From Rugalucina vietnamica (Eukaryota > Mollusca > Bivalvia > Lucinida > Lucinidae), in the NCBI GenBank assembly GCA_964017185.1, contig OZ024876.1, positions 14,137,726 through 14,201,725 of the forward strand: 64,000 nucleotides of DNA. Direction: 5' to 3'. Of the stretch, positions 1 to 64,000 are shown in pieces (within the stretch, counting starts at the first letter, position 1; each line of letters opens with the position of its first letter). The notes beneath the pieces were generated by a model. The model searched no databases. It saw nothing but the letters and a program-made list of their open reading frames with translations, and was not told the DNA's origin. The translations under genes were made by a program, and so were the position numbers.

Positions 1-619
1 TTCATAGGTTGCTCCATGTCATTGATAAACCGGTTGATCAGAAACAGCTGTTTTCAAAACATCAGACATGAAATTGTGATCTCTGATAGACTGGTTCTGG
101 TTCAATTTCGTTACTCTCAATCTTGCTAGCAAGTAGGTCTGAGAACCTGTCTACATCTCTGAATGACCTTGCACTATACTGCGCAATGTGAGGCTTGAAA
201 GTCGAACCCACCTTTCGAATACATGTATATACATGCACATGTTTCAATACTATATCAAAACATGTGTATTTTAATGGTTTCTTCATGACGATTATCTAAT
301 GTGGATTCTAACATTTCATCATGTTATAGATTATGTTAAAATTATGTTAATTTTCTTATGCGGCGGCATGTAATTATGTTAATTGTAGATTCGAACGTAC
401 ATATCCTTTTATCAAACAAGGAAAATTTGAACATTTCTTCATGGTAGATTCTGGATTCGAACATTTTGCTTTTCATATCCTGCTTATTTTTACATTGTAT
501 GTCAGTATTCGAACATTTCTTCGAATCCTATACTGTACGATACTTAATGGTGGAATCGACCATTTATTCATACCTTTCAATTTTTGACTTGTCTGATCGC
601 AAATCAAATGGAAACAAAT

Positions 620-853
620 GAGCCGTCTCATGGGAAAACCAACAATCTGCATTGGCGAAAACAAAGACGCAGATCAGCTTCGCGGTAACCGCGAAGCTGA
701 TCAGCGCCTTTGTTTTCGCTACTCGGATAGTACAATTCCTCTTCTACTTAAATCCGAAATTTCAAGCTTCTAGCTGTTTTCTGTGCTTGTACAGGCCGGT
801 TTGTGTCAGACCTGTTCGGGAACCACATTGTTGGTTTTCCCACGAGGCGGCTC
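620..853. mobile_element. GAGCC-type MITE, copy 1
   Basis: A 234-bp element starting GAGCCGTCTCATGGGAAAAC and ending in the inverse, ...GAGGCGGCTC. A long internal hairpin (about 655-720) is built on GCGAAAACAAAGRCGCAGAT. It is flanked by AAAT at 616-619 and 854-857. The paralogous segment at about 3976 reads ACAAATGATAG with a single AAAT, so the empty site is inside this window. No coding capacity. Confidence 0.9.
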
Positions 854-1863
854 AAATGATAGCTACTAATAAATAAACTGAAAGAGTTCGAGCAAATAAG
901 AAAATGAAAGACACAACAACATTAATAAATACTGAAAATTAAGGTATCAGAAGTCCGAGTGTTTTAATATTTTACATTTAAAAATTGTCATATGAAAAAA
1001 TTTATATAATTTTGTGAAACATGCAACTTAAACCTAAGATGTTCAAATTTCTGGATTTTTATGTCTAAAAAAAGATAATTAATATTGAATATTAATTGAC
1101 ATGATATGTAGCATTAGCTACCCAAGTGTGGTCATGGATAAAAAGGCCACTAGACACTGTCTCTGAGATCAGTTACAGATACAGAGTTCAGTAAGCAATT
1201 ATGAATAATTAGGCTTAAATTATATGCAAACGATGGGGTCACTAAACGTTTTATTAAAACCCATGCATCGTAGAAGATATTATCATACGTTGTGGTCTAG
1301 GATGTGGCAAATTGATTTATTAAGTGTTTAGACGACTCTTAGTCCGGTGAGAGAAGCTTCCACATGTGTGCACGATTATGGGCAAGGAACATTTGAGTCG
1401 AGACCAATACATGTTAACACGTATAGATTATTCGCATATCGGTTACATAGCTCTCCTTCAAGAAGGATACCATATTTAACTACTCAGACTAACTCCAAAA
1501 TTTAATCGTTTTAAGCTCGTCTGAGATGTCAGACGCCCAATGTGGATTTTATGTACACAGCTCAGTATGCGTGCAGTCAAGAAACTGGTTAATAAAACAC
1601 TTAAAATTGAACCTTGAGGTCTTTCTGTATAACGATGTTTTCGTAACTTGGTTATTTCATTACGGTAAATGAATTTAGAGAAAATATTTTAAATTATGAA
1701 TAACATATACAAATCTCAATCTATATTAAAGTCTATATTTGTGCGATAGTTTGAATTTTATTTGTAATTGAATCATGAGGCTTTACAAAACAGCAGGAAC
1801 TAAACATTCAAATCTAGACTTCTCGTTCACAGTAGGCTATCTCACTATTATTATTATACAAAT

Positions 1864-2099
1864 GAGCCTACTCAAGGGAAAACCAACAATGTGGTTTCTG
1901 AACAGGTCTGACACAAATCAGGCTGCACAGTCACAGAAGCAGGCTAGAAGCTTGAAATTTCGGATTTAAGAAGAAGAGGAAGTGTACTATCCGTGTAGCG
2001 AAAACAAAGACGCTGATCAGCTTCGCGCGGTTACCGCGAAGCTGATCTGCGTCTTTGTTTTCGCATATGCAGATTGTTGGTTTTTCCATGTGGCGGCTC
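1864..2099. mobile_element. GAGCC-type MITE, copy 2
   Basis: Same family, with the inner part in the opposite orientation to 620-853. AAAT flanks it at 1860-1863 and 2100-2103. The paralogous site at about 6880 reads ATACAAATTATGCTCTGGG without the element, a second direct proof of a 4-bp target duplication. Confidence 0.9.
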
Positions 2100-2883
2100 A
2101 AATTTTGATCTGGGACAGCTGTTTAAGCATTTGGCAAAATGCGTTGTTTTTACATGATGACGATATTCAATTTATTTAAAAGATAAATTCGTTTTTAAAC
2201 TATTTCCGAGTGTTTTTAATAGATCAGATTGAATGTAGACCACACAGCTACATTGTACTGCGTCGATAATATTTACCCTTACAGAATTTATGATGGTCCA
2301 GTTTTACAGTTTAAAATAAGACACGTCTATTGAACAGTAGGGGCTCAGCACTGGCCAGTAACTTGTGCAATTAAAATAAAGCATGAATTCAGTGATTCAA
2401 AATACTAAAATTAGAAGAAAACCAACCAAATCTTGTTTTGTTTTTTTTATTTATTTACAATTACGCTATACAAATCTTTAATTATAAACTTCATTGTGCA
2501 GCAATGAGGATGATGTTTAGGGTGATAACGAAAAGGGATAACAAAGTCAAATTTATCACGTACCTAAACTAGGATTGATTATCAAGAACGAATTTTCAAT
2601 TCTGAGGGCTTCTTTGTGATTCATTCTTTCAGCATGATCAAGTTTAGGGACGATTTATTACGTAAGCAAGATTCTATTGAATTTTCTATAGAAAAATACG
2701 ACGTCCCAAACTCGACGGATAGCGGTGATTAAACGCATTTAACTAAATATAGAAAACTAACTTTACAGATTAAGATATCCAGAGGTTAACACAAGTATTG
2801 ATGAGCTGAATGTATAAATGAATTAATGTGTGTTTTGCACGAGATCCACCATGAAATAAAATGTACTTTTAGTACAGATATCA

Positions 2884-3163
2884 CATCAGGATAACATGTC
2901 CGTGAAATAAATACCTCTTTATACCCCACTTTTATATAGTAAAACTTGGGTATGCAGGGATATACCTATTTTTCTTATTTTTGCTCCAAAACATAGATTG
3001 TGGGTACTTATTAGAACCGCCTCGCGGAGGCGGTTCTAACGTGTACCCACAATCTATGTTTTGGAGCAAAAATAAGAAAAAAATCAAAAGTTCTCTACTG
3101 AAAATTTTCCTTTTTTACAACTTAAAAAATCTCTGTATATTGCATGGGCGTGTTTTCGTAATG
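2884..3163. mobile_element. Hairpin MITE (CATCAGGAAAAC ends), copy 1
   Basis: About 280 bp with imperfect inverted ends: CATCAGGATAACATGTCCGTG on the left, and the reverse complement of GCATGGGCGTGTTTTCGTAATG on the right. The core (about 2975-3080) is a near-perfect hairpin whose arms read AACATAGATTGTGGGTAC and whose tip is GAACCGCCTCGCGGAGGCGG. Sister copies lie at 7666, 39719 (reversed) and 54773. Confidence 0.85.
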
Positions 3164-3734
3164 ATTTATAGATGCATGTTGGTGTAAGACGTAATAATGC
3201 TCGAACAACAGTCCGATTCAAACGGTTCGTGATGCTACTATAAGCGAGGATAAGCGAGGATTAAATCTTCCTATTGGTTGCCAATCCCCTCCATCGACAA
3301 CTGCATTTGTTCAAATAATTCAGTAATACGAAGATAATTGGTCTTCACGTCTGTTGTGATGATCTTTGCCTTTTTATTTTGGTACCATAGAATGTCAAAC
3401 CAGAATCGCCTTGTTGGTGTGTATAATGTGTACAAAGCGAATTATTTTTAAAATTCACAGAATAGCAGTTGTACAGCAAGCTCCTTCTGAAGAAGTGAGT
3501 AAGAACATGTAGTGCATAAATCAAGTTAAAATGAGTTCGGTCCTTGCTGCTTCCTGTTTTTGATTAATTGCTAGATCGAAAATGGCTTCAACATCAGATA
3601 ACTAGCGAATCTACATACACAGGGGCTTTGCATTATTATGATCTTTGAGTGACTTTACCCCATATATCATCACATGAAACTAACGGTTCAAAACACAATT
3701 ATGATATTCGAATCTAACATCAGATCACTTGTAC
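3164..3734. other. Unassigned stretch
   Basis: I see no gene, no conserved splice pattern and no link to the repeats elsewhere in the window. There is a short direct repeat, TAAGCGAGGA, twice at about 3242-3262. Confidence 0.5.
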
Positions 3735-4890
3735 ATTCATGTACATGTTTCTAGTATAGTATATCAAAACATTCATACTTTAATGGGAGATTCGAATTTT
3801 GCTTCATACCGATATTTTAATTGTATAGTCTGACATTTCTTCATATCATTTTTATAACGTATATAATCTTATGTTTTTATTCGAACATTTCATCAAATCG
3901 TGTACGTTTAAATGGTCGATCCGAACTTTTCTTCATATCTGTCAATTTCAGACCTGTCTTATCGCAAATAATATGAAAAACAAATGATAGCTCCCCATTA
4001 ACAAACTAGAATTCAGGGTAGTATGACTTGAGCAAATACGCTAATGAAATACACAACAACATTAATAAATACTGAAAATTTATGTATCGGAAGTCCGATT
4101 GTTTTTAATATTTCTGCATATATAATTGTCGTATATAATTTTCTGTAACATGCAACTTAAACCTAAGGTGTTCAAATTTCTGCAGTTTTATGTCTGAAAA
4201 AGGTTATACAAATTGAATATTAATTAACGTGATATGTAGCATTAGCTACCCAAGAGTGGCCATCGATAAAAAGGACACTACACACTGCTTCTGAGATCAG
4301 TTAAAGATACAGAGTTCATTAGGATTTTATGAATAATTAGGCTTAAATTATATGCATACGAGGGGGTCACTAAACGTTTTATCAAAATCCATGCATCGTA
4401 TAAGATATTATCATACGTTCTGGTATAGTATGTGGCAAATTGATTTATTTGGTGTTTAGACGACTTATGGTCGGGTGACAGACGATTCCATCTGTGTGCA
4501 CGTTCTGTGATATATGGTTTGAGTAACTGGAACATGGGACATTTGAAGGATGCCATCACATGTAACCGTGTATAGTTTTTTTACGCATTTCAGTAAAATA
4601 TCCCACACTCAAATAGGATAACATATTTCACTAGGCATTTGACAACGACATTTGTCTGCTATAATTCTAATCGTTATAAGCTTGATTTAGGTTTTCAGAC
4701 TCACAATGAGACTTTAAAGTACCACCACCCCACTAAGGGCCCAGGTGGTGTCCAAAGAAGAAAGCATATATGTAAGAAGAACAATTATAGCAGTTTTATT
4801 GTAACGGTGTATACTATTACAATTTAAAAAAAAGATGCTTTCATAACTAGTTGATGATAATAACGGTTAACGAGTATGTTTATTTAAGAA

Positions 4891-5038
4891 ATGAATTTCA
4901 TTTTTCTGGTGTTCATGGAGCTATGAACCGCAGTGGGTCGCGTGCAAAGTGAATGAACCCCGAAGGGGTTCATGTAAGCTTTGCTAGCGACCCACTGCGG
5001 TTCATAGCTCCATGAACAACAGAAAAATTAAACTCATT
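4891..5038. mobile_element. Foldback MITE with GTTCATGGAGC arms
   Basis: A near-perfect inverted repeat of about 148 bp. The left arm contains GGAGCTATGAACCGCAGTGG and the right arm contains its exact reverse complement (about 4997-5012). The loop is itself self-complementary (GAACCCCGAAGGGGTTC). The ends are AATGAATTTCATTTTTCTG and an imperfect inverse. The palindrome GTTCATGGAAGTATGAAC also occurs in the tandem pair at 6198-6718. Confidence 0.8.
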
Positions 5039-5048
5039 GCTTATATTT

Positions 5049-6190
5049 ATACTAATGTCCAATGAAAACGTACCACCTACAAAAGTGTAAAAAATATGTT
5101 TTTTGACTGAACATTTCAGTTTGTCTATTTGATATTTCAGTACTGTGATAACCTGTCAAAATCATGGCACGTTCGCAAATCTGTCTGATAAGTGATGCTC
5201 CGAGGATAAAGCAACCAAGACGTTAACCGTCAAAAAGAAAATCACAAAACCTGTATTCGAATGCGCCAGATGTGAAGAAATTAACAGTCACGCATCGACT
5301 AGCGCCTAGAAGATGCATAACGTCGAAACATGAAGAATTCGACAGTCAGTGTACTTCGAAAACGTCAACGTGGCATTCTTGACGTCATAAGCAACATTTT
5401 GACCACTGCACAATAACAGAGACATTAAAAAGGCAATCAAATGTCTGCAGCAAAATTGCGATTAAATCACAGATGTGAGCCGTTTTTGTCCAGAAATCTT
5501 GCCCATTACACCATAAAGGCTTAGGATTTTGACGTTTAATGGCTAACGTAAAGCGTTAAAATCGCAAACACGTTGAACCTAAATGACCTATACATCTTTT
5601 ATTGTACGCTTATATTCATCTCGACAAACAAAAACGATTTTAAGAAATTCTGACTCGATAGCGTTTCCGGAAGCGGCTGGAGAGAAGCTTAAAATTGACG
5701 TCAGTCATCGAACGTCATTCTAGAAAATGATTTCGGTGACGTTTTGCATATGTTAAGATTCGTATTCCCAAAATAAACTGTTTTTGGGATATCTGTATGA
5801 AAAAAAAAAACGTTTGTGAACGTTTTTTGACCGAATTTGCAAGACTTTGCATTTTTGAGGCGTGCATGGTGACGCGTAGAGCGCTTTTACCGTGTGTTGT
5901 GATGCGATGTAGTGGTTGACTAGGCGGCGAATAGTTCGTAGAGCTACTCGCATACGGGAAAATCATTTCCGGGATTTTTGAATCAGTCATAGCTTACGTA
6001 AAATTGAATAAACGTAATTTGTAGTCTGACGTAACGTTGCTTACAAACCGTCGCGGGGGATAAACTTTTGGCGTAGAAACATTGCATTCAACCTATATAA
6101 TATAAGGAAACATCATACGTGCACAAAGGTTTTGATATCCCGCAACTAAGAGCATCCTAGGAGTGGTACGTTTTCATTGGACATGAGTAT
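5049..6190. mobile_element. 1.1-kb TIR element, non-autonomous
   Basis: The left end is ATACTAATGTCCAATGAAAA followed by CGTACCAC. The right end (6163-6190) is the inverse with one mismatch, giving 28-bp TIRs. The inside is rich in ACGTC words and has overlapping short open frames on the minus strand (5715-5990) that I cannot match to any family. Superfamily unknown. Confidence 0.75.
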
Positions 6191-6197
6191 ACATTCA

Positions 6198-6718
6198 TTT
6201 CTCTCTATCGCTTGTTGAAAAAACCACCAAGGCGGTCACTTTTACCAGCAAACAGAGAATCTACACACTGTGTGTGTTCAAACAGCGGAACGGCGTCGAC
6301 GTTTACAACGTCTAATCAGATTCAGATTTGGCGAGATTCATGTTTTTTGACGTCAAGTTTGGATTACGTCACGTCGCGTGACACAATGTTGTTCATGGAA
6401 GTATGAACACAGATGAACATCTAATGGTTCATCTAAGGAGGTCTTAGAAAAATGTAAATATTTCTCTCTATCGCTTGTTGAAAAATCACCAAGGCGGTCA
6501 CATTTACAAGCAAACAAAGAATCTACACACAGTGGGTGTTCAAACAGCGGAACGGCGTCGACGTTTACAACGTCCAATCAGATTGGCGAGATTCATGTTT
6601 TTTGACGTCAAGTTTGGATTACGTCACGTCGCGTGACACAATGTTGTTCATGGAAGTATGAACACAGATGGACATCTAATGGTTCATCTAAGGAGGTTTT
6701 AGAAGAATGTAAATATTT
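6198..6718. repeat. Tandem duplication, 263-bp period
   Basis: Two nearly identical head-to-tail copies start TTTCTCTCTATCGCTTGTTG at 6198 and 6461. The second lacks an 8-bp CAGATTTG-like segment near 6580. Each contains GACGTC palindromes, a run of ACGTCACGTCGCGTGAC type, and the 18-bp near-palindrome GTTCATGGAAGTATGAAC. The high identity says the duplication is recent. Confidence 0.9.
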
Positions 6719-7343
6719 TAAGTTAGCATCTTTATATGTTTAGTTCCATTTTTATTTACGTGATAATGTGAATTTTTAGAAACTACACTTTTAAGGTTTT
6801 ATTACGCAGCACGAACTTAACATAAAAATAAAGTTCAGACTTAATCAGGCTCTTTCACAGTAGGCTGTCTCACAATTATTATACAAATTATGCTCTGGGA
6901 CAGCTTTATAAGCATTAGGCAAAATGTTTCGTTTTTACGTGATGACGATATTCAATTTATTAAAAAGATAAATTCGTTTTTAATCTATTTCAAATGTCAA
7001 GCGTTTGAAATCCTTGCAATTTGAATGTACTCAGCTGCTGAGTCGATAAGAGTTTATATGTATACAGAATTTAAGCGGATCCCATTTACAGCTTTAAAAG
7101 CCTTATGAAAAGTGAATGGTAAGCTATGACCTGGAACCGGTAAAACAGATAAAACTTGTATTCGATCATTCAAAAACTTGAAGTAGGGCCAAAAAGATGA
7201 AAAACTTTGGCAATATCCCTATGCAAACCTTTTTACCTTCATTGTACTGTATTTAGGGCACGAGCGTGCACAGGTTACATTTATTTGTATAAGAGTAATA
7301 CCGTGATGGGCTTACAAACGCGGTCTTGTTATCAAGAACATAT

Positions 7344-7577
7344 GAGCGACGGCATAAGCAAACCAAAAATCTGCATATGCGAAAACAAAGACGCAGATCA
7401 GCTTCGCGGTAATCGCGAAGCTAATAAGCGCATTTGTTTTCGCTAAACAGATAGCACAATTCCTCTACTTTCTAAATCCAAAATTTCAAGCTTCTAGCCA
7501 TCTTCTGTGATGGTACAAACCACTTTGCGTCGTACCTGTTCTAAAACCACATTGTTGGTTGTCACATGATGCGGCTC
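7344..7577. mobile_element. GAGCC-type MITE, copy 3
   Basis: Same family as 620-853, with more degenerate ends (GAGCGACGGC... ...GCGGCTC). Flanked by ATAT at 7340-7343 and 7578-7581, so the 4-bp duplication is not restricted to AAAT. Confidence 0.85.
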
Positions 7578-7665
7578 ATATTTTCTATTCTGGTGGGTTC
7601 TTTAATTCCTTCTTTCAGCATGATCAGGTTTTAGTGAAGATTTATTACGTAAACGAGATTCAATT

Positions 7666-7944
7666 CATCAGGAAAACATGTCCGTGCAATGTATACCCCT
7701 TTGAACCCCACTTTTATATAGCAAAACTGGGGTATGCAGGGGTATACCTATTTTTCTTATTTTTGCTCTAAAACATAGATTGTGGGTACTCGTTAGAACC
7801 GCCTCGGCGAGGCGGTTCTAACGTGTACCCACAATCTATGTTTTGAGCAAAAATAAGAAAAATATCAAAATTTTTCCGATGAAATTTTCAATTTTTACAG
7901 CTGAAAAAAATCTCTGTATATTGCATGGGCAAGTTTTCGTAATG
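7666..7944. mobile_element. Hairpin MITE (CATCAGGAAAAC ends), copy 2
   Basis: Close sister of 2884-3163: same termini, same GTGGGTAC hairpin arms, tip GAACCGCCTCGGCGAGGCGG. It sits at the equivalent place in tandem segment A, so it may predate that duplication. Confidence 0.85.
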
Positions 7945-8865
7945 TGAATTCTCTACAGAAATACGTCGCAAAATCGATAGGCATTAGTAATTAATTCCAA
8001 AATTCTTAAAATTCTAATTGAATCACACAGTGATAATTTGTTCCATTTTAAGGAGTCATTTTCCTCACGATTTTGTTATCAAATTTGACTCTGCTGTAAA
8101 TCATGCAAGATGAAAGGCATCTGTCAAATCCGTGATTAAACGAACAAGAAATGTTCAAAATATAACCTATTTTCGACTCATGGACTTGCTGGCAATGGAC
8201 GTGTCCGTATCATTGGACGGGTCAATGTCTAACGCAGTTCAAGGACGGGTAAATGGGTAATCGGCGGAAGAAAATGTATAAATGGTGCTTAAGGTCTGAC
8301 TCGGTACAAGGTCATGTTAGATCGAATATATTCCAAACATCGACTCTGCTAATGACATAGGTACTGTGAAGACGTGAAGATAACAGTTATGACAATTATA
8401 CAGCTCCTTTCCCTTATTCGACCAGTGTTCAACCAATGTTCACATGTTCACTATTTTGAATTCATGTCCAGGAATATTATTAGGAGTTAGAATAATCGTG
8501 GAAGATATGTATTATACAAAGGTTGAATAGTCGTTTTAACAAAAACAGTAACAAATCTGTTCTGCCTTCTAATCTGAGTCATCACTGCATCTATAATTAT
8601 ACGACTGCATCGTTCGTCCGTGTGTATTAGAATGATACGTTTCGTTTGATTCATTCTTTTATTTATTGACATGAATTTATCTCAGTTTAATTTGTATTTA
8701 TTTTTTTATTTGTTTATTTATTTATTGTTGTTTTTGTTGTTTTCCACATACACACAGACGAAACAAAGTAACCCATATCTCCTCTAATGCATATTTACAT
8801 GTAAAACCATAAATCATGTGCATCTTCTGTTTTTAATTATTTTTATTTATTTATTTATTTTTATT
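7945..8865. other. Unassigned stretch with TTTA-rich tracts
   Basis: I see no gene here. The stretch holds AT-rich simple sequence at about 8697-8735 (TTTAT units). The upper end runs into the TTTA tail of the following SINE. Confidence 0.45.
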
Positions 8866-9090
8866 CAGTTTTACGTCCCTTTCAAGATTATTTCAGGTCA
8901 TATGAGACGGGCCAATCAGTAGGTGGGCAAAAACAGGAGAACCCCGAGAAAAACCACCTGACACACCCGCAAGCAGAACTTGGCTTGTCTCACATGTTGC
9001 CAGTGCGGGGCTCGAACCCGCACCAAACAGCGTCGAGATGATCGAGTGATTTAGAAACAGCACTCTTAACCGCTCGGCCACGGGGGCCGC
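8866..9090 (-). mobile_element. tRNA-derived SINE, copy 1
   Basis: Read on the minus strand, it begins with a tRNA-like head: GTGGCCGAGCGGTTAAGA is a good A box and GGTTCGAGCCC a good B box, as in class II (Leu/Ser-like) tRNAs. A body follows (GCCAAGTTCTGCTTGCGGGT, TTTTTCTCGGGGTTCTC, TTGAAAGGGACGT), then an AAATAAATAAAT tail. A second copy at 42900-43170 shares the body and has a clear target duplication. The body and tail show that this is a SINE, not a tRNA gene. Confidence 0.85.
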
Positions 9091-9139
9091 TTCAACAATA
9101 TCTCTTATTAATTGTTTAGTGATTGGCAAAATGACTTAC

Positions 9140-9182
9140 CATGTGATCCAAAAAGAAGCAAGAAAATCCACAGAAATCTCAT
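9140..9182 (-). CDS. Putative signal-peptide first exon
   Basis: On the minus strand, an ATG at 9182-9180 opens the frame MRFLWIFLLLFGSH and then meets CATG|GTAAGT, a near-consensus splice donor, after 14 codons plus one base (phase 1). The residues form a textbook secretion signal: one Arg, then a hydrophobic Leu/Phe core. I infer the first coding exon of a secreted or membrane protein. I cannot identify the rest, because the next stretch on this strand is a SINE (8866-9090) and no downstream exon is obvious. A start further upstream is not excluded. Chance occurrence is possible, but the signal-plus-donor pairing is unusual in this window. Confidence 0.45.
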
Positions 9183-10440
9183 TAAATCCTTTGATCCTAA
9201 CGTCCTCTCCAATTTATCCATATTCGAAAAGTATTTCTATCAATCCATATTTACTTCCATTCACATTTTGACACGTTAGTCGTACTCCTACATAAATAAA
9301 CCTCACATCTTCACCTTTGTTAAATAACCATCTTTGATTTTTTTCATCACCGAAAGAAAATTACATTTTTCCGATTTTAATGCGTTACGCTATACAATCA
9401 TGAAAACTCGGTAATAGATCACATCAGGAAGATTTACACTTCGTTTCACCAATCCGAATAATATTTCCACTAAGTAATCAAGCGCTAACTAAACCATTTG
9501 TCTGTCATAATTCGTAGAGAGCATCTATATCCACTGGGTGTTGAACTTTATTAAGGTTTATGGGCACACTTTCGAACAAGGCAGGAATCACAAACCTCTT
9601 TTAAGAATTTACCGAAGAAAACACACAACATCCCAAAACTTGTCTCCCTTTACATACACGAATCTTCCTTAAGGTTACCTGAGGACAACTAAAGATGTTT
9701 AGTCGCAACGAATGACACTAGAAAATTACAACCTATTTCATCAAAACTATCCACTTCAGTCCTATCCGGTACTTGTTTTGCATAAACTACTCCACACACC
9801 GTTTTATTGTACTCCTTCAGTTTATCCCATAAAGTGTATATTCACATAGTCGTATGACTAGTAATTAGTCAATTGTCTTAATCTCCATATAATAGTCGAA
9901 GTTTTGCCTTTCAACCTGAAAAGAATGAGGTACAGAAATATATCAAAATACAAAGAATATAATATCAAAAACAGGATGTGTAATAAGTTCTTATTACATT
10001 TTTTATCTTATGATAAAATGTGCAGTCACAAATTAGATGTCAAGAGTTGTGAACTGTGAAATACCTTAAATCATATAGGTTTTAATCATTTCTTTAGATC
10101 TATTTTATCAGTATTTTACGAGGACCTATAAAATTATTCATTTTCTACAACTCGATATAATACCTAGCAACGCATAATTTAACCAGTAAACACCCAGCAA
10201 CCGGACCCTGACAGATCCCTTTTCTGGACTTCAGAATACGATTCAGTTATAATTTTATTTTGACGATACAAAAATCATCGATTTTGAAAGTCGATATAGC
10301 AAGGAGGGAACGATTGAGGGATGCCTAGTCCGAAATCTTCTAATGATTTTGTTTTAAATATTGTTACTATACCAGTATATTTGTCGTGTAGTTTCTACAC
10401 TGGCTATACACTAGGTCACCCAAAGTAACTACTTAGTAAA
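9183..10440. other. Unassigned stretch upstream of the signal-peptide exon
   Basis: AT-rich sequence without long frames. If the exon at 9140-9182 is real, its 5' untranslated region and promoter lie at the low end of this stretch. I found no repeat family members here. Confidence 0.4.
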
Positions 10441-10954
10441 ATAATTTAAATATGAAAGCTAAATTGACAAGGATTGGTCATATATCACAAATACTACAAC
10501 CAACCCACACGGCTAGCGAAACAACCGCATCTATATCTATATTAATGTATCTGGCTCCCTATATTTGACTGATCGGAACAGTTTAAACTATTCATCATAA
10601 AAGCTTTGTCACAAGAGAGCCTATTTCTTGCATTTGTAGTATGTCAACGACGCCGACCAGCAAATGTAGAGAACGAATTTCGAGGACAGCTGAGCTCGTT
10701 TGTACATCCAAATTCGACAAAAGTAATAAACTCTTACTGAAGGCTATCAATTCGTCTGACTATGATGGAAGATGTAGACAGGTTATGATATAACGGGGTC
10801 GATAAACTTTTAAACCGCTGTTCATGTAAGTAAAATAACTGATTCTCTATATTTAATATAATTTATTTTACATTTATTCGTTTTGTTTTTAAATGAAATT
10901 TGTATTTGCGTAAAGAATAATAAGATGTCAACCCTCAAATCTGAAATGATGACT

Positions 10955-11175
10955 GAGCCTCATGACCGATTTTTCCCTATGCGAAAACAAAGGCGCAGAT
11001 CAGCTGTTCAGTAACTGCACAACTGATTAGTGCCTTTGTGTTCGCTACTCAGATACATGTGGTACAATTCCTCACTAAAATTTCAAGCGTCTAGCTTTCT
11101 CCTGTGACTGTACAGGTCGGTTTGTGTCGGATCTGGTCGAAAACCCCGAAGACCTGTTTTCTCGCGCCTCGCCTC
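10955..11175. mobile_element. GAGCC-type MITE, degenerate copy 4
   Basis: GAGCCTCATGACC at the left and GCGCCTCGCCTC at the right, with the GCGAAAACAAAGGCGCAGAT hairpin inside. The flanks GACT and AACT suggest a decayed 4-bp duplication. The other unit-B copies lack it. Confidence 0.7.
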
Positions 11176-11857
11176 AACTGTTATGGTGAATGCGTAGGTT
11201 TGAATCCAACCAGGTAGCATTTATGCCGATTTTGGTATTTGAATAAACCCCTCGCATATTTCCTCAACTTTACCGACCATTATAATACATGGATTTCGCT
11301 TTCACTATTTTGCACAAAACTAATTATTGACTGAATATCAGCCATGATTAATATTCTTTCCGAGTAGACACACGCCACAGATTTGCCATCGTAAATATGA
11401 ATGGTCTACTTGTAATTGCTCAAATGCGAACTTTGGTTCAAAGTTTTGCTGAAAAAGCAAATTGTTAATATATGTATTTACATATAAACATACAATAAAC
11501 ATAAAATGATTAAATATAAGACAGCAAACATCAGCTGCCAATTAAACAGTAGTTTACTAGACATCCATGATAAAATCAGACATTGTGTCTAAATTTTAAT
11601 GCAATCATCATGATCATTGGCATCTATCCCTTTCACGTCTGAGTAAAAACATCATGATTCAAATATTTTACAGTGATCAAGCAATATGACATTATTATCA
11701 GTCGTATCTGAACCCTAGGTTAATCACATTGAAAGCACAATTTACACCTCTATTACCAAATATTCATTTTCTTACAAAACTGTAAGCCCGTTGGTCATTC
11801 AACATCGACATAATTAGCGTATATATAAAATATTATTCCAAACATTACACAAATATT

Positions 11858-12129
11858 AAAAGGTACAAGTAGGCAAAGATCAGGAAAATGCGCAATCAGA
11901 AAAAAGATTCCCACTCCAAAAACCGAGGTGGGGAAAAACCAAACTAACAATCAGGTACTTATACCATGAAAACATATCGTAAGACGAATGAGCAACTATT
12001 TTCCCAATAGGTGGCCACTCAGTTATCTAAACTTAACTAAAAGTATGAAAACATACATAAGGCACCAACAGCACAAAAATTTTAAACACCAAGACATAAA
12101 ACAAAAAGAACCACCACAGAAGTATCGCC
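11858..12129 (-). mobile_element. Retro-like family R, copy 1 (3' part)
   Basis: Family R is described on its inferred sense (minus) strand. All copies share the end ...TTGCCTACTTGTACCTTTT and differ in where the other end stops, as 5'-truncated retroelements do. This copy carries the 3' part, then is broken at 12129 by an inverted fragment (12130-12313), after which the same copy resumes. Confidence 0.7.
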
Positions 12130-12313
12130 TTTTAGTTAAGTTAAGGTAACTGAGTGGCCACCTATTGGGAAAATAGCTGCTCATTCCGCTTACGAAATGT
12201 TTTCATGGTATATGTACCTGATTGTTAGTATGGTTTTTTCCCACCTCGGTTTTTGGGGTGGGAGTCTTTTTCTGATTGCGCCTTTTCCTGATCTTTGCCT
12301 ACTTGTACTTTTT
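12130..12313 (+). mobile_element. Retro-like family R, truncated copy nested in copy 1
   Basis: About 184 bp in the opposite orientation to its host, ending ...CCTACTTGTACTTTTT. It replaces the roughly 45 bp between TATCGCC and TTTTACATGGCC of the host copy. Together with 11858-12050 it forms a potential hairpin with arms of about 185 bp. Confidence 0.75.
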
Positions 12314-12830
12314 TACATGGCCATAACCTCACCCTCAGCTTCCGCAGTGGTTCATAACATTTACATGTAATTAGTTCTTCGGTCCTCGTTGTGAATCACT
12401 AACTAGACAAGGAATCACCAAGAACAAACAAATAAATCACGATAAACATCCTGATGAATCAAAATCCAGGACACAGATTGAGTACGCTGCCCTGGGCGCC
12501 GAATAACCTACTAACTCCGGAGCAAAAGAAAAACACCAGTTGGACCCGGTAGGCCAAGCAACAGACAAGAAGCTCCGGTCCCAACCAACCAAAATGAATA
12601 GCTTTAAGTCGGGGCCATCATAGAGTCTGACGCCCGACCCATCGGCGTGCAATTGAAGAAGGCAGCATAGTTATCAACCATGATTGGGTTAAAAACTAAG
12701 CATGCAGACTGTCGCATAACATTCAAGTTATAACCTTTACGTCTGTAACGTGTTATGATTTTTCTGAACTGAAAAGAAAAATCATTACTTCCTAAAAGTT
12801 TCTTAAATTTGTAAACCAAATTAAACTACA
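12314..12830 (-). mobile_element. Retro-like family R, copy 1 (5' part)
   Basis: Continuation of the copy begun at 11858, and the longest 5' extension seen in the window, running past the GCACGCCG boundary where the 13082 copy stops. It contains minus-strand open frames with a segment LYDGPDLKLFILVGW that recurs at 13551-13748. I cannot assign the frame to a known domain. Confidence 0.6.
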
Positions 12831-13081
12831 TGTCTATTTATATGGGATTCAATTGACCAATGACAGTAAATGAGCTCCAACTATTTAAACACATAAGAAA
12901 TGAGACCCGTCGGTTCCAGAAAAGTATTTGTGGCATGTAAATATTAAAATGCTATCAAATGTTTTCTTGCATTCGCTTCAGGTTTAAGTAGTTACATCTC
13001 GCTGTATGGGATAAAAACAAACACAAAAAACACACACATCTTTATCAACTACTTACGTTGTGCATCATTTTAGTATAAAAA

Positions 13082-13746
13082 AGTACAAGTAGGCAAAGAT
13101 CAGGAAAAGGCGCAATCAGAAAAAGCCTCCCACTCCAAAAACCAAGGTGGGAAAAAACCAAACTAACAATCAGGTACTTATACCATGAAAACATTTCGTA
13201 AGCCGAATGAGCAGCTATTTTCCCAATAGGTGGCCACTCAGTTACCTTAACTTAACTAAAAATATGCAAACATACATAAGGCGCCAACAGCACAAAAATA
13301 TTTTAAACATCAATACATAAAACAAAAAGAACCACTACAGAAGTATCGACTTGGAACGATCAGTAACACAAAGTTACAGGCGGGTTTAAATCGATTTTAC
13401 ACGGCCGTAACCTCACCCTCAGCTTCTGCAGCGGTTCATAACATTTAGTTAGTTCTTCGGTCCTCGTGGCGAATCTCTAACTAGTAAATGAATCATCAAG
13501 AACAAACAAATAAATCATAATAAACATCCTGATGAATCAAAAACCAGGACTCACAGATTCAGTAAGCTGCCCGACGATGGAGATCCCTGGGCGCCAAATA
13601 ACTTACTATCTCCGGAGCTAAAGAAAAACATCAGTTGGACCCCGGTGGGCCAAGCAACAGACAAGAAGCTCCGGCCCCAACCAACTAAAATGAATAGCTT
13701 TAAGTCGGGGCCATCATAGAGTCTGACGCCCGACCCACCGGCGTGC
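13082..13746 (-). mobile_element. Retro-like family R, 665-bp copy
   Basis: Inserted into a site that reads TTATAAAATCTGATTCTGG in unit-B copy 2 (about 25085). Here the flanks are TATAAAA on the left and AAAATCTG on the right, giving an A/T-rich duplication of about 4 bp. The minus-strand frame at 13551-13748 (LYDGPDLKLFILVGW, then FLSVAWPTG) is shared with 12437-12652. Confidence 0.8.
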
Positions 13747-14517
13747 AAAATCTGATTCTGGTTTACATTCCCAGCTTATTTCAGTATGGAATCATCTCCC
13801 TTTTAACTATATCCCATCTAAACCACACTTATACGTGTTATAGATAGAGGAGGATTTCAATGGATATAGGTAAAATCAATTAAACATAAAAAATGATTTC
13901 AAGTGTATTTTTGCCTATTTTTATCAATAATGATATGATAAACAATTATCCTTATGCAAAGAAGAAAATTGTTTCGAAAAACATTCAATTTATTTCAAAC
14001 ATGGTTATTTTATATCCGTTAATGTAGATTCTCTAGTGTTCACGGAGATATTTCCGTGATGATTTTCAGTATAACAGCCTAAATGTGATCATTATATAAT
14101 ATGATAATTATACTTATTTTTCACTGAGACTCACAAATTGGTCACCTTACCGTATAATTATCTCTTTCAGCAGAAAATAATGCTAAAGTTCAGCATATTA
14201 CCGACTTTTATTTTTATTACATTGTACATACATGGAAATGTTTTCGTCGCTTACAGTGCGGAACAAAGGCTGGATGCATTTCATGTTTCCTTTTATTGAA
14301 TTCTACATGCTAGTTATCCATTTTTGTGCACACCGTGCCAATGTTGGACACGCTTAAAGTTTTCTGTTTTACCCCCAGGATCAGGTAGTGCTGCAGCGGC
14401 CTTTTCCCCTACCACCATTGTTCTTTGGAAAGCCCAGCAAGGAGAGATTATCATTACATAGTGCAATATGTTTTCGCCTTACATTACAATCGGCGTGTGA
14501 AAAGAAAAAAGAGATGA

Positions 14518-15037
14518 AAAGATACAAGTAGGCAAAGATCAGGAAAAGGCGCAATCAGAAAAAGATTCTCACTCCAAAAACCGAGGTGGGAAAAAACAAA
14601 CTAACAATCAGGTACTTATACCATGAAAACATTTCGTAAGCCGAATGAGCAGCTATTTTCCCAATAGGTGGCCACTCAGTTACCTTAACTTAACTAAAAA
14701 TATGAAAACATACATAAGCGCCAACAGCACAAAAATATTTTAAACACCAAGACATAAAACAAAAAGAACCACCACAGAAGTATCGACTTGGAACGATCAG
14801 TAACACAAAGTTACTGGCGGGTTTAAATCGATTTTACATGGCCATAACCTCACCCTCAGCTTCTGCAGTGGTTCATAACATTAAGTTAGTTCTTCGGTCC
14901 TCGTGGTGAATCTCTAACTAGTCAATGAATCATCAAGAACAAACAAATAAATCATGATAAACACCCTGATGAATCAAAAACCAGGACTCACAGATTGAGT
15001 AAGCTGCCCGACGATGGAGATCCCTGGGCGCCGAATA
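14518..15037 (-). mobile_element. Retro-like family R, 520-bp copy
   Basis: Truncated at ...GGGCGCCGAATA. The flank is GAAAAG on the left and AAGCTTTTTATGACC on the right; copy 4 at about 38230 reads GAAAAGCTTTTTATGACC uninterrupted. Confidence 0.8.
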
Positions 15038-16307
15038 AAGCTTTTTATGACCAAAACTTGAAAAATGAAATATAGGTAACAATGGGAAGCTGGCAGAATT
15101 GTGATACCATATTACTATTATTTCATAACAATATAGGCAATACCAAGGGAAAAGATATCACTTTTACTTTTATGCATAAATCTCTCGAATAATACATTGT
15201 CAATACCCAAAATAAAGCAAATACTTTTCACTTTGTTTGTTTTAATTTGTATCCGTATTCATACAAAACACTCTTTAACAATTTATAAAGAATCAAATGA
15301 CACAACGACACAACTTACATATAATGTTAAAAACCATGTAATAATTCAAATACAATCCATTAAGTTAACAACGTAATATTTCACTAGATACTCTATACAC
15401 AGAAAACATTCATCTTTGTTTTAAAATAACGTCATTTGCTAATTTAGAATATTATATAAACATACATTAACACTGTTAATCGAACTTCTTCACTTTGCTG
15501 TATGGCAGGGACTGATATTGCACTCGTATTTAAAGACAGCGCAGCAGAGAGAATCGATTTACTGATATTGGAGCCGCGGTGTGAGTAAAAATGATTTTCC
15601 ACACGAACAATCGAAGACACAGGTAGTAACTTAACTGTTTAGCGAATCAGCTCCTTTGATGTCGCTACATTGCTCATACGTACTGTTTAAGAACAGGAAA
15701 ATTCTATACACAGGCTGATTGGTTTGTTGCATACATGCACTTGGTCGAAAACCCGTATTACACCATGTTTAGTTAATAAAATATGTGTTCGGCATCATAT
15801 AAAAGACTTTTTTATTTGTAAAATTAATGTGCGTTTTCATGGTACCTACAGACAAAAGTGGACGTCCTATGTTGTGTATATCTTTTTTGAATTCAATGTG
15901 CTTCTTCACAGTGACTGCTAATTTACACCATCGTGACAAATAATGTAGTAGCTTAGTGGCTGTCCTAACGCTTGAGCCCTTTATAAACAAGCATACTAAC
16001 AATATAGGAAAATAGCCAATCTACAGATGGCATACCTATTGTGAAGTATTGGAACAAATCTGACAATAAAACGCACAGCATGTACCCTTCAGCCTTAATA
16101 TATGAACGTGTCTACTAGGTGCTTGTTTTTATTACACAGCTAAAGTATTACAGCTGGTAAATAATCAAACAAAGTCTGAAAAGCGTTTGAAGGAGAAATG
16201 AACTCAGTAACTCTGATTCTTTACATATCAGGCATGTTTGAACACATTTCGTTTTGTGTGCGAACGTTTTTCAAGTACACTAATTCAATTATGTTAAAAA
16301 CGTTATA

Positions 16308-16735
16308 TACCGTATTCGTTCTAATTAGCACTCATGCTTCAATAAACGCACAGCCGTGTTGTTTCTGAAAACACATTGCACGATTAGCAATTGGGTAGCA
16401 TTTTGGTAATACACCAATTCTACACATACCGTATTAACAGCATCAGAAATTCCCACTTCGGTTTTTGGAGTGGGAATTTCTTTCTGATTGCACCTTTTCT
16501 TAATCATTGCCTACTTGTACCTTTTTAAAACTTTACCTTAGATGATCAAACACTTTTTTGCAGGGCTTGAAACATTTAAATTGCATTATCACTGGTATGG
16601 CTGACATGATTATTTCACCAGTGTATGTGTTGTTTTGGTTCATAGTGTGCGCTAAATAGAATGGAATTTTGTCACCTTAACTTTGTTATTTTGACACGTT
16701 AAGCGCAATTTGTGCTAATTAAAACGAATACGGTA
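16308..16735. mobile_element. TACCGTATTCG-ended MITE, copy 1
   Basis: Inverted termini TACCGTATTCGTTCTAATTA and the inverse of TAATTAAAACGAATACGGTA. A truncated family R fragment (about 16449-16526) is nested inside. Unit-B copies 3 and 4 lack the element (about 34130 and 40530), whereas copy 2 has it at the same place (27174-27615). Flanking TA suggests a 2-bp duplication. Confidence 0.8.
16449..16526 (+). mobile_element. Retro-like family R, 3' fragment
   Basis: Only the last roughly 80 bp of the family (CCACTTCGGTTTTTGGAGTG to TTGCCTACTTGTACC). It is inside the TACCG MITE and shared with copy 2 at 27328, so it inserted before those two unit-B copies separated. Confidence 0.75.
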
Positions 16736-17637
16736 TAAACTAATACATATCAATCAAGTACGTTTTGAGTATTTATGGTGTCGAAGACTTAGGTTTTTGT
16801 CTGGTTTATTCCTTTCATTGCATGTTTTAACCCACATACATGTAATAATGTACGATTTTTACAATATTACACAATATTAATTAATAATCCAGTTCTACAA
16901 AATCATGTTACTTACCAATGAAAATAAACACAATGGAAATAATCCTTGTTGTTAAAACACAATGATATTATAACAGTTAGAGCGTCAAAGCAGATATCAC
17001 TGATACGGCGGGCTCTTCACATATGGTGTTTTATTACATCATAAATGGTCTCATATTGCCCTCGTCTCGTGGCTTCTGTTGAACTAGTTGCTTCGAATCA
17101 ATATAGAGCTATTTGACGAGCGAATTGCCGACGTCTATGTACTCTTATAACCTGAAGTTGAATGAGTATTAGTGCATTGAATTAAATTATTATTATATTA
17201 GATTTATTCATACAATATTCAATGGTATTTGTTTATGCCATCCTGCCATAGCGAGCATTTAAATAATTTCTTTCAATTACTATTGATTCAACGCCTGGGA
17301 ATGAACATTTACCTTATGGGGTCAAAAGATATATTGTGTATGTAATTAAAATAAATACAGCAGAAGGATATTGTTGTAACATTGTTCTGTATTTGAAGTG
17401 GAACATTTTAATAGAGATTTATTTACACGCAGTAGTGTGGAAATTGACTGCAAATTTAATATGTGACAGCAATCGAATAAATATTAAAATTGCTGAAGAA
17501 ATATAGCGAAAATACACTTAGACAATTAATTAAACAATTCTTAAGCATATATGTTTTTCGCAAAAGGAAGTTGCTTATTGTTAGCAATGACTTCTTTACT
17601 TCTTTTGGAAATCGTTTTACATTCACCTTTTGTAGAC

Positions 17638-17905
17638 AAAGGTACAAGTAAGCAAAGATCAGGAAAAGGCGCAATCAGAAAGAGACTCCCACTCCAAAAA
17701 CCGAGGCGGGAAAAACCAAACTAACAATCAGGCACTTATACCATGAAACATATCGTAAGCCGAATGAGCAGCTATTTTCCCAATAGGTGGCCACTCAGTT
17801 ACCTTAACATAATTAAAAATATGAAAACATACGTAAGGCGCCAACAGCACAAAAAAAAATTTAAACACCAAGACATAAAACAAAAAGAACCACCACAGAA
17901 GTGGT
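17638..17905 (-). mobile_element. Retro-like family R, 268-bp copy
   Basis: Starts AAAGGTACAAGTAAGCAAAG and stops after CACCACAGAAGTGG. It lies at the junction of unit-B copies 1 and 2. Confidence 0.75.
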
Positions 17906-18481
17906 GACAAACCTTATATGACTAATAAAACAAAGCTATGAAAAACCTACTTTTAGGATATCATAAACTTACAACACACTCGGATGGCGAAACAACCGCA
18001 TCTGTATCTATATTAATGTATGTGGCTCCATATATTTGACTGATCGGAGCAGTTTAAAGTATTAATTATAATAGATTTGTCACAAGAGAGTCTGTCTTTG
18101 GTGAATTAAAAACACCGATAAGACGCTATTATAGCAAATTAATTTTGAGAACTGTTGAGTTATTTTGATATAATGTGCACCTGCCTTTATCCTAAACATT
18201 CAAAATTATGACTTTAAGCTCTTTCTACATGCTATCAATCCGTCTGATAGAAGACAGGAACAGGTTATAATATGACGAGGTCCAATAACCTTTTAGCCCG
18301 ATGTTGCTGTAAGAAAAATAGCTAATTCATCATATTTGATATAGTTTAGTTTACATTTCATCGTTTTATTTTTTCAATGAAATTTGTATTTGCCTAAGAA
18401 TTATAGATGTTAAGTGCCGGGCCCACTGAATCGTAAGCAATCGAACGATTGTTGATCATAAGTACCTAATTGTCAATTTAG

Positions 18482-18540
18482 TTTTCCCACCTCGGTTTCT
18501 GGAATGGGAATTTCTTTCTGACTGCGTCTTTTCCTGATAT
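18482..18540 (+). mobile_element. Retro-like family R, short 3' fragment
   Basis: About 60 bp, CCCACCTCGGTTTCTGGAAT to TTTTCCTGAT, lacking the final TTGCCTACTTGTACC end. Confidence 0.6.
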
Positions 18541-19169
18541 CTTTTTTATTGATAAGACCTATGCAAAATTTGTAATATGTTTTCCAAAGTATATCTGCGT
18601 TCTTAATTTGCATATCGGGTCAACGAAATGATCCCCAAATGAATATTAAGACAATCGTATAGCGATCGTAAGCGATCTTAAGTGCAATGTTGTCGAGAAT
18701 TTAACTCTTCTAACATCTGAAATGGAGTTAAGGTGTATGTGTTGGTTGGTTTAAAACCAACAAGATAGCATTATGCCGATTTAGTATTTGATTAAACTCA
18801 GAGAACATTTACTAAACTTTACTGACCGTGACCATCATATTGTATATGGAGATCGTTTTCACTATCTTGCACAAAATTAATTATTGATTGAATATTAACC
18901 ATGATTAAAATTCTTTCCGAGAAGACACACGTCACACATTTGCCATTGTATATATGAAAGGAATCCTTCAAATGCCAACTTCGGTTCAAACTTTTGCTGA
19001 AAAAGATATGATTCTAGGATATTTTATTAAATATAAGACAGCGAATATCAGCTGTCAATTAAACAGTAGTTTACCAGACATCCATGATAAAATCAGACAT
19101 TGTGTCTTAATCTTAATGTAATCATTTTCATCTATCCCTTTCACGTCTGTGTAAAAAAACATCATGATT

Positions 19170-19183
19170 TCTTTATCGACAAG
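19170..19183 (+). repeat. Left TIR of the ISL2EU-like element
   Basis: TCTTTATCGACAAG, a perfect 14-bp inverse of the right end. An inner block at about 19198-19217 (ATCATGTGATCTCCAGAAGG) is the second, imperfect part of the TIR. Confidence 0.85.
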
Positions 19184-19360
19184 AGAACCGTTATCAGATC
19201 ATGTGATCTCCAGAAGGGAAATAAATTGGTTTACCTGCCAGCAGCTGTTCTGGCTACACAGAGTTTATTTACAAATCTGAATTCCAGCCACATGTGTAAC
19301 CTTGTTTTACAGCAAAAACTTAATTAATGAAATAAATTTAGAATAATTAAAGATGTAAAA

Positions 19361-21194
19361 ATGGTCCATTACTGTTGTGTCCCTGAATGCAAGGCTTCTG
19401 GATTTGATGAGAACGTGTCATTCCATTCATTTCCAAAGGAAAACGTAGACCAAAAACTATTTAAGGTAAGACAAAATCATCTAGTTTGTTCGTGTTTCTC
19501 TATGTAGCCAAGTTGCATCAAAGTCTAATGTTTTTTTCTTAACTGAGATTTAAATAGTTTAACATTCGACAGTGCCAGAATTTTACTTTGTTTACAAGTA
19601 CATGATTGTAGTCATCAACACTACAAACAACAAGCATTTCAGGAATGACCAACAATAATTCTTTTTAGCACAAATCATTGACAAATAAAATATAAAGGTT
19701 TGTCATTTTTCTTTGCCCTATTAAATGAAAAAAAAAGATAAAACTAAATTGTGTTTACATGTATCTCATTGTCGTTCGCAAACCACTCTTTTACAGACAT
19801 GGAAGGCAAGAATAAGGAGGTCTGCAACATCAGCTACGAAAGACGACTTCAAAGTTACTGCTAATACAAAAGTTTGCTCAAAACACTTCTTGTTTGCTGA
19901 CTTTATAGAGTATGACTCAAAAAGAAGAAAACTAAAACAGGGTGCAGTGCCATCAGTATTTTCGTGGTCGAATCAGTCCAAGCGTAAGTCTCCCAAAAAG
20001 AGATACGACAGTGAAGCCACAGACACGGCATCGGAGTCAGAGGAGAATCCAAAGCAAAGTTTTGAGGAAGGGGTACAAGTGTGTATACCAATCCCATGCT
20101 CACATCGATTCTCAATGAATATTGTCTTGGCTTCGAATCCGAAGATGAAGCTTGTTCAGTTTTACACAGGATTTCCAAATTATGAGATATTTAAGGAAGT
20201 GTTGAATCTCATTGTTCCTGAGTGCGACAGATCCAGCATAGTTTACTGGGACAACAGACGCTCCCATACATATGTGAGTGGACCAGAATACTTCGACTCA
20301 GATGAGGATGACATTTTAGATATGAGTGATGATGAAGGTGATGATGCTGTGCCACCCTCCAGGACTCATAAACTGTCTGTAGAAGATGAGTTCTTACTAA
20401 CTATGATGAAATTAAGACTTGGCCTTTTTAATAAGGATTTGGCAGTCAGATTTGGAATTTCATTGTCAACTGTGTCTAAAATCTTCATGACCTGGATTAA
20501 TTTGATATACATAAAACTTGGCTCATTGAACATTTTCCCACACAGAGATATAATCATGAAGAACATGACTAAAGAATTTAAACAGCAGTACCCGAATGTC
20601 ATGCTTATTATAGACTGCACTGAGCTTCGCATTCAGATGCCCTCATCTTTGGTCAGGAAATCTCAAACTTATTCAGACTATAAATCAACAAATACATTTA
20701 AAGGATTGGTTGGTGTGGATAGTAAGGGAGGCATCATGTTTGTATCTCACCTGTATACAGGTAGTATCTCGGACAAGGAGATATGTCAGCGTAGTGGATT
20801 CTATGCGATGTTGAAAAGGAAGATTGAGAATGGTGAACTACAGCGGGGCGATGGAGTAATGGCAGACAAAGGCTTCAATATTCATAAGGAGCTCGAGGAA
20901 CATGGGCTGAAACTTAACATCCCTCCATTTTTAGGGAAGAGAAAGCGACTTTCTGCTGATGACGTTCTACAAACACGTTTAATAGCTCATCACAGAATAC
21001 AAGTAGAAAGAGCAATAGGAAAAGTGAAAAACTTTCATATTTTTGACACCAGATTTAGACTAAGATCAGCTGGGATTCTGAACCAGATATGGACAGATTG
21101 CTGTTTACTCGCAAACTTTCAGGATCCTTTGATAGTTAGGGCATCAGATGAATCATATATGGTAAAGTGCAAGATTTGCATACCAATTATATGA
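19361..21194 (+). CDS. THAP-HTH-DDE transposase (spliced)
   Basis: Exon 1 (19361-19465) encodes 35 residues. A GT-AG intron (19466-19796) joins in phase to exon 2 (19797-21194), giving about 500 aa. Residues 1-90 form a THAP zinc finger: MVHYCCVPEC start, FHSFP, W37, CSKHF (C62, H65) and GAVPSVF, so the C2CH ligands are C5, C10, C62, H65. Residues about 226-280 are the HTH that precedes DDE_Tnp_4 domains. The catalytic core shows IDCTE (D308), SDKEI (D361), ADKGF (D392) and QVERAIGK (E439); D392 to E439 is a 47-residue step, as in Harbinger-like DD47E enzymes. The protein should bind the TIRs through THAP and cut and join DNA in the nucleus. A donor GTAAAG at 21162 and a strong acceptor before 21298 suggest an alternative last exon ending SYMTTNM. 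No stop or frameshift interrupts it. Confidence 0.92.
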
Positions 21195-21523
21195 ACTTTC
21201 AAATTACTGTACGTCATCATAAACCAACAATTGATCTCCCTAATTAATTACTATGAGGACTACATTTATTAATTTGTTTTCTTTTTTTTTTTCTCAGACA
21301 ACAAACATGTAAGAACAAAAGGAATAATTATTACATGCAAATATTTGCCATAGATTTTGCAGCGTTGAAAATGTATGTAAAATTCAATACGTGCCTTCTA
21401 AGAAGGGCAGACACTGTTCACCTCAACAACTGGCCATAGAATTAACAATGATGTTCCGCACATTTGTATTTCAATATACATATAAGTCATAAGTTCAGAG
21501 ATGCTTATTCAGAGAACAGAATT

Positions 21524-22475
21524 CATTTAAGGATGTTCGCTGCTAACATTTGACATTTCGGAACTTCCGGTTTTTCTTTTCTTGAATATCTCGTAAACAG
21601 TTGCAGATATTTTCCTAATATTTTATATTTGGAGACATATTGATGATATGCATTGAATGAGCCATAAAAATTGTCAATCTAAGAAACTTCATTTTTTCAC
21701 CCCATTTTCTGCAACTTTTCAGAAAATTTTAGTTGTCAGTAAAATTTAGGGGGTAGGGTAGATTAAACTTGAATATTACACATCTTAAAATTAATTGCAC
21801 TAGTTCGATGTTTATTTCAGAAGCAGTATATATGAACATGGTCTTCTAAGTCAGTCTTCGTGTCTTTAGTGTGCTGGTTTAAAAATTTTAGGTGGTTTTA
21901 TGAAATGGGCTTTTAGAAACAAAACAGCCGAAGAAAGGCTGAAAATGGCGATTTTCAAGTTGTTGGTTCTCTCTTATATGCTCACTACCCTATATATTTC
22001 TTTCTTTTATTCGAACAATATTACCAAGTTCTATGTTATGTGAAAATACAAGAAAAAGTTTGAATCAACAAATATGAATTTGGCACATTTCAAAATATTT
22101 TCCAACTTTTCAAGTATGGGGGTAGGGTTGAAAAAGGAATCGTAAAATTTTGTCATCCACTTCAAGTTGCAAATTTTTCTATGCTTTTGGTCCAAAATAG
22201 TCTGCGTTACGTAAATATGATGACTTTTGAAAGCATTCTAGGCGTATGTTTGTTCCAGACAGGTATGTTTCAAAGAATTAAAAATTAAATTATTTTTACC
22301 AAATTTAAAACATAGTGCTCAGAGGTCTCATTCAGAGGGCTGTAGCTTGAAAAAATGCACACTACCCTATATTTATTTTGTTTTCAAATGTCTTGTGTTG
22401 TATTTTAGAATCAAAAAAGAGTGATTAGAAAAAAAGTTTGAATACTTTTTCATTGGCAGCGAACATCCTTAAATG
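21524..22475. mobile_element. MITE-like insert with CATTTAAGGATGTTCGCTGC ends
   Basis: The 20-bp sequence at 21524-21543 recurs exactly inverted at 22456-22475, enclosing about 950 bp with no usable frame. It lies between the two convergent genes of the transposon, in what would be their 3' flanks, so it does not break either gene. The inside repeats short blocks such as CACTACCCTATAT (about 21984 and 22360). Confidence 0.75.
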
Positions 22476-22562
22476 CAAGTATGCCATTAAATGTATGCAT
22501 GTAATCACTTTTGTTGTTTTATTTACATGTAGATCCCTTTACTACTCATTCTTTTGTCAGAA

Positions 22563-24072
22563 CTATTGTAGGTCCTGCTGAACAGATGTACTAGCTACTG
22601 GTTCTGATAATACGTCAACTGATTTGTCCTTCAATATTAAATGTTGAACTGCATGATTGAAATAAAATTCTGTCAGTTTGGGAAACATTTCTCTAACCCA
22701 AAAATCTTTTGAGAATGGTACTCTTTCTACAAATATTCCTTTGTTAGTGAATACAACAAAATCACACCAGGAAATTCCGGCAATAGCCATCTGGCCTTGG
22801 ATCTGATAATGATATTCATGATTCCGTTTTAGTCTTGGTCGGCCAGCTATGAGTTCTAGACAGAAATCGGCATTGCCAACAGCTTCCGCTGGAAGGACAT
22901 TTCGATATTTAAAAGGACACTTAATCTCAAGCAGTCCAAACATGTCAGATGCATTTTTGTCAACGACCTTACCATCAGGAGAAGCACCGAAGTACGGAAA
23001 CGCTGGATTGACAACCAATCCACTGTGATATACAGTTATGTCATGATTATGTTTTTTCATTTTCTTTACATAGACTTTTCTAGCGAAGCTTTCTTTTTCA
23101 ATACCATGTGCTACTGATCTTACACCACGCAAGTCTTTACTAATAAACATGTTCTTTAAGAATGCAGTTGATGGCACACTTTTGCGTTTTAATATTTCGC
23201 CAAATTTAGAAGAAGTTACTCTCTTTTCTCGACTTTTAAACCACAATGGATTGTCACTTTGGGTCACAGTGAGTGATTCTAGCTCATTGCATCTCTGCAT
23301 ATCTAATGTCAAGCTTTGAATGAAATTCGTGATATCTTTTGAGAAAACATCTTCTGTTATCCTGATAGTTGGTTCTCCTATTTTAGTAGGCAGATCTGGA
23401 AACAAGATGATGTTGTCACCATTTTGGTTCATGATAGGCAAAGGTAGGTATGCCTCGAACTGATACGACATTGTGTGGTAATCCTGTAGTTGGTAACTAA
23501 GTGGGGAATTATCATGTACATCACCAAATAGACTTTCCTTAATATTATTACTTTTGTCCTCCAACATATACGAAAACGGAATATTTCTGCTGCGGGCTTT
23601 TAAGACATCGGCGACTCTGTCCATTTTCTCTTTGGTAATCATACCTCTCGCCTTTTTAGCTCTCGCATCATACAGTCGGCAAAGGACAGGGTCTCTCTTT
23701 CTTTGCTGGCGGTCTGTAGTTGCTTTAGCAAAGGTCAATTTCATTAAAGGCTGTGGTGTAATTTTTTCTCCTCTTGGTTTATGCCACTTTTGTGGTCTAC
23801 TTGTACAGGACTTCTCGGCAGGAATTTCCTTTATGCGTGTTAAGGACCAATGTTGAATCTGGTACAAAAATGCTACCACGTGATTGCAGGATTCACCTTC
23901 ACTGAAATAAACAAATAAATAAATATTTAAATAAACAGGCACAGATGCACTGAAATAAATAAATAAATAAATAAATAGAAAAATAAACTTGACCGGATAA
24001 TTATTAATTAAACCGTGTCTTTCTGCACAAAACTATTAGTGAACAAAACACCAAAACACTACAACTTGGGAT

Positions 24073-24128
<56 letters not shown>

Positions 24129-24436
24129 CCTGCTGTACAGGAGCATGTTGCAGTTTCAACATTTCTGTTCAATGTACTGATGTTTACAGTTACATCATGG
24201 GGTGTCTCTCGTTTAAGATAACTTCTCCAGCACTTGGCTTTCAAGTTGAAAGTCTTGTTCTGATCATCTTCTGCTGCATATGCATCATGTATAAATTCCT
24301 CCACGTAAAATTCATAACCCCGATCAGAAGCTCTGTCTGTACCATGCTTTGTGATATAATCAGTTATATTAATAGAAGAAAATCTAGGAAGCTTTGTCAG
24401 TTTTTTTGTCCAAATGGTGCCACTTTTACTTTGCAT
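22563..24436 (-). CDS. SWIM zinc finger + YqaJ-type exonuclease (spliced)
   Basis: On the minus strand, exon 1 (24436-24129) ends CAGCAGG|GTAAGT and exon 2 (23901-22563) follows a TTTATTTCAG acceptor, with the join in phase; total about 548 aa. The splice completes a SWIM zinc finger: CSC at 98-100 and CNH at 108-110 (CxC-x7-CxH), split by the intron. The second half is a YqaJ/lambda-exonuclease-type PD-(D/E)XK nuclease: GASPDG with D412, LEIKCPFK with E428 and K430, then YQIQGQMAI. Such nucleases degrade DNA ends; in ISL2EU elements they accompany the transposase, and a role in end processing is only inferred. The gene converges with the transposase gene. Its intron contains a (GA)n tract. 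All catalytic motifs are intact, so activity is plausible. Confidence 0.9.
24077..24123. repeat. (GA)n microsatellite
   Basis: About 23 GA units within the single intron of the YqaJ gene, ending right at its splice donor (ACTTAC on the plus strand at 24123-24128). Length variation here could affect splicing. Confidence 0.95.
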
Positions 24437-24657
24437 GTTTACATGTTTGAATGACTATCTACTACTAAACATTTTATGCAGTGCCTGATTAAGTCATTAG
24501 CATCAATATTACATACTAGCAGGTCAGATGGTGATATGAGATAAGATTTTAATGACTTGCAAACTACTGAAGGAAAATGTGTATTGGAATCGGGTTAATC
24601 TCGGTTCAACAGCTGCCTGTGTTTATATTTGCTTGCCTTCTACAGGTCACGTGACTG

Positions 24658-24671
24658 CTTGTCGATAAAGA
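24658..24671 (-). repeat. Right TIR of the ISL2EU-like element
   Basis: CTTGTCGATAAAGA, matching the left end exactly. The inner block (about 24638-24657) contains the palindrome TCACGTGA, which corresponds to TCATGTGA on the left. Confidence 0.85.
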
Positions 24672-27173
24672 GACATTATTGTCAGTCGTATTTGAACCCA
24701 AGGTGCACAATGTACAACTCTATTACCAAATATTCCTTTTCGTACAAAACTGAAGCCATTGGTCATTCAACATCGACAGAATTAGCGTGTATATAGAAAA
24801 TTATCCCTAAACCTTACAATATACAAATATTAAAGGTATATGTTTTTGTTCTATTTATTTGGGGTTCAGTTGACCAATGAAAATAAATGAGCTCCAACTA
24901 TTTAAAAATATAAGAAAGGAGACCCGATGGTTCCACAAAAGTATTTGTGGCATGTAAATATTAAAATGCTATCAAATGTTTTCTTGCATTCGCTCCAGGC
25001 TTAAGTATTAAAAATTTATATATCGCTGCATGGGATAGAAACAAAACATAATAAATCTACTTACGTTGTGCATCATTTTAATTATAAAATCTGATTCTGG
25101 CTGATTCCCAGCTTATGGAAAGGTCTCCATTTTCACTTGATCCCATCTAAACCACACTTATACGTATTATACTGTAGATAGAGGAGGATTGCAAGGGATA
25201 TAGGTAAAATTAATTATACATAAAAAATTCACGTATATTTTTGCCTATTTTTATCAATAATGGTATGATAAATGATATGATTATCCTAATGCAAGGTAGA
25301 TAATTGTTTCGACAAGCATTCATCTTATTTCAAACATGGTTATTTTATATCCGTTAATGTAGATTCTCGAGTGTACACGGAAATGTTTCCGTAATGTCAG
25401 TAGAACAGCCTAAATGTGATCATTATATCATACGATCATTATACTCTACTTATTTTTCAAAGAAACTCACAAATTGGTCACCTAACCGTATAATTATCTC
25501 TGTCAGCAGAAATTAATGCTAAAGTTCAGCATATTTCCAACTTTTATTTTTATTACATTGTACATACTCGGAAATGTTTTCGTCGCTTAAAGGCTGGGTG
25601 CATTTCATGTTTCCTTTTATTGAATTGTACATGCTTGTTATCCATTTTTGTGCGCACCTTGCTAATGTTGGACACGCTTAAAGTTTTCGGTTTTACCCCC
25701 AGGATCAGGTAGTGCTGCAGCGGTCTTTTCCCCTACCACCATTGTTCTTTGGAAAGCCCAGCGAGGAGTGATTATCATTACATAGTGCAAAATGATTTCG
25801 CCTTACATAACAAACGGCGCATGAGAAAAAATATGGTAGAAAGTTTTTTTTAAGGATCAACACTTAAAAAGAGATAAGTTGGTAACGATGGGAAGCTGGC
25901 AGAATTGTGATACCATATAACTGTCATTACATAACAATATAGGCTGTATCAAAAGTAAAGTTACCACGTTTGTTTTTAACGAGAGTAACATGCATAAATC
26001 TCGCGAGTAATAAATTGTTAGTACCCGAAATAAAGCAAATACTTTTCATTTTGTTTGTTTTATTTTGTTTCCGTATTCATGCAAAACACTCTTTAAACAA
26101 TTTATAAAGAACCAAATGAAACAACGACACAACTTACATATAATGTTAAAAACCATATAAAAATTTAAATAGAATCCATTAAGTTAACAACGTAATATTT
26201 TACTAGATAATCTATACACAGAAAACGTACATATATGTTTTAAAATAACGTCATTTGCAAATTTTGAATATTATATAAACATACATTAACACTGTTAACC
26301 GAACTTCTTTACTTTGCTGTATGACAGGGACTGATATTGCACTCGTATTTAAAGACAGCGCAGCAGAGAGAATCGATTTACTGATATTGGAGACATGGTA
26401 TGAGTAAACTTGATTTTCCACACGAACAATCGAAGACACAGATAGTAACTTATCTGCTTAGCGAATCAGCTCCTTTGATTTTGCTACATAGCACATACGT
26501 AGTGTTTAAGATTACTAGGAAAATCTATACACAATCTGATTGGTTTGTTGCATACATGTACTTGGTCGAAAACCGAAATGACACCATGTTTAGTTAATAA
26601 AATATGTGTTCGTCATCATATAAAAATATTTTTATTTGCAAATGCGCGTTTTCATGGAACATGTATCTACAGACAAATTGGACGTCCTATGTTGTATATA
26701 TTTCATGTACTGTATCTTTTAAATTTAAGATTAAGTTTATTGCTAGGGCTCATCTGCGGGCTTCTTCACAGTGACTGCTAATTTACAACATCGCGACAAA
26801 TAATGTAGTAGCTTAATGGAAAGCGTGAGCCCTTTATAAACAAGCATACTAACAATATAGGAAAATAGCCAATCTACAGATAACGTACCTAATGTGAAGT
26901 ATTGAAACAAATCTGAAAATAAAACGCACAGCATGGACCCGTCTGCCTTAATACATGAATTTGTCTACAAGGTTCTTGTTTTTGTTACCCAGCTAAAGTA
27001 TATTATAGCCGGTAAATAATCATCAAACAACATCTGAAAAGCGTTTCAAGTAGAAACGAACTCAGTAACTCTGATTCTTACATATCAGGCATGTTTGAAC
27101 ACATTTCTTTTTGTGTCCGAACTCTTTTCGAGTACACTTATTCAATTATGTTCAATTATGTTAAAACATTATA

Positions 27174-27615
27174 TACCGTATTCGTTTTAATAAGCACACG
27201 TGGTTCAATATGCGCAAAGCCGATCGTTTCTGAAAAACACATGTATAAGTGCACATTACACGACTAGCACTGTTGTATATTACACCAATTCTACACATTA
27301 ATACTGTGTTAACAGCATTATATTTTCCCACTTCGGTTTTGGGGTGGGAATTTCTTTCTGATTGCGCCTTTTAAGAATTTCCTGATCATTGCATACTTGT
27401 ACATTTTTAAATCTTTACCTTAGATGATCAAACACTATTTTGCAACGCTTAGAACATTTAAATGACACTATCATTGATATGACTGACAAGATTATTTCAT
27501 CAGTGTATGTGTAGTTTTGGTTCGTAGTGTGTGCTAAATAGAATGCTATTTTGTCACCTTAACTGTGTTATTTTGAAACGTTCAGTGCACTTTGTGCTAA
27601 CTTAAACGAATACGG
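27174..27615. mobile_element. TACCGTATTCG-ended MITE, copy 2
   Basis: Orthologous to 16308-16735: same flanks, same nested family R fragment (about 27328-27406). The right end has decayed to AAACGAATACGGAATA. Confidence 0.75.
27328..27406 (+). mobile_element. Retro-like family R, 3' fragment
   Basis: Counterpart of 16449-16526, with a small AAGAATTT insertion within CCTTTTCCTGAT. Confidence 0.65.
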
Positions 27616-28746
27616 AATAAACTAATACATATCAATTAAGTATGTTTTGTGTATTTATGGTGTCGGTGACTGGTCTATTTTATTCTTTTCATTGCATGTT
27701 TTAACCCACATAATACATCTACGGGTTTTACAATATTTCACAATAATATAATAATTTACAATCCAGTGGTTAGTAACATAAAGCCATCTTAAGCTTAAGA
27801 TCATCTTACGACCAACTTAAGTATCTCTTAGGGATTATGGTGAATAACTGAAAATGACCTTAAGTTACGATGACAAATTAACAGCATCGTTACTGTACGG
27901 TTAACTCAAGACACCTTAGCGTCGTATTGTCTTACGAAGTGGCGCCTTTCATTTTAAAAAAGTAACGATAGTAGAGTAGCTGGAATAGCAAAGACGTAAA
28001 TTATAAGTCGGGCAACTTATGGTCATCGTAAGTATGTCGTAAGAAGGGGAACTTACGATGCCTTCGAGTTACTAACCCCAGTACTACAAAATCATGTTAC
28101 TTACCAATGAAAATAAACATAATGGAAATAAAACGTGTTGGTAAAATACAATGATATTATAACAGGAGAGATCACTGATACCGCCGGCTCTTCACATATG
28201 GTGTTTTATTACATTATAAACTGTCTCTTATTGTCCTAGCCTCATGGCTTCAACTTAGCTAGTTGCTGCGAATCAATATAGAGCTATCTGAGAGGCTAAT
28301 TGCCGCCGTCTGTACTCTTATAATCTGTATTTGAATGAATTCGATTGCATTGACTTAAATTAGTATAATATTAGATTCATTCATACAATACTCAACTGTA
28401 TTTGTTTATGCCATCCTGTCATAGCGAGCATTTAAATAATTTCTTTAGAATACTATTGATTCAACGCCTGGGAATGAGCATTTACCTTATGGGGTCAATA
28501 GATACATTGTGTATGTAATAAAAATAAATACAGCCGTCGGATATTGTAGCAAAAACTGTTCTTTATTTGAAGTGTACATTTTAATAGAGATTTATTTACA
28601 CGCAGTAATGTGGAAATTAACTGCAAATTAAATATTTGAAAACAATCGAATATATATTAACATTGCTGAAGAAATATAGCGAAAATAAACTGAGAATCTG
28701 TATATATTTAATTTTTAAGCAAATATGTTTTTTGCAGAATCAAAAA

Positions 28747-29060
28747 CTAAAAGTAGGCAACGATCAGGAAATGGCGCAATCAAAAAGAAATTCCCACTCC
28801 AGAAACCGAGGTGGGAAAAACTAAATTAACAATCAGGTACTTATACTAAGAAACCATATTGTAAGCCGAATGGGCAGCCATTGTCCGAATAGGTGGTCAC
28901 TCAGCCACCCAAACTCAACTTAAAATATGAAAACACACATAAGTGCTAACAGCACAAAAATTCAACACCAAGACATAAAACAAAAATAACCACCACAGAA
29001 GTATCGCATTGGAACAATTAGTAATATAAATTACTGGCGGGTTTAAATCGATTTTACATT
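28747..29060 (-). mobile_element. Retro-like family R, 314-bp copy
   Basis: From AAAAGTAGGCAACGATCAGG to GGGTTTAAATCGATTTTACA, inserted after TTTTTTGCAGAATCA; the intact neighbour at about 34960 reads TTTTTCGCAGAATGAAGTTGC. Confidence 0.75.
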
Positions 29061-29210
29061 GCTTAAAATTTCCAGTTTGTAAAAATTAGGCTTCGTTTGT
29101 ACCAGATTTTTATAAAAGCGCACCCTTTTTGAGCGATGTGTGATGTTAGCAATGACTATTTTACTTCTTTTAACACCTTTTGAAGAAACACCTTCAAACT
29201 AAAGCCTGGT

Positions 29211-29876
29211 TTCCTCGGACAATTTTTTACGAAGAATTTGTCACAAAAAACTTTGGCAATGAGTTTGCGTTCACACACAGCAATAATTATTTATATTACT
29301 TTAGCTCGCTCAGCTTTGTCACAGATATTTGACGATGAAACTTCGCCATAGAATTGAATTTATGCTTATCTTGATTTATTTGTTTGTTCTAGATGATTCA
29401 TTGACTAGTTAGATATTCACCACGAGGACAATGTTATGAACCACTGCAGAAGCTGAGGGTGAGGTTATGGCCATGTAAAATCGATTTAAGCCCGCCAGTA
29501 ACTGTGAGTTACTGATTGTTCCAAGACGATACTTCTGTGGTGGTTCTTTTTGTTTTATGTCTTGGTGTTTGTAATTTTTGTGCTGTTGGCGCCTTATTGT
29601 GTGTTTTCATATTTTTAGTTAAGTTAAGGTAACTGAGTGGCCACCTATTGGGAAAAGAGCTGCCCATTCGGTTTACGAAAGGTTTTCTTGGTATCAGTAC
29701 CTGATTGTTGGTTTGTTTTTTTCCCACCTCGGTTTGTGGAGTGGGAATCTTTTTCTGATTGCACCTTTTCCTGATCTTTGCCTACTTGTTCCTTTTTACA
29801 CGAGCGCATTTTTCTGCGACAAACCTACTATGTCAAAGAAAAATTGTCCGTGGATACGAGACCTTTTAATATAATA
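29211..29876. mobile_element. TIR element with CTGGTTTCCTCGGACAATTT ends
   Basis: The left end, CTGGTTTCCTCGGACAATTTTT, is imperfectly inverted at 29848-29873 (AAAAATTGTCCGTGGATACGAG). Most of the inside is a family R copy (29376-29797), so the element itself is only about 240 bp. It separates unit-B copies 2 and 3. Confidence 0.6.
29376..29797 (+). mobile_element. Retro-like family R, 420-bp copy, plus orientation
   Basis: Runs from about TTGTTCTAGATGATTCATTG to TTGCCTACTTGTTCCTTTTT, the opposite orientation to most members. Nested in the 29211-29876 element. Confidence 0.75.
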
Positions 29877-30169
29877 GAGTAAAATGAGTTAAATGAGAAA
29901 CCTATTTATAGGATATGTTATATATCATAAATTTACAACACACTCGGTTGGCGAAACAACCGCATCTGTATCTATATTAATGTATCTGGCTCGATATATT
30001 TGACTGATCAAAATAGATTTGTCACAAGAGAAATTTCTTCTTTGGCGAATACCGATCAGAAGCAAATGAATTTTGAGGACTGTTGAGTTCTGATGAAAGA
30101 ATGTCCACGGGTCTTTATTCTAAACTTTCAAAATACTACAGAACTTTAATCTTTTACTACCGGCTGTCA

Positions 30170-30665
30170 ATCCGTCTGATGGATTGTAATATGACGAGGT
30201 CCAATCACCTTTTAGCCAGAAGTTGTTGTAAGCAAAATAGCTAATTCATCATAGTTGATATATTTGGTTTGCGCCTCTTCGTTTTACGTTTTTCAATCGA
30301 ATTTGTATTTGCGTAAGAATTACAGACGTAAAAGGTAAAAGTAGGCAATGATAAGGACATGAAACTCTTCTCAAAACTGAAATGGACTTAAGGTTAGTGT
30401 GTTGGTAGGTTCGATCAAACCAAGTAGCACTCATACTGAATTTGAATAAACCCAGAGAATATTTACTAAACTTGATGGATTGTTATATGACGAGGACCAA
30501 TAAACCTTTAGCCAGAAGTTGTTGTAAGCTTAATAGCTAATTCATCATAATTGATATATTTGGCTTGAGCCTCCTTGTTTTACGTTTTTCAATCAAATTT
30601 GTATTTGCGTAAGAATTATAGAAGTTAAAGGTAAAAGCAGGCAATGATAAGGACATGAATCTCTT
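30170..30665. repeat. Local direct duplication, about 300-bp period
   Basis: The block ATATGACGAGGTCCAATCAC (about 30189) through GGCAATGATAAGGACATGAA recurs at about 30489-30658. Each block ends in a decayed family R 3' remnant (AAAGTAGGCAATGATAAGGA), so the remnant was duplicated with it. Confidence 0.7.
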
Positions 30666-31130
30666 CTCAAAACCCAGAGCATATTTACTAAACTTTACTG
30701 ACCATGACCATTATCATATACGGAGTTCGTTTTCACTATCTTGCATGAAATTTATTATTGATTAAAATTATTTCCGTGTAGACAAACGTCATGTATTTGT
30801 AATTGTCCAATTAACAATTATTTTTGCTGAAAAAGCAAATTGTTGTTTATACAAAAAATATTAATATACATTTCTCGTACATTTGATTAAATATAAGACA
30901 GCGAATATCAGCTGCCAATTTAACAGTAGCTTATTAGACATCCATGATAAAATCAGACATTGCGTCTAAATTTTAAAGCAATCATTGGCATCTATCCCTT
31001 TCACGTCTATGTAAAAACATCATGATTCAAATATGTTTACAGTGATCCCGCAATATGACATTATCAGTCGTATCTGAACCCAAGGTCAATCACATAGAAA
31101 GCAAAATTTTCATTCTATTAATTGGGAATG

Positions 31131-31752
31131 AAAAGGTTCAAGTAGGCAAAGATCAGGAAAAGGAGCAGTCAGAAAAAGACTTCCACTCCAAAACCGAGTT
31201 GGAGAAAACTAAATTAACGATCAGGTACTTATACCATGAAAACATATCGTAAGCCGAATTAGCAGCTATTTTCCCAATAGGTGGCCATTCTGTTACTAAA
31301 ACTCAACTAAAAATATGAAAACATACATAAGGCGCCAACAGCATAAACAATTTTCAACACCAATTTTAAATCGATTTTACATGGCCATAACCTCACCCTC
31401 AGCTTCTGCAGTGGTTCATAACATTTAGTTAGTTCTTCGGTCCTCGTGTTGAATCTCTAGCTAGTCAATTAATCATCAAGAAGAAACAGATAAATCATGA
31501 TGAACATCCTAATGAATCAAAAAACGAGGACTCAACACATTCAGTAAGCTGCCCTACGATGGGGATCCCTGGGCGCCGAATAACTTACTAACTCCGGAGC
31601 AAAAGAAAAACACCAGTTGGACCCACGTGAGCCAAGCAACAGACAAAAAGCTCCGGCCCCATCCAACTAAAATGAATAGCTTAAAGACGGGCCATCATAG
31701 TCTGACGCCCGACCCACCGGCGTGCAGTTAAAGAAGGCAGCATAGTTATCAA
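31131..31752 (-). mobile_element. Retro-like family R, 620-bp copy with internal gap
   Basis: Carries both ends of the long form but lacks about 100 bp around CACCAAGACATAAAACAAAA. It ends at AGTTATCAAC, next to CATATCTTTATCACCAACTT of unit B. Confidence 0.75.
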
Positions 31753-33195
31753 CATATCTTTATCACCAACTTACGTTGCATCATTATAGTTATAATATCT
31801 GAATCGGGTTTATATTCCCAGCTTTTTGAACAGTATGGAAACCTCTCAGTTTGAACTTGATCCCATCAAAATAATATCATTATATCAAATGATAATTATA
31901 CAAATTTTTCATTGAGACTCCCACATTGGTCTACCAAACCATATGATTATCTATAGTGCTAAAGTTCAGCATATTATCACCTTTTAAATGATCTCGTTAG
32001 TTTTACTACATACTCGGAAATGTTTTCGTCGCTTACAGTGCGGAACAAAGGCTGGGTGCATTTCATGTTTCCTTTTATTAAATTTTGCATGCTAGTTGTC
32101 CATGTGCGTACTATGCTAATGTTGGACACGCTTAAAGTTTTCAGCTGATTGTGCTGCAGCGGTCGTTTTCCCTACCACCATTGTTCAAGGGAAGGCTCAA
32201 TGTGGATAGATTATCATTACATAGTGCAATGCATAGTGCAATTTGTTTTCGCCTTACATAACAATCGGCGAATTAGAAACATAAAACGTTGAAAAGCTTT
32301 TTTTGACCGAAAATGAAAAATTAAAATACTGGTAACAATGGAAATTCTGTCATACCATATAACTGTCATTACATAACAATATAGATAATCAAGAGTAAAG
32401 CAATCGCTTTTATTTCAACGAGGGTAATATGCATAAATCTCGCGAGTAATAAATTCTTAAAACCTAAAATAAAGCAATGGATTTACACTTTATTTGTTGC
32501 AGTTCATATCCGTAATCATGCAAAACTCTCTTTAAACAATTCATAAAGTACCATTTAAAACAACGACAAAACTTACATATATATTGTTATAAAACCTGCA
32601 ATAGTTCAAATACAATCCATTAAGTTGACAGACGTACTGTTTCACTAGATAATCTAAACACAGAAAACGTACATCTTAGTTTTAAAAAATATTATATTTA
32701 TTTGAAAATTGTGAATGATATTAACACTGTTAACCGAATCTCTTCACTTTGCTGTATGACAGGGAATGGTATCTCACTCGTATTTGAAGAAAACGCAGCA
32801 TAGAGGATCAATTTTACCGATATTGGAGCTGCGTGGTGCGCAAACTTGATTTTCAATGCGCAAAATCGAAGACACAGAGAGTAACGTAACTGCTTTGCGA
32901 ATCAACTCCTTTGAGTTCGCTACATAGCACATCTGTAGTGTTTAAGAATCGGGAAATTCTATTCACCGTCTGCAAAATCTGGTTTGTTGCATATATGTTC
33001 TTCGTTGGAAAACCTGCATGTTTTGTTAATAAAGTATGTGTTCTGCATCTTATTCAAAATTGGTGTTGTATTAAAACAATGTGCGTTTTATTGTACCTTC
33101 AGCGAAAATTGACGTCGTATGTTGTATAAATGTAATTCAAAATAAATGAAGGCAATGATCAGGAAATGCACAATCAGAAAGAAATACATAGAGGA

Positions 33196-33347
33196 TATTC
33201 AAGTTTTTGGAGTGAATATGAGTTTTATTTCATTGAGTGAAGTGAAAATTTTTTATATTTCATGAGTGCCGAAGGCACGAATGAAATATACAATTTTTCA
33301 CTTCACGAGATGAAATAAAAGTCATATTCACGACAAAAACTTGAATT
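33196..33347. mobile_element. Foldback MITE, ATTCAAGTTTTTG ends
   Basis: About 150 bp whose halves are inverted copies (left arm TTCAAGTTTTTGGAGTGAAT, right arm its near inverse). The tip is ATGAGTGCCGAAGGCACGAATG. It disrupts only unit-B copy 3. Confidence 0.8.
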
Positions 33348-33660
33348 TTCTTTTTATTATATTGCATGTAGTCACTGTAACGTTGCGCGCTAAAGCATAT
33401 GACGTCAAAATCTTAAATGACGTCATTACGTCACGTCATTACGTCGCTATTGTGTGTGAACGTTCATTGCGTCAACAATAGCATATATTACAAAATCTAA
33501 TTATGTATAAATTAGAAATGAAACGGTGGAATCGTAATTTGCATATTCCCAAATCTTATATTTTCACATGTGAAAATATAACTTTTTTATATTTTCACAT
33601 GTGAAAATATAACTTTTTCAAATATAGGTTATATTTAATACATATTTCTCTATATTTCAT
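33348..33660. other. ACGTCA-rich and palindromic insert sequence
   Basis: Contains repeated ACGTCATTACGTCA words (about 33410-33445), then two 31-bp tandem units at 33557-33618, each with the palindrome TATTTTCACATGTGAAAATA. Absent from the corresponding place in unit-B copies 1, 2 and 4, so it entered with or beside the preceding foldback. Confidence 0.6.
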
Positions 33661-36600
33661 CACTTGCCATATAATAAAAGTATCTTTTAAATTCAGGATT
33701 AAGTTTACTGCTAGGGCTCATCTGTGGGCTTATTCACAGTGGCTTTTAATTTTACACCATCACGACAAATAATGCAGGGGCTTAATGGCTGTCCTAAAGT
33801 GTGAGACCATTACAAACATGCGTAGTATCAATATAAGAAAATAACCAATCTACAGACAGCGTACCTATTATGAAGTTTTGGAACAAAACGGAAAATAAAA
33901 CGCACAGCATGTACCCTTCAGCCTTAATACATGAATTTGTCTACAATGTGATTAGTTCTTTATTACCCGGCTTAAGTATTATAGCCGGGAAATAATCGAA
34001 AACCATCTTTAAAGCGTTTGAATGAGAAATGATCTCATTAACTCTGATCTTGACATATCAGGCATGTATGAACAAATTTCTCTTTCGTGTACGATCATTT
34101 TCCAAATGCAATAATAGCATTATGTAAAAAACAAACTTATACCCCTTCATTTAAGTACGTTGTTTTTATTAATTGCTATTTTCATCATGGTGTCGAAGAC
34201 AGAGGTTTTGATCTGCTGTCAATTCGTGTTTATTCCTATTATTGTACATGTCCGGTTTTAACAATGTCACACAATATTATTTAAATCAAGCACAACAAAA
34301 TCGCAGTACTTACCAATGAAAATAAACATAATGGAAATGATCCTTGTTGGTAAAATTACACTGGTATTCTAAATAACATTTATATCGTCAAAAGACAAAC
34401 AGATATCACTGATAACGTCGGCTCTTTATATACAGTGTTTTATTACAATATAAAGAATCTCATATTGTCCTAGCCTCGTGGCTTCCACTCAGCTAGTTGC
34501 TGCGAATCAATATAGAGGTATCTGAGAGGCAAATCGCCGCCGTCTGTACTCTTATAACCTGTATTTGAATGAATTCGATTGCATTGACTTAAAATATTAT
34601 TATATAAGATTTATTCATACAATACTCAACGGCATTTGATTACTCCATGGTTTCATAGCGAGCATTTAAATAATTTCTTTAGATTACTATTGATTCAACG
34701 ACTGGGAATGAACATTTACCTTATAAGGTCAACAGATATATTGTGTAATTAAAATAAATACAGCAGTAGGATATTGTTGCAAACATGGTTCTATGTTTGA
34801 ATTGTAACGTTTTTTTTTTGTACACACAGTAATGTGGAAATTGACTGCAAACTACATATTTGACAACAATCGAATAAATATTTAAATTGCTGAAGCAATA
34901 TAGCGAAAATGAAATGCGAATAATCAATTATTCAATTCTTAAGCAAATATGTTTTTCGCAGAATGAAGTTGCTTAAAATTTCCAGTTTGTACAAATCATG
35001 CTTCGTTTATATCAGAATTTCATATAAGCGTACTTTTTTGATGATGATATTGAAAGCCACCTGTATTGTTAGTAATGACTACTTTCTGCTTTTGAAAATC
35101 GTTTTACATTCACCTTCAAACTACTATAACAAAGCAAATAAAGCTAAATAAAAAACCTATTTTAGGATATCATAAATTTACAACATACTCGGTTGGCGAA
35201 ACAACCACATCTGTATCTATATTAATGTATCTGGCTCCATATACTTGACTGATCGGAGCAGTTTAAAGTATTAATCATAATAGATTTGTCGCAAGAGAGT
35301 CTGTCTTTGGTGAATTAAAAACACCGATAAGAAGCTATTATAGCAAATGAATTTTGAGAACTGTTGAGTTATTTTGATATAATGTGCACCTGCCTTTATT
35401 CTAAACATTCAGAATTCTACATGACTTTAAGCTTTTTACTAAAGGCTATCAATCCGTCTGATAGAAGACTGGGACAGGTTATAATATGACGAGGTCAAAT
35501 AACCTTTTAGACCGATGTTGCTGGAAGAAAAATATAGCTAATTCATCCTATTTTATATAGTTTAGTTCACGCTTCTTCGTTTTATTATTCAATGAAATTT
35601 TTATTTGCTTAAGAATTATAGATGTTCTGAAATGGAGTTAAGATGCATATGTTGGTTGGTTCAAAACCAACCAGGTAGCATTTTTGCCGATTTGGTATTT
35701 GAATAAACCTGGAACATATATACTAAACTTAACTGGGCATAACCATTATTATATACGGAATTCGTTTCACTATCTTAAACAAAATTCATTATTGATTTAT
35801 ATCAATCATGATTGAATTTTTTTCCTTGTAGACACACGTCACGTACTTGTTATTGTTTAATTGCCATGTTCGGTTCACAATATTGCCGAAAAAGCAAATA
35901 GTTATATAAAAAGATATAAGCATATATTTCTCGTACATTTGATTAAATCTAAGACAGTGTATATCAGCTGTCAATTAAACAGTAGTTTACTAGACATCCA
36001 TGATAAAATCAGACATTGTGTCTAAATTTTAATGCAATCATTGGCATCTATCCCTATCACGTCTGTGTAAAACCATCATGATTCAAATATTTTATAGTGA
36101 TCCCACAATATGACATCACTATCAGTCGTATCTGAACCCAAGGTTAATCACATAGAAAGCAAATCTGCAAAGTGTACAACTCTGTTATTTGAACATGGAA
36201 ACCAAATATTCATTTTTGTACAAAACGGTAACACGTTGGCCATTCAACAGAATTAGCTTATATAATTATAGAATAGTATCCCTAAACCATACAATGCACA
36301 AATGTAACTCTCAAGCCTCTTAGATCAAATTAAAATACAACATATATGTGTTTGTGTTTTTTTTTTATTTATTTGGTGTTCAAAGTTTTATATGACTTGA
36401 CCAGTGACAGTAAATGAGCCCAACATAATTAAAACATATATGAAATGCGACCCACTGATCCAGTAAAAGGATTAATGACATGAAAATATTAAAATGTTAT
36501 CACATTATTTCTTGCATTAGCTCCAGGTTTTAAAGGTAAAATACATCTCGTTGCATAGGATAGAAAGAAAAACATATCTTTAACAACAACTTAAGTTGTG

Positions 36601-36847
36601 CATCATTATAATTATACAATTGTCACAATTGGAATCTGGTTTACATTCCCAGCCAACAGTATGGAAACGTCTCTATTTGAAATTTTGAAATTGATCCCAT
36701 CAATCCGCCACTTATACGTATTATAGATACATGAGGATTTCAAGGAATATACTTATTACGTAAAGTCAATAAAAACGTTTATTATATAAGCTACTGAAAA
36801 TCACGCTTTTCGTTGGCCCAAAGCGCCCACGTGGCAAGTCTTCAAAT

Positions 36848-37180
36848 TGTCATATTAACTGGCTAGCGCGTGCTGGCAGGTCTATATTAGTTACTAAATT
36901 TAGAGCTGACGTTCTGGTTCCGCTTTCGCATAGCGCTGAGCATAATTATATAATAGATTGTCATATTAACTGGCTAGCGCGTGCTGGCAGGTCTATATTA
37001 GTTACTAAATATAGAGCTGACGTTCTGGTTCCGCTTTCGCATAGCGCTGCGCATAATTATATAATAAATTGTAATATTAACTGGCTAGCGCGTGCTGGCA
37101 GGTCTATATTAGTTACTAAATTTAGAGCTGACGTTCTGGTTCCGCTTTCGAACAGCGCTGCGCATTATTATATAATAAAA
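36848..37180. repeat. Three tandem 111-bp units
   Basis: Units start at about 36848, 36959 and 37070; the word CATATTAACTGGCTAGCGCG or a one-base variant marks each (36851, 36962, 37073). They differ at only a few bases and each ends in TTATATAATA. Found only in copy 4 of unit B. Confidence 0.95.
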
Positions 37181-37183
37181 CAG

Positions 37184-37357
37184 TTAATGACTTTTGAGGC
37201 ATTGGATATGATGTGATATCGACCCGAGAATACCAATATTGACCGAGGCGAAATATGATGTGATATCGACCCGAGAATACCAATATTGACCGAGGCGGTC
37301 AATATTGGTATTCTCGGGTCGATATCACATCATATCCAATGCCTCAAAAGTCATTAA
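37184..37357. mobile_element. Foldback MITE with one arm duplicated
   Basis: The ends TTAATGACTTTTGAGGC and GCCTCAAAAGTCATTAA are exact inverses. The inner arm (ATATGATGTGATATCGACCC...) occurs twice head to tail on the left (37206 and 37253, period 47) but once on the right. The terminal TTAA may be target sequence. Confidence 0.85.
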
Positions 37358-37780
37358 TTGTATATTGATTTCAAATGTAATGATTTCCTATTTTCAGCAA
37401 TAATGATGTGGTAAGCAATTATACTTATATAAGCAAAATAGAAACTTCTGTTGAAAAATGTTCATTTTATTTAAAAACAAATATTTTATATCCGTCAATG
37501 GAGAGTGCTAAAGGAGATGTTTCCGTAATGATTTACAGTATAACAGCCTAAATGTGATCATTATAACAAATGATCTTATAATCATTTCTCATTCAAACTC
37601 ACAAATTGGTCCACCAAACCATATGATTATCTTTGTCAGTAGAAAAAATGCTTAAGTCCAACATATTACAAACATCTAAATGGTCTCGTTTAGTTTTACT
37701 ACATAGTACAATCTCGAAAAAGTTTTCGTCACTTACAGTGCAGAACAAAGGCCGAGTGCATTTTAGGTTTCCTTTTATTG

Positions 37781-38000
37781 AAAGGTAAAAGTAGACAACG
37801 ACCAGGAAAAGGCGGAATCAGAAAAAGATTCACACTCCAAAATCCGAGGCGGGAAAAACAAACTAACAATAAGGTACTAAGACCATGAATACATTTAGTA
37901 AGCCGAATGAGCAGCTATTTCCCAATAGGTGGCCACTCAGTTACCTAAACTCAACTAAAATATGATAACATACATAAGGCGCCAACAGCACAAAAAATTA
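37781..38000 (-). mobile_element. Retro-like family R, 220-bp copy
   Basis: From AAAGGTAAAAGTAGACAACG to GGCGCCAACAGCACAAAA. Confidence 0.7.
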
Positions 38001-39174
38001 ATTAAAATTTTACATACTACGTGGTTATCCATGTTTGTGCGGACCATGCAAATGTTGGACACGCTAAATGTTTTCTGCTTTACCTCAGGATCAGGACGTG
38101 CTTCAGCGGCTTTTTTCCCCTACCAACATTGTTCATGGGAAGGCCCAACGAGGCCAGATTATCATTACATAGTGCAATATGTTTTCGCCTTACATCACAC
38201 ATCGGTGTATGAGAAAAAAAAAAACTGTTGAAAAGCTTTTTATGACCGAAGCTTAAAATTGAAACAATGGGAAACTGACAAAATTGTGATATCATATTTC
38301 TATCATTACATAATAATATAGGCAATATCAAGAGTAAAGTTATCACTTTTATTTTTAATGAGTGTTATATGCATAAATCTCGGAAGTAATAAATTTTAAT
38401 ACCCGAAACAAAGCGATGAATTTACACTTAAATTGTTTTATATTGCTTATACATCCGTAATCATGCACAATAATCATCTTTGAATAATATATAAAGAATC
38501 ATTTAAAACAACGGCATTACTTACATATATTGTTATAAAACCTATAATAATTCACTTATAATCCATTAAGATGACAGGCGTATTATTTCACTAGATACTT
38601 TATACAGACAAAACTTACATATTCATTTTAAAAAGTTATATTTATTTGAAATTTGTGAATGGTATTAACAGTGTTAACCAAACTTCTTCACTTGGGACTG
38701 ATATTGCACTCGTATTTGAAGACAACGCAGCATAGAAAATCGATTTCCCGATATTGGAGCCGCGTGGTGAGGAAACCTGATTTTTTAACGCGAACAATAA
38801 TAAAAGACACAAATAGTAACTTAACTGCTTAGCGAATCAACTCCTTTGATATCGCTACATAGCACATACGTAGTGCTTAAGAATAGGAAATTTCTATTCA
38901 CCGTCTGCGAACATTGGTTTGTTGCATATGTGTGGCTGGTCGAAAACCCGAATAACATCATGTTTAGTCAATAAAACATGTGTTAGGCGTCATACAACAA
39001 TATTTTCGCTATTTGCATATGTGCGTTTTCATTGTGCCTACAGCCAAAATTTGAAGTCCTATGCTGTGTAAATATATTTCATGTACTATATCTAAGTTAA
39101 GTTTACTGCTGAGGCTCATCTGTGGGCTTCTTCACAGTGGCTGCTAATTTACACCATAGCGACATATAACACAG

Positions 39175-39642
39175 CTGAGAAACACGTGGTATTGTATACC
39201 AACAAATCGATGAATGATCGGGTGACGCACAATGAAATTCTGTTCAATGTTGAGGTGAGAAATTTGAGTTTTCTCCCATTACGTTTACTCTATTGACTGA
39301 TAGATAGGTGCAGTCAATGCAGAAATTTAACATTTATTGAATGAAAGTAACATATGCAATCCAGATTATTTCGTTTTCACAAACACTTCCGTCCCATGCA
39401 CACATAGTACGTCCCATATAGTAGTATTGGAGTGTTTGCGAAAACGAAATAATCGGGATTTCTTATGTTAGTTTCTTTTAATACATGTTCAATTTCTGTA
39501 TTGACTGCACCTATCTATCAGTCAGTAGAAGAAACGCTGTAGCAGAAAACTCGAAAATCTAACGTCAAATTCATTCTCATTGTGGTGTGTGTCACCCGAT
39601 CATTTACCTGTTTGAATGTAAACAATACCACGTGATTCCCAG
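39175..39642. mobile_element. 468-bp full foldback element
   Basis: The two halves are inverted copies over about 230 bp each: CACGTGGTATTGT (left) and ACAATACCACGTG (right), AATGATCGGGTGACRCAC, CTGATAGATAGGTGCAGTCA, ATTATTTCGTTTTC. The spacer is only a few tens of bases near GTCCCATGCACACATAGTAC. It interrupts only unit-B copy 4. Confidence 0.9.
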
Positions 39643-39718
39643 TAGTGTATAAGGTAGTAGCTTAGTGGCTGTCCTAAAGCGTGAGCTTTTTAAAAACAAG
39701 CATACTTACAATATAAGA

Positions 39719-39912
39719 AAATATATATATTTTTTTTTTTTGCTCAAAATATAGATTGTGGGTACACGTTAGAACCGCATTGCAGAGGCGGTTCTAACGA
39801 GTACCCACAATCTTGTTTTGAAAAATAGGTAAACCCCTGTTTACCCCAGTTTTACTACTATAAAAGTGGGGTTTAAGGGGGTATTCATTACATGAACATG
39901 TTTTCCTGATGT
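39719..39912. mobile_element. Hairpin MITE (CATCAGGAAAAC ends), reversed and 5'-trimmed
   Basis: Carries the GTGGGTACACGTTAGAACCG hairpin and one intact terminus (ACATGTTTTCCTGATG). The other terminus is missing; the element starts abruptly in an AT/T-run. Confidence 0.75.
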
Positions 39913-40095
39913 ATGTAATGAAACAAATCTGAAAATAAAACGCACAGTATGGACCCATCAGTATTAGTATGTGAAATTTTCTACAACGTGCTTGTTCTTT
40001 ATTACCCAGCAACAACATATGTAAAGCGTTTGATAGAGAAATGAACTCAGTAACTCTGATTCTTTAATATATGAACACATTTATTTTTGTGTGTG

Positions 40096-40491
40096 AAAAA
40101 GTACAAGTAGGCAAAGATCAGGAAAAGGCGCAATCAGAAAAAGATTCCCACTCCAAAAACCGAGGTGGGAAAAACTAAATTAACAATTAGGTACTTATAC
40201 CATGAAAACATATCGTAAGCCGAATGAGCAGCTATTTTCCCAATATGTGGCCATTCTGTTACCTAAACTTAACTAAAAATATGAAAACATACATAAGGCG
40301 CCAACAGCACAAAAATTTTAAACACCAAGACATAAAACAAAAAGAACCACCACAGAAGTATCGCCTTGGAACGATCAGTAACACAAAGTTACTGGCGGGC
40401 TTAAACCGGTTTTACATGGCCATAACCTCACCCTCGGCTTCTGCAGTTATTCATAACATTTAGATAGTTCTTCGGTCCTCGTGGTGAATCT
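40096..40491 (-). mobile_element. Retro-like family R, 396-bp copy
   Basis: From GTACAAGTAGGCAAAGATCA to TCCTCGTGGTGAATCT, inserted in GTGTGTGAAAA|TTTCCAAATG of unit B. Confidence 0.8.
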
Positions 40492-40637
40492 TTCCAAATG
40501 CACTAAAACGATTATCTTAAAAACATTATATATAACCTTATACCTCTCCATTAAGTAAGTACGTTTTGTGTATAAATGGTGTCGAAGACAACGGCTTTGG
40601 CCTAGTTTATTCCTTTCAATGCATTTTTTAATCCATT

Positions 40638-40802
40638 TAAAGAGGCACGAGTAGGTAATGATCAGGAAAAGGCGCAATCAGAAAGAAATTTTAACTCTAT
40701 AAGCCGAGGTTGGAAAAGACTAAATTAATAATCAGTAGGCACCTATCCTTAGAAAACATATCGTAAGCCGAGTGAGCAGCTGTTTCCGATAGGCGACCAT
40801 TT
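40638..40802 (-). mobile_element. Retro-like family R, 165-bp copy
   Basis: More diverged 3' piece beginning AAAGAGGCACGAGTAGGTAA. Confidence 0.65.
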
Positions 40803-41824
40803 AATACATGTACAGTGTTAACCTTATAAACAATCCAGTACTATAAAATCGCGTTTCATACCAATGAAACTGAACATAATGGAAATACTCCTTGTTCGTG
40901 AAATACATTGGTATTATGGTGTTTTCTACATGTAAATACATGTAACAGATACAGCGTCACAATACAAGCAGATATCACTGATAACGCCGGCACTTCACCT
41001 GTGGCGTTTTATTACATTATAAGCTGTCTCATATTGTCCTTGCCATGTGGCTTCAACTAAGCTAGTTGCTGTGAATCAATAACGAGCTAACTGTGAGGCA
41101 AATTGCCGCAGTATATGTACTCTTAAAACCTATATTTGAATGAATTAGATTACATTGAATTAAATTATTATTATATTAGATTTATTCATACAATACTCAA
41201 TGGTATTTGTTTATTCCATCCATTCATAACGAACATTTAAATAATTTCTTTAGATTACTAATGATTCAATGCCTGGGAATGAGCATTTACCTTATGGGGT
41301 CAATAGATATATTGTGTACGTAATTAAAATAAATACAGCAGTAGGATATTGTGTTGTACAATTGTTCTATATTTGATGTGTAAAATTTTAATAGAGCTTT
41401 ATTTACACAAAGTAATGTGGAAATTGACTGCAAATTAAATATTTAACAGCAAACGAATAAATAATAAAATTGCTGGAGAAATATAGCGCAAATACACTGA
41501 GAATATTAAAATTATTCACTTCTTAAACAAATATATTTTTCGCAGAATGAAGTTGCTTAAAATTTCCAGTTTGTACAAATCATGCTTCGTTTATATCAAT
41601 GTTTATATAAGCGTACCTTTGTTGATAATAATATTGAAAACGGTGTGTTTTGTTAGCAATGACTTCTTTACTTCTTTTGGAAATCGTTTTACATTCGCCT
41701 TTTGTAGAAAAATCTTCAAACTAATATAACAAAGCAAATGAGAAACTTATTTAAGATAGGTTATATATCATAAATTTACATCACACTCGGTTGGTGAAAC
41801 AACCACATCTGTATCTATATTAAT

Positions 41825-42082
41825 GTGTATATTGTGGTTCCATTTGTTTTATGTTTTGGAGTCGAATGTTTGTACTGTTTGCACCTTATGTGCGTTTTCA
41901 TATTTTTATTTAAGTTCGGGTAACTGAGTGATCGCCTATTGGGAAATAGCTGCTCGGCTTACGATATGTTTTCTAAGTATAAGCACGTAATTGTCAATTA
42001 AGTTTTTCCCACCTCGGTTTTTGGAGTGGGAATTTCTTTCTGATTGCGCCTTTTCCTGGTCATTGCCTTCTTGTACCTTTCC
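41825..42082 (+). mobile_element. Retro-like family R, plus orientation
   Basis: Ends ...TTGCCTTCTTGTACCTTTCC; starts near GTGGTTCCATTTGTTTTATG. It separates the landmark CATCTGTATCTATATTAATG from ATATTTGACTGATCGGAGCA. Confidence 0.7.
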
Positions 42083-42566
42083 ATATGGGTATATTTGACT
42101 GATCGGAGCAGTTTAAACTATTAATAGATTTGTCACAAGAGAGTCTTCCTGTGGTGAATAAAAGACACCTATCAGCAGATATAGCAAAAGAAGTTTGAGA
42201 ACTGTTGAATTATTTGATAGACTGTGCACTTGCCTTTATTCTAAACATTCAGAATTCTACAAGACTTTAAGCTTTTACTAAAGGCTATCAATCCGTCTGA
42301 AAGAAGACTGGAACAGGTTTTAATAGACATTTCCAACTTAAACCGATATTGATATGGGAGTTTTACAAGGTAGTTCGGATAAATTTTTTGAGGGATATTG
42401 TCAAGGACAACATGTAAGCTAATAGGTGAAGACATTGTATACAAACATGTTCATGTATATACACGGGATCTATCGGTAAACCGCTTATTGATGCGCCGTG
42501 CTGTCTTAAGAAATAAGATTATGTCATTTCTTACAAATTGTATGCGTCGGCGAGATCATAACAAAT

Positions 42567-42771
42567 GAGCCGCCTCATGGGAAAACCAACAATCTGCATA
42601 TGCGAAAACAAAGGCAGATCAGCGCCTTTGATTTCGCTACTCGGATAGTACAGTTCCTCTTTTACTTAAATCCGAAATTTCAAGATTCTAGCTAATTTCT
42701 GTGACTGTACAGGTCGGTTTGTGTCGGACCTGTTCGGAAACCACATTGTTGGTTTTCCCACGAGGCGGCTC
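42567..42771. mobile_element. GAGCC-type MITE, copy 5
   Basis: 205 bp, clean ends (GAGCCGCCTCATGGGAAAAC... ...GGCGGCTC), AAAT at 42563-42566 and 42772-42775. The hairpin is shortened. Confidence 0.9.
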
Positions 42772-42899
42772 AAATGTGTTCTTCCACATCTTTTCAGCGG
42801 CCCTTGGATGGTGGACGCCCAGGGTGGGGTTGGACGCAATATATCGGGTTTGAGAACTCGTACAGATGCACACCTTCGCATGCGTCACTAGACATTTCC

Positions 42900-43170
42900 A
42901 CAGGCGGCCCCCGTGGTCCCATATTTCATTATCGCATTTAACCATTTAATCATCTCACCGCTGTGTCTGGTGTGGGTTCGAGCCCCGTTCTGGCCACATG
43001 TGAGACAAGCCAAGTTCTGCTTGCGGGTGTGCCAGGTGGTTTTTCTCGGGGTTCTCCCGTTTTCGCCCCACCTACTGATTGGCCCGTCTATCTCATATGA
43101 GCTGAAATAATCTTGAAAGGGACGTTAAACTGAATCAAACAAAAAAACGACAACAACAAAAACAAAGAAA
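42900..43170 (+). mobile_element. tRNA-derived SINE, copy 2, with 13-bp TSD
   Basis: Flanked by the perfect duplication ACTAGACATTTCC (42887-42899 and 43171-43183). The head has a degenerate A box (CCCCCGTGGTCCC) and a B box (GGTTCGAGCCC). The body matches the SINE at 8866-9090, and the tail is A-rich (AAACAAAAAAACGACAACAA). Confidence 0.92.
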
Positions 43171-43795
43171 AACTAGACATTTCCTACTTACTAGCAAAAT
43201 GACGATAGCGAGTAGCTTTTTCGCCATTGCTTATTCGTGTTTTACCGACAACGCATAAACGCCGGTCCTTGGAATATGTCTTGCACTAAGGTAGGACTAA
43301 GTCCCAATATTGTTTGAATTTTTATATTATACTCAATTGCAACAAGCAAAGATTCGTGTAAGCATATGTACATGCATATTTTATCATTATTATCTTAGTT
43401 AACAAATATTTAACGCACGACGAAGACCATAAAGTGATTTATCATGCAATATATTATGCTTTGCTTACGCATGCTGTTAACAGAAGAAAACCAGGCACAA
43501 AAGACTGAGTTCAGATGGCTTTACCATAAATGATGTGGTAGATATAAACGACCGACATTACTTCAACATTTTTTTTTCCTTTTTTCCATGGACGCAAGGC
43601 ATCAAGCCATATTTTCATTTATGGTATCAACAGATAAGGTACATAATTTTTATGTGGGTACAATGTCAATAGGAGTACCCTTTTCAAGCCAGTTTTTACA
43701 GACTACCTATAGGACTTACGTCTTATCAGTTACCAGCATCTAGTTAAAATACAACATGAAGTATATGGAAAAATCATGAAAATCCCGCCCACTTA

Positions 43796-45313
43796 AAGCC
43801 CCGTTTACACATTCACGATTTTCTCTACGATTCACCACGATTCATCCCGATTTCTCATGGTCAGAAAAATCGGGCTGGATCGTGGTGAATCGTGGCGAAA
43901 AGTGGAAATATTCAGTGTCACTACGATTCCATTAAGAATGTCCACGATATTAGTACGGTGTCTGTAAGGTATCGCTACGAATCAATGACGATTCATGACG
44001 GCAATACTACGGTCAATGAGGATTAACCACAACGAATGCTCACGGTGCTTGTACGGTTCAATACGGTATTAGTACGATTCACGGCGGTAGCCGTCGTGGC
44101 CAATCGTGGAGCTCCGTAGCGAAACCGTGGATGATTCGTAGGACAACCGTACACAATTCGTGGTGAATCGTGAGAGTTCGTGGTGTCAAAGATTCCACGG
44201 TTTCGCTACGGAGCTCCACGATTGGCTACGATCTCTCACGAATAGCCGCAAATATAGCTAATGTGTCAGTACGAATAAGTACGATACCGTTACGTTTGCG
44301 CAACTAATTAGGCCACGCCCATTTACCACCACGATTCGCCACGATACGCCACGAATGTTTTAACAGTTTAAAACTTCCGTAGAGCTACCGTGGAGTTTCC
44401 GTAAAGCCCCGTTTACACATTCACGATTTTCTCTACGATTCACCACGATTTACCCCGATTTCTCATGGTCAGAAAAATTGGGGTGAATCGTGGTGGATCG
44501 TGGCGAAAAGTGGAAATATTCAGTGTCACTACGATTCCAGTAAGAATGCCCACGGTATTAGTGCGGTGTCTGTAAGGTATCGTTACGAATCAATGACGAT
44601 TCATGACGGCAACGCTACGGTCAATGAGGATTAACCACGGTGGCACTACGAATGCTCACGGTGCGTGTACGGTTCGATACGGTATTAGTACGATTCACGG
44701 CGGTAGCCTTTGTGGCCAATCGTGGAGCTCCGTAGCGAAACCGTGGATAATTCTTAGGACAACCGTACACAATTCGTGGTAAATCGTGAGAGTTCATGGT
44801 GTCAAAGATTCCACGGTTTCGCTACGGAGCTCCACGATTGGCTACGATCTCTCACGAATGGCCGCGAATATAGCTACGGTGTCTGCACGAATAAGCACGA
44901 TTCCGCTACGGTTGCGCTACGAATTAGGCCACGCCCAATAATCACCACGATTCGCCACGATACGCCATGAATGTTTTAAACAGTTTAAAACTTCCGTAGC
45001 GCTACCGTGGAGTTTCCCGAATCATCACGATTCATCAAGATTAACCACGATTCACCACGGTTCTACTACGAATCACCACGGTTTACCTCGGTACACGACG
45101 ATTTTACAAATCGTGACGAATCGTAGTGGCACCGTAACCAAAATTCGTAAATGTGTAAACGGGGCTTTATTATCACGATTCATTAAGATTCACCATGATT
45201 CACCACGGTTCTACTACGAATCACCACGGTACACCACGGTACACGACGATTTAACAAATCGTGGCGAATCGTAGCGGCACCGTAGCCAAAAATCGTGAAT
45301 GTGTAAACAGGCC
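43796..45313. mobile_element. TA-flanked AAGCCCCGTTTACAC element (outer copy)
   Basis: The left end is AAGCCCCGTTTACACATTCA. The right end is the inverse, somewhat decayed (TGTGTAAACAGGCC). Without the inner copy it is about 752 bp. The sequence is built of degenerate words of CACGATTCACCACGAT type and their inverses, so it can fold on itself almost anywhere. One strong internal pair is CCGTAGCGAAACCGTGG and CCACGGTTTCGCTACGG. No coding capacity. Confidence 0.85.
44404..45167. mobile_element. TA-flanked AAGCCCCGTTTACAC element (inner copy)
   Basis: 764 bp with full ends AAGCCCCGTTTACACATTCA and ...TGTGTAAACGGGGCTT. It is inserted in the outer copy at TTTCCG|TA, and TA is repeated at 45168-45169 before the outer copy resumes (TTATCACGATTCATTAAG). 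The inner copy itself shows the continuous sequence at that point (TTTCCCGAATCATCACG, about 45013). TA duplication is typical of Tc1/mariner-like elements. Confidence 0.88.
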
Positions 45314-45351
45314 TAAGGTAAGAGGAAGATGTGCTTACCTGTTTAAAAAAT

Positions 45352-45569
45352 GAGCCCCGTCGTGAGAAAACCGGATTTTTGCCTAGGCGAAAACAAAGAC
45401 GCAGAGCAGCAGTGATCAGCGGCTTTGTTTTCGCTACGCGGATAGAACAATGCCTCTACTTTCTTAATCCAACATTTCCCATCTCTAGTCATTGCCTGTG
45501 CATGTACAGCTAGGGTTGTGTCACACCTGGTCGGAAACCCTGAAGACCGGGTTTCTCGCGTCGCGGCTC
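45352..45569. mobile_element. GAGCC-type MITE, copy 6
   Basis: GAGCCCCGTCGTGAGAAAAC to CGTCGCGGCTC. AAAT on the left (45348-45351), AGTT on the right, so the right duplication has mutated. Confidence 0.8.
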
Positions 45570-48500
45570 AGTTATTCTAGCACATGTTAGAAACAGTGGA
45601 ATTATGTATGCCAACATGGTATCGCACCATACCAGTACAATTAAACAGAGAATTCTTAAGAACTTTAATGAAGGGTTTTCTCATGACGTGCCCACACGCG
45701 AATGTCATAATGTGAAAACCACACTTTCTGACAAAAAGAATTGACGGGTGTAGGACACACGTACAAATAAATTAAGACTGTGAAAATTTTAAGCAATCTG
45801 GAAACATTTCTTTCAAAATAAACTTAAAATTGTAAATCCTGATAGTGCCATTCGGTTGTTGTTGTTGCGTAGAGCCCCGCCGCTGACTGTTCTGCGAACT
45901 GGATAACCAATAATGATTGAGCGAATAAAAGTTGTCACTAATTTCTAAAAGTATTTGTGTCTCCGGATAGCTCATTCGATCAGTAGCGTCGTAAACTTCT
46001 GATTATCTACACATGGATCGAATCCCATTGGCGACGCCAGTAAAATGTCGATAATTGATAAACCTATCAAATCGTTCAATCCTGCATCAGCATATTTCAA
46101 TGGTGTGATTGTCACCTGCCAGGCACGATGGTTTTACAGGGCATTTTCCGACCAAACACCGAAAACTGCTGTGGCTCCCCACGACCACCACCACCACCAC
46201 TAGGCAGTCGGTGTCTAAGAAGCAGAATTGCTCAGGCAGCCGCATAGATTTGCGTGATTCGTGAAACAATTAAAAACATACCATGGCCTTAGCAGACATG
46301 TGATTGATGCACAAGATTAAAATAAGATCTGTGTACGATTTTTAAATTGAAAAACTTCAGATACCTTCAGAAAAACTTATGAAACATGCTACGAAAGCTA
46401 TCAAACACCTTCGATCGTGTAAGGTAGTAGAAGTTTAGGGTTTACTCCAATTAAGTTGGACAGCCTTGAGATACCCCCCAGAAATCGATTAAAGTTTCTC
46501 GTACACCGTATATCGTATCTCAGACTAAGTTGGAAATGTCTAATATGACGAGGTCCAATAACCTTTTAGCCCGATGTTGCTGTAAGAAAAATAGCTTATT
46601 CATCCTATTTGATTTAGTTTAGTTTACGACTCTTCGTTTTATTTTTTCAATGCATTTTTATTTGCGTAAGAATTATAAATGTACACTCTTCTCAATTCTG
46701 AGATGGAGTTAAGGTTCATGAGTTGGTTGGTTTGATACCAACTAGGTAGCCACTAGGTGGTATTTGAATAAACCCAGAGCGTATCAACTATACTTTACTG
46801 GCCATGACCATTATTACACACGGAATTTGTTTTCACTATCTTGCACAAAATTAATTATTGATTGAATAATAACCATGATTAAAATTCTTTCCGAGAAGAC
46901 ACACGTCACAGATTTGCCATTGTAAATTGTTCAAATGCCAACTTCGGTTCAAACTTTTGATGAAAAAGCAAATTGCTGTATATGAAAAAAAATATTTCTA
47001 GTATATTTAATTAAATATAAGACAGCGAATATCAGCTGCCAATTAAACAGTAGTTTACTAGACATACATGATAAAATCAGACATTGTGTCTAAATTTTAA
47101 TGCAATCATCATGATCATTGGCATCTATCCCTTTCACGTCTGTGTAAAAAGTCGATATCATGATCCAAATATTGTTTTATAGTGATGCCTCAATTTGGTA
47201 TTGTATCTGAGCTCAAGGTAAAGCACATGAATAGTGCAATTAACATATGGGCCACAACGTGAGAAAATGTACTTTCAGACAATTTTTAAGTATTAGAAAA
47301 ACAAGGTTACGCTGAATGTATGATGTTTCTAGAGTCTGTTACACTTTATTTGACCAGATTATTTCAGTTATTTTGTGAGTTATGACCAATTTACCATATG
47401 GACCGTACAGACGTCATTGTCCTGAAAAATGACGTCAAAGTTGCGTAATGCATTTCTGCATGTTAGTATAGCTTACAAAACACGATGCATTTGCCTAAAA
47501 CTGTTTAAGCACTGGTCAGAACCTATTGCTAAGATAGAAGCATACCATCCTTACAGGCAATCTGTCGTGATTATTTTGTCTATTGTTATGATGATGCGGT
47601 TGCCATGGTTGCCGTTTAACAATAGATATAGGAAAATTATGTGTATTATGGGCTAAAACAAGGGCAGATAACACAAAATATTGACAATACATATTTTTTT
47701 TTTAAATTCATTCATTTGGTAGCCCAGTGTTCAAAGATTACAAATACAGTGTTATTTCTATAAAACGTTTACGTATATTACACAATTTTTCCACTTTTTG
47801 CTGCTTTCTGCTAGTAATGTCAGAATGTCCGAAGATACATTTTGTCGCGTTGAGGTTCATATGTATTAAATGGCAATTGAAACTCAATATTGTTTTCGTA
47901 CAAAGCTGAAGCCCATTGGCCATTTTTCATCGACAAAATTAGCGTCTAATAAACTATTACGATGTGAATGTAAAACGTTAAACAGTCGCTTAAATGAAAA
48001 CAAAACATTAAAATAGTTTTTCCTTAAATTTATAGGGACGTCAAAGTTTGTTATGAATGGACCAATAGCTGTTAATCAGTTCCAAACAATTGAGAACAAT
48101 CAAAAAGCGGCCTTACCGTCGAAAAATAGTATTTGTGACATTTAAAAATATCCAGTTTCTTATACACTATCCCCCCTTTTCCGTTTTAATGTTCGCTGCG
48201 TACGCTTGATATAGACAAATCAACATCTCTTGACGAACAATATACATTGTAGGACAAATATTACAAAAATCTAAATCGCTTTTACAATCCCATCTCGTAA
48301 TTATCAGTATAACAGCCTAAATGTGTTCATTATATCATATGATCATTCTACTCATTTTTCATTGCGCCTCACAAATTGGTCTGCCAAAACATATAATTAT
48401 CTCTCCCAGCGGAACATAATAGTAAAGTTCACCATATTACCAAGTGTTAGACTTGCAAATTGCCCCTTTTACTTTTATAATTTTTATACAATAACTCGGA

Positions 48501-48929
48501 AATGTTTTCGTCCATTTTAATGCGAAACAAAGGACGGGTGCATTTTATGATTCATATTACTGCATCTTATATATGCTTGTTGTACATGTTTGTGGTAACT
48601 CGGCCAATGTTGTGCACACTAAAATTTTGAGTCGTTTGCCCTTTGCTACCAACATTGTTCATGGGAAAGACTACCAACGACAGATTTTCATTACTTAGTG
48701 TATTTCCTTTGCCTATTACTTAATAATCGGCGTGAGAGTCATAGTCTTTCATGAAAGGTCGTGCACCAACGGTTATTCTCGCCTATTTAGCAAGTGTTAT
48801 ATTGTGCAATAATTCACTAGGCAAATAATTCACTGTTTGTCGGTCAGTCTATAAATCTTCTTTACAACTGACCACCACACAGCGAATTATTACTTAACAA
48901 TTCTCCACTAGAGCTGATCTATTTCTTAA

Positions 48930-49138
48930 CTCATATAAGTCTGGCGTTCTTTTTATGGGACACAGGCAAACAGCATAGCCCCAGATGTGACTCCGCAGAA
49001 TGCGGCGTCCCATCTGGGGCTATTCTGTTTGCACGGAGAAATGTCATCGAAAAATGAGATTCATTCCCAACACCCCTAAAAATGAAAGTGAACTCACCCA
49101 TATGATAATGATGGGAGAATCCATTCGTCAAATACGGA
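48930..49138. mobile_element. TTAA-flanked (piggyBac-like) MITE, copy 1
   Basis: 209 bp starting CTCATATAAGTCTGGCGTTC, flanked by TTAA at 48926-48929 and 49139-49142. The central hairpin is AGCCCCAGATGTGAC...CCCATCTGGGGCT. The TTAA target points to piggyBac machinery. Confidence 0.85.
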
Positions 49139-49558
49139 TTAAGCAATGATGGAAAGATACCGTATAACTATAATTACATAATAATATAGGCAGTAACAAG
49201 AGTAAAACAATGACTTTTGTTTTTAATGCGTTTTACATGCGAGCGAGTTATAGCTTATTGATACTCGTACATTTAAAATAAAGCAATGAACTTACACTGA
49301 ATTTATTTTAAAGTGTATTCGTAATAAAATAAAATAAATTACTTTAAGTAATTTATAGAGTACTATAATGATTTGAAACAATCCTTTAAGTTGACAGACA
49401 ACTATTTAACTAGATAATTTATACAAAAGAAAAAATACATTTTTTGTTTTAAATGTTAGTTTCCAAAGCGTGAATATTATATAAACATACATTGACACCG
49501 TCAACCGAACTTGTTCACATTTCTGTATGGCAGGGAATGATATTGCACTCGTATTTAA

Positions 49559-49779
49559 CTCATTTTAGCCTGGTGTCCTTTTTGTAGGACATAGGCAAAC
49601 AGTATAGCCCCAGATGTGACGCCGCATAACGCGGCGTCCCATCTGGGGCTATTCTGTTTGCACAGAGAAATTTTATCGAAAAATGAGATGAAAAATAAAA
49701 ATCGCCCTTAACACCCCTAAAAATGAAAGTGGACTCACCCAATTGATAATGATGGGAGAGTCCAATCGTCAAATATGGG
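49559..49779. mobile_element. TTAA-flanked (piggyBac-like) MITE, copy 2
   Basis: 221 bp; TTAA at 49555-49558 and 49780-49783. The empty site is visible in four other unit-B copies as ACTCGTATTTAAAGACAGCG (for example about 15523), with one TTAA. Confidence 0.92.
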
Positions 49780-49944
49780 TTAAAGACAACGCAGCCTAGA
49801 GAATCGATTTACTGATACCGGAGCCGCGTGCACGATCGACGACGGCGGACACTGAGAGTGACTCAACTGCTCAGCGGATCCGGATCAACACCTTTGTTTT
49901 CACTACACTATATAGCACAATAGTAGTGAACAGACAGGCATTTC

Positions 49945-50093
49945 CATGTGCTAGCCTTATTGTAGTGCTGAGTGCCAACCAAGGAAGCCACTGGCACCAT
50001 TTTAAAGTCTTCTGTATGACCCGACCCGGGATCGAACCCACGACCTCCGGTTCCGAAGCAGACGATTTAACCACCATTACGCTAACAAGACCG
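49945..50093 (-). mobile_element. Second tRNA-derived SINE type
   Basis: On the minus strand the head reads TAGCGTAATGGTGGTTAAAT (A box) and GTGGGTTCGATCCC (B box). A short body follows with GCCAGTGGCTTCCTTGGTTG and CACTCAGCACTACAATAAGG. Its body differs from the SINEs at 8866 and 42900. It lies in the tail of unit-B copy 5. Confidence 0.75.
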
Positions 50094-50139
50094 ATCTATA
50101 TCCATCTGTGAAGATTGGTTTGTGTAATTTTTTGCTAAA

Positions 50140-50441
50140 AACACTGAATGACCCATCTTTCAGATAATTTGTTTCTTTGAATTTGGGCTTAACGTTTCAG
50201 TCAACAGCTATGGTCATATCGGGACGTTGCCTCCGACTTTCACCCAAAATGAGGATGTCATGGCATCCAACAAGTGTGTCAAATATATAACCATATAACT
50301 AAGCCACAAAGGCTTATATGCATGGATGATTTGACTTGAACCATTTTTTTCTGGACAGGATCAGACCAGAGCGGTAAACCAGTTATCAGATGGTCATTCA
50401 GTATTGCATTAGCGTTGCCTGGAGGCTCAAGCCGCCGATCT

Positions 50442-50474
<33 letters not shown>

Positions 50475-50610
50475 CAAAAAAGTGGATTTCCTCATTTTTG
50501 AAAATGAATAACTTAAAAAGAAAAAAAAGAAAGAGAGAGCGAGAGAGAGAGAGTCCCCATATTTTTTTCTTTACTTGTAGCTTTCCATTTATATTCCAAG
50601 TGTATAATTA
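50140..50610. other. Unassigned stretch with poly-T and GA tract
   Basis: Holds a run of about 33 T at 50442-50474 and a GA-rich tract at about 50528-50552. No gene. The outer part of the following foldback element may begin near 50553 (TCCCCAT), which has a weak inverse near 53967. Confidence 0.5.
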
Positions 50611-53600
50611 CCCAGGGAGCCAAAAGTCTCTATCTCGCAAAAAAAAGGCTGGAGGTGACATCTCCTGCTATAGTTGTTTTGAATGTTTTTTTGGATAGCT
50701 CTGACCTTCCAAAAGAAGGTCTAAGAGGACTGCTCTGGAAATTTTTTTGGCGTGATGCTTTAATCAGACGGTATATAGACGTACTATTTGTTATATACAG
50801 CTGAAATGCAGTACACACATAGATTACGAACAGTCATATGTATATGTTTCTTCAATATCATATACTATCCTGATGTCATTTTATCTTGTCTGATTGCAGC
50901 TGAGTATGTCTTAGCCATGTATAAAGCTGTAAATGTGCCATTTGGGTATACTATGAGCCATCTTAAGGCATTGAATTACCCCACCCACTTAATGTATATG
51001 TAAAAATCTATGTGCAATTATGAGAATCAATATATTTTTTATCAGTACATTTTTATCAATAAATGGTGATGTAATCATTATTTTTATGACGATTATTATT
51101 GCTTTTATTCCTTTTTTGCATATTCATGAATTTTTTTTTAAAAAAAAATAAAATGAATAAACAGAAACAAATTAAAAATCAATTATCTTATAAAAACTAA
51201 TTTCAGGTCTAAACTATCATTGTGGCTCATTGTTATTGTACCAATAGTACTATTTGACAAATTTGTTGATGTCATGGGCCTAAATAAAAATTATTATTTG
51301 CATTTTCATGAATAATAATGAAATGATGAAAATCAAGATTTACAAAGGGAAAATCTATTACCATTAATTTTGAAGTGTTTGGGATGGGCTATCTTTAGGA
51401 CGTACCCTGCACGCTTAGAACAAATGCTCATGGGTGCCAGTTTGGTCAGAGGATCACTTTAATGCCCATTTGTGACATATAAAATCACAGAGTGTACACC
51501 CCCACCCCTAATAAACAGAGGAAGTAATGTGGTACCCCTATATTACCACATGTATCTTGGCTACGGATAGACATAGGGAGCAGAAATAGGTATCAAATGA
51601 TTGTTTTGACAATGTTCTATAACCATGTAATAAGATATAAAAACCAAACTGACTTCCTGGTGTCTGAATACCAATGAGAACTTTATATATTAGAAAAAAT
51701 CACATAAAATGGATTATACTAGCACAATTGATTATTTCTCAGCAGTCAAAAGTTCTAGAGAGCTTAAATTGGTATCAAATGATTGCTATGACAATGTTCT
51801 ATAACCATGTAATAAGATATATAAACAAGCTGGCTGACATAATACTCAAGTATTAAAGAGAACTTCAGATATTGGAGAAAAATAAGAGATAAATGAAGAA
51901 GGTATACCAACAACATTGCTGATATCTCAGCATCCAAAAATTCTAGAGATCTGAAATTTATATCAAATGATTGTTATGCTAATGTTCTTTAATAATGTGA
52001 TAAAATACAAACATAATTTGACTTTCTTGGTGTTCAGTTATTGATGAGAACTTTCAGTATAAGAGAAAAATCACAGAACAATGGAGGGGGTATACCTGCA
52101 GAAATAGTTATTGCTCAGCAACCAAAAGCCAAAGAGAGCTGAAATTGGTAACAAATAATTGCTATGACAACCACAAAATATGATACATAAATAATCAGCC
52201 TTTCGTGCTGTTCGAGTAGTGATGAAAATTTAAAATATTAGAGAAAAATCACAAAAATGGAGGGAGTATACCTACGGAAATGTTTATATCTCAGCAACCA
52301 AAAGCCAAAGAGAGCACAAATTGGTATCAAAAGATAACTATGACTATATTCTATAACCATGTATTAAGATACATAAATAAGCTGAATTCCTTGTTGCTTC
52401 AATATTTAAGAAAACTTAAGATATAAGAGAAAAATCATTGGAATTCTAAGGGGGTATACAAATAAAATTGAAAATATCTTAGTGACCAAGAGCTCTAGAG
52501 AGTTGAAATTGGTTTCAAATGATTGCTATAATAATGTTCTATAATCATCTGATAAGACACATAAATAATACTGCTATCTTGTTGTTGGAATATTGATGAG
52601 AACTTTAAATATTTGATAAAAAATAAAAAAAAATAGAGGGGGTATACGAATGGAAACGTATATATCTCAGCAACCAAAAGCCATAGAGATCTGAAATTGG
52701 TATCAAATAATTGCTATGACAATGTTCTACAACCATACAATACGATACATAAACAAGCTGACTTTTTTGTTGCTCAAATATTTAAGAAAACTTAAGATAT
52801 AAGAGAAAAATCACTGACAAACGAAGTGGGTATACCATTAAAACTACTAATATCTCAGTGACCAAATGCTCCAGAGGGCTGAAATTGGTATCAAATGATT
52901 CCTTGGATAATGTTAAATATCCATGTGCTAAGACACACAAACAATCTGACTTACTTGTTTTTCAAATATTGATAACACTTTAAATATTAGAGAAATATCA
53001 CAGAACCGTGGAGGGGGTATACCAAAGAAAAACATTATAACTCGGCAACCAAATGTCCTAGAGAGCTGAAATTGGCATCAAATAACTGCCATGATAATGT
53101 TCCATAATCAAATGATAAAATAAATGAATATGATAGCCATCTTGTTGTTCAAATATTGATATTAACTTAAAATATTAGATACAAATCACAGAAATATAGA
53201 GGGGGTATACCAACGGAAACGTTTATATCTCAGCAACCAAAATCCCTAGAGAGCTGGAATTGGTATCAAATGATTGATATGACAATAATGAATAACTAAC
53301 TTGATACAATGGTAGTATTTCATAGCTACTTGCTTAAATGTACGCATGATCCAGCCTATGGAACAATGAGAACTTACATCTGTCATTTTATAGGAAACGG
53401 TAATCTGACCATTGACTTGGTCATGATGTAAATTTATAAAGAAACTGAATGACTAAAATAAACTCAAATACATGTATAATGTTTATAAGCACATCACATA
53501 TTCATTTGATCTTCAACATATTGCGAATCAATATGCATTTATTTAAATTTCATGATCCATATTATTATGTAAGTGGGTGGGGTAATTCAACATCATAAAT

Positions 53601-53931
53601 ACTAAAACAACAGCTGCAAAAGTATGAATTAAACAATATAATAAGATTACTTCGTAATCTATGATTCCTAGCATTGCTCTAGACTAGAAAATTAAGCAGT
53701 TTATGATCTGAAGCACAAAGGATATGTTCATATATCTTGAAAATGTTTGAATACGTAGGCAGCTCAAATAGCAAAAAACAATGTGTAATTTAACCATCGT
53801 GCCAAAAAAATTTCGTAATCAGTCCACCCAGGCCTTCAATAGATTGGCAAAGCCTAACTAAAATTGTATTCAAACCAACTATAGCAGGTGATGTCACCTC
53901 CTCTCCCCAAAACGGGGCTTGGCTCCCTGGG
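50611..53931. mobile_element. 3.3-kb foldback element with satellite core
   Basis: Long inverted arms enclose a tandem array. The left arm is about 50611-50990 and the right about 53568-53931. Matching words include CCCAGGGAGCCAA at the ends, GGAGGTGACATC, CTGCTATAGTTG, AAATTTTTTTGGC, CATAGATTACGAA and GAATTACCCCACCCACTTA at the inner edge. No open frame of note lies between, and no target duplication is clear at CCCAGGG. Confidence 0.85.
51550..53330. repeat. Ten tandem units of about 187 bp
   Basis: The word GGTATCAAATGATTG (or a 1-4 base variant) occurs at about 51591, 51771, 51958, 52146, 52323, 52511, 52700, 52887, 53073 and 53262, so steps are 177-189 bp. Each unit also carries ATCTCAGCAACCAAA, CATAACCATG-like, AGAGAAAAATCACA and GAGGGGGTATAC words. 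Divergence between units is moderate, so the array is not freshly amplified. Confidence 0.92.
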
Positions 53932-54772
53932 CATTTTAAAAGACTGATATCTATTGACAGACGTTAATGGGGAAACTGTCTTCATATTAAAAAGTTTGCA
54001 GCAGTCGAATAAATATTAAAATTGCTTACAAATATAGGAAATGAACGGGGAAAAATTCACAATATCAGCTCTGTAATGATTGTTTTCCAAGAAATTCAAC
54101 AATTTGATAAATGTAGAAAAAAAAAAAAAACACTACTGAAATTTCGTTTTCTCTATGGAAAAGTTGTACATGTAGGTAAATTGAACAAAACGATAGTGAG
54201 GGATAATACCAGACAGCGACTACTACTGCGAGTTCTCCGTGTTAACTGCACAAAATAGGAAAAAAAAAACAATAATTTTTAGAATGAGGCTCAGGTGCTT
54301 TCTCAGCGTCTATCAGACAAAATCAGCGATTGTAAAGCTTGATCTCAGATATTACAATCAGAAGGATCAAACAATTTCCGAGCGAAATAACTAACATACC
54401 CACTGCTGGTAAAAGTATTGAACAACATGTTAGAGGATAAAAAGCACAGTAGGTAACCTTTCAACATTAATACAACAACTTGTCTAAGAAACATTCAACC
54501 CACCTGTATTTCACTATAATATAACCATCGTGTTTAAGACCGCGTTCATAAAAAAATGGAAAGTTTCACGTTCGCTCTACATATTACTTTCCGAAATATA
54601 CATGTAGGTTGAGGACATGCGTAAGAATAACATCGCAGATTCTCATCAAAGCGCTCATGAATTTTAGCCAATTAATGATATCAAGCGACAAGAACATAAC
54701 GCTATATAGAATATTTTCATTAATTTACTGATTGTGCATGAAGTGTTTAAAAACACTGAATAGAGGAGCATA
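53932..54772. other. Scrambled remnants of unit B
   Basis: Short blocks resemble unit B: GTCGAATAAATATTAAAATTGC at 54005 resembles 17470, and AAAAAGCACAGTAGGTAACC at about 54438 resembles 16066. No gene is recognised. Confidence 0.4.
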
Positions 54773-55045
54773 CATCAGGAAAACATGTCCGTGTAATGAA
54801 TACCACCTTATACCCCACTTTTATATAGCAAAACTGGGGTATGCAGGGGTATACCTATTTTTCTTTTTTTTTGCTCCTAAACATAGATTGTGGGTACTCT
54901 TTAGAACCGCCTCAGCTTCTAACGTGTACCCACGATCTATGTTTTGCGCAAAACTGAGAAAAATATAAAAAAAAATCCAATGAATTTTTTAATTTTTACA
55001 GCTGAACAAAATCTCCATATATTGCACGGGCATGCTTTCGTAATA
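54773..55045. mobile_element. Hairpin MITE (CATCAGGAAAAC ends), copy 4
   Basis: Full-length member whose hairpin tip is deleted (GAACCGCCTCAGCTTCTAAC in place of the long GC-rich tip). Confidence 0.85.
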
Positions 55046-55277
55046 ACATCAGTAACAACGGCACGGGCTTCTGGGCGCGATGTTTGTTTTCCCTCTTGCT
55101 TAACAGAGATTTGATCATGACGAGGCATGTGTTCAGACTGCATTTGATTTGAATAATGCAATCAGTAACCATATGTTTGACGGATAAGCCACCTGGTGAA
55201 CCAACTTGCTTTGATGTATAGCAAATTGCCAATATTATGAAGCACATTAGTCTTGTTTATTTTTCTCATTCCTACAG

Positions 55278-55470
55278 TCGCTCATTATGGAATCGTTATG
55301 CAGAAGGTGCACCACATGTTAACAACTACAAAATAATTGTGCGTCATGGTCTTGAAGAGGTAGTAGAAGTCGACGAATATGAAGGGGTTAAAATGCATGA
55401 AGCAGGAGATTCTGATGTTGTCAAAGAAGCCGAGGCATCAGGAAAACATGCCTATGAGATGTATACTTAG
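55278..55470 (+). CDS. Putative terminal exon, unknown protein
   Basis: A good acceptor (TTTTTCTCATTCCTACAG, ending 55277) is followed by a frame of 63 codons and TAG: RSLWNRYAEGAPHVNNYKII, then an acidic stretch VVEVDEYEGVKMHEAG and a final HAYEMYT. Base composition is less AT-rich than its surroundings and codon use looks coding. The exon starts one base before a full codon. I do not recognise the family; the acidic, Tyr-containing tail could be a cytoplasmic tail. No upstream exon is evident within the window, because the upstream kilobases are mobile elements. It could be an orphaned exon of a broken gene. Confidence 0.4.
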
Positions 55471-55995
55471 AAGTATGACATTCTATTTTCATCTTCCATC
55501 TAGGACCAATGACCTGACCCTCAATTTCCGCGATCAAGTCCTAGATTGAGTATATAAGTCAGCTCTGTGTACTGCTTTATGAAACAAATTTGTCATTCTA
55601 GTAGAGGTCAAAAATCTCTGTATATTGGATTGACATGTATTCGTAATGGAAGCTGCACTTTAAATATTTTGACCACGGAAGGTGTCCATTTGCACAATGT
55701 ACCAGCCTCGTACCGATCGAACCGCCGGTAACATGAATGGTCTAAAATAAAAAAAAGAGTAAAAACATGTAGCAATGAGTATTAAAGTATTAAAACTACA
55801 GCATATATTATACGAAACATGACCTTGACCTATGATACACCAATATCAAGAAAATCACATATGTATTTGAATGGAGGAACCCCGTTAAAAGTGTTCAAAA
55901 TTAATTCGTATCAGTGTTTTATATGTCCCTTTAGTACAGAACGAGAATTTAAACTTTTTCTGTGCACAGTTTCAGACTACCCTCGCGATTTTTAA

Positions 55996-56205
55996 CTCAT
56001 ATAAGCATGGCGTGCTTTGTATGGGACATAAGCAAAAGGGCAATATAGCCCAAAATAATCCGTCGCAATACGCGGCATCCATTGTGGGGCTTTTCTGTTT
56101 GCACAGGTAATTTTCTTCGAACAATGACATAAAATTAAAAGTCACGCCTTACAGCCCTAAAATGAAATTGGGCACACCAAATTGATAATGATGGGCAAAT
56201 CCAAA
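55996..56205. mobile_element. TTAA-flanked (piggyBac-like) MITE, decayed copy 3
   Basis: TTAA at 55992-55995, then CTCATATAAGCATGGCGTGC. The central hairpin is diverged (AGCCCAAAATAATCCG / CATTGTGGGGCT) and the right end has lost a clear TTAA. Confidence 0.7.
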
Positions 56206-56397
56206 AACATATTAGTGATTGTTTTGGCACGTGCCTATGATAAAAATGTGATATTGGAAGATTATTTACAGCACATTCTGCAACACAGGTGTTTGGATTT
56301 CAGGTGTGCTATGTTATAATGAGCCGAGTCGTGAGAAAACCAACAATGTGGTTTCCGAGCAGGTCCAACACAAACTGAGCTGTACAAGCACAGAAAA

Positions 56398-57731
56398 AGG
56401 TACAAGTAGGCAAAGATCAGGTAAAAGCGCAATCAGAAAAAGATTCCCACTCCAAAAACCGAGGTGGGAAAAAACCAAACTAACAATCAGGTGCTTATAC
56501 CATGAAACATATCGTAAGACGAATGAGCAGCTATTTTCCCAATAGGTGGCCACTCAGTTACCTTAACATAACTTAACATATGAAAACATACATAAGGCGC
56601 CAACAGCACAAAAAAAAAATTTAAACACCAAGACATATAAGAGCTGTCGCAGGACAGCGTAGCTCGCCTGACTTAAGCTTTGTCACTAAATCTATTAATT
56701 CTACGACCAAAGACATTGACCTCATTGTCACTCAGGTGGGTCACTCAGGTGGGTTGTGATGGTACAGCATAAAACTTCAGACCAATATCTACCAACATGC
56801 TAAGTTCAACTTGATCCATCTACATATTTGATATAGACTTATAACCTAAAATCTAAGTCTGTGACCTTGACCACAGGTGAGTCAAGATGCTACAGCATAA
56901 TAAAAGAATAATATCTAACAGCAAAGTATCAACTAGATCCATCCATCTGTTCCAGCAATATACAGTTCAAAACACTTTTAGCAAAAGCTTTAACATAAAA
57001 TTTCAAAGTCTGTGACCTTGAACTCAAGGTCACCCAGGTGGGTCATGATGGTACAGCATAAAACTTCAGACCAATATCTACCAACATGCAAAGTATCAAC
57101 TTGATCCCTCTACATATTCAAGAGATATAGACTTATAAAAACTTTAACCAAAAACTCTAACACAAAATTTCTAAGTCCGCAACCTTGACCTCAAGGTCAC
57201 CCAGGTGGGTCATGATGGTAGATATTGGCCATCATTATGGTACAGCATAAAACTTCAGACCAATATCTACCAAGATGCAAAGTATCAACTTGATCCCTCT
57301 ACATAATTCAAGAGATATAGACTTATAAAAACTTTAACCAAAAACTCTAACACAAAATTTCTAAGTCCGCAACCTTGACCTCAAGGTCACCCAGGTGGGT
57401 CATGATGGTACAGCATAAAACTTCAGACCAATATCTACCAACATGCAAAGTATCAACTTGATCCCTCTACATATTCAAGAGATATAGACTTAAAAAAACT
57501 TTAACCAAAAACTCTAACACAAAATTTCTAAGTCCGTGACCTTGACCTCAAGGTCACCCAGGTGGGTCATGATGGTACAGCACAAAACTTCAGACCAATA
57601 TCTACCAACATGCAAAGTATCAACTTGATCCATCAACAACTTCAAGAGATATAGACTCATAAAAACTTTAACCAAAAACTTTAACATTTTGAGCAACGCC
57701 GACGCCGACGCCGACGCTAACGCTAACGCTA

Positions 57732-57762
<31 letters not shown>

Positions 57763-58003
57763 GGTGACTGCAATAGCTCTTCCTGTACTTTCGTACAGGC
57801 GAGCTAAAAACAAAAAGAACCACCACAGAAGTATCGACTTGGAACGATCAGTAACATTAAATTACTGGCGGGCTTAAACCGGTTTTACAGGTACCTAACC
57901 TCACCCTCAGCTTCTGCAGTGGTTCATAACATTTAGTTAGTTATTCGGTCCTCGTGGTGAATCTCTAACTAGTCAATGAATCATCAAGAACAAACAAATA
58001 AGA
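56398..58003 (-). mobile_element. Retro-like family R copy, split by a 1.2-kb insertion
   Basis: Pieces 56398-56641 and 57807-58003 join to one family R copy (CACCAAGACATA + AACAAAAAGAACCACC). It ends CAAGAACAAACAAATAA at the MITE junction. Confidence 0.8.
56642..57806. mobile_element. Element with 167-bp tandem units and GCCGAC tract
   Basis: Begins GAGCTGTCGCAGGACAGCG and ends ...CCTGTACTTTCGTACAGGCGAGCT; AGCTCGCCTG near each end is inverted. The inside has about five units of about 167 bp, each with CACCCAGGTGGGTCATGATGG (57031, 57198, 57388, 57555; one step of 190 reflects a 22-bp insert). Near the right end lies a (GCCGAC)/(GCTAAC) hexamer tract, 57697-57762. Similar non-autonomous elements are common in bivalves, from memory. 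Confidence 0.8.
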
Positions 58004-58239
58004 TGGTTAGAGGCTTGAAATTATGGATTTAGAAAGTAGAGGAATTGTACTATCCGTGTAGCGAAAACAAAGGCGACTGCGAAGCTGATCTGCGCCTTTG
58101 TTTTCGCAAATGCAAATTGTTGGTTTTCTGATGACGCGGCTCATTTCTTACATGCAAACTGAATTTATGTTCGTAAGCAGTAATAGACAAAACAGACTTC
58201 GAGATTACATGTATTATTTTTTTCATGTTCAAAACAGCC

Positions 58240-58620
58240 AGGTTAATATGTTGATGGGTACATTTTTTTCTTACAAAATCCTACCATGATCACATTTTTT
58301 GATATCGCTTGTAACGCGCTTGGAACGTATTCGAAACGTATAAGACACACGCCCGAGACATGCCGAGCCTCTGGAAAAGTTTTAAGCATGTTTAAAAAGT
58401 TGAGCCCAAACGCGCGTGGAGCGGGCACCGACCTATAGCGACGTATATCAACATACACTAAGCGTGCACGAAGCGTACAAAACGCGCATGTAACGCGTTT
58501 CTAACGTGTCTCCGGCGTGCTCCTTACGTATGTTGAATTTTACGTTTTTGTCAACACACCCGGCGCGCATTTGGCTTATACGCTAATGTGTGACTGCTAT
58601 TTTTATCCAGAGGTTTAAGA
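58240..58620. other. Quasi-repetitive ACGCG-rich stretch
   Basis: Dense variants of AACGCG, CGTATA and GCGTGC on both strands (for example GTAACGCGCTTGGAACGTAT, ATGTAACGCGTTTCTAACGT). This CpG-rich island in AT-rich DNA resembles the self-similar design of the element at 43.8 kb, with no clear termini. No gene. Confidence 0.45.
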
Positions 58621-59376
58621 CGTACGGGTCATTAATCTAAAAATCAGCAGTGTTTACACCCATGGTCTTCCTCATAGGTCTTAACCCTATATGGAAATAC
58701 GGCTCGTCTAAACACTTCTTAAAGACCTATTCCATGTCTATTGAGGGTCATTAGATAAGGGACGGGGCATTAGAAAACCTAATGCCCTGACAATGACTCA
58801 GAATACAGGTAGGGGCCAAAACAGGAAAAATCAATATTGATTGCAGAGGGAGGCAGTTTTATTGCACAGGTCATCAGGTACCATAAAATCAATAAAAAGT
58901 GGAACTCAGGTACTATCATTTAGGGACCTCTTTATGGCGCCCTGCAGAGATGTGATAATCACCTCATTATGACAGTCCATGGATCTAAGGACCATATTGC
59001 ACCATTTGGGGTCATTAACCGAATAAACAGTGGTACCAATTTAACTCCTTCAGAAGTAAGTTTAATGTTTCTCATTGAATAAATGCCATCCGAACCAGAA
59101 ACGTTTTTAAAATAATTGACAATCATACAAGGATATCGTATTTCTATTGGTATTGTATACATGCAAATTTGTACTATATAAAGCATAAATAAAGCAATTT
59201 TGGCTCTGAATAATATTCCGTTTTGCACCGGATAAAATCTCTTAACGTGATTTCTAATTGTCAAGAGAATATAATCATGTGACATATGGTTGTCCAAAAT
59301 GGTGGCTGAACTGATCATTAGATAGTCTATACAGCTTGCGCCGCAGTCATTTAGCTGAGCCTATCTGTAACCTTAA
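58621..59376. other. Unassigned stretch
   Basis: No recognisable gene or repeat. A short inverted pair, GGGGCATTAGAAAACCTAATGCCC, lies at about 58765-58788. A 119-codon minus-strand frame at 58959-59318 has no recognisable motif. Confidence 0.4.
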
Positions 59377-59784
59377 AGTTCTCATTGTAAAAATATCATT
59401 AAAACTGATGTTTTTACAAGCACCTGTACTCAAAACTCGTTCAATCTACGGTATTCTACAGATTGTACGTCACAAAATGTTATTTATCTAATTGAATGTA
59501 AACGTTGCAATAAGCAATACGTTGGTCAAACTAATCAACAAGTTTCCAAACGTATGAATAGCCATAGATTTGACATAAATAATTATGACAGTGAGGGTTA
59601 TGCAAAAAACGTTGCTTTACATTTCAATTCAGATTCTCATTCAATTGCAGATTTCAGTTTCCTTCCTATTGATGTTGTTAATGATGAAATGACTCGCCTA
59701 TGTAAGGAAACTTATTGGATACATAAACTCGAAACAATGTACCCAAAAGGCATGAATTCCAAATTGTTGTACAATGCTGAGTAG
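59377..59784 (+). pseudogene. Penelope-like element fragment: GIY-YIG endonuclease end
   Basis: Open from a TAA at 59374 to TAG at 59782. The 135 residues include NVIYLIECKRCNKQYVGQT (a GIY-YIG nuclease core in its degenerate IYL...YVG form), then RMNSHRFDI, HFNSDSHSI and RLCKETYWIHKLET, which match the C-terminal endonuclease of Penelope-like retroelements. The reverse transcriptase that should precede it is absent: the frame is closed just upstream, so this is a 5'-truncated copy. The nuclease would nick target DNA for priming. The retained frame suggests a fairly young insertion or coincidence. The 3' tail continues to about 60110. Confidence 0.85.
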
Positions 59785-60050
59785 CAGTTAAGTAGCTATT
59801 GTTTGTTCCTATTATTACTTTTTTGTGTAACGATCTTATAGGAATAATTGTATCATTTTCGATCCAATAGTTTTCTCACTATAATACTTCTAATATTCGC
59901 TTAATTGCTACGTTCACATTTACAGGGCTTTTTTATGCCCCTGTCACATTGTATTTTTTCCGCTAGTTTCTCATAACGTATCTGACGTGGCGCGCTGTCA
60001 CACATTTCGTTTTACGGTGCGCGACGTCATATACTTGTTTATTTATATCC

Positions 60051-60073
60051 CTGAAGAAGCCAAGATGGCGAAA
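60051..60073 (+). ncRNA. Hammerhead-like motif in the Penelope-like 3' tail
   Basis: CTGAAGA, then a GCC/GGC stem closed by AAGAT, then GAAAC: the order of the conserved hammerhead core (CUGANGA, stem II, GAAA). Penelope-like elements are known to carry small hammerhead ribozymes. The stem II here is only 3 bp with an extra A, and I cannot identify a cleavage triplet, so self-cleavage is uncertain. Confidence 0.35.
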
Positions 60074-60964
60074 CGTTGGGTTAAATAAATCTGGACATTT
60101 ATTCGTGTTGGTGTTGTGCATTAATGAACTGTTTATTAATGGATAAGGGAAGAGAATGGTCTGATTTATGGTCTAAATCATTAAATGGATCCGTAGATAT
60201 GTGCAACTATCACACAATCTGTAGATAAGTGTAACTGGTGAGATTTACGACCCAAAGCAAAAGTCTGGTTGTGTGAAAAATAATGGAATCAGTTTATCTG
60301 TTTGTCGAATAAAATAAAACAGATCCTTTAAGATCAGTGACCTACAAACTTCTTGCCTGTGTGTTTGTAGCCGTATGTTTCATATAAAGTAAATAATGTT
60401 CATTTGTACAAAGTCATATCTCTATATTTAACTCGGGCATGCAATCCTGTAGGTCGTTTCAAGAATATGTTTTAGCACATATCTTATTTTATGCTCAAGA
60501 CCATATGTTTAAACCAATCATTATACAAATAAAAGCCTCACTATTTCCAGCAAACACAGAATTTCATAAATGATTATATACGAATGCGAAACAAAGGACG
60601 GGTGCATTTTATGATTTATATTACTGCATCTTATATATGCTTGTTATACATGTTTGTGGTAACTCGGCCAATGTTGTGCACACTAATGCCCTTTGCTACC
60701 AACATTGTTCATGGGAAAGACTACCAACAACAGATTTTCATTACGTAGTGTATTTCCTTTGCCTTACTTAATAATCGGCATGAGAGTCATAGTCTTTTAT
60801 GAAAGGTCGTGCACCAACGGTTATTCTAACACATCTCGCCTATTTAGCAAGTGTTATATTGTGCATTATTACCTAATAACATTAAAAATTGTTTAGAAAT
60901 GTCTATTTGTTATTTTCTTCTATTCCAGTAACTATTGTTTATTCCATGAAATAGTAACACACGG

Positions 60965-61310
60965 GGTACTTCTTTGGTCCCGATATAAACAGGTTTTGTT
61001 TGACTTTTTGGTACCGGTTTTTTTTCTACTATGTTAACAGAGTAGATCTCCACAAAACAGAGTCGGCAATAACATTAATTTCACAATTTATATCACTTCT
61101 TAACGAATCAAATATACTATAAAATTGCATTCAAAGTACTATTTTATGACTTGAAATTCCTTCAATGAGAATCAAATCAAATCATTGACCAAATTCTAGG
61201 AATTATTGTAGAAAAAAAAATCCGATACCAGAATCAAACACAACCAAATCCTATCGGGACCTATAGTAAAAGTCAAACAAATCCATTTTATATCGGGACG
61301 AAGGAAACGC
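60965..61310. mobile_element. Inverted-repeat element, GGTCCCGATATAAA arms
   Basis: CTTTGGTCCCGATATAAACA with TTGTTTGACTTTTTGGTACC on the left is mirrored by TAGTAAAAGTCAAACAAATCC and TATATCGGGACGAAGGAAAC on the right. About 240 bp of AT-rich spacer, no frame. Confidence 0.75.
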
Positions 61311-61317
61311 CCAGTGG

Positions 61318-61690
61318 TAACAGGCAATAGAAAATTCTATTGCCTGGCCTTTCTATTGCCTAACCAGTGATAAGTCTATTGCCTGATCACATTAAACGTC
61401 ACAGGACTGCAATGTTACACGGTAAGAACATGCAATAGTACCAGGCAATAGAAAAGTCTATTGCCTGGCCAACTGTCTATTGCCTGGTCACATGATAAGA
61501 AACATGCCTGAAATGTAATTAGGTAATAAAACAGTTATTTCAAGCTTAAACAGGCAATAGTGCAAAACATTTTCCCCTCGGAGCAGGTACCGACTTCACT
61601 GCCATTGCCCTCGGCTTCGCCTCGGGCAATAGCCTGTCAAGTCTGTACCTTCACCACGGGGAAAATATTTTGCACTATTGCCTGCTGAAG
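61318..61690. mobile_element. CAGGCAATAG foldback element
   Basis: The decamer CAGGCAATAG or its inverse CTATTGCCTG, allowing single variants, occurs about ten times in 370 bp (for example 61322, 61342, 61378, 61442, 61458, 61477, 61552, 61675). The right third is a hairpin: CAGGCAATAGTGCAAAACAT pairs with the sequence ending ATTTTGCACTATTGCCTG, with tip CCCTCGGCTTCGCCTCGGGC. Confidence 0.8.
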
Positions 61691-61818
61691 CATGAAATAA
61701 CTGTATAATAATTCACTAGGCAAATAATTCACTGTTTGTCGGTCAGTCTATAAATCTTCTTTACAACTGACCTCCAAACAGTGAATTATTACTCTACTAG
61801 AGCTGATCTATTTCTTAA

Positions 61819-62173
61819 CTCATATAAAAAGGTACAAGTAGGCAAAGATCAGGAAAAGGTGCAATCAGAAAGAGATTCCCACACCAAAAACCGAGGTGGG
61901 AAAAAAACAAACCAACAATCAGGCACTTATACCATGAAACATATAAACATAACTCATATAAGTCTGGCGTTCTTTTTATGGGACATAGGCAAACATCATA
62001 GCCCCAGATGTGACGCCGCAGAATGCGGCGTCCCATCTGGGGCTATTCTGTTTGCATAGAGAAATGTCATCGAAAAATGAGTTAAAAGATAGAAATCATA
62101 CCCAACACCCCTAAAAATAAAAGTGAACTCACCCATATGATAATGATGGGAGAATCCATTCGTCAAATACGGA
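61819..62173. mobile_element. TTAA-flanked (piggyBac-like) MITE, copy 4
   Basis: TTAA at 61815-61818 and 62174-62177. Sister of 48930-49138, interrupted by a 123-bp family R insert. Confidence 0.88.
61828..61950 (-). mobile_element. Retro-like family R, 123-bp copy with 11-bp TSD
   Basis: AACTCATATAA flanks it at 61817-61827 and 61951-61961. The paralogous place at about 48928 has AACTCATATAAGTCTGGCG only once. This is the best evidence for how family R inserts. Confidence 0.92.
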
Positions 62174-62289
62174 TTAAGCAATGACGGAAAGATACCGTAT
62201 AACTATAATTACATAATAATATAGGTAGTAACAAGAGTAAAGCTTTTATTTCTGTTTCTAATGCGTTTTACATGCGAGCGAGTTATAGC

Positions 62290-62525
62290 TTAAGTTAAGC
62301 AAGTTTATCGTAAGCTGAAATTTGAATATGTTTGCCTAAACCGTTGTCAAGTTATGGGAAAAGTCCACGTAATTTTTGATAATCCCTCGTATATGTTTTC
62401 TGTTTCCCGACAGAGCCTCACAGTCATAGTCAGAACTTGATTGCTGAGACGGTATGAAATAGAAGTAGAAAATTATGCCACAGTGGTGCAGGCTGCTTTG
62501 AGTGAGCAAAACAAAAAAACAAAAT
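62290..62525. other. Unassigned stretch
   Basis: No gene or repeat family recognised. Confidence 0.4.
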
Positions 62526-62542
62526 CACACACACACACACAC

Positions 62543-62585
<43 letters not shown>
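62526..62585. repeat. (CA)n microsatellite
   Basis: About 30 CA units, interrupted once by CG near 62547. Confidence 0.97.
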
Positions 62586-62590
<5 letters not shown>

Positions 62591-63669
62591 ACATATCTCG
62601 AAATTGCACTATAGTGACAGCCAAACAATATTCATTTCAACGCTTTATTTCATTTTTACTTTAAAAATACTTGTGGTGCGCCAACCCAGGAATGCTGGTT
62701 GTCCACTGTGCTATTTACAGCGGACACCGGTGTAGATTCTACCATAAATGGCACGCCTCGGTTTAACCCACGAATCCCTTCACCAATCCCCAGTGCCAGG
62801 ATTAATGCCCACAACAAAACACTTATATCCCTAATGTAATTTTGAACAATATATGTCGAGTGTATATAAACATCGCGCCGGAAACATATACACTAAACGG
62901 GTCGGTAGTGCGGCTTGTTGGTGAACTGTCTTGTATTGCTGCGTATTGGATTCTGTACAGTGAATTTGGATTGGTTTCTTGTATCGATCTTTTTTTCGAC
63001 GACGGCGATGGTCAATTTTGATGTGAAATAAATAGAACCAGCTCAAAAGTTACTGCATTTAAGGTGAACACAGTGGAAAGGTCTGAGCACCTTTCCAATA
63101 AATGATTATATACAATTTGTTTCGAAAGGATATCAAAAGTTTAACAGTTATCTAGTGACTTTCTTGGAAAGACAAAACTTGAGCATCGCTTGAATATATC
63201 CAGGAATGAACAAAAGGGGTAGGTGTATATCATAAACCATAGAACCTAAGTAACAGGGTCAACTGTCATTCTGATATGCCAGATAAATCAGGGACAAACA
63301 TGGGTTTAGATACTTACAAATTTAGTGTTGTTTTAAACATATTTTATAGGAAAAAAAGACTGCAGAAAGTAAGGGTGATGCTTAACTTATATCTGATTGA
63401 ATGATATTGCAGAGGTCTTAGACGTTCACTGCTCCAGAATGATCTCATTTTCATAAGTATGTTGCAACAGAGTAACCTGCATTTCGAAATTCCATTTGAA
63501 AGGAATACGCCTATTGTTCACAATAGCAGGATACATTTTATCTTTTATTCTTATCCAAAGATTCCGAACAAAAAGCACAAGTAAAGAGTTTATGGCTTCT
63601 CACAGCAGAAATGACTCGTAAAACTGGTATAAAATGTATTTTCTGGATGATTTTATAGTATTATCATTT
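62586..63669. other. Unassigned stretch with one promoter-like spot
   Basis: TGTATATAAACATCGCGCCGG at about 62860 looks like a TATA box, and AAATAAATAGAACC at about 63026 like a poly(A) signal. I see no frame between them. A decayed LTR is possible but lacks a second copy or a primer-binding site in the window. Confidence 0.35.
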
Positions 63670-63800
63670 GAGCCGCGTCATGAGAACCGGATTTTTTTGC
63701 CTATGCGAAAACAAAGGCGCAGATCAGCTTCGCAGTTTGTTTTCGCTACACGCTACTTTCCAAATCCGGAATTTCCAGCCTCTAGTCATCTTCACACAAA
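63670..63800. mobile_element. GAGCC-type MITE, truncated copy 8
   Basis: GAGCCGCGTCATGAGAACCG and the hairpin word GCGAAAACAAAGGCGCAGAT are present. The hairpin's second arm is shortened and the right terminus is missing. Confidence 0.75.
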
Positions 63801-64000
63801 AACTTCATGTAAAACTTGGTTTTGATTAGCCAAGGAGTTTCAGAGGAGAAGATGTTTGAAATGCATGGGAATACGCACGTCTACATGTATTTAGCCAAAG
63901 GGTACGGACAGACAACCCTATTTGGTCAAACGATTTTCATTAACATAAATACTCTGTCACTATTCCTATTCTAAGCTGTCTTTTGTCCATTAATTGGCAT

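Follow-up and report, generated by a model that had tools for sequence, protein, structure and literature searches.

An element in a 64,000-nucleotide stretch of the Rugalucina vietnamica genome (contig OZ024876.1; hereafter the window) raises the question of what use a lambda-type exonuclease is to an animal transposon; Han et al. called the functions of the extra open reading frames of ISL2EU elements unknown (PMC4482050). The element, at 19170..24671, is a new family within the known ISL2EU group, and we regard its ISL2EU identity and its anatomy as virtually certain. The ISL2EU kind is already known; what is new is this family and the odd chromosomal junction of the window copy. Taken whole, the locus is very probably explained by an ISL2EU-group DNA transposon, young and of the cut-and-paste type, that carries an exonuclease, the window copy having perhaps been end-joined into place. 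Its body comprises:

19170..24671, no strand assigned: ISL2EU-type DNA transposon copy, its own sequence (~4.55 kb) interrupted by a nested insertion; the genome has 10 further near-full copies
19361..19465, + strand: transposase exon 1, in which the THAP domain begins
19797..21194, + strand: transposase exon 2, rest of THAP, HTH_Tnp_4 and DDE_Tnp_4 (D308, D392, E439)
21527..22472 including TTAA, no strand assigned: nested 938-bp non-coding repeat between both genes, with a TTAA target duplication and inverted ends
22563..23901, − strand: exonuclease exon 2, second SWIM half, linker and YqaJ/lambda-exonuclease domain (D412, E428, K430)
24129..24436, − strand: exonuclease exon 1, first half of the SWIM CxC...CxH motif

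The two genes, a THAP-HTH-DDE_Tnp_4 transposase and a SWIM-YqaJ exonuclease, lie tail to tail (convergent). As the first-pass annotation had proposed, both splice in phase across GT...AG introns with no internal stop, giving reading frames of 500 and 548 codons, respectively; in all 11 copies the transposase intron keeps both its GT donor and its AG acceptor, and the exonuclease intron has its GT donor in 11 of 11 and its AG acceptor in 10 of 11 (L024 shows GA in the alignment). The family's stop codons (codon 489 in the transposase and 545 in the exonuclease) are lost in the window copy, so its proteins run on by 12 and 4 residues. The profile searches on which that annotation had staked its reading matched both DDE_Tnp_4 (3.4e-40) and YqaJ (3.9e-17), together with THAP (2.1e-15) and HTH_Tnp_4 (7.9e-19) in the transposase and Viral_alk_exo (9.4e-13) in the exonuclease, and the catalytic residues it had named in each protein fall within the DDE_Tnp_4 and YqaJ domains.

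This gene content, together with the AT duplication seen at relatives of the window copy, bears out the proposed ISL2EU-type two-gene transposon. Published ISL2EU elements (part of PHIS, the PIF/Harbinger-ISL2EU-Spy superfamily) likewise have a THAP, HTH and DDE transposase with a YqaJ second open reading frame, and average ~4.84 kb against ~4.6 kb here (PMC4482050). The pairing had been called rare, a description that finds no support, as the same gene pair is characteristic of published ISL2EU elements (PMC4482050) and the same genome has 109 YqaJ matches, of which 76 have a DDE_Tnp_4 partner. A SWIM motif before YqaJ, present here, is not named for ISL2EU in the portion of the published description available (PMC4482050). 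PIF/Harbinger elements also have two genes and a transposase with DDE_Tnp_4 and HTH_Tnp_4, but they differ in their TWA duplication and Myb/SANT second protein, as opposed to AT and YqaJ here; the Pfam searches of the element's proteins returned no Myb domain.

Counting the window copy, the genome holds 11 near-full copies of the family (the alignment excluded L031/L039, L032, L040, L041 and L042, which are partial, deleted or diverged). The halves of the element are 96–100% identical, and 3 substitutions over ~4.55 kb separate the window copy from its closest relative. Both frames are open in 4 of the 11, the window copy and three others, whose ends are canonical except for 1 base at one left end. 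The unit had been put at 5.5 kb, a span that includes the nested 938-bp TTAA element; we rejected a 5.5-kb family, as the 10 other near-full copies are 4.55–4.69 kb long and all lack that insertion. Relatives of the nested element have TTAA on the left in 15 of 15 fetched cases and on both sides in 14. The copy was also described as intact, which is true of its two open reading frames but not of its structure, given the nested insertion, the loss of 2 nt from either terminus and the lack of a target duplication. The exact 14-bp inverted ends reported earlier are present:

19170..19183, + strand: inner 14 bp of the left terminal inverted repeat; the family repeat begins 2 nt outward (AC), missing here
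24658..24671, − strand: inner 14 bp of the right terminal inverted repeat; missing here are the outer GT of the family and the AT duplication

In the family, the inverted repeat reads ACTCTTTATCGACAAG, 2 nt longer than these 14 bp, with the AT duplication outside it. Among the other ends that could be read, 10 of 11 on the left have the outer AC and 13 of 13 on the right have the outer GT. Empty sites of four relatives (L021, L022, L027 and L029) show the duplication; these sites lie in tandem repeats and are ungapped best matches with a single AT. We considered whether the outer AC/GT reflects a target preference and rejected this, since the empty sites contain AT alone and the dinucleotides thus belong to the element. 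The 2-bp AT duplication of published ISL2EU elements (PMC4482050) is shared by four other copies of the family and not by the window copy. Flanking bases differ from the published A-AT-T target, in which the A and T beside the duplication are conserved (PMC4482050): T-AT-A is favoured here, by a tally of the base before AT (T in 7 of 10 copies, A in 3) and after it (A in 6 of 10, G in 2, T in 2). The repeat itself starts with AC rather than the GG usual in ISL2EU, where GG is a tendency and not a strict rule (PMC4482050).

How the window copy came to lack these terminal features can be read against related segments of the window that carry no insertion. Such sister empty sites had been claimed, and four are real, two matched across the junction by search and two placed by alignment:

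11650..11702, + strand: closest sister segment (empty site), matched across the junction by search
31018..31092, + strand: sister segment without insertion, placed by alignment
36074..36148, + strand: sister segment without insertion, matched across the junction by search
47156..47230, + strand: sister segment without insertion, more diverged, placed by alignment

All four retain a block that is missing at the window copy, 28 bp long in the closest sister (11660–11687), so the empty sites indicate a loss of target beside the transposon at 19170 and not a duplication. The window copy is also the only one with both ends non-canonical, 2 nt being lost at each. It may thus be a recent insertion, short by 2 nt at each end, that was joined into a target losing 28 bp, as would be expected of a non-canonical end-joining product; that an excised element was joined by end repair seems reasonably probable. 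The alternative of a canonical insertion followed by two separate deletions, one per border, draws on the several AT sites of the target, one of which stands immediately left of GACATT: insertion at that AT and subsequent loss of GTAT would yield the observed right border. Both deletions would, however, have to end equally far (2 nt) inside the element, in a copy that has so few substitutions relative to its closest relative, and we consider this history possible, if somewhat unlikely.

End joining can be put more specifically, in a form that is itself doubtful: the window copy might be the relic of an ISL2EU molecule that was excised, shortened by cutting or trimming 2 nt inward of either terminus, and end-joined at a chromosome break with loss of the 28 bp. 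If so, it would mark where the non-transferred strand is truly cleaved, and the exonuclease would normally compete with such end joining, steering breaks to resection. The junction may show how the element's ends are handled, and the family is a workable case for studying why an exonuclease is carried: its copies are few and near-identical, several of them have both genes open, its AT targets are known and have empty sites, and one insertion found in nature has abnormal ends.

Several lines of evidence bear on whether the second protein is a functional nuclease. By sequence it matches LHK-Exo (6e-8), and its predicted structure matches the folds of LHK-Exo (4e-11) and lambda exonuclease (1.7e-8). 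The model built with nine aligned paralogues has a block at residues 191–420 with pLDDT 68–97, the first 190 residues not being confident; modelled without an alignment, the exonuclease exon gave a mean pLDDT of 30.7. The active-site D, E, K and Q and the SWIM C/H residues, including the C and H of the second SWIM half, are invariant in 10 of 10 aligned members at 24–32% identity to the window protein, an invariance that is partly favoured by the sampling because the paralogues were drawn from high-scoring YqaJ matches and their frames chosen by the [DE]xK pattern. Specifically, 12 YqaJ loci without stops were hand-picked from the upper YqaJ list and the longest frame with [DE]xK was taken, the pattern occurring in all 12; three (L058, L061 and L063) were left out of the alignment because their frames were short and began after the SWIM region, and their D and ExK motifs are legible. 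The proposed SWIM finger stands as a CxC...CxH motif but not as a profile match of the window protein (0.14, below the cut-off), with 3 of the 10 aligned members matching the profile (best 1.4e-4). The second protein is accordingly predicted, from sequence and modelling, to have a lambda-exonuclease fold with its PD-(D/E)xK residues in place, and it is likely to be an active nuclease that the element requires.

Lambda exonuclease and LHK-Exo (PDB 1avq and 3syy) share this fold and the catalytic D/E/K but are free phage or bacterial enzymes, whereas here the nuclease is part of a SWIM-bearing transposon protein. Among transposons, Kolobok elements duplicate TTAA at their targets. Exonucleases are carried by the DNA transposons KolobokE (lambda-type) and KolobokD (DnaQ-type), but the KolobokE nuclease lies downstream of the transposase domain, in contrast to the separate convergent gene here (PMC9587614). 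A search of openly available papers, judged by title and the opening of the abstract, found no literature link between SWIM and YqaJ, and no relevant title combining a SWIM domain, an exonuclease and transposition.

To assess whether the exonuclease is maintained, we compared selection on the two genes across the 11 copies, with majority codons as the reference, transitions weighted 2:1, shared descent ignored and copies with broken frames retained column by column. For the exonuclease and the transposase, respectively, omega was 0.38 and 0.41 when all differences were counted, 0.17 and 0.29 for those common to at least two copies, and 0.49 and 0.47 for singletons; the exonuclease is under purifying selection, with constraint like that on the transposase. 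Genome-wide, the 76 paired YqaJ matches each have a convergent DDE_Tnp_4 within 10 kb, one match has a divergent DDE_Tnp_4, none has one on the same strand and 32 have no scored DDE_Tnp_4 within 10 kb, 150 of 415 DDE_Tnp_4 candidates having been scored. Of the 77 pairs, 76 are thus arranged tail to tail, in a count that takes copies of one family repeatedly and in which two matches within 10 kb are not necessarily one element. The 12 fetched loci and the window all fall within the 76 convergent cases (L064 at 9.65 kb), and 9 of the 32 unpaired matches lie in frames of >1000 aa, seemingly in other kinds of element. As controls for the family searches, 14 named genomes gave YqaJ signals in 2 and DDE_Tnp_4 signals in 1. 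The exonuclease is no passenger: it is kept with the transposase, constrained, and invariant in its catalytic residues. The genome-wide convergent pairing and the selection result together argue for a part of the nuclease in the transposition cycle.

Within that cycle, the THAP zinc finger and the HTH domain would bind the transposon ends and the DDE domain would cut and then rejoin at AT sites, while the SWIM finger may bring a 5'-to-3' double-strand exonuclease to the break left at the donor site. Resection there could steer repair to copying from a sister copy, by which the element would be regained at the donor site and its copy number would rise. We offer resection of donor breaks as a tentative role. 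The second protein might instead be a DNA-binding helper whose nuclease activity is dispensable, by analogy with the Myb-like second protein of the related Harbinger, used for nuclear import of the transposase and end binding (PMC9179366), and the SWIM motif standing ahead of the nuclease would suit such a part. The matched nuclease fold of the predicted structure and the invariant active site argue otherwise, since a pure scaffold would need no invariant active-site residues, and we judge a helper role improbable. Trimming or degradation of transposition by-products or of the element's own ends, rather than donor-break resection, is rather unlikely, although the KolobokD exonuclease has been proposed to degrade intermediates (PMC9587614) and 2 nt are gone from each end of the window copy, the sole one non-canonical at both. 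The other readable outer ends have lost no length, and one of them has a base substitution. Lambda-type exonucleases are, moreover, processive and would be expected to remove far more than 2 nt.

That the YqaJ gene is an endogenous viral gene or a chance-captured passenger is highly improbable. The Viral_alk_exo match might suggest such a source, as might the counting of YqaJ domains in a bivalve genome as endogenous viral elements (PMC7826175), but the 76 convergent pairs, the purifying selection and the inclusion of a YqaJ gene among published ISL2EU characters (PMC4482050) all make an endogenous virus an unlikely origin. Some of the YqaJ domains counted as viral in that bivalve genome (PMC7826175) may themselves be transposon genes.

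The transposon studied here represents a new family within ISL2EU, an already known kind, and three of its properties are of interest: the abnormal junction of the copy in the window, a SWIM-YqaJ architecture with convergent pairing, and evidence for constraint. The first-pass annotation, which had described a THAP-DDE transposase and a SWIM-YqaJ exonuclease between 14-bp inverted ends, held for most of its anatomy: the ends match exactly, both genes splice in phase without stops, the catalytic residues (D308/D392/E439 and D412/E428/K430) lie where it had placed them, and Pfam profiles matched THAP, HTH_Tnp_4 and DDE_Tnp_4 in the transposase, and YqaJ and Viral_alk_exo in the exonuclease.

Features of the window copy
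19170-24671: transposon, with exact 14-bp inverted ends
19361-19465 joined to 19797-21194, plus strand: transposase gene, GT-AG intron, open, 500 codons
24436-24129 joined to 23901-22563, minus strand: exonuclease gene, GT-AG intron, open, 548 codons
21527-22472: nested 938-bp repeat, with TTAA on its flanks and inverted ends

Searches of the genome (1.09 Gb, 47 contigs) with the left and right halves of the transposon, with all 15 candidates scored for each, recovered 11 near-full copies. In addition, contig C9 has a copy cut short, C14 a deleted copy and C11 a diverged stretch, and C1 and C16 carry fragments. The annotation's proposed search for 5.5-kb copies thus found near-full relatives, but at 4.55-4.69 kb (all ten others); the window copy is longer mainly because of an extra 946 bp. 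Because this stretch is a TTAA-flanked repeat with inverted ends, the 5.5 kb consist of one transposon nested in another. The repeat contains no long reading frame (at most 74 codons between stops), and TTAA lies to its left in all 15 fetched relatives and on both sides in 14. At its position, nine of the other near-full copies have a single TTAA, and one, L021 (G000:C13:12589662-12596244), carries TTAATTAA at precisely that site, as if the nested element had entered a common parent and was later excised, leaving both duplications. Traceless excision is usual for PiggyBac elements, against which such an excision, if true, would be of interest.

Sister segments without the insertion, which the annotation had also reported, were recovered within the window using the joined flanks as query (two matched across the junction, and two more placed by alignment). 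The closest reads CATCATGATT-CAAATATTTTACAGTGATCAAGCAATAT-GACATTATT and the window locus CATCATGATT-element-GACATTATT; by this comparison, the window copy lacks 28 bp of target, the AT duplication, the outer AC and the outer GT. Two later deletions could produce these borders, each stopping at the same place inside its end, which is less simple than end joining. If an excised element, shortened by 2 nt at either end, was joined into a broken site, one event would account for all borders. Flank-like segments recur on the same strand (11313-11865, 30872-31027, 35779-36303 and 46844-47164), so that duplicated segments form a local array within the window.

Other copies end in ATAC-TCTTT...AAAGA-GTAT. 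The outer AC is there in 10 of the 11 left ends that could be read (L021 alone has CC instead), and the outer GT in all 13 readable right ends. Three copies (L021, L022 and L027) sit in repeats whose sibling units provide clear empty sites; the repeat around L029 is more diverged. Since these four empty sites carry a single AT, gap-free in best matches, the family duplicates AT on insertion, a feature shared with ISL2EU as described in PMC4482050. Of the ten near-full copies other than the window one, at least four lie in repeat arrays, perhaps through landing preference or tolerance.

The exonuclease matched LHK-Exo, a known lambda-type exonuclease, by sequence (6e-8), and the predicted fold from an alignment-based model matched LHK-Exo (4e-11) and lambda exonuclease (1.7e-8). 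The SWIM profile match fell below threshold (0.14). Nine of 12 fetched YqaJ loci carry CxH or the full CxC...CxH before YqaJ (none was present within the frame read in the other three), and in an alignment of these nine with the window protein, the D, E, K and Q positions, like the C and H of SWIM, do not vary among the 10 sequences. The way loci and frames were selected favours E and K, but not directly D, Q or the SWIM residues. Genome-wide, 76 of 109 YqaJ matches have a convergent DDE_Tnp_4 match within 10 kb and one a divergent partner (at 6.9 kb); none has a same-strand match within 10 kb, and 32 have no match within that distance (150 of the 415 candidates were scored). Both reading frames are open in 4 of the 11 near-full copies (the window copy, L021, L022 and L026). 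Nonsynonymous and synonymous differences number 43 and 36 in the exonuclease, and for the transposase 50 and 38. Those found in two or more copies make up 7 and 13 (exonuclease) and 10 and 11 (transposase) of these; singletons make up 36 and 23 (exonuclease) and 40 and 27 (transposase). Set against an opportunity ratio of 3.18, the counts show constraint on both genes, at least as strong on the exonuclease as on the transposase.

The domains, AT duplication, constraint, pairing and predicted fold are shown here. In the proposed mechanism, the transposase would excise and insert the element, and the exonuclease may resect the donor break or process intermediates. A purely structural role for the exonuclease protein is a main rival, because the second protein of Harbinger is described (PMC9179366) as acting in nuclear import and in binding of the ends, but the invariant active site argues against it. 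Kolobok lineages are described as carrying lambda-type and DnaQ-type exonucleases (PMC9587614), and in this genome YqaJ occurs together with TNP-like transposase domains (P-element type) in two long frames, with only a weak match in one of them. That different groups of transposons have repeatedly taken up exonucleases is consistent with a general function for them during transposition. One of these loci, L071 (G000:C11:46772500-46779500), is a single long frame (1667 aa in the fetched stretch, 2009 aa in the YqaJ genome search) with TNP-like RNase H and GTP-binding insertion domains (P-element type), zinc knuckles and YqaJ; here the exonuclease is fused to a transposase of a different kind. 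The other, L070 (G000:C14:31817300-31823300; at least 1198 aa, 1489 in the genome search), has YqaJ and, after it, a TNP-like RNase H domain that matches only weakly (0.0037). Both are among nine YqaJ frames longer than 1000 aa in that search, none with a scored DDE_Tnp_4 match within 10 kb.

Over ~4.55 kb, three substitutions and a 1-bp indel separate the window copy from L021, besides differences in the length of simple repeats. Two of these three substitutions abolish the stop codons of the two genes (21158 and 22577). A uniform model gives this pattern, which was spotted only afterwards, a probability of about 5e-6, and assembly error may be its source. A GA-repeat run in the exonuclease intron near the splice donor (24078-24123) also differs in length between the two copies.
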